A DNA stretch of 20,361 nt from a virus. Positions 1-20,361 of this stretch are shown here, piece by piece. The stretch is taken from the IMG/VR virus record IMGVR_UViG_3300033143_002834, positions 1 to 20,361 of that record; one strand, written 5' to 3'. How positions within the stretch are numbered: the first letter of the stretch is position 1; each line of letters opens with the position of its first letter. A model generated the notes under the pieces. The model was not told the origin of the DNA, did not search any database, and worked only from the letters and a program-made list of their open reading frames with translations. A program made the position numbers and the translations under genes.

Positions 1-61
1 CTTTACAATACCCTCTTGTATAAGATGTACTTTAGAATTCTGTTTGTTAATAACTGGTTGA

Positions 62-640
62 TTATCTAACTTTTGGATTTCCTAACATTATTTTTTCGTA
101 TGTAGAACCAGCAATTTTTCTTGAGTACCAACCATCACCATTTTTACCAGATAATTTACCATGCCAAGTTATATCTTTTTTTAATGCTTGTTTAACTCGG
201 TTTTCATCTGAGACAATAGGAACTCCTTTGGCTATTAATATATCTGCTAGTTTATGTGATACTTCTATATAATTACCAGAACGTTTTAGTGCATTGATTC
301 TACTATGGAGATATGCTTTTTTAGCAACATTAGTACCATCAGTTGCACCAACAACTAATTTATTACCTGCAGGTTTAATTTTAGCACCACTTACTGCATC
401 AGGTGCAGGGTCGGCATCTAAGTTTATAAGTTCCCATTTACTAATATCATTTGATGTAATATCGGATGGAGACTTTATATTTGGGTGACCGCCTAAAGGT
501 TTGTATGTTTGTTTTATAAGGTCAAAAATTTCTTTTTTAAACATTTCCAATTCTTTCTTAGAAGCATCCAACCAAATACCCCTTTGTAATTCTGTTATTA
601 TTTCTTCTCTTATAATTTGTCTAACCTGTGACTTCTTCAT
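62..640 (-). CDS. Phage protein of unknown function, 192 aa
   Basis: I cannot assign a function. The ATG (638-640, minus strand) follows an AAGGA-like ribosome binding site. The N-terminus is a charged helix (KKSQVRQIIREEI, residues 2-14) of a type often seen at the start of marine phage proteins. The middle holds a conserved-looking block, GGHPNIKSPSDI then WELINLDADPAPDAV (about residues 50-83), and the C-terminal half ends in GWYSRKIAGSTYEKIMLG. From memory this arrangement recurs in marine phage proteins of unknown role, some loosely labelled acetyltransferase-like; I see no motif that proves this. The 5' end overlaps the next minus-strand gene by about 20 bp, so the two are probably co-transcribed. 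Confidence 0.75.
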   Translation of the reverse strand: MKKSQVRQIIREEIITELQRGIWLDASKKELEMFKKEIFDLIKQTYKPLGGHPNIKSPSDITSNDISKWELINLDADPAPDAVSGAKIKPAGNKLVVGATDGTNVAKKAYLHSRINALKRSGNYIEVSHKLADILIAKGVPIVSDENRVKQALKKDITWHGKLSGKNGDGWYSRKIAGSTYEKIMLGNPKVR

Positions 641-926
641 TTCCGTCCTTAATTTTCGGTATACTATTTTTAGCGAGTTCGATTAATTCTTTCATTTCTT
701 CAATTTTACCAAATTGTTTTGGTACAAATATTGCTATTAATATTAATACATCATGTGTAGATATAAAAACAATAGTATTCACATCAATTGGATTGTTCCC
801 TAAAAATACTAAACACATCACCAATATGTTTATTACAAAAAAATACCACATAAAATATGAACTGAATAACCTAGTGCTACTTGGTTTTCCATCTGGGCCT
901 TTTAAATAATCTTTGAACTTTGGCAT
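621..926 (-). CDS. Small two-helix membrane protein, holin candidate
   Basis: This is a 101-residue protein with a soluble, positively charged N-terminus (MPKFKDYLKGPDGKPSSTRL) and two hydrophobic stretches at about residues 23-43 and 51-68. A charged amphipathic tail follows (PKQFGKIEEMKELIELAKN). The ATG at 924-926 has a strong AAGGAG site, so the start is secure. The size, the two membrane segments and the charged tail fit a phage holin or another small inner-membrane phage protein. That is inference from architecture only. The recognisable lysozyme of the window lies far away on the other strand (14048-14659), so a lysis-cassette argument is not available. It overlaps the gene downstream on the same strand. 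Confidence 0.7.
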   Translation of the reverse strand: MPKFKDYLKGPDGKPSSTRLFSSYFMWYFFVINILVMCLVFLGNNPIDVNTIVFISTHDVLILIAIFVPKQFGKIEEMKELIELAKNSIPKIKDGNEEVTG

Positions 927-935
927 AATGTCTCC

Positions 936-1328
936 TTAATATTGTATCTGTATATGTCCTTCTTTGAATTCAGGCGATATATTCTGTGAAACAGGTAGTG
1001 GAGTTAAACTAACAGATGCTATTTCTTCATCACCAATACTAACAGTATAATGTGAGAAAGTATTATCTTGTGTTTCTCCTATTAAAGCAAATGAATGTAT
1101 TTTTGTATTTTTAATTTCAGTTCCATCTATTTCCCATTCTTCTACACAACGTTTTATTTTAATTGGGTTATATCCTTTGTAGTCTGTTTCACCTATTTTT
1201 GTATGTAATTTAACTGTAATAAATTTTTCATTAGCATAATCAATCATCACATTCGATAACCTATCATCCAAATTCTCCGGAACGATATTTTGAAAAATAA
1301 TAGTCGATATGTCGTTTGTTAAAATCAT
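936..1328 (-). CDS. Phage protein of unknown function, 130 aa
   Basis: The product begins MILTNDISTIIFQ and ends EFKEGHIQIQY. I chose the ATG at 1326-1328. The frame stays open further upstream to 1424, but the extra 32 residues would run through the promoter-like motif and the phased TGTACG motifs and look non-coding. The sequence is mixed polar with many alternating hydrophobic residues, suggesting a beta-rich fold, and has no signal peptide or membrane segment. No motif is recognised. There is no ribosome binding site; the ATG sits only a few bases after an AT-rich promoter-like sequence, so the mRNA leader would be very short. It is the first gene of the leftward unit, and its stop lies 9 bp before the start of the membrane protein gene. 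A structural role is possible but unproven. Confidence 0.65.
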   Translation of the reverse strand: MILTNDISTIIFQNIVPENLDDRLSNVMIDYANEKFITVKLHTKIGETDYKGYNPIKIKRCVEEWEIDGTEIKNTKIHSFALIGETQDNTFSHYTVSIGDEEIASVSLTPLPVSQNISPEFKEGHIQIQY

Positions 1329-1329
1329 T

Positions 1330-1350
1330 ATATTTAATATAAATATTCGG
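1330..1350 (-). promoter_or_regulatory. Promoter-like AT-rich motif for the leftward genes
   Basis: Read on the minus strand this is GAATATTTATATTAAATA. It resembles the TATATTTATA core found before several rightward genes and sits directly in front of the ATG at 1328. It would drive the three minus-strand genes. Assignment rests on motif similarity and position only. Confidence 0.4.
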
Positions 1351-1353
1351 GAG

Positions 1354-1389
1354 TGTACGTTTCTGTAAAAATATGTACGAAAATGTACG
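1354..1389. promoter_or_regulatory. Three phased TGTACG motifs, candidate operator
   Basis: TGTACG occurs at 1354-1359, 1374-1379 and 1384-1389. The copies start 20 bp and 10 bp apart, so all three lie on the same face of the helix. They sit just upstream of the leftward promoter-like motif and within the divergent region. The spacing suggests binding of a regulator, but no protein is identified. Confidence 0.35.
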
Positions 1390-1597
1390 ATTTTGGGTAA
1401 GAAATATCCTTTAAACCTCAACAAAAATTTATTTTACCTATTTTGCCTGATTTTAAACACCTAATTTAGAACAACTTAATAATTTTGGGATGGTTTTTGT
1501 AATATAATTAAACAAATAATTAAAATAAACCGAGTGTTTACCAAAAAACAACATAATTATTTGTTTGGTATAAATTTAAAATTCAAAGGAGGTAAAA

Positions 1598-1795
1598 ATG
1601 AAAAAAGTATTAATTATAATTGCTATTGCATTTATAGCATTAATTTCTATGGCGATAGTTACAGCACCAGAAACAGAAATGACAGGAACGATCTACGAAG
1701 AAGAAATTGTAGTTGAAGATTGGATGACAAAAACTTTTGTAGTAGAAGATTCTATAAAAGTTGAAGACTGGATGACTAAACCATTTAATATATAG
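1598..1795 (+). CDS. Small exported protein with VEDWMTKxF repeats
   Basis: The 65-residue product opens with a signal-peptide-like segment (MKKVLIIIAIAFIALISMAIVTA, residues 1-23). The mature part would be about 40 residues. It is acidic and holds the nine-residue repeat VEDWMTKTF and, 17 residues later, VEDWMTKPF. A strong AAAGGAGG site lies 5-10 bp before the ATG, the best in the window, so the start is secure. From memory, short exported proteins with (L/V)EDWM.KPF-like repeats occur in Bacteroidota; that would place the host in this group and suggests the gene came from a host. Function unknown; it should be exported across the inner membrane. It is first in the rightward direction, 11 bp before the PspC-domain gene, and probably co-transcribed with it. 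Confidence 0.75.
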   Translation: MKKVLIIIAIAFIALISMAIVTAPETEMTGTIYEEEIVVEDWMTKTFVVEDSIKVEDWMTKPFNI

Positions 1796-1806
1796 GAAAC
1801 AAAACT

Positions 1807-2052
1807 ATGTATCATAGAATTAAAAGAACAGTAGGAAAAGACGCCAAACTATTTGGTGTATTAGGTGGAATATCAAAACATTTGGACCCAGAATGGGATC
1901 CACTTGTAATTAGATTGGTGTTCCTTGTATTAGCAGCATTCTCAGGATTTGTGTTTATGTTTACTTTATATTTTATAATGGCACTTGTGTTAAATAGAGA
2001 AGACTGCGAAGATATTAATGATGAATGTATTCCCAAAGAACCTAAAGGTTAA
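1807..2052 (+). CDS. PspC-domain membrane protein
   Basis: This 81-residue protein matches the PspC domain. It has a charged N-terminus, then LFGVLGGISKHLDPEWDPLVIRLVF (about residues 15-39), the hallmark 'GVxGGIAxxxxxDPxxVRxxF' pattern, followed by a transmembrane helix (about 39-62). The short tail is acidic (EDCEDINDECIPKE). In bacteria PspC senses inner-membrane stress with PspB and protects membrane integrity when secretins or other proteins damage it; many Bacteroidota have stand-alone PspC proteins. In a phage it may stabilise or signal at the host membrane during infection; that is inference. An AGGAAA site precedes the ATG. The final codons and stop are part of a 20-base repeat (2044-2063) that recurs after the next gene. 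Confidence 0.85.
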   Translation: MYHRIKRTVGKDAKLFGVLGGISKHLDPEWDPLVIRLVFLVLAAFSGFVFMFTLYFIMALVLNREDCEDINDECIPKEPKG

Positions 2053-2063
2053 AAAAGGTTAAA
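2044..2063 (+). repeat. 20-bp direct repeat, copy 1
   Basis: AAAGGTTAAAAAAGGTTAAA is identical to 2574-2593. Both copies cover the end of a gene (stop codon in GGTTAA) and start a spacer with a hairpin, a promoter-like site and a similar leader. Confidence 0.85.
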
Positions 2064-2075
2064 TAGTTGCAATAA

Positions 2076-2092
2076 ATTTGGAAAGTCCAAAT
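2076..2092 (+). terminator. Short hairpin after the PspC-domain gene
   Basis: ATTTGGA and TCCAAAT form a perfect 7-bp stem around a 3-base loop. There is no T-run after it, so it is a weak or non-classical terminator, or an mRNA end stabiliser. It occupies the place of the strong terminator in the second copy of this spacer. Confidence 0.4.
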
Positions 2093-2096
2093 CATA

Positions 2097-2143
2097 GTGG
2101 TATATTAGTGTATAAGTTATAATAAACACTAAAAACAACCACT
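2097..2143 (+). promoter_or_regulatory. Promoter-like motif and leader, copy 1
   Basis: GTGGTATATTAGTGTATAAG (2097-2116) is followed by an A-rich leader ending in AACCACT just before ATGTC. The same order, with close sequence, occurs at 2638-2672. There is no Shine-Dalgarno sequence; the leader is A-rich, as in Bacteroidota genes. Confidence 0.5.
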
Positions 2144-2575
2144 ATGTCAATGTTACCAGTAGGCAAAAAAGACAATTTTAATGTTGTAAGAGTTAACAGA
2201 GGTGATAAACTAAAACTTATCACAGGTGAAACAGTTACGTTTGAAGTAATGAAACGGACTCGTTTTTCAGTTATGTCTGACAAAGGACGAATGAGTGTTC
2301 CTGTATACAGAACTAGAAATCAATCCACTCCTTTCATTGTAGAGGTTGTTGGTCATGATACCAAGGCTGTTCCTAAAAAAGTAGTAGTTGGTACTCTTAT
2401 TCCTGGAAACCTTTTTAAAATAGAAGGAAAGAGAGGAACATATATGTTTGAACGTGAAACTCCAAAAAACATCCATGGATGGGACATCTCCACAAGGCAA
2501 TCATATAATATTTCAAAAACCTTTAACATTGTTCAATTACACATGGACACGATTTACAAAGAACTTGTAGGTTAA
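2144..2575 (+). CDS. Phage protein of unknown function, 143 aa
   Basis: I do not recognise the product. It is basic and soluble, rich in short beta-type stretches (GDKLKLITGETVTFEVMKRTRFSVMS; KKVVVGTLIPGNLFKIEGKRG), with no cysteine cluster, membrane segment or signal peptide. The C-terminus (SYNISKTFNIVQLHMDTIYKELVG) looks helical. A second ATG two codons downstream (2150) is an alternative start; I kept 2144 because the spacing to the repeated leader matches that of the following cassette, where ATGTC occupies the same place. The next gene, 2673-3128, has a similarly placed beta-rich part and a helical end; a distant relationship by duplication is possible but residue identity is low. It stands as its own unit between a promoter-like site and a terminator. 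Confidence 0.75.
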   Translation: MSMLPVGKKDNFNVVRVNRGDKLKLITGETVTFEVMKRTRFSVMSDKGRMSVPVYRTRNQSTPFIVEVVGHDTKAVPKKVVVGTLIPGNLFKIEGKRGTYMFERETPKNIHGWDISTRQSYNISKTFNIVQLHMDTIYKELVG

Positions 2576-2593
2576 AGGTTAAAAAAGGTTAAA
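2574..2593 (+). repeat. 20-bp direct repeat, copy 2
   Basis: Identical to 2044-2063 and again overlaps the end of a gene (the stop codon is 2573-2575). An extra GGTTAA lies just before it, giving three GGTTAAA-like units in a row. Confidence 0.85.
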
Positions 2594-2601
2594 AACACTA
2601 A

Positions 2602-2637
2602 AATAACTGCCAATATATTTGGTAGTTATTTTTTTTT
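2602..2637 (+). terminator. Rho-independent terminator
   Basis: AATAACTGCCAA (2602-2613) pairs with TTGGTAGTTATT (2619-2630) over 12 bp with one G-T pair around a five-base loop. A run of T follows without a break (2629-2637). It ends the transcription unit of the 143-residue protein. Confidence 0.85.
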
Positions 2638-2672
2638 GTGGTATATTGTAGTATACATTAAAAACAAACACT
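2638..2672 (+). promoter_or_regulatory. Promoter-like motif and leader, copy 2
   Basis: GTGGTATATTGTAGTATACA is followed by TTAAAAACAAACACT directly before ATGTC. It closely matches 2097-2143, minus an internal block of about ten bases. It lies right after the terminator T-run, which supports a new transcription start here. Confidence 0.5.
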
Positions 2673-3128
2673 ATGTCACACAGCCATATCCTTTCACACA
2701 ACGATGCAAAAACTTTTATGTTTGCAGGAAAATCTACCGTTACTTTTTTAAGTAAAAACGGAAATCGTTTCACTTACAAAGTGAGTAAACTGAAGGAAAA
2801 ATATAAAACAGATCCTAATGGAGACGATGTGTTTTTCGTTTCTGTAATGACAGGAACTGATAATGAACATAGTTACTCTTATATGGGTACTGTTTTTGCC
2901 ACGAAAACTGGTGTAAAAACTTTTAAATTGACTAGGAAGAGTCGTGTAACAAAGGAAACTTTGAGTTACATCGCTTTTACTTATGTTATGAACCACTTGT
3001 ATAACGGTACACTTAAAGGAGTTGAAATTTTCCACGAAGGAAGATGTGGTCGTTGTAACAGAAAATTAACTGTTCCGGAGAGTATTCTTAACGGAATTGG
3101 TCCTGAATGTATTAAAATGATGAGGTAA
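2673..3128 (+). CDS. DUF6011-type zinc-binding phage protein
   Basis: The last 26 residues, CGRCNRKLTVPESI then NGIGPECIKM, form the short DUF6011 pattern (CxxCxxxLtdpeSixxGiGpxC), seen in many phage and plasmid proteins. Three cysteines, with a possible fourth ligand nearby, suggest a small zinc site; the domain's function is unknown, and it is sometimes attached to helicase or other nucleic-acid proteins. The N-terminal ~120 residues are beta-rich (KSTVTFLSKNGNRFTYKVSKL; DVFFVSVMTG) and I do not recognise them. There is no ribosome binding site; the start follows an A-rich leader like that of the gene before it. The next gene starts 4 bp after the stop. Confidence 0.8.
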   Translation: MSHSHILSHNDAKTFMFAGKSTVTFLSKNGNRFTYKVSKLKEKYKTDPNGDDVFFVSVMTGTDNEHSYSYMGTVFATKTGVKTFKLTRKSRVTKETLSYIAFTYVMNHLYNGTLKGVEIFHEGRCGRCNRKLTVPESILNGIGPECIKMMR

Positions 3129-3132
3129 TACG

Positions 3133-3366
3133 ATGGGAACCACAAAATTCATAATCACAAACGTCAAAAAAGATAAAGTATATAAGGGTGCTTATCAAAG
3201 GATCTTTACTATACTTAATCGGGAACGTATATTTACAGAAGTATACGAAACGGACGAAAGTGTTGGATTTGTGGATGGAACTTATTATTTGGAAGTATCT
3301 ACAACATTAGATCTAAACGAGGAAGAAGAAATTTTGAAAATAAAAAACGTTAAACTAAACGATTAA
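3133..3366 (+). CDS. Small phage protein of unknown function, 77 aa
   Basis: A small soluble protein, charged, with a beta-rich first part (TKFIITNVKKDKVYKGAYQ) and an acidic stretch near the end (LDLNEEEEILKIKN). No motif is recognised. It starts 4 bp after the DUF6011-type gene and ends 4 bp before the next gene, so it is part of the same operon; the end of the upstream gene supplies a GAGG that may act as ribosome binding site. Confidence 0.7.
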   Translation: MGTTKFIITNVKKDKVYKGAYQRIFTILNRERIFTEVYETDESVGFVDGTYYLEVSTTLDLNEEEEILKIKNVKLND

Positions 3367-3370
3367 TAAC

Positions 3371-3646
3371 ATGAATATGAACGCCGACATTTTTATTAAA
3401 AACGAAGGTTATATGGACGTTAGAGCACATCGTAACCTCAAAGTTCAGGAGTTTTTGGGTGGACTTGGAATTAACAACGCCCTATTGGAAATTGGTGATA
3501 CTTATTGTGGTGAACCAGTTTGGAAACCCGGTTGTAAATCTAAAAATGCAATGTTTTCATTTGCACTTGAGGAAAGATTTCACGACAAGTTTGTTAAGGA
3601 ATGTGAAAAAGCCGGATTTGTAGTTGAATCAGAATTTAGAGGATAA
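3371..3646 (+). CDS. Small phage protein of unknown function, 91 aa
   Basis: No family is recognised. The 91-residue product is soluble with two cysteines (IGDTYCGEPVWKPGC, about residues 42-56) and a helical, charged end (ALEERFHDKFVKECEKAGFVVESEF). A second ATG at 3377 is an alternative start. It is the last gene of the small accessory operon; the ~60 bp after it carry the promoter-like site of the NAD operon and no clear terminator. Confidence 0.7.
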   Translation: MNMNADIFIKNEGYMDVRAHRNLKVQEFLGGLGINNALLEIGDTYCGEPVWKPGCKSKNAMFSFALEERFHDKFVKECEKAGFVVESEFRG

Positions 3647-3676
3647 TTATAAATTAATTTGTTTTATTAAAATATC

Positions 3677-3697
3677 TTTTGTATATTACCATATAAG
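3677..3697 (+). promoter_or_regulatory. Promoter-like motif before the NAD operon
   Basis: TTTTGTATATTACCATATAA matches the left half of the recurring TTTTGTATATTTATATA motif. It lies about 10 bp before the first ATG of the operon, which has no Shine-Dalgarno sequence. Confidence 0.5.
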
Positions 3698-3705
3698 TTA
3701 TATAA

Positions 3706-4203
3706 ATGAAGAAAAAAGTATTACCAAAGATAAAAAATTACGAAACTTTTGATAAAGTTAATCCAACCGTAGATATAGCATGTTTTAATGTTAATCACAA
3801 CTATATGCTATTTGGTAAAAAAGCCACAGACGATAAACTTCGTTTGATTGGTGGTTTTGCGGATGTAACAGATAAAAGTTATGAGGATACAGCCCGTAGA
3901 GAATTTTTAGAAGAAACGGGAGGAACACTTGAAAATGTTGAATATATTGGAAGTCGACTTTCCAATGATTGGAGATTCCGCAAGTCAAATGACAAAGTTA
4001 TTACAGCATTGTTCTACGGACAAATATTAGATGATAGTAATTTGAAAGCTGCAGACGATATCGCTGAACTAAAATGGGTGGAATTTAACACTTTATGTGA
4101 AGTAAATTTATATGATATTATTATTGAAGGACATGTTTCTTTAGTAGAAAGAGCACTTGAACACATAACTAAACATGGAAATAAAAAATATAAAACTATA
4201 TGA
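3706..4203 (+). CDS. Nudix hydrolase, first gene of the NAD operon
   Basis: The 165-residue protein carries a Nudix box at about residues 49-73: GGFADVTDKSYEDTA then RREFLEETGG. The core REFLEETG, with the metal-binding glutamates (E66, E69, E70), is intact. The earlier conserved glutamate is replaced by lysine (K57), preceded by D56, and the loop is one residue longer than usual. Nudix enzymes split nucleoside diphosphates linked to another group; being first in an operon with NAD genes, ADP-ribose, NAD-related or nicotinic acid dinucleotides are reasonable substrates, but the sequence does not settle this. Its stop overlaps the nadE start as ATGA (4200-4203), so translation is coupled. It is not a nucleotidyltransferase and does not supply the missing NadD step. 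Confidence 0.88.
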   Translation: MKKKVLPKIKNYETFDKVNPTVDIACFNVNHNYMLFGKKATDDKLRLIGGFADVTDKSYEDTARREFLEETGGTLENVEYIGSRLSNDWRFRKSNDKVITALFYGQILDDSNLKAADDIAELKWVEFNTLCEVNLYDIIIEGHVSLVERALEHITKHGNKKYKTI

Positions 4204-5075
4204 AATACGAAGAAGCAGTAAAAAACATACGTAAAGAATTAAAAGACTACTTACAAAAAAGTGGTCTAAAATCACTTATTATTGGGGTATCTGGTGGACT
4301 AGATTCTACAGCAACCATATTATTAGCAACTCCGGTTTGTAAAGAACTAGGAGTTAATTTAATTGGTAGGTCGATATCCATAGAATCCAACAAACCAGAT
4401 GAAGTTGAAAGAGCTCATGAAATTGGACAGTTATGTGATAGTTTTTTACATTTGGATATTACAAACACATACAACGGAATGAAGTTTGTAAGTGATCTTG
4501 AAAAAACAACAAAGGACGCAAATAAAGATTCCGTACATACTAAAATTAGACATGGAAATGTTAAAGCAAGAATGAGAATGATTGTACTGTATAATTTAGC
4601 TTCTTTGTATGAAGGTATGGTACTTTCCACGGATAACTATACAGAATACCTACTTGGGTTCTGGACTTTACATGGTGATGTGGGTGATTACGGAATGATA
4701 CAAGAACTTTGGAAATCCGAAGTGTATGATATGGTAGAATGGATTCGTGATAATGAAATTGATAATACAATTACTAAACAACACATTACAAAAGTACTTG
4801 AGGCAAAAGCCACAGATGGATTGGGAATCACTAATTCAGATTTGGATCAAATCCTTCCCGAATGGAAAGGTGATTCACGAAGTGGTTATGAAGTAGTCGA
4901 TATAAAATTATCAATACATACAAAAATTCTTACTGATGGTAACAGCACACCAAGAGGACGAGCTGTTAATGAATATTTAGAACAAAATAAAGATTGTCCT
5001 GTTCTACAGAGACATTTAGCATCGAATTTCAAACGAAATAATCCGTATAATATTCCACGAAATAAAATTACATAA
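4200..5075 (+). CDS. nadE: NAD synthase, ammonia-dependent
   Basis: NadE makes NAD+ from nicotinic acid adenine dinucleotide, ATP and ammonia: the last step of NAD synthesis, in the cytoplasm. The 291-residue protein has the PP-loop ATP-pyrophosphatase motif SGGLDST (31-37), the helix GNVKARMRM (119-127), the STDNYTEYLLGFWTLHGDVGDY segment (about 143-164) that binds the substrate, and KATDGLG near residue 203, equivalent to the 'PSAGL' region of bacterial enzymes. It is about the length of single-domain NadE, so there is no glutaminase domain and it must use free ammonia. It overlaps the Nudix gene by four bases and is followed after 2 bp by the next gene. Motifs needed for activity appear intact. 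Confidence 0.93.
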   Translation: MKYEEAVKNIRKELKDYLQKSGLKSLIIGVSGGLDSTATILLATPVCKELGVNLIGRSISIESNKPDEVERAHEIGQLCDSFLHLDITNTYNGMKFVSDLEKTTKDANKDSVHTKIRHGNVKARMRMIVLYNLASLYEGMVLSTDNYTEYLLGFWTLHGDVGDYGMIQELWKSEVYDMVEWIRDNEIDNTITKQHITKVLEAKATDGLGITNSDLDQILPEWKGDSRSGYEVVDIKLSIHTKILTDGNSTPRGRAVNEYLEQNKDCPVLQRHLASNFKRNNPYNIPRNKIT

Positions 5076-5077
5076 AA

Positions 5078-5425
5078 ATGAAAAAGTATTATCGGTTATG
5101 TGAACGAAAAAATGGAAAATTATATACTTTGTTCCATCGTATAACTAAAAACAGGCATATGCCACTAAATACGTGGTTAAACGCTGAAATTAAAGAAGTT
5201 TGGGATGGTAGTCGTAAAACATCAAAAAAATATACTTCAGGATTTCATGTTTTTGAATATCCAGATGAATGTGCCGGTTTTATTAGTAAGTTTAGAAAAC
5301 CTCGTGATATGGTTATGGTAGAATGTGAGATAGGTAAAACTTGGCCAAAAACTCATAGTAAATCAAATGTTTTACTTACAGATAAAATAAAAGTATTGCG
5401 TGTAATAAAGGAATTGGAGATATGA
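5078..5425 (+). CDS. Unknown protein inside the NAD operon, 115 aa
   Basis: A basic soluble protein that begins KKYYRLCERKNGKLYTLFHRI and contains TSGFHVFEYPDECAGFISKFRKPRDMVMVECEIG (about residues 53-86). From memory similar proteins (YYRLCxxxxGxxxTLFHG ... GFHVF ... RDLVVVxCEV) occur in phages and bacteria with no known role. It lies 2 bp after nadE and overlaps the start of pncA by ATGA (5422-5425), so it is tightly linked to NAD genes. It lacks the (H/T)xGH and ISSTxxR motifs of nucleotidyltransferases, so it is not a disguised NadD. Confidence 0.75.
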   Translation: MKKYYRLCERKNGKLYTLFHRITKNRHMPLNTWLNAEIKEVWDGSRKTSKKYTSGFHVFEYPDECAGFISKFRKPRDMVMVECEIGKTWPKTHSKSNVLLTDKIKVLRVIKELEI

Positions 5426-6048
5426 AAACAGCATTAATAATCGTAGACGTACAAAAGGATTTTATGCCAAGTGGTAAGTTACCAGTACCAAATGGTGACT
5501 TAGTTATCCCAGCAATAAATTGGATGATGGAAAATATGAGGTTTGATTACATTGTGGCTACACAAGATTATCATCCAAAACGTCATAAATCTTTTGCATC
5601 ATCACATCCAGGTAGAGACCTGTATGAAACTATAAGGATTCCAGAAACTGGTCTATCTCAAGTGTTATGGCCAGATCATTGTGTAAAAGGAACGGTTGGT
5701 GCAAACATCCATCCTGATTTAAAACTTCCAGATGATACACATATTTTTCCTAAAGGAACGAATAAACTATACGATAGTTATTCTGGGTTCAAAGATGACG
5801 GAGGTATTCCTACCGGATTAGGAAATTATCTAAAAGATGTTGGTGTGGAAGAAGTATATATCGTAGGATTAACTACTGATTATTGCGTACAATTCACAGC
5901 ATTAGATGCTAAGAAATTAGGATTTAATACTATTGTAGTGGATAAAGCCTGTAGAGCAGTAGACGAGAGTATTGTTAAAGATGTATACGAAATTTTGGAA
6001 GGAAGAGGAATTTGGATTTTAAAAGGTGGACAATTTAAAAACAACTAA
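5422..6048 (+). CDS. pncA: Nicotinamidase
   Basis: PncA hydrolyses nicotinamide to nicotinate and ammonia, the entry to the Preiss-Handler salvage route. The 208-residue product is a full isochorismatase-fold enzyme. The catalytic triad is visible as D9 (IIVDVQKDF), K111 (FPKGTN) and C155 (GLTTDYCV). The metal site is D49, H51 and H86 (TQDYHP and WPDHC). Length and motif spacing match bacterial PncA. A GGAG lies just before the ATG, which overlaps the upstream stop by four bases. The ammonia it releases could feed the ammonia-dependent NadE of the same operon. All key residues are present, so I expect activity. Confidence 0.95.
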   Translation: MKTALIIVDVQKDFMPSGKLPVPNGDLVIPAINWMMENMRFDYIVATQDYHPKRHKSFASSHPGRDLYETIRIPETGLSQVLWPDHCVKGTVGANIHPDLKLPDDTHIFPKGTNKLYDSYSGFKDDGGIPTGLGNYLKDVGVEEVYIVGLTTDYCVQFTALDAKKLGFNTIVVDKACRAVDESIVKDVYEILEGRGIWILKGGQFKNN

Positions 6049-6049
6049 A

Positions 6050-7243
6050 ATGAAGAAATTCACTTATCCATTAATTAAAAGTATATTGGACAATGATTTG
6101 TATAAATTCACAATGCAGATGGCAGTAGTGAAGAAATTCCCTTATGCCGAAGTTGGTTATGGATTTATAAATCGTGGTGGAACACAATTCCCACCAAACT
6201 TTGCTATAGAATTAAGGAAGCAAGTCAAAATGATGGAAGACTTGACGTTAACTAAAGACGAAAAGGAATGGTTAAGTGAAAAATGTTATTACCTGGATCC
6301 AACTTATTTAGATTTTTTAGATGGTTACAGATACGATTCTACTGAAGTTGGTATAATACAAACGGATGGCGAACTAAAAGTATCCATAAACGGTCCTTGG
6401 TATCGTACAATTCTCTGGGAAGTCCCTTTAATGGCACTTATTTCTGAGTTGTATTTTAAAATGACAGACTGTTCGAATACAAGAAATGATTCTGAGAGAT
6501 ATCTAAACAACATTAATAAAAGGAAAACATTCCTTGCTAATGGAATAAAATATGCAGACTTCGGAACTAGGAGAAGATACTCTTATGACATACAAAAGGA
6601 AGTCGTTGAATGTTTTGCAGATAAATTCAATAAAGACAATTTTGTTGGTACTTCTAATGTTCATTTAGCACATAAATACAATGTAACTCCTATTGGTACA
6701 CATGCACATGAATGGTTTATGTTTCATGCAACTAAATACGGTTATAAAATGGCTAATCATTTAGCTATGGAAAATTGGACAGATGTATTTCGTGGAGAAC
6801 TTGGAGTAGCATTATCAGATACATTTACAACAGATGTTTTCTTTAAATCATTTGATAAGAAGTTTGCTAAATTATACGATGGAGTTCGTCAAGATAGTGG
6901 AGACCCATTTGTATTTACTGATAAAATAATAGAACATTACAAATCTCTCGGTATCGATCCAAAATCAAAAGTCATTATATTTTCTGACAGTTTGGATCCT
7001 GAAAAAGCCGTTGAACTTAAAGATTATTGTAGAGGAAAAATAATGTGTTCATTTGGTATAGGAACTAACTTTTCAAATGATGTTGGTGTAACTCCATTAA
7101 ATATGGTAATTAAAATCCTTAATGCTAAACCAGAAGGTGAAGATTGGCATCCATGTATTAAACTTTCAGATTCAGAAGGCAAACATACAGGAAATCTAAC
7201 AGAAATAGATATAGCAAAACAAGTATTAAATATAAAAAAATGA
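6050..7243 (+). CDS. pncB: Nicotinate phosphoribosyltransferase
   Basis: PncB joins nicotinate to PRPP, with ATP, to give nicotinate mononucleotide. The product of 397 residues aligns throughout with bacterial PncB (about 400 residues in E. coli). Landmarks are SILDNDLYKFTMQMAV near the N-terminus, INGPWYRTILWEVPLMALISE (about 113-133), FGTRRRYS (161-168), GTSN (190-193), the GTHAHEWF segment with the phosphorylated histidine (H210), RQDSGDP (270-276) and SFGIGT. I chose the ATG at 6050, one base after the pncA stop; an upstream ATG at 6026 lies inside pncA and would add eight unrelated residues. It is nicotinate- rather than nicotinamide-specific by overall similarity, which fits the nicotinamidase before it. 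It overlaps the lipoprotein gene by four bases. Confidence 0.95.
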   Translation: MKKFTYPLIKSILDNDLYKFTMQMAVVKKFPYAEVGYGFINRGGTQFPPNFAIELRKQVKMMEDLTLTKDEKEWLSEKCYYLDPTYLDFLDGYRYDSTEVGIIQTDGELKVSINGPWYRTILWEVPLMALISELYFKMTDCSNTRNDSERYLNNINKRKTFLANGIKYADFGTRRRYSYDIQKEVVECFADKFNKDNFVGTSNVHLAHKYNVTPIGTHAHEWFMFHATKYGYKMANHLAMENWTDVFRGELGVALSDTFTTDVFFKSFDKKFAKLYDGVRQDSGDPFVFTDKIIEHYKSLGIDPKSKVIIFSDSLDPEKAVELKDYCRGKIMCSFGIGTNFSNDVGVTPLNMVIKILNAKPEGEDWHPCIKLSDSEGKHTGNLTEIDIAKQVLNIKK

Positions 7244-7704
7244 AAAAATTATTATTAGTTTTAATAACAGCAATTTTACTCACTGGTTGTGAATGTGGGT
7301 GTAGTATAGAAGATTCAACAAAACCATTATCTGAATTGTCGGAGGCTGGTAAAGTATTAGTTGGTAAACATTATTTAGGAATAATTCCGGGTACAGATAA
7401 AATTGTGGAATTGGATGAGAATGGTCAATTAAGAATGTTTCCGGAGTTTAATGAAAGATATCTTATTCATTCTTTTAGTACACATAAAACTATCTTTGAA
7501 AAAACAACAGATAAACCACATGTGAAATTTGAATGGGAATCCAACAATTCAGGACATACAATTTATGAGATGTTAATTTGGGATGTACAAAAAGTAATAT
7601 TATGTACTCCTTCTAATTTTTTAAACCCAACAAATAAAGAACAAGAAGTAATAGAAGTAATAGAAGATGATTATGTGAGATCATTAATTGAAGGTACAAA
7701 TTAA
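7240..7704 (+). CDS. Phage-encoded lipoprotein of unknown function
   Basis: The N-terminus, KKLLLVLITAILLTGC, is a lipoprotein signal with lipobox LTGC and cleavage before C17; two more cysteines follow at once (C19, C21). The mature part of about 138 residues is soluble and acidic near the end (EVIEVIEDDYVRSLIEGTN), with no family that I recognise. It would be anchored in the cell envelope, with E18 after the lipidated cysteine. Phage lipoproteins often block a second phage from entering, but here this is only a possibility. Its start overlaps the end of pncB as ATGA, so it is made together with the NAD enzymes. Confidence 0.8.
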   Translation: MKKLLLVLITAILLTGCECGCSIEDSTKPLSELSEAGKVLVGKHYLGIIPGTDKIVELDENGQLRMFPEFNERYLIHSFSTHKTIFEKTTDKPHVKFEWESNNSGHTIYEMLIWDVQKVILCTPSNFLNPTNKEQEVIEVIEDDYVRSLIEGTN

Positions 7705-7726
7705 AAATAAATTAAAACAAAAACTT

Positions 7727-8701
7727 ATGTCACATTTTACAGTATTAGTAATTGGAGAAGATGTTGAAAAACAACTAGAACCATTTGATGAAAATAAAGA
7801 AGTGGATAGATTTGTGCAATACACAAAAAAACAACTCCTCGATAAGGGTAAGGAAGAAATAGAGACTTCCAGAAAAGGAATATATGCTGAATATCTAGCA
7901 GATCCGGAAGCATATAAGAAAGATTGTCAGAAGCGGGATCATATGGCACACTTTAAATATATTTCAGAAGAGTTTCCTCTAAAACTCAAATGGACGGATG
8001 ATCAAATACTTGAAGAACAGTACAAATGGTATCGAATGGATGAGGAAGATTTAGAAGAAGGTGAACCTAGGATAATCGGTCCTGATGGAGAAATTTATTC
8101 AACTAGGAACCCGGAATCAACTTGGGACTGGTGGCTTGTCGGTGGAAGATGGACAGGATTTTTTAAAGTTAAACGAGGAGCAAAAAGTGAAATAGGAGAA
8201 CCTGGAGTCATGACAGAGGAAGCAAGAACTGGTTGGGGAGATTCACTATTGAAAAAAGATATAGATATGGATGTAATGTTCGACGATGCTTATGATAGAG
8301 CAGGTTTACGATGGGATGAAGTACATACAGTAATAGACATTCACCCAGATCCTGAAAAATGGGATGATGTTAGAAATAGAATCAAATCTATCGATGAAGC
8401 ACGTGATTTTTATCACGACCAACCAATGGTTAAAGCTTTTAGTAAATGGACAACCGATAATAAAGAATGGGATGATTTAGACCCCTATTTAATTGATAAG
8501 AAAACATTTCAAACCGATGCTGGTAGGAATGCTTTTATTACTTATGCAGTTCTAAAGGATGGTAAATGGTATGCTAGAGGTGAAATGGGTTGGTGGGGGA
8601 TGAGTTCTAATGAAAATAATGAATGGGACGAAAAGTTTTTCGATATGCTAAAGGAAATTCCTGAAGATACTCGTTTAACACTAGTGGATTGTCATATATA
8701 A
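7727..8701 (+). CDS. Conserved phage protein of unknown function, 324 aa
   Basis: I chose the ATG at 7727 (MSHFTVLVIGEDVEKQLEPFDEN). The frame is open from 7688, but those 13 residues overlap the lipoprotein gene and the conserved part begins at MSHFTVLV. The product is acidic and tryptophan-rich, with STWDWWLVGGRWTGFFKV (about residues 131-148), and an end reading YAVLKDGKWYARGEMGWWGMSSNENNEWDEKFF ... LTLVDCHI. From memory proteins of this type, starting MSHFTVLVIG and ending in VDCHI, are common in tailed phages; the function is unknown. There is no membrane segment. It is the last gene of the NAD operon, and the ~75 bp after it hold the promoter-like site of the response regulator gene. 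Confidence 0.8.
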   Translation: MSHFTVLVIGEDVEKQLEPFDENKEVDRFVQYTKKQLLDKGKEEIETSRKGIYAEYLADPEAYKKDCQKRDHMAHFKYISEEFPLKLKWTDDQILEEQYKWYRMDEEDLEEGEPRIIGPDGEIYSTRNPESTWDWWLVGGRWTGFFKVKRGAKSEIGEPGVMTEEARTGWGDSLLKKDIDMDVMFDDAYDRAGLRWDEVHTVIDIHPDPEKWDDVRNRIKSIDEARDFYHDQPMVKAFSKWTTDNKEWDDLDPYLIDKKTFQTDAGRNAFITYAVLKDGKWYARGEMGWWGMSSNENNEWDEKFFDMLKEIPEDTRLTLVDCHI

Positions 8702-8743
8702 AATATTTAAAAATTAATTGTTTTTCTCCTTTAATTTGTATAA

Positions 8744-8760
8744 TTTTTGTATTTATATAA
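8744..8760 (+). promoter_or_regulatory. Promoter-like motif before the response regulator gene
   Basis: TTTTTGTATTTATATAA, a variant of the recurring TTTTGTATATTTATATA motif, lies 16 bp before the ATG at 8777. Its complement contains TATAAATA, the T4 late promoter core, but in the direction away from the gene. Confidence 0.5.
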
Positions 8761-8776
8761 AGTAAAAAGGATATAT

Positions 8777-9139
8777 ATGAGCAACCCAATCAGAATATTA
8801 CATGTTGAAGATGATGAAACTTTCATTGAATTAGTTGGTATAATGTTAAGTGATAAAATTTTTAAAGTGGATACTGCAAAAACAGGAGTTGAAGCAGTAG
8901 ACCTCGCTCTTAAAGGTACACACGACATCATATTAATGGATATACAAATGCCAATAATGGATGGTAGAGAAGCTACTAAGATTATTAAAAAAACTTTAGA
9001 AGATATCCCAATCATAGCGGTTACAGCATATGATGTAGATATAAAAGGTAAAGATTCTTTTTTTAATGATTTATTAAGGAAACCTTTTACTAAAAAGAAG
9101 TTACATGAAAAGATAATGGAACACTATTTAAAATCTTAA
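8777..9139 (+). CDS. Single-domain response regulator (receiver)
   Basis: A 120-residue CheY-like receiver domain with no output domain. The acidic pocket (E11, D12, D13), the phosphate-accepting D55 in ILMDIQMPIMDG, T83 (AVTAY) and K102 (RKPF) are all present, so phosphorylation is plausible. I chose the ATG at 8777 (MSNPIRILHVEDDE) with AAGG upstream; the upstream ATG at 8747 lies in the promoter-like motif. In the cell it would accept phosphate from a histidine kinase or phosphotransfer protein, presumably of the host, and could divert or mimic host signalling. No kinase is in the window. Sequences of the form ILHVEDDE and PIIAVTAY are typical of Bacteroidota hybrid systems, which suggests capture from a host. 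It is followed by the tmRNA promoter-like site. Confidence 0.93.
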   Translation: MSNPIRILHVEDDETFIELVGIMLSDKIFKVDTAKTGVEAVDLALKGTHDIILMDIQMPIMDGREATKIIKKTLEDIPIIAVTAYDVDIKGKDSFFNDLLRKPFTKKKLHEKIMEHYLKS

Positions 9140-9160
9140 TAAAATTTGTTTGTTTAGTAT

Positions 9161-9180
9161 TTTTTTGTATATTTATATAT
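9161..9180 (+). promoter_or_regulatory. Promoter-like motif before the tmRNA gene
   Basis: TTTTTTGTATATTTATATAT, the clearest copy of the recurring motif. A TTTG lies about 19 bases before the TATATTTA core, in agreement with a Bacteroidota-type promoter. The RNA starts at 9206, which leaves about 25 bases for a short precursor leader. Confidence 0.55.
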
Positions 9181-9205
9181 TAGAGTTATTAGTTCATTGA
9201 TAAAT

Positions 9206-9563
9206 GGGGCTGTTTTTGGATTTGACAGCAGATCTGGATTACTTAGTAAGCAAGTAGTAGTTGAATCAGACTACTTTAAAAAGGTTCAAAACAATAATCG
9301 CAGAAGACATCATGTCTATTCCAACGTCTCTTACGAGAGGTGAGAGTGTGTTTGCAAGCACTGAACTTGCATTTGCATAAGGAACCGCAAAATCAGTAAA
9401 AACTTCTAGGATGATACGTTTTGTATGATTGGAGATTGTACTAGAAGTAAAGAAAATGACAATCATAATATTTTTGGAAAGTTAGAAAACTTTATACTGA
9501 AACTTGAAGAAAACTATTTAGTCGTCTGTTTGGACCGGGGTTCGACTCCCCGCAGTTCCACCA
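9206..9563 (+). ncRNA. ssrA: tmRNA (transfer-messenger RNA)
   Basis: tmRNA frees ribosomes stalled on broken mRNA and adds a degradation tag. The 5' end GGGGCTG (9206-9212) pairs with CAGTTCC (9553-9559), followed by A and an encoded CCA (9561-9563). TTTTTGGATTTGACAGC is the typical tmRNA 5' sequence. The T-arm is CGGGG-TTCGACT-CCCCG (9536-9552). Stems after the tag reading frame, such as ACTTCTAG (9402-9409) with CTAGAAGT (9441-9448) and a hairpin near 9477-9492, fit the pseudoknot region. A tag reading frame from GCA at 9300 to TAA at 9378-9380 gives 26 residues, starting AEDIMSIPTS and ending STELAFA. This is much longer than the usual 8-15 and does not end in LAA. There is no terminator after the CCA; the next gene begins 19 bp later, so processing from a longer transcript is likely. 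Confidence 0.93.
9300..9380 (+). other. Predicted tmRNA tag reading frame
   Basis: GCA (9300-9302) is the likely resume codon and TAA (9378-9380) the stop. The peptide begins with alanine and an acidic pair (AED), as in many tags, and ends ELAFA, a hydrophobic end comparable to ALAA. The exact resume codon is inferred from position and codon identity; an overlapping frame is also open in this stretch, so it needs to be tested. Confidence 0.65.
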
Positions 9564-9582
9564 TTTTAAAAGTTATAAGATT

Positions 9583-10173
9583 ATGGAAGAAGTTGTAGAT
9601 AAAGTAAAAGAAATCATAGGACCTCTACTATACGCTATTAATCGACACGATAAATTAAATAAATTAAATTTTGCTGTTGGTGGTGGTGCTATTGTAGATT
9701 CTATTTTGTTCGGAAAAATACAAAAAGATTTTGATATTTTTTTAATGGATCTAGAAGTAGGAGATTATTTCTATCAAATACTTAGGGATATTGGTTATAG
9801 ACAATACGATCAGAATACCTGGGCTAGAAAATTTAGAAGTTTTAATAATGAAATAGATGTATGTCATCTGAGAACTTTTACTCAAGAAGAATATATTAAT
9901 AATGTTGATATGACTGTTGCTAGTGGGTTATTAGATAATAATCTTATTTTTCATTGTAGACCTGAATTTTTTGATGACGTAGAAAATAAGGTTATTAATA
10001 TTGTTAATATCAACGAACCAGATCCTAGATTAGAATACAGAGTCAATAAAATGAAAGAAAAAGGTTTTAAATTAAACAAAGAATCTGAAAAGTTATATAA
10101 TATTTATTATAGAGGTGGAGATTATAAAAAATTATTAAAACCGATATCTAAAAACGATATCCTAATGTTTTAA
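9583..10173 (+). CDS. Nucleotidyltransferase-fold protein
   Basis: The 196-residue product has the pattern of the DNA polymerase beta/nucleotidyltransferase superfamily: GGG (33-35) in FAVGGGAIVDSILFGK, then the acid pair D49 and D51 in KDFDIFL, and a third carboxylate D92 in NNEIDVCH. This resembles the head of CCA-adding enzymes and poly(A) polymerases but lacks their C-terminal RNA-binding parts. Similar phage proteins end in a segment like PRLEYRVNKMKEKGFKL, seen here at about residues 147-163. Substrate unknown. It starts 19 bp after the tmRNA CCA with no terminator between, so the two are probably on one transcript. A role in RNA end processing or modification is possible; the tmRNA already encodes its CCA, so CCA addition is not needed to make it, only perhaps to repair it. 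Confidence 0.8.
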   Translation: MEEVVDKVKEIIGPLLYAINRHDKLNKLNFAVGGGAIVDSILFGKIQKDFDIFLMDLEVGDYFYQILRDIGYRQYDQNTWARKFRSFNNEIDVCHLRTFTQEEYINNVDMTVASGLLDNNLIFHCRPEFFDDVENKVINIVNINEPDPRLEYRVNKMKEKGFKLNKESEKLYNIYYRGGDYKKLLKPISKNDILMF

Positions 10174-10175
10174 TT

Positions 10176-10520
10176 ATGGATACTAAACAAATATTAGAAC
10201 AAGTAAAAAAGCAACAACGCAAAAAGAAGATTTTATCAGAGGTAAAGCGTTATAAAAAATATATCCTTAAAAAGTACCCAAATTCCATTTTAAAGATAAC
10301 AGGCAATAAAAAATTTTATATAGTAGATAGTAAAGGTTATAGAATATTAAAAGAAGAATACAAAATTCCGGATGGAGATAATCCATATAAAACCTGGAAA
10401 CAGACGTATATGATGTTATGGTCCAAACATATTGTAGATAGAAACAATAGAAAATTTAGTGACGAAAGAATAATAAAATATAAGAATAAGAGTAATAGAA
10501 AGAATCTAAAGGAAAAATAA
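10176..10520 (+). CDS. Lysine-rich small protein of unknown function
   Basis: A strongly basic 114-residue protein. The first 35 residues form a charged helix (KQILEQVKKQQRKKKILSEVKRYKKYILKK), and the end is also basic (KYKNKSNRKNLKEK). Between them lies KFYIVDSKGYRILKEEYKIPDGDNPYKTWKQTYMMLW. Nucleic-acid binding is suggested by charge only. It begins 2 bp after the nucleotidyltransferase gene, so the two are in one unit; no motif is recognised. Confidence 0.7.
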   Translation: MDTKQILEQVKKQQRKKKILSEVKRYKKYILKKYPNSILKITGNKKFYIVDSKGYRILKEEYKIPDGDNPYKTWKQTYMMLWSKHIVDRNNRKFSDERIIKYKNKSNRKNLKEK

Positions 10521-10750
10521 TTAACAATTAACAATTAAATTCATTTATCTGATATCAGTGTATGTACCTATTAAGCAGTTTCTGAAATAAATACTGAATA
10601 AGATTGTATTGACTTTTTTTAAATTTTTATCTATTTTCAATCTAAAGATTGAAAAATTTAAATTTAAACCTATTAATTTTTAAATATAAAATATTTATAT
10701 TTAAGTAATATATTTAAAATAATGTATTTAACTAATTTAATTGTATATTC
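10521..10750. other. AT-rich non-coding spacer with a hairpin
   Basis: The longest protein- and RNA-free stretch of the window. It contains a short AACAATT repeat at its start, long A/T runs, a perfect 9-bp stem TTTTCAATC/GATTGAAAA with loop TAAA (10634-10655), and a TATATTTAA-like sequence near 10710. I see no gene or tRNA in it. The hairpin may be a terminator working in either direction, since T-runs precede it and A-runs follow. Confidence 0.5.
10634..10655. terminator. Possible terminator hairpin
   Basis: TTTTCAATC (10634-10642) pairs perfectly with GATTGAAAA (10647-10655) around TAAA. On the minus strand it is followed by an A/T-rich tract; on the plus strand the downstream sequence is A-rich with T-triplets, so termination is plausible but not classical. 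Confidence 0.4.
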
Positions 10751-11407
10751 ATGATGCTTAATAATGAAAATATTATTTTAATTGATGATTGGACCCTAGA
10801 GGACCTATTTGAGGATGAATTTTGGGATAATAGTTTAAAAATTTTAAATTCCTATGTCCATAGTAATAGTTTCTCAGATGTTATGGATTTATTTAGTAAT
10901 GAATCACCTAATCCCTTAATTGAAGATAGAAAAAGAAAAGATTCATTGATTGAGTTTTTGTGGGAGTTACTACCTACAGAACATCAGTTGTCGTTCTTTG
11001 AAAATGATGTAACTGTATATTATATATGGGCAGACACGATAGGTTTAGAAAATTTAATTATATTACATGATTATTTGATAAATAATAATTTCAAAGATGT
11101 TCCTACTCTAATTACTTCTACTGGTGTGTATAAAAGAATGATGGAAGAAAAAAATAGAGCTTATAAGGACATGAATGAAATAACTAACAAAAATGATCCT
11201 AAGGAAAGAATTTTAATGAGATTTTATAATAAAATTCAAAATGAAGCTGTTATAACACTAAATACCCCTGAGTATGTTATGGTAAGTGGTCTTAATAATG
11301 ACAAAATAGACGCTGTTAAAGATAGATTACAGAACGAAAAATATAAATTATTCAATACTATTAATTATCAAAGTCATAAAATTTATGTTTTTCACCCTAT
11401 TAAATAA
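10751..11407 (+). CDS. Acidic phage protein of unknown function, 218 aa
   Basis: A soluble, acidic protein beginning MLNNENIILIDDWTLEDLFEDEFWDN. The N-terminal half is acidic and mostly helical; the C-terminal third (NTPEYVMVSGLNNDKIDAVKDRLQNEKYKLF) looks like an alpha/beta unit. No motif or family is recognised. Two ATGs in a row (10751 and 10754) leave the start uncertain by one residue. There is no Shine-Dalgarno sequence. It opens a new unit after the AT-rich spacer and is followed by a promoter-like AT-rich stretch (GAGTATATATATAAAC, 11417-11432). Confidence 0.75.
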   Translation: MMLNNENIILIDDWTLEDLFEDEFWDNSLKILNSYVHSNSFSDVMDLFSNESPNPLIEDRKRKDSLIEFLWELLPTEHQLSFFENDVTVYYIWADTIGLENLIILHDYLINNNFKDVPTLITSTGVYKRMMEEKNRAYKDMNEITNKNDPKERILMRFYNKIQNEAVITLNTPEYVMVSGLNNDKIDAVKDRLQNEKYKLFNTINYQSHKIYVFHPIK

Positions 11408-11434
11408 AAATGATATGAGTATATATATAAACTA

Positions 11435-11644
11435 ATGAGAGACTTAATTAAGTTTAATGATCAAAGATATAAAATAATCAGGACTCTTCCTGTAGATTCC
11501 AAACCTAAAATAGACGTTTGGAAAAAGTATCTAATGGTCGATCTAGTTTTAAAAAAGAATAATAATTTTTTCTTTTGTGAAGAAATTAAAGAAGTTGCAA
11601 TAATAGAAGAGAAAAAGATTGCACAAATAAAAAACAATGAATAA
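11435..11644 (+). CDS. Small protein of unknown function, 69 aa
   Basis: A small basic protein (MRDLIKFNDQRYKIIRTLPVDSKPKIDVWKKYL...) with an aromatic patch (NNFFFCEEIKEVAIIEE). The form suggests a compact beta fold; no family is recognised. It sits 27 bp after the acidic protein and 12 bp before the next gene. The complementary strand is also open here but has no support as a gene. Confidence 0.6.
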   Translation: MRDLIKFNDQRYKIIRTLPVDSKPKIDVWKKYLMVDLVLKKNNNFFFCEEIKEVAIIEEKKIAQIKNNE

Positions 11645-11656
11645 GGAAACAACGTT

Positions 11657-11845
11657 ATGATGAGATACAAAGGTTTAGTTCAAAGAGAAATGGAAAAAGC
11701 AATGATGACTTTAAATTCAGTAATCACAGGTATGGACAATAAAAATATATCTGAGCAAGATGCATATAATAAACTTAAATATGTACTGGATAGATTTAAT
11801 TTTATAAACGAAAAAATCAACTTGGAGCCTGATCAAAATACATGA
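11657..11845 (+). CDS. Small helical protein of unknown function, 62 aa
   Basis: A short, mostly helical protein (MRYKGLVQREMEKAMMTLNSVITGMDNKNISEQDAYNKLKYVLDRFNFINEKI). It has an AAGGAA site and two possible ATGs (11657, 11660). Its stop overlaps the start of the membrane protein gene as ATGA (11842-11845), so translation is coupled. No function is recognised. Confidence 0.65.
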   Translation: MMRYKGLVQREMEKAMMTLNSVITGMDNKNISEQDAYNKLKYVLDRFNFINEKINLEPDQNT

Positions 11846-12858
11846 AAAATAAATTTTTCATAAATTTATTATTATTAACCGCTTTAGTGGTAGCAGGTGT
11901 TGCTGCCTATTTTTCAGTCTTCGGACTATCTAAATTATTTGCCGGAGCAATGTTAGCCGCAATTATTATGGCTTCATCTTTAGAATTAGGTAAATTAATA
12001 CTTTCTTCATATCTATATAGATTATGGGATAGTATATCCAAGTTTAGACGAGTTTATGGAGTTATAGCCGTTGGTGTATTGATGTTAATAACCAGTGTAG
12101 GTATATATGGATTTTTGAGTAATGCATTTGAAAGTACATCTATACAGGTAGAACAACTAGATTCAAAACTAGAAATTGTTGATACACGAATAGGTTCTAA
12201 GGAACAGGAAAAAGGTAGGTATGTACAATTAATTGTTGATAAACAAGATAGAATTAATACATTAACCAATTTACGTAAACAACAAGAAGTACGGTTAGAT
12301 TCGTTGTTAGCTAATGAACATTGGATTAACGCTAGTAGAACAACCACAAGTATACAGAATGCAGATAATGAAATAGGAAAGTTATATTCTGAAATAGATG
12401 GGTTAAATGTAAAATTAGATTCGACGAATTCAAATATTATTGGTTTAAAAACGGAGAGGTTAAATCATAATGTAACTAGTGATCTAACCGGGGAAGTAGG
12501 TCCATTGAGGTATATTTCTAGATTATTAAATACTAGTATGGATAGAGTTGTAAATTGGATTATTTTGTTATATCATTTAATAATTAAATATAAAAAAGAA
12601 GACGATGAAGAGGAATCTGTTTCTAATTCACCTTTACCTGTTCTTAATGAGACTCCAGTTAAATTAACAGAAGAAACAACTGATGAAGTTGAAGTTGAAG
12701 TTGAAACACCTGTACTAAAAGATACAGTAGAAAAGAAAAAATTATTTGATAAATACAAAGATTTTAAGAAAAAAATTGAAGTAAAAAAGAAAAAAAAGAA
12801 TAAAACAACAAGAATGTCTTCCTCTGGTGCTATAGAATATTATGACAAAAATGAGTAA
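11842..12858 (+). CDS. Membrane and coiled-coil phage protein
   Basis: The 338-residue product starts with three membrane helices (about residues 8-27, 31-55 and 70-92), one with FAGAMLAAIIMASSLELGKLILSSYLY. A long coiled coil (about 100-205, EQLDSKLEIVDTRIGSKEQEK...) follows. A further hydrophobic stretch (VVNWIILLYHLII) comes after GPLRYISRLL, then a highly charged tail with EVEVEVE and a KKKKK cluster. From memory this is a family common in marine T4-like phages, where the last hydrophobic segment normally continues as a full helix with FDPLA. Here that segment is only about 13 residues, perhaps from an in-frame deletion. It probably sits in the inner membrane with the coiled coil on one side. 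The function of the family is unknown. Confidence 0.8.
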   Translation: MKNKFFINLLLLTALVVAGVAAYFSVFGLSKLFAGAMLAAIIMASSLELGKLILSSYLYRLWDSISKFRRVYGVIAVGVLMLITSVGIYGFLSNAFESTSIQVEQLDSKLEIVDTRIGSKEQEKGRYVQLIVDKQDRINTLTNLRKQQEVRLDSLLANEHWINASRTTTSIQNADNEIGKLYSEIDGLNVKLDSTNSNIIGLKTERLNHNVTSDLTGEVGPLRYISRLLNTSMDRVVNWIILLYHLIIKYKKEDDEEESVSNSPLPVLNETPVKLTEETTDEVEVEVETPVLKDTVEKKKLFDKYKDFKKKIEVKKKKKNKTTRMSSSGAIEYYDKNE

Positions 12859-13339
12859 ATATAAATCTAAATCTAAAAAAATGGAAACTAAGGTTAAAAG
12901 ATTGAGTTCAGAAGACAGTTATAAAACTGTTATATGTTCAAAGTGTAATAGAATGCCAATGAAAATAGAAATAACTTCTAAGTCTGGAATTTGTTGGTTG
13001 TGTACTACTAGAATGGTTGAACCTCCTACATTAGCAAATAATAAACCAACAGGAAGACCTCGAGGATGGCAATTCAGACATGAATATGTTGATAAGGACG
13101 GTAACGTTTTTCATAAAGGAGAGGAACAAGCATCTTTAAAAGGTACTAAATCTCCTACCAAATTAGATAAGAAAATAACCGTTAAGAAGAAAATAGATAG
13201 AAAACAAAGAATAGATTCTAAAACTGAAATTGGAGCTGAAATTTATAAATTAAAAAATAAATTAAATAATGCTAAAACAAAAAAAGAAAAAATACTCATT
13301 GAAAGAAAAATTAAAAAATTACAAAAAACGATTAAATAA
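12851..13339 (+). CDS. Zinc-finger phage protein with basic tail
   Basis: Two CxxC pairs (CSKC near residue 29, CWLC near residue 48) in TVICSKCNRMPMKIEI then GICWLCTTRM form a likely zinc ribbon. It is followed by PTGRPRGWQFRHEYVDKDGNVFHKGEEQASLKGT, a block with an AT-hook-like GRPRGW that I recall from similar marine phage proteins, and a lysine-rich helical tail. DNA or RNA binding is a reasonable inference. I chose ATG 12851, which overlaps the upstream gene by 8 bp; the ATG at 12842 is an alternative. It ends with its stop overlapping the first base of the next gene. Confidence 0.75.
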   Translation: MSKYKSKSKKMETKVKRLSSEDSYKTVICSKCNRMPMKIEITSKSGICWLCTTRMVEPPTLANNKPTGRPRGWQFRHEYVDKDGNVFHKGEEQASLKGTKSPTKLDKKITVKKKIDRKQRIDSKTEIGAEIYKLKNKLNNAKTKKEKILIERKIKKLQKTIK

Positions 13340-13938
13340 TGGATATTATTTACGATATAAATAATTTAAAAAAATGTACATCTACTTTAGATTTAAAATC
13401 TAATCAAGATGTTGCATCAAAGCTTTTTAAAACTTTAGTAGATAATCCTACTGGAAATAAATTAGCTTGTAATCAGATCGGTATCCTTGATCATAGGGTA
13501 GCCGTAGTTAATATAAGAGAACCTCTGTACCTAGTAAACCCAGAAATAATCTCTCGAGAAATCCCTATCCCTTATATTTCTGATGATTTATCATTCCCTC
13601 AAAAGATACTAAATACTCAGAAACACGGAAGAATTGTAGTTAAGGCAGATAATTTTAAAACACCAATAACATTTGGAGTAAAAGATGACTCGGACGAAAC
13701 ACGTATTTCAGATCCAATTATCATGGAATCATGTGCAATACAACATGTAATTGATATGTTAAATGGAGTGACTATGTATGATAGAGTTATAAAAAAACAA
13801 ACACAAGTCGTAAGCAAAACAAAACATTATCGTAATGAAATTGTTACCCTAGTAAACGACAACGCCAAACCGATTAAAATTAAATTTAAATACGCCACAA
13901 GGTATTTAGATCAGGGATGGCAAATAAAAACCCCATAA
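13339..13938 (+). CDS. Degenerate peptide deformylase homologue
   Basis: Peptide deformylase removes the formyl group from new proteins using a metal held by one Cys and two His. The fold signatures can be seen: GNKLACNQIG (residues 39-48) for GxGLAAxQ, SDDLSFPQ (81-88) for EGCLSFP, and QHVIDMLNG (135-143) for QHEIDHLNG. The glutamine (Q46) and first histidine (H136) remain, but the metal cysteine is D83, the catalytic glutamate is V137 and the second metal histidine is M140. It should therefore not act as a classical deformylase. The reading frame is full length (199 residues) with no break, so this is a maintained protein and not a pseudogene; it may bind formyl-peptide, ribosome or host deformylase. 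It begins at the stop of the zinc-finger gene. The following spacer has a promoter-like site. Confidence 0.8.
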   Translation: MDIIYDINNLKKCTSTLDLKSNQDVASKLFKTLVDNPTGNKLACNQIGILDHRVAVVNIREPLYLVNPEIISREIPIPYISDDLSFPQKILNTQKHGRIVVKADNFKTPITFGVKDDSDETRISDPIIMESCAIQHVIDMLNGVTMYDRVIKKQTQVVSKTKHYRNEIVTLVNDNAKPIKIKFKYATRYLDQGWQIKTP

Positions 13939-13961
13939 AAATTAGGAAAGTCAATATATAA

Positions 13962-13977
13962 TTAGTATATTTATAAG
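13962..13977 (+). promoter_or_regulatory. Promoter-like motif before the lysozyme unit
   Basis: TTAGTATATTTATAAG, a copy of the recurring motif, lies about 70 bp before the lysozyme ATG and after the deformylase homologue. No terminator is visible between them. Confidence 0.45.
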
Positions 13978-14047
13978 TTAATATGAATATAATAAAAACG
14001 TTATCCATGAGATAAGGTAATGTTTATGTTTAATTAATAGGAGTTCT

Positions 14048-14659
14048 ATGAGAAAAATTCTAATTATTTTTATTTTTATATTGAGTTCTTACAAGATGTA
14101 TGCACCCAATATAGAAGAAGAAACGAATAAGGATTTAATGATTTTGTATAACAATTTAATAAAAGAAGAAAAAGCAATAGAATATAATGAAAATGAATTG
14201 AATAAATTCCTCGAGTCAATAGCAGTATATGAATCTGGAAGTAACTATAAACGCTGGAATAAGTGGGGTTACATAGGGAAATATCAATTTGGTATTAGTA
14301 CTAGAAGAGCAACAGGTTTTGGATATGTTAATTTTTATCAGTTTATAAAATATCCAGACATATGGTCAGAAGGAGAACAAGATATGGCTATGATAATATT
14401 GCTTAAAAAGAATCAATTAACTTTACAAGATGTTATTGACAGAAATGAAGGTAAACTTATTAATGGAAGGGAAATAACAAAGAGTGGTATTTTAGCAGCT
14501 GCACATATAGCAGGAGCCGGAGGAGTAAGACGTTATTTTAGAACGAATACGAACTACAATCCAAAGGATCCGTTTGGTACTTCGTTAGAAACATACTTAT
14601 TATATTTCTCTGGATATGATTTCAATTTTGAGTTTTCAGAATATGAATTAAACAATTAG
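14048..14659 (+). CDS. Secreted lysozyme / lytic transglycosylase-like endolysin
   Basis: The product cuts peptidoglycan for lysis or at infection. It has an N-terminal signal-like segment (MRKILIIFIFILSSYKMYA) and then a lysozyme-like domain. The catalytic glutamate is probably E62 in SIAVYESGSNY, followed by GYIGKYQFG (74-82), which is the usual landmark of transglycosylase/SLT-type enzymes, and ITKSGILAAAHIAGAGGVRRYF (about 143-164). An AGGAG site lies 6 bp before the ATG. A signal peptide on an endolysin means export by the host secretion system or a membrane-tethered form, so a holin may only be needed to time activation. It precedes the HD-domain gene by 12 bp. Confidence 0.85.
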   Translation: MRKILIIFIFILSSYKMYAPNIEEETNKDLMILYNNLIKEEKAIEYNENELNKFLESIAVYESGSNYKRWNKWGYIGKYQFGISTRRATGFGYVNFYQFIKYPDIWSEGEQDMAMIILLKKNQLTLQDVIDRNEGKLINGREITKSGILAAAHIAGAGGVRRYFRTNTNYNPKDPFGTSLETYLLYFSGYDFNFEFSEYELNN

Positions 14660-14671
14660 GAGTTATAATTG

Positions 14672-15418
14672 ATGAACTTAACAATAGATGAGTTACAACA
14701 AAATTATGAAAAGTTATTAGAATTTATAGAGACTACTTTTTTAAACGGAGAAGTAAAAGATAAATTACTTACCATGTATGGCGATTTGGGTAACAGAATG
14801 ATTCTGACACCCGCTTCGTCATTTACTCATTTTCATGGATGCTTTCCAGGTGGGTATATAAACCACGTGTTAAACGTAATTAAATTCTCCGGTAATATGT
14901 ACAAACTATGGAAACACCACGGAGCAGACATGTCCGGTTACACAGAGACTGAATTGATGTTTGCTGCATTAAACCACGATTTAGGTAAGATCGGGGATAA
15001 TAAACATGATATGTACGTCCCATGTGAATCTGACTGGCATATTAGAAATCAAGGAAAATATTACGAAATAAATCCTAAGATACCCAATATGAGGGTAAGT
15101 GATAGGAGTCTTTTCTTATTACAACATTATTCAGTCCCAATGACACATAACGAGTATTTAGCTATACAAATACATGATGGTCCATTTGAACCGGAAAATG
15201 ATTTTTATTTTAAAGTATGGGATGAAAATAAAATTATAAAAAATAATTTACCATTAGTTCTACATCAGGCCGATTATATGGCTTATCGTATAGAACATGA
15301 ACAATGGAAAAAATCAAAAGCAACAGAAAAATATAATCCGTTGAAAAAAGAAAAACAGGTCAAACCAGAATCATCGGATAAAAAGTTTGACGAATTATTT
15401 GAAAAATTAGGAGAATAA
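14672..15418 (+). CDS. HD-domain metal-dependent phosphohydrolase
   Basis: The 248-residue product has histidine and aspartate ligands of the HD superfamily: HFHGCFPGGYINHVLNV (about residues 53-69), LNHDLGKIG (about 101-109) with the HD pair, IHDG (about 168-171) and LHQADYMAYRIE. The family hydrolyses phosphate esters of nucleotides or RNA and is common in marine T4-like phages. Substrate unknown; nucleotide turnover is a possibility. I chose the ATG at 14672, which has AGGAG 9 bp upstream; a TTG just before it is unlikely. The next gene begins 3 bp after the stop and uses a GGAG near the end of this gene. Confidence 0.85.
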   Translation: MNLTIDELQQNYEKLLEFIETTFLNGEVKDKLLTMYGDLGNRMILTPASSFTHFHGCFPGGYINHVLNVIKFSGNMYKLWKHHGADMSGYTETELMFAALNHDLGKIGDNKHDMYVPCESDWHIRNQGKYYEINPKIPNMRVSDRSLFLLQHYSVPMTHNEYLAIQIHDGPFEPENDFYFKVWDENKIIKNNLPLVLHQADYMAYRIEHEQWKKSKATEKYNPLKKEKQVKPESSDKKFDELFEKLGE

Positions 15419-15421
15419 ATA

Positions 15422-15703
15422 ATGTTAATATGGGCAATCACAGTTACAGTTTTATTTTTTGTTTCTATATTTGTTATAGTTAACGTATTACGTAAATACG
15501 AAAAACTCGAAGAGGATGTTGATAAGTATTACAAAACAACAGAACAGAATAATAAATTGTTGACTGAAACAGTACTTCTTGTAGATAGAGAGATACACGA
15601 AATAGATCGTAGAGGTTCCTTTGAGGCAGATGATGAAGTAGGTACTTTTTTTAAACGTGTTAAGGAATTAAGAGATCTTCTCAAAGATTACATTCCACAA
15701 TAA
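15422..15703 (+). CDS. Small membrane-anchored coiled-coil protein, 93 aa
   Basis: One membrane helix at the N-terminus (residues 3-22, IWAITVTVLFFVSIFVIVNV) is followed by a charged coiled-coil-like stretch (KYEKLEEDVDKYYKTTEQNNKLLTETVLLVDREI). The end, IDRRGSFEADDEVGTFFKRVKELRDLLKDY, has the GSFEADDEVG signature, which I recall from small marine phage proteins of unknown role. Spanin-like is possible by shape but there is no proline-rich part or lipobox. Its stop lies in an 18-base palindrome. Confidence 0.75.
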   Translation: MLIWAITVTVLFFVSIFVIVNVLRKYEKLEEDVDKYYKTTEQNNKLLTETVLLVDREIHEIDRRGSFEADDEVGTFFKRVKELRDLLKDYIPQ

Positions 15704-15714
15704 AATTTTATTGT
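15697..15714. terminator. Perfect palindrome over the stop codon
   Basis: ACAATAAAATTTTATTGT is a perfect 18-base palindrome that includes the TAA stop (15701-15703) and runs into TTTTC. Its stem is weak and has no loop bases to spare, so it is a poor terminator; it may also be a protein-binding site. Confidence 0.35.
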
Positions 15715-15723
15715 TTTCTAATG

Positions 15724-15741
15724 TTTTGTATATTTATATAT
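15724..15741 (+). promoter_or_regulatory. Promoter-like motif before the structural gene
   Basis: TTTTGTATATTTATATAT, essentially identical to the one before the tmRNA gene. It lies about 104 bp ahead of the next ATG, leaving a long leader. Confidence 0.55.
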
Positions 15742-15844
15742 GAGACACTCATGTTTGTTGGTTTTGAGTTCAAGAGAACTTCGAGTTGTTTATAGCAACG
15801 AAAAAATTGGCAAACGATTTATTAATTAAATTGGAGACAATAAA
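15742..15844 (+). other. Structured 5' leader of about 100 bases
   Basis: The stretch between the promoter-like motif and the ATG at 15845 holds two short stems: AGTTC/GAACT (15767-15780, loop AAGA) and GTTG/CAAC (15785-15799). A GGAG lies before the ATG. It resembles a structured mRNA leader and is not coding; regulation is inferred only. Confidence 0.35.
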
Positions 15845-16597
15845 ATGATATCAAAAATCATGCAATCTGTTCCTATCGCTTATATCGGTACGAACAAAAA
15901 TCGTTTAAAAGTCTATGAATTAGACAAGCAAATTGTTTTTTTAAACAATAATCAGGAATTTCAAATCGAACTTTACAATCCCACTCAAAATTTAGTAGGA
16001 GCAAAAATTTGGCTTAATAATAAATTAACTTCTAGTAGTTTATTAGTAATCAAGCCAGGTGAACGTATTTGGTTAGATCGATATATAGATGATCAAGTAA
16101 AATATTTATTTGAAACATATGATGTAGAGGATACTGAAGAAAGTAAAAAGGCAACAGAGTATAATGGAGTTGTTAAAGTAGAATTTTTCAAAGAGATAGA
16201 AAAACCTAAATATCAACCTAATATATGGTATGGTAATACATATTCCACATCATTTCCTCCTAGTCCGACAAATTGGACTACTTATTCTATGTCAGATAAT
16301 GCTACTTTTACAAATAACATAGGTGATACAACGTATGGGAATTTTTGTTCAAGTTGTATACCTGATAAAGTAGAAACGGGTCGTGTTGAAAAAGGTTCTT
16401 CATCTGATCAGGAATTATCTTCTGTCTTTTATGATTTTGAAAATTATTCTTTTAGTACAACAGAATATAAAATTTTACCAAATTCAAAGAAGAATATTAT
16501 AACACAATCAGAAATAAGAAAATATTGTACTAGTTGTGGTATAAGAATTAAACGTTCCACTTGGATTTATTGTCCAACTTGTGGAGAGAAATTATAA
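15845..16597 (+). CDS. Probable virion protein with C-terminal zinc ribbon
   Basis: The 250-residue protein starts with a beta-rich domain (FQIELYNPTQNLVGAKIWLNNKLTSSSLLVIKPGERIWLDRYID, about 38-82), a pattern that I recall from phage structural proteins. The middle is low-complexity with many Ser, Thr and Asn (SDNATFTNNIGDTTYGNF). The end is a zinc ribbon, CTSCGIRIKRSTWIYCPTCGEKL, with two CxxC pairs. A second CSSC pair occurs near residue 168. It is an isolated unit: promoter-like motif before, strong hairpin after. A head or tail role is inferred from the fold impression and position next to baseplate genes; none is proven. Confidence 0.7.
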   Translation: MISKIMQSVPIAYIGTNKNRLKVYELDKQIVFLNNNQEFQIELYNPTQNLVGAKIWLNNKLTSSSLLVIKPGERIWLDRYIDDQVKYLFETYDVEDTEESKKATEYNGVVKVEFFKEIEKPKYQPNIWYGNTYSTSFPPSPTNWTTYSMSDNATFTNNIGDTTYGNFCSSCIPDKVETGRVEKGSSSDQELSSVFYDFENYSFSTTEYKILPNSKKNIITQSEIRKYCTSCGIRIKRSTWIYCPTCGEKL

Positions 16598-16606
16598 TTA
16601 TTAATG

Positions 16607-16640
16607 ATTTTGTGTAGGGTTATTTAATCCTACACAAAAT
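16607..16640 (+). terminator. Strong hairpin terminator
   Basis: ATTTTGTGTAGG (16607-16618) pairs perfectly with CCTACACAAAAT (16629-16640) around a ten-base loop, the outer three bases of which can also pair. An A/T-rich stretch (ATTTTAAA) follows. The A-T flanks on both arms let it work in either direction. It separates the structural gene from the sigma factor gene. Confidence 0.8.
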
Positions 16641-16656
16641 ATTTTAAAAAAAATAT

Positions 16657-17358
16657 ATGGCAAAGAAAAGCAACTATTATTTTACAATAAAAACCGAAGA
16701 GGCAATTGAAAAATATAACAACAGTGAAGATAAAGACGAACGAGAGATGTTATATAGAGATTTTATAGAGTCTGCATTTACAAAATTATCTGAAATATTA
16801 ATACATTCTGGTAAATTTTATTATATAAGTGATACCATAGGAGAGACTCAATTAGATACAATTGAATTTTTAATGGAAAAATTACCTAAATATAATAGAG
16901 AAAAAGGAAAAGCTTATTCTTATTTTACAATTGTGGCCAGAAACTATTTAATTATTAGAAATAAAAATAGTTATAAACAGAGGACTCAGAAAAAGGAATT
17001 AAGTTCGATAGAACATTCAGACGAAATTCAGATAAATGAACAAGATGAATATATAAGAAAAGAAAAATTAAATTTCTTTGATCCTTTTATAGAATATTTA
17101 GATAATAATTTAGATTCTATATTTACTAAGAAAAATGATTATATAATAGCAGAGTCTATCATAGAAATAATTAAAAGAAGAGATTCACTTGGTAATTTTA
17201 ATAAAAAGGCAATTTATGTTTTAGTAAAGGAAAGAACAAATTTAAAATCACAACAAATTACAAAAGTTGTTAATATATTTCGTTCTATATTTAAAAAAGT
17301 ATATTCACATTATCTTGAAAATGGATATATAGACGTTTCTAAGATATATAAAAATTAG
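16657..17358 (+). CDS. Late-transcription sigma factor, gp55-like
   Basis: In T4, gp55 is the small sigma factor that directs host RNA polymerase to late promoters. The 233-residue product has YNREKGKAYSYFTIVARNYLI (79-99), which matches the 'F(D/N)..KGK.(F/Y)SYF...A.NYLI' stretch of gp55-like factors (region 2, core RNA polymerase and -10 contact). A more C-terminal region has IIEIIKRRDSLGNFNKKAIYVLVKERTNLKSQQITKVV (about 170-207), a helical part that could bind DNA. There is no ribosome binding site in front of the ATG, which lies 16 bases after the hairpin. It heads the baseplate block, so it should control late genes, perhaps including its own cluster. Confidence 0.85.
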   Translation: MAKKSNYYFTIKTEEAIEKYNNSEDKDEREMLYRDFIESAFTKLSEILIHSGKFYYISDTIGETQLDTIEFLMEKLPKYNREKGKAYSYFTIVARNYLIIRNKNSYKQRTQKKELSSIEHSDEIQINEQDEYIRKEKLNFFDPFIEYLDNNLDSIFTKKNDYIIAESIIEIIKRRDSLGNFNKKAIYVLVKERTNLKSQQITKVVNIFRSIFKKVYSHYLENGYIDVSKIYKN

Positions 17359-17366
17359 GTACTATT

Positions 17367-17765
17367 ATGGATTTTAAACAAGAAATATTTAATGGAAAAA
17401 ATTTCGCCGATTTATTAAATGATATATACGTTAATAGAAAAAAGAAAGATGAACAGATTAAAATTTTAATAGATGAATTAAGACCTCTTGTTAAAAATAT
17501 GGGTGATGCTACTTTATTAGTACCACTTTTAAAAGACTACATTGAGATTGGTGTTAAGAATGATGAACACCTTGTAAAAATGGCAGCAATTGTACAAAGA
17601 GCACTTGCTAGAACGGGCAGTCAATCAGAAGATACTAGTCCATTTAAACTTACAGACGAAGAAAAGAAAGAACTTTTAGATATTTCTCAGGAATACGGTG
17701 AAGGAGATAATGATGAAGATATTAAAAACGTTAAGAGAAAAGTAATTAAGGTAACTAATTCATAG
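17367..17765 (+). CDS. Conserved phage protein of unknown function, 132 aa
   Basis: A soluble, mainly helical protein with IYVNRKKKDEQIKILIDELRPLVKNMGDATLLVPLLKDYIEIGVKNDEHLVKMAAIVQRAL (about 22-82). I recall this type of sequence next to gp55-like genes in marine T4-like phages. The acidic tail (EYGEGDNDEDIKNVKRK) is variable. The position next to a gp55-like gene makes a gp33-like transcription partner worth testing, but no residue supports that directly. It starts 8 bp after the sigma factor stop. Confidence 0.7.
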   Translation: MDFKQEIFNGKNFADLLNDIYVNRKKKDEQIKILIDELRPLVKNMGDATLLVPLLKDYIEIGVKNDEHLVKMAAIVQRALARTGSQSEDTSPFKLTDEEKKELLDISQEYGEGDNDEDIKNVKRKVIKVTNS

Positions 17766-17773
17766 GAGATTAG

Positions 17774-18910
17774 ATGTCTATAGAAAAATTCAAAAACAGA
17801 AATACAGCCAGGTCATTTGTAGATGATTCAAATAAAGAAGCTTTAACAATAGAACCAGCCGAGGTTTTTGATATTATTTTGAATAGTGATAATGATGATT
17901 ACATAGATGATACAAGTATAGGAATAATTAAATTTAAAAGATTATTTTCAGATAAACAAAAAAGCGGAAATGATTTATTTGTAGCATCTCCTTTAACTTC
18001 CTATATTCAAACCTATCCTGTAAAACATGAGATTGTTTTAATAGTTTCTGCTCCTAGTTCCGATTCTGGTACAGTAGATCAATCCACATCCTTTTATTAT
18101 ACAGATGTTGTTAATGTATGGGGTAATGTTAATCATAATGCTTTACCATATTCTACTTTTCCTATAAAAATAAAAAATAAAAAAGATTCTGATAATAAAT
18201 ATACTTCCTTTACTGGAAATCAAAATAAAGAGGAGGAAATAGAACTAGGTGAATATTTTGAAGAGAATATAAAAAAACCTTCCTTAATGCCTTATGAAGG
18301 AGATAATATCATACAGAGTCGATTTGGAAGTTCAATTAGATTTAGTGGGATACATATTAAGTCGGGTAATCCTTGGTCTAAACAAGGAGAAACTAGTGAT
18401 CCTATAATAATTATCAGAAATGATAAAAAAGATGCAGTAGGACGTTTTGTAACGGAAGATATTAATAAAGATGCATCCTCTGTTTATATATGTGATGGTC
18501 AAGTAATACCACTAATACCGAGTTATAGTTCCCTAAAATCTTTTGATGACAACCCTGAGGCACCTATTAATGCCACCCCTACAGCACCTAGTAGTTATAA
18601 AGAAAAACAAATAATTATAAATTCAGGTAGATTGTTTTTTAACTCATCTCAAGAGAGTATATTTTTATCATCCAATAAATCTATAAGTATAGCTGCAAAA
18701 GATACAGTGAATATAGATTTTGGTGAGAAAGTAATAGTAGGAGATGTTAATAAAGCTCAACTTACTATACTTGGGGAAGATTTAATTGATTTACTAGACA
18801 GTATTAAAATACCTTCTCCTATGGGTCCTATTGAATTCAAATTATCTCCTCAATGGATCGCTAAGCAAAATGGTAAGGCCGTTCAAAGTAAAAAAACTTA
18901 TATGGAATAG
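17774..18910 (+). CDS. gp5-like baseplate hub/spike protein
   Basis: The 378-residue protein forms part of the tail baseplate that punctures the host envelope. RFGSSIRFSG (about residues 183-192) and DPIIIIRNDKK (about 209-219) belong to the OB-fold part of gp5-like proteins. YKEKQIIINSGRLFFNSSQESIFLSSNKSISIAAKDTVNIDFGEKVIVG (about 277-326) is the beta-helical needle-like repeat. T4 gp5 has a lysozyme domain between those parts; I see none here, so the spike appears enzyme-free, as in many marine relatives. A GGAG precedes the ATG. It is followed by a promoter-like motif and a second structural-type gene. Confidence 0.85.
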   Translation: MSIEKFKNRNTARSFVDDSNKEALTIEPAEVFDIILNSDNDDYIDDTSIGIIKFKRLFSDKQKSGNDLFVASPLTSYIQTYPVKHEIVLIVSAPSSDSGTVDQSTSFYYTDVVNVWGNVNHNALPYSTFPIKIKNKKDSDNKYTSFTGNQNKEEEIELGEYFEENIKKPSLMPYEGDNIIQSRFGSSIRFSGIHIKSGNPWSKQGETSDPIIIIRNDKKDAVGRFVTEDINKDASSVYICDGQVIPLIPSYSSLKSFDDNPEAPINATPTAPSSYKEKQIIINSGRLFFNSSQESIFLSSNKSISIAAKDTVNIDFGEKVIVGDVNKAQLTILGEDLIDLLDSIKIPSPMGPIEFKLSPQWIAKQNGKAVQSKKTYME

Positions 18911-18935
18911 ACAGAGGTTAATTAACTAATTTTCC

Positions 18936-18956
18936 TTCTGTAATATATTTATTTAA
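18936..18956 (+). promoter_or_regulatory. Promoter-like motif within the baseplate block
   Basis: TTCTGTAATATATTTATTTA, an imperfect copy of the recurring motif, lies about 21 bp before the ATG at 18977. Confidence 0.4.
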
Positions 18957-18976
18957 AACATATAAGGTGTCTCGTT

Positions 18977-19540
18977 ATGAAACAAACTGAATTAATAAAT
19001 GTATTAAAAAAATATCTAAACAAAGAAGTTAGAAAAATAGTGAGGGAAGAAATATCACTTTCTAAGAAACACATTAGAGAAATTATTAGAGAAGAATTAG
19101 AATATGTCGTAAACCCTCCAGATCCTTTAAATGAAACGGAACAAACTGATAACATTTCTATAGAAAACGAATACAAATCATTAGTACCAGAACGAGAGAT
19201 TGATAATACGACTTTTTCCAAAAATCCGATTTTAAATAATATTTTAAAGGAAACTGCTAAAACCACAACCTCTATAAATAATAGATCCGGAGTGGAAGAC
19301 GAATGGAAGTCTATAAAACCTGTCATGACTAGTGATTCTGTTTCATCCAAAATCAATCCAATTTCTAAAAAAATCAATCCATCACCACCTTCTCCTAAAC
19401 CTCAAGGGGTAAAAAATGTTCAGGAATTTTTACCAGATGATAGAAAACATAGAGATATTCCCGATTTTTTACAAAATATATTTACAAGAGATTGGAGTAA
19501 TAACCCAGAAATAAAAAAGGCGGCAGACAAAATTAAATAA
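18977..19540 (+). CDS. Phage protein of unknown function, 187 aa, baseplate block
   Basis: The N-terminus is a charged helix (VLKKYLNKEVRKIVREEISLSKKHIREIIREELEYVV, about 9-45), similar in style to the first gene of the window (62-640). A long low-complexity stretch rich in Ser, Asn and Pro follows (SKINPISKKINPSPPSPKPQ). The end, DIPDFLQNIFTRDWSNNPEIKKAADKIK, may dock on a partner; I recall similar ends in phage virion-associated proteins. It lies between two baseplate genes, so virion or assembly roles are likely, but no domain is recognised. An AAGGTG site lies upstream of the ATG. Confidence 0.7.
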   Translation: MKQTELINVLKKYLNKEVRKIVREEISLSKKHIREIIREELEYVVNPPDPLNETEQTDNISIENEYKSLVPEREIDNTTFSKNPILNNILKETAKTTTSINNRSGVEDEWKSIKPVMTSDSVSSKINPISKKINPSPPSPKPQGVKNVQEFLPDDRKHRDIPDFLQNIFTRDWSNNPEIKKAADKIK

Positions 19541-19557
19541 AGTAAATTATAAATTTT

Positions 19558-19971
19558 ATGAAAAAAGAAAGATACATACATCCATTAGATACAGAGAATA
19601 ATGTTGCTATAGGAGTGGGGTTACCGTTAAGTGACAGCGGAAATTCTTTCTTTTCTTTGAATTATACTACGAAGGATCAAGCAAGAACAAATTTAAAAAA
19701 TTTACTTTTGACAAATAAAGGTGAACGAATAATGAGACCAGAATACGGTTGTAATTTAAAACGAATGTTATTTGACACATCCCCCGACCAAAAAATTAAG
19801 GAGGCAATTGAAAATTCTGTATATGAGTGGTTACCTTATATTAACATAGAAACTTTAATTGTTGATAGAGATGAAATTAACGAACATTTAGTTAACATTA
19901 TTATTTCATATAATATATTAGAAGATACTGAAACAACAGATGAATTATCGATTTCGTTGTCTGTTTCATAG
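19558..19971 (+). CDS. gp25-like baseplate wedge protein
   Basis: The 137-residue product matches the GPW/gp25 family of baseplate wedge proteins (T4 gp25: 132 residues). The signature LLLTNKGERIMRPEYGCNLKRMLFD (about 48-72) is clear, and the ER...P residues that bind the wedge core are present. It links the wedge to the tail sheath and tube and is needed to start sheath assembly. There is no ribosome binding site in the short gap after the previous gene. The gp6/J-like gene follows after 10 bp, as in T4-like phages. Confidence 0.92.
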   Translation: MKKERYIHPLDTENNVAIGVGLPLSDSGNSFFSLNYTTKDQARTNLKNLLLTNKGERIMRPEYGCNLKRMLFDTSPDQKIKEAIENSVYEWLPYINIETLIVDRDEINEHLVNIIISYNILEDTETTDELSISLSVS

Positions 19972-19981
19972 GAGAAAATAA

Positions 19982-20361
19982 ATGGCTGATTTAACAGTAA
20001 AAAAAGAAGTAAGATATTTAAATAAGGATTTCACTGAATTTAGGGATAATTTAATAAACTTTGCCAAAAGTTATTTCAAGGATGTTTATAATGATTTCGA
20101 TCCTTCCGACCCAGCAATGATGTTCATCGAGATGACTTCTTATGTGGGTGATGTTTTATCATACTATATAGATACACAAATCAAAGAGATGATGTTATTA
20201 CACGCAGAGGAAAGAAAAAATGTTGTACAATTAGCACAAGCACTTGGATACAAACCAAAACCTATCACACCAGCAAAAACTAAATTAGACGTATATCAAC
20301 TCGTACCTTCTGTTGGAACCGGAGAGTCCATTGAACCTGATTTTCGTTATGCCTTAGATAT
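19982..20361 (+). CDS. gp6/J-type baseplate wedge protein, partial
   Basis: The reading frame is open to the right edge (about 126 codons of what is normally about 600 or more). It begins MADLTVKKEVRYLNKDFTEFRDNLINFAKSYF, followed by FDPSDPAMMFIEMTSYVGDVLSYYIDTQIKEMMLLHA, which is typical of T4 gp6 and related J-type baseplate proteins. gp6 forms the ring of the baseplate wedges with gp7, gp25 and gp53. A GGAG lies before the ATG. The C-terminal part lies outside the window. Confidence 0.92.
   Translation, partial: MADLTVKKEVRYLNKDFTEFRDNLINFAKSYFKDVYNDFDPSDPAMMFIEMTSYVGDVLSYYIDTQIKEMMLLHAEERKNVVQLAQALGYKPKPITPAKTKLDVYQLVPSVGTGESIEPDFRYALD

Follow-up and report, generated by a model that had tools for sequence, protein, structure and literature searches.

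The window (the whole stretch of 20,361 nucleotides that was analyzed) carries on its plus strand, at positions 3706-7243, genes for a Nudix hydrolase, NadE, a 115-amino acid protein, PncA, and PncB in overlapping order, a block that is very probably a phage operon for NAD+ salvage by the deamidating (Preiss-Handler) route. The source virus, one of Flavobacterium-like bacteria as judged from its sequence, carries three of the four enzymes that convert nicotinamide to NAD+. Homology, the conservation of the active sites, and the reappearance of these genes together across many viruses strongly support the original prediction that phages have a route to NAD+ via nicotinate that differs from NARP1 and NARP2; the enzyme families, their intact active sites, the gene order, and the recurrence can all be read directly. 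The features of the block and its flanks are as follows.

3647..3705, plus strand: A+T-rich gap of 59 nucleotides upstream of the block, a likely leader or promoter region
3706..4203, plus strand: Nudix hydrolase, 165 amino acids (PF00293, 46.1 bits, cut-off 21.1)
4200..5075, plus strand: NadE, NAD synthetase without a fused glutaminase domain, 291 amino acids (TIGR00552, fold)
5078..5425, plus strand: 115-amino acid protein inside the block, weakly matching phrog_30118 (annotated as unknown function)
5422..6048, plus strand: PncA, nicotinamidase, 208 amino acids (PF00857, PRK11609, 2WT9)
6050..7243, plus strand: PncB, nicotinate phosphoribosyltransferase, from ATG 6050 (the longer reading starts at GTG 6026)
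7240..7704, plus strand: predicted lipoprotein, 154 amino acids, from the open reading frame list (N-terminus MKKLLLVLITAILLTGC, lipobox read directly)

The open reading frame list and the Pfam and NCBIfam searches bear out the earlier placement of the Nudix, NadE, PncA, and PncB genes at these coordinates on the plus strand, and the claim that intact PncA, PncB, and NadE motif sets sit in one coupled operon also stands, with every active-site residue tested being present. The predicted make-up of the operon was right for its four named genes and required correction in three respects: there is an additional 115-amino acid gene at 5078-5425, PncB starts later, and the run continues into the gene at 7240. 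Start context makes ATG 6050 the more likely PncB start than GTG 6026. The genes of the block overlap by 4 nucleotides or lie 1 to 2 nucleotides apart, an arrangement as in one transcript, and the lipoprotein gene, coupled to pncB by a 4-nucleotide overlap, may share that transcript. No Shine-Dalgarno-like sequence was read in the 59-nucleotide gap, and a promoter scan of the region upstream of the block gave sites no more numerous than in shuffles, so that no promoter is claimed for 3647..3705. The 115-amino acid protein has no match in Pfam or NCBIfam and no homologue among the first 19 related loci, the lipoprotein matched no family in Pfam, NCBIfam, or PHROG searches, and none of the genes adjoining the module in the window was recognized as a known defence or counter-defence gene.

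The PncA protein matches the Isochorismatase family PF00857 at 90 bits and the PRK11609 nicotinamidase model at 171.2 bits, slightly below the cut-off of 174, and its closest solved structure is the nicotinamidase 2WT9 (E 9.5e-52). Its translation contains the D/K/C triad (D9, K111, and C155) and the metal-site residues D49, H51, and H86, which are invariant across seven phage homologues. The PncB protein scores 446.8 bits against TIGR01514 NAPRTase (cut-off 269.55) and contains the motifs GTHAHEWF and RQDSGDP. Its structure matches are NAPRTases only, the closest being 2IM5 (E 8e-113), the Porphyromonas enzyme, and against phrog_448 (NAMPT) it reaches only 52 bits; model, structures, and phrog together identify a nicotinate, not a nicotinamide, phosphoribosyltransferase. 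The NadE protein matches NAD_synthase in Pfam (112 bits) and TIGR00552 nadE (112.7 bits, cut-off 63.65), keeps the P-loop SGGLDST as well as E149, D160, and K172, and is closest among solved structures to NH3-dependent NAD synthetases; its AlphaFold2 model matches Helicobacter pylori NadE (1XNG) with an E of 1e-11.

In the route that we propose, PncA would convert nicotinamide to nicotinate, PncB would combine nicotinate with PRPP into nicotinate mononucleotide, and NadE would amidate nicotinate adenine dinucleotide to NAD+. The step in between, from the mononucleotide to the dinucleotide, would fall to a NadD-, NadM-, or NadR-type adenylyltransferase encoded either by the host or elsewhere in the phage genome. 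The enzyme activities and the flux through the block are predictions from sequence. A different order of reactions, in which NadE would act first on nicotinate mononucleotide as an NMN synthetase and a NadM/NadR-type adenylyltransferase would then make NAD+ via NMN, corresponds to the Francisella NMN synthetase case (PMC3376133) and is unlikely here. It could draw on the NMN synthetase structure 3FIU, which ranks with the structures nearest to the window NadE clade in fold and profile, and on the NadM-like or NadR-like proteins that accompany pncB in L018, L072, the cultured phage Phosso, and LR756501, but ordinary NAD synthetases score equally well against that NadE clade, the Phosso NadE is above the cut-off of the ordinary NAD synthase model (381 versus 250 bits), and many relatives have NadD rather than NadM.

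The Nudix protein, with the motif REFLEETGG, most closely resembles the Nudix half of NadM (NMN adenylyltransferase/ADP-ribose pyrophosphatase), being 36 to 41% identical to the NadM-like proteins of L018 and L072 and weakly matching PRK05379 (NadM-Nudix) and NAD(+) diphosphatase. It is not a complete NadM, since its 165 amino acids form the Nudix half alone and the adenylyltransferase domain is missing, nor is it an NrtR-type regulator, having in place of a C-terminal winged helix only about 35 residues with one helix after the Nudix domain. AlphaFold2 and Foldseek support the Nudix fold and do not single out ADP-ribose from NAD(H) and further candidate substrates; the enzyme probably splits ADP-ribose into AMP and ribose-5-phosphate, products that would return to ATP and PRPP.

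The gene set recurs in viruses. Within 10 kb of pncB in 66 viral clusters, defined at 90% identity, nadE is found in 41, pncA in 23, and nadD in 14, with none of these three in 19; around pncA, pncB accompanies 31 of 51 viral clusters and nadE 29 of 51. In the control of bacterial pncB loci, for which the span was 8 kb, nadE was found in 0 of 80 and pncA in 3 of 80. A calculation of pncA-pncB distances is biased, since its records were picked for co-occurrence, and the counts over 66, 51, and 80 loci were used instead. Low-scoring "pncA" matches of 250 to 300 amino acids were dropped from the counts; the one checked, in L068, has no Pfam match. A Nudix gene lies near pncB in only 12 of the 66 clusters with a narrow profile, which makes the Nudix link weaker than the NadE or PncA link, and a viral scan with the window Nudix protein alone found nothing. 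These counts bear on the idea that PncA and Nudix chiefly remove inhibitory or signalling nicotinamide and ADP-ribose, with PncB and NadE secondary: PncA and Nudix do share one block, and an ADP-ribosylglycohydrolase gene adjoins pncB in L018, but PncB with NadE is the commonest viral pair, frequently without PncA, the opposite of what clearance predicts, and we regard it as very unlikely.

Comparison of loci suggests that the module was assembled repeatedly. L014 and L016 have the phage backbone of the window, but their module is flanked by the PDF and HD genes and follows another gene order, and their NadE and Nudix proteins are only 25 to 27% and 20 to 22% identical, respectively, to those of the window. 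That the block is bacterial DNA misclassed as viral is effectively refuted and hardly credible: the fragment is small and viral contig collections can hold some contamination, but this 20-kb piece of a myovirus encodes a baseplate gp25 and shows synteny with Flavobacterium phage immuto, viral PncB sequences branch apart from a clade of 29 PncBs from the sampled bacteria, and the same genes occur in phages with terminase and portal and in cultured phages. The whole genome of this immuto-like phage is probably about 160 kb. Across the 30 related records, PF04984 tail sheath matched only 2 and PF03237 matched 8, so that for the smaller records viral status depends on how IMG/VR classed them and on the neighboring genes. 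Only 3 of 30 related records have a PRPP synthetase, indicating that PRPP is normally host-derived.

The window itself has no PF01467 match and no adenylyltransferase within its 20 kb. The predicted reliance on host NadD fails as a general rule, as many of the related viral records encode a NadD matching TIGR00482, above the cut-off in 11 of 30; by contrast, a 405-kb phage record has PncA, PncB, and NadE and lacks NadD. The PF01467 match of L024 was rejected as NadD because its sequence is CoaD-like. All four genes of the full set (PncA, PncB, NadD, and NadE) lie inside about 4 kb in L123 and L155, and the 323-kb phage L033, which has terminase and a T4-type portal, encodes PncA, PncB, a MazG-NadD above the TIGR00482 cut-off, and a CN_hydrolase-NadE. 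The latter is glutamine-dependent, which tells against ammonia freed by PncA feeding NadE as a general rule. Two cultured phages also appear from their sequences to carry the complete set, and the route is therefore testable now: in Sinorhizobium phage Phosso, a stretch of 5.6 kb encodes NadE, NAPRT, a Nudix protein, an adenylyltransferase, and an isochorismatase whose D/K/C residues are intact, and these parts are also present in Agrobacterium phage Atu_ph07, but with NadE elsewhere in its genome.

The most likely use of the block would be to refill NAD+ during infection, chiefly when host NADases yield nicotinamide and ADP-ribose, and we place this counter-defence purpose, plausible as it is, at about even odds. 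Of 28 Bacteroidota genomes that carry pncB, about half gave no match for PncA, suggesting that the phage PncA could supply a missing step. General metabolic support, in which the enzymes would boost NAD(H) in hosts that grow poorly, serve the synthesis of viral DNA (NAD-dependent ligase, IMP dehydrogenase, ribonucleotide supply), and have no special link to defence, is a serious possibility that falls somewhat short of probable. An NAD-dependent DNA ligase gene adjoins pncB and nadE in L011, an IMP dehydrogenase gene adjoins pncA in L014, and many carriers are large phages rich in metabolism of their own; the Nudix partner, however, is poorly explained by such support, as is PncA, needed only if the feed is free nicotinamide, a product of NAD+ cleavage, although neither point is decisive. 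Returning to NAD+ refilling, we would give equal weight for and against its widest form, namely that phages have on repeated occasions put together a third system for reconstituting NAD+, made up of PncA, PncB, NadD/NadM/NadR, NadE, and often Nudix, which turns the products of NADase defence into NAD+, is complete in some jumbo phages, Phosso, and Atu_ph07, and gives a nicotinamidase to hosts without one.

The phage NAD+ enzyme surveys in the literature searched cover nicotinamide-using routes only (NadV, NadM, NadR, and Adps/Namat), and it is probable that many phages are able to regenerate NAD+ by another route, one absent from these surveys. If widespread, the deamidating route would be a further phage means to hold NAD+ against depletion, running on the common metabolites PRPP, ATP, and ammonia or glutamine. 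NARP2-like salvage, with NadV and NadM or NadR as in Vibrio phage KVP40 (PMC9503650, PMC7824862), is similar in being a phage-encoded conversion of nicotinamide to NAD+, often with a Nudix domain attached, that is common in large phages and proposed to act against NAD+ depletion, but it takes two steps, by nicotinamide phosphoribosyltransferase and NMN adenylyltransferase, whereas the window encodes PncA, PncB, and NadE acting via nicotinate. A NadV/NAMPT identity for the block was rejected, PncB being a NAPRTase; in 30 related records, a NadV-family search gave matches at pncB positions only. NARP1 (Adps and Namat; PMC12774641, PMC13232231) likewise starts from what NADase defence leaves behind to restore NAD+, but it pyrophosphorylates ADP-ribose and adds nicotinamide directly, and Pfam, NCBIfam, and PHROG revealed no protein of the Adps (PRPP-synthetase-like) or Namat type in the block. 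Bacterial Preiss-Handler/PncA salvage (PncA, PncB, NadD, and NadE) has the same enzymes and reaction order, but its genes are scattered in the sampled bacterial loci, whereas the phage genes are clustered, sometimes with Nudix, and their PncB forms a separate branch.

Atu_ph07 and Phosso share annotated NAPRT and NadE with the window, and we recognized nearby a PncA-like gene, whose annotation reads only hypothetical or hydrolase, together with genes for an adenylyltransferase and a Nudix protein; the two phages differ from the window in their diverged sequences, split NadM-like pair, and alphaproteobacterial hosts. In the text searched from the 2018 Atu_ph07 paper, NAPRT, NadR, PnuC, and Nudix are mentioned and the deamidating route is not. 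Finally, pncB, nadM, nadD, and nadE are reported as auxiliary metabolic genes of Xanthomonas phage X1, with counter-defence suggested (PMC13384950, July 2026); that report differs in having a gene list without PncA and no comparative analysis, and since the list includes NAMPT, the X1 pncB may be of the NadV type.

The ORFs at 3706-7243 on the plus strand of the window, a viral IMG/VR fragment of 20,361 bases, form a tightly packed series, and the four-enzyme block placed there by the original prediction is confirmed by the ORFs themselves, by curated models and by the closest solved structures, which concur with the curated-model identities; every one of the motif residues it named is present in the window translation. 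The genes are as follows.

3706-4203, plus strand, Nudix protein (NUDIX, 46.1 bits; cut-off 21.1)
4200-5075, plus strand, NadE (nadE TIGR00552, 112.7 bits; cut-off 63.65)
5078-5425, plus strand, 115-aa protein of unknown function
5422-6048, plus strand, PncA (PRK11609 nicotinamidase, 171.2 bits; cut-off 174)
ending at 7243, plus strand, PncB (NAPRTase TIGR01514, 446.8 bits; cut-off 269.55)
directly after PncB with a 4-nt overlap, plus strand, predicted lipoprotein of 154 aa

PncA, which scores slightly below its cut-off, retains intact metal-site residues, and the AlphaFold2 model of NadE (mean pLDDT 79.8) resembles NH3-dependent NAD synthetases, with 1XNG as the top match. The window encodes three of the four steps from nicotinamide to NAD+: PncA would convert nicotinamide to nicotinate, PncB would join nicotinate and PRPP to give NaMN, an adenylyltransferase of host or phage would form NaAD, and NadE would complete NAD+. 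A Francisella-like order of steps, in which the route passes through NMN, is a less probable alternative (compare PMC3376133). PRPP would normally come from the host, and a PRPP synthetase was found in 3 of 30 records. In sequence, the window Nudix protein most resembles (36-41%) the Nudix portion of NadM-like proteins adjoining pncB in other phages, and the L009 locus has, beside nadD and nadE, a Nudix protein of the YffH/AdpP family (103.8 bits; cut-off 79.55), which includes ADP-ribose pyrophosphatase; ADP-ribose is therefore a reasonable candidate substrate, although the fold search with the window protein also returns NADH pyrophosphatases, NUDT15 and NrtR.

To gauge recurrence, IMG/VR was scanned with PncB and PncA alignments and the loci surveyed by HMM, the viral pncB loci being clustered at 90% identity into 66 clusters with partners counted within 10 kb. 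In these, nadE lies near pncB in 41, pncA in 23 and nadD in 14, and among 51 viral pncA clusters pncB accompanies pncA in 31 and nadE in 29. By contrast, when the same query was used to collect pncB loci from bacteria, none of the 80 had nadE and three had pncA within 8 kb, a contrast that is strong but not exact because the control was mainly Bacteroidota, used phage-built profiles and had an 8-kb rather than a 10-kb flank.

Fuller sets occur in other phages. L033, a 323-kb record (G022) with a terminase (PF03237, 1.5e-20) and a T4-type portal (PF07230, 3.9e-49; unmatched in 14 control genomes), encodes PncA, PncB, a MazG-NadD fusion that passes the TIGR00482 cut-off, and a NadE of the glutamine-dependent type. 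The reliance on host NadD originally proposed is a conjecture for the window and does not hold generally. MazG-NadD fusions lie at L033:12792-13673 and, in another record, at L001:10426-11325. L123 and L155, both viral by IMG/VR classing, have the four genes in compact clusters. PncA, PncB and NadE are also encoded by a 405-kb record that has terminase and portal genes, and a search of it for NadD found none; in LR756501, a 735-kb uncultured huge phage, pncA, a NadR-like gene, nadE and pncB all fall in an 8.5-kb stretch. Cyanophages and jumbo phages gave isolated NadE or pncB matches. In the 429-kb phage L018, an ADP-ribosylglycohydrolase (9863-10663; PF03747, 121 bits) adjoins pncB, with a NadM-like gene upstream. 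In L007, a single in-frame TAA interrupts a pncB (7896-9200) that is intact in relatives, reflecting either a sequencing error or a broken gene.

Among cultured phages, a 5.6-kb stretch of the circular, 469-kb genome of the jumbo Sinorhizobium phage Phosso encodes NadE, NAPRT, a Nudix protein, a NadM-like adenylyltransferase and an isochorismatase. The last, annotated merely as "hydrolase" (PV764938, XYS97525.1), scores weakly as a nicotinamidase (33.7 bits; cut-off 174) and keeps the nicotinamidase residues, and from family membership and residues is likely to be one. The Agrobacterium phage Atu_ph07 has a homologue (51% identity) adjoining a cytidyltransferase and a Nudix gene, while NAPRT lies about 3-4 kb from it and NadE in another part of the genome; gp236-gp238 of this cultured jumbo phage (NC_042013), annotated hypothetical, likely include a nicotinamidase gene. 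Cultured phages with these genes make phage Preiss-Handler salvage testable.

Maximum-likelihood analysis of 79 PncBs groups 29 bacterial sequences into a single clade (100/99) that excludes the viral ones; more distant bacterial PncBs could branch among the viral ones, since only the best-matching part of the bacterial set was sampled. The one exception, L198, a 3.9-kb "Deltaproteobacteria" MAG contig, branches with viral PncBs, has a virus-like pncB-Nudix-nadD arrangement and is probably a misbinned viral contig.

The window contains a baseplate gp25 gene, and its run of HD phosphohydrolase, 233-aa, 132-aa and 378-aa proteins and gp25 mirrors, in the arrangement and sizes of the genes, Flavobacterium phage vB_FspM_immuto (160 kb, Immutovirus), with the HD and gp25 genes matching by tblastn, so the host is likely to be a Flavobacterium or another member of the Bacteroidota. 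Searches of immuto with PncB, NadE and PncA from the window were negative. The relatives L014 and L016 share the window's backbone and carry the module at a different site, directly after the peptide deformylase gene (13339-13938, plus strand, PF01327 in the window), and in a different order, with NadE only 25-27% identical and dissimilar Nudix proteins; in other backbone relatives the module is absent from the stretches examined. The shared backbone, differing placement and diverged proteins suggest that the same pathway was put together repeatedly, the strongest indication that its genes act together. The L014 module also includes a GroEL-type chaperonin gene (9198-10820), which separates pncB from nadE, and an IMP dehydrogenase gene (12833-13927) after pncA.

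Families, residues and recurrence together support well the biochemical reading of a nicotinate-based, Preiss-Handler phage salvage route. Because only 15 of 28 pncB-bearing Bacteroidota genomes have a PncA of the PRK11609 type (the one profile used), phage PncA would give some hosts a route they lack. The proposed counter-defence role is plausible, its chances about evenly balanced. Surveys of viruses (PMC9503650) and jumbo phages (PMC7824862) describe NadV, NadM and NadR, and "nicotinamidase" and "NadE" are absent from their texts; NARP1 is described in PMC12774641 and PMC13232231, and a July 2026 phage paper (PMC13384950) lists pncB, nadM, nadD and nadE as auxiliary genes and suggests counter-defence. 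The literature searched held no description of a phage PncA-PncB-NadE set, and the window block is, as judged from its sequence, a new variant form of phage NAD+ salvage.

Elsewhere in the window, all on the plus strand, are a small PspC-domain membrane protein (1807-2052, PF04024), a stand-alone response-regulator receiver domain (8747-9139; PF00072, 71 bits) and a tmRNA gene (9206-9563; Rfam RF00023, 109 bits) with a CCA end, whose tag is given by ARAGORN as AEDIMSIPTSLTRGESVFASTELAFA.
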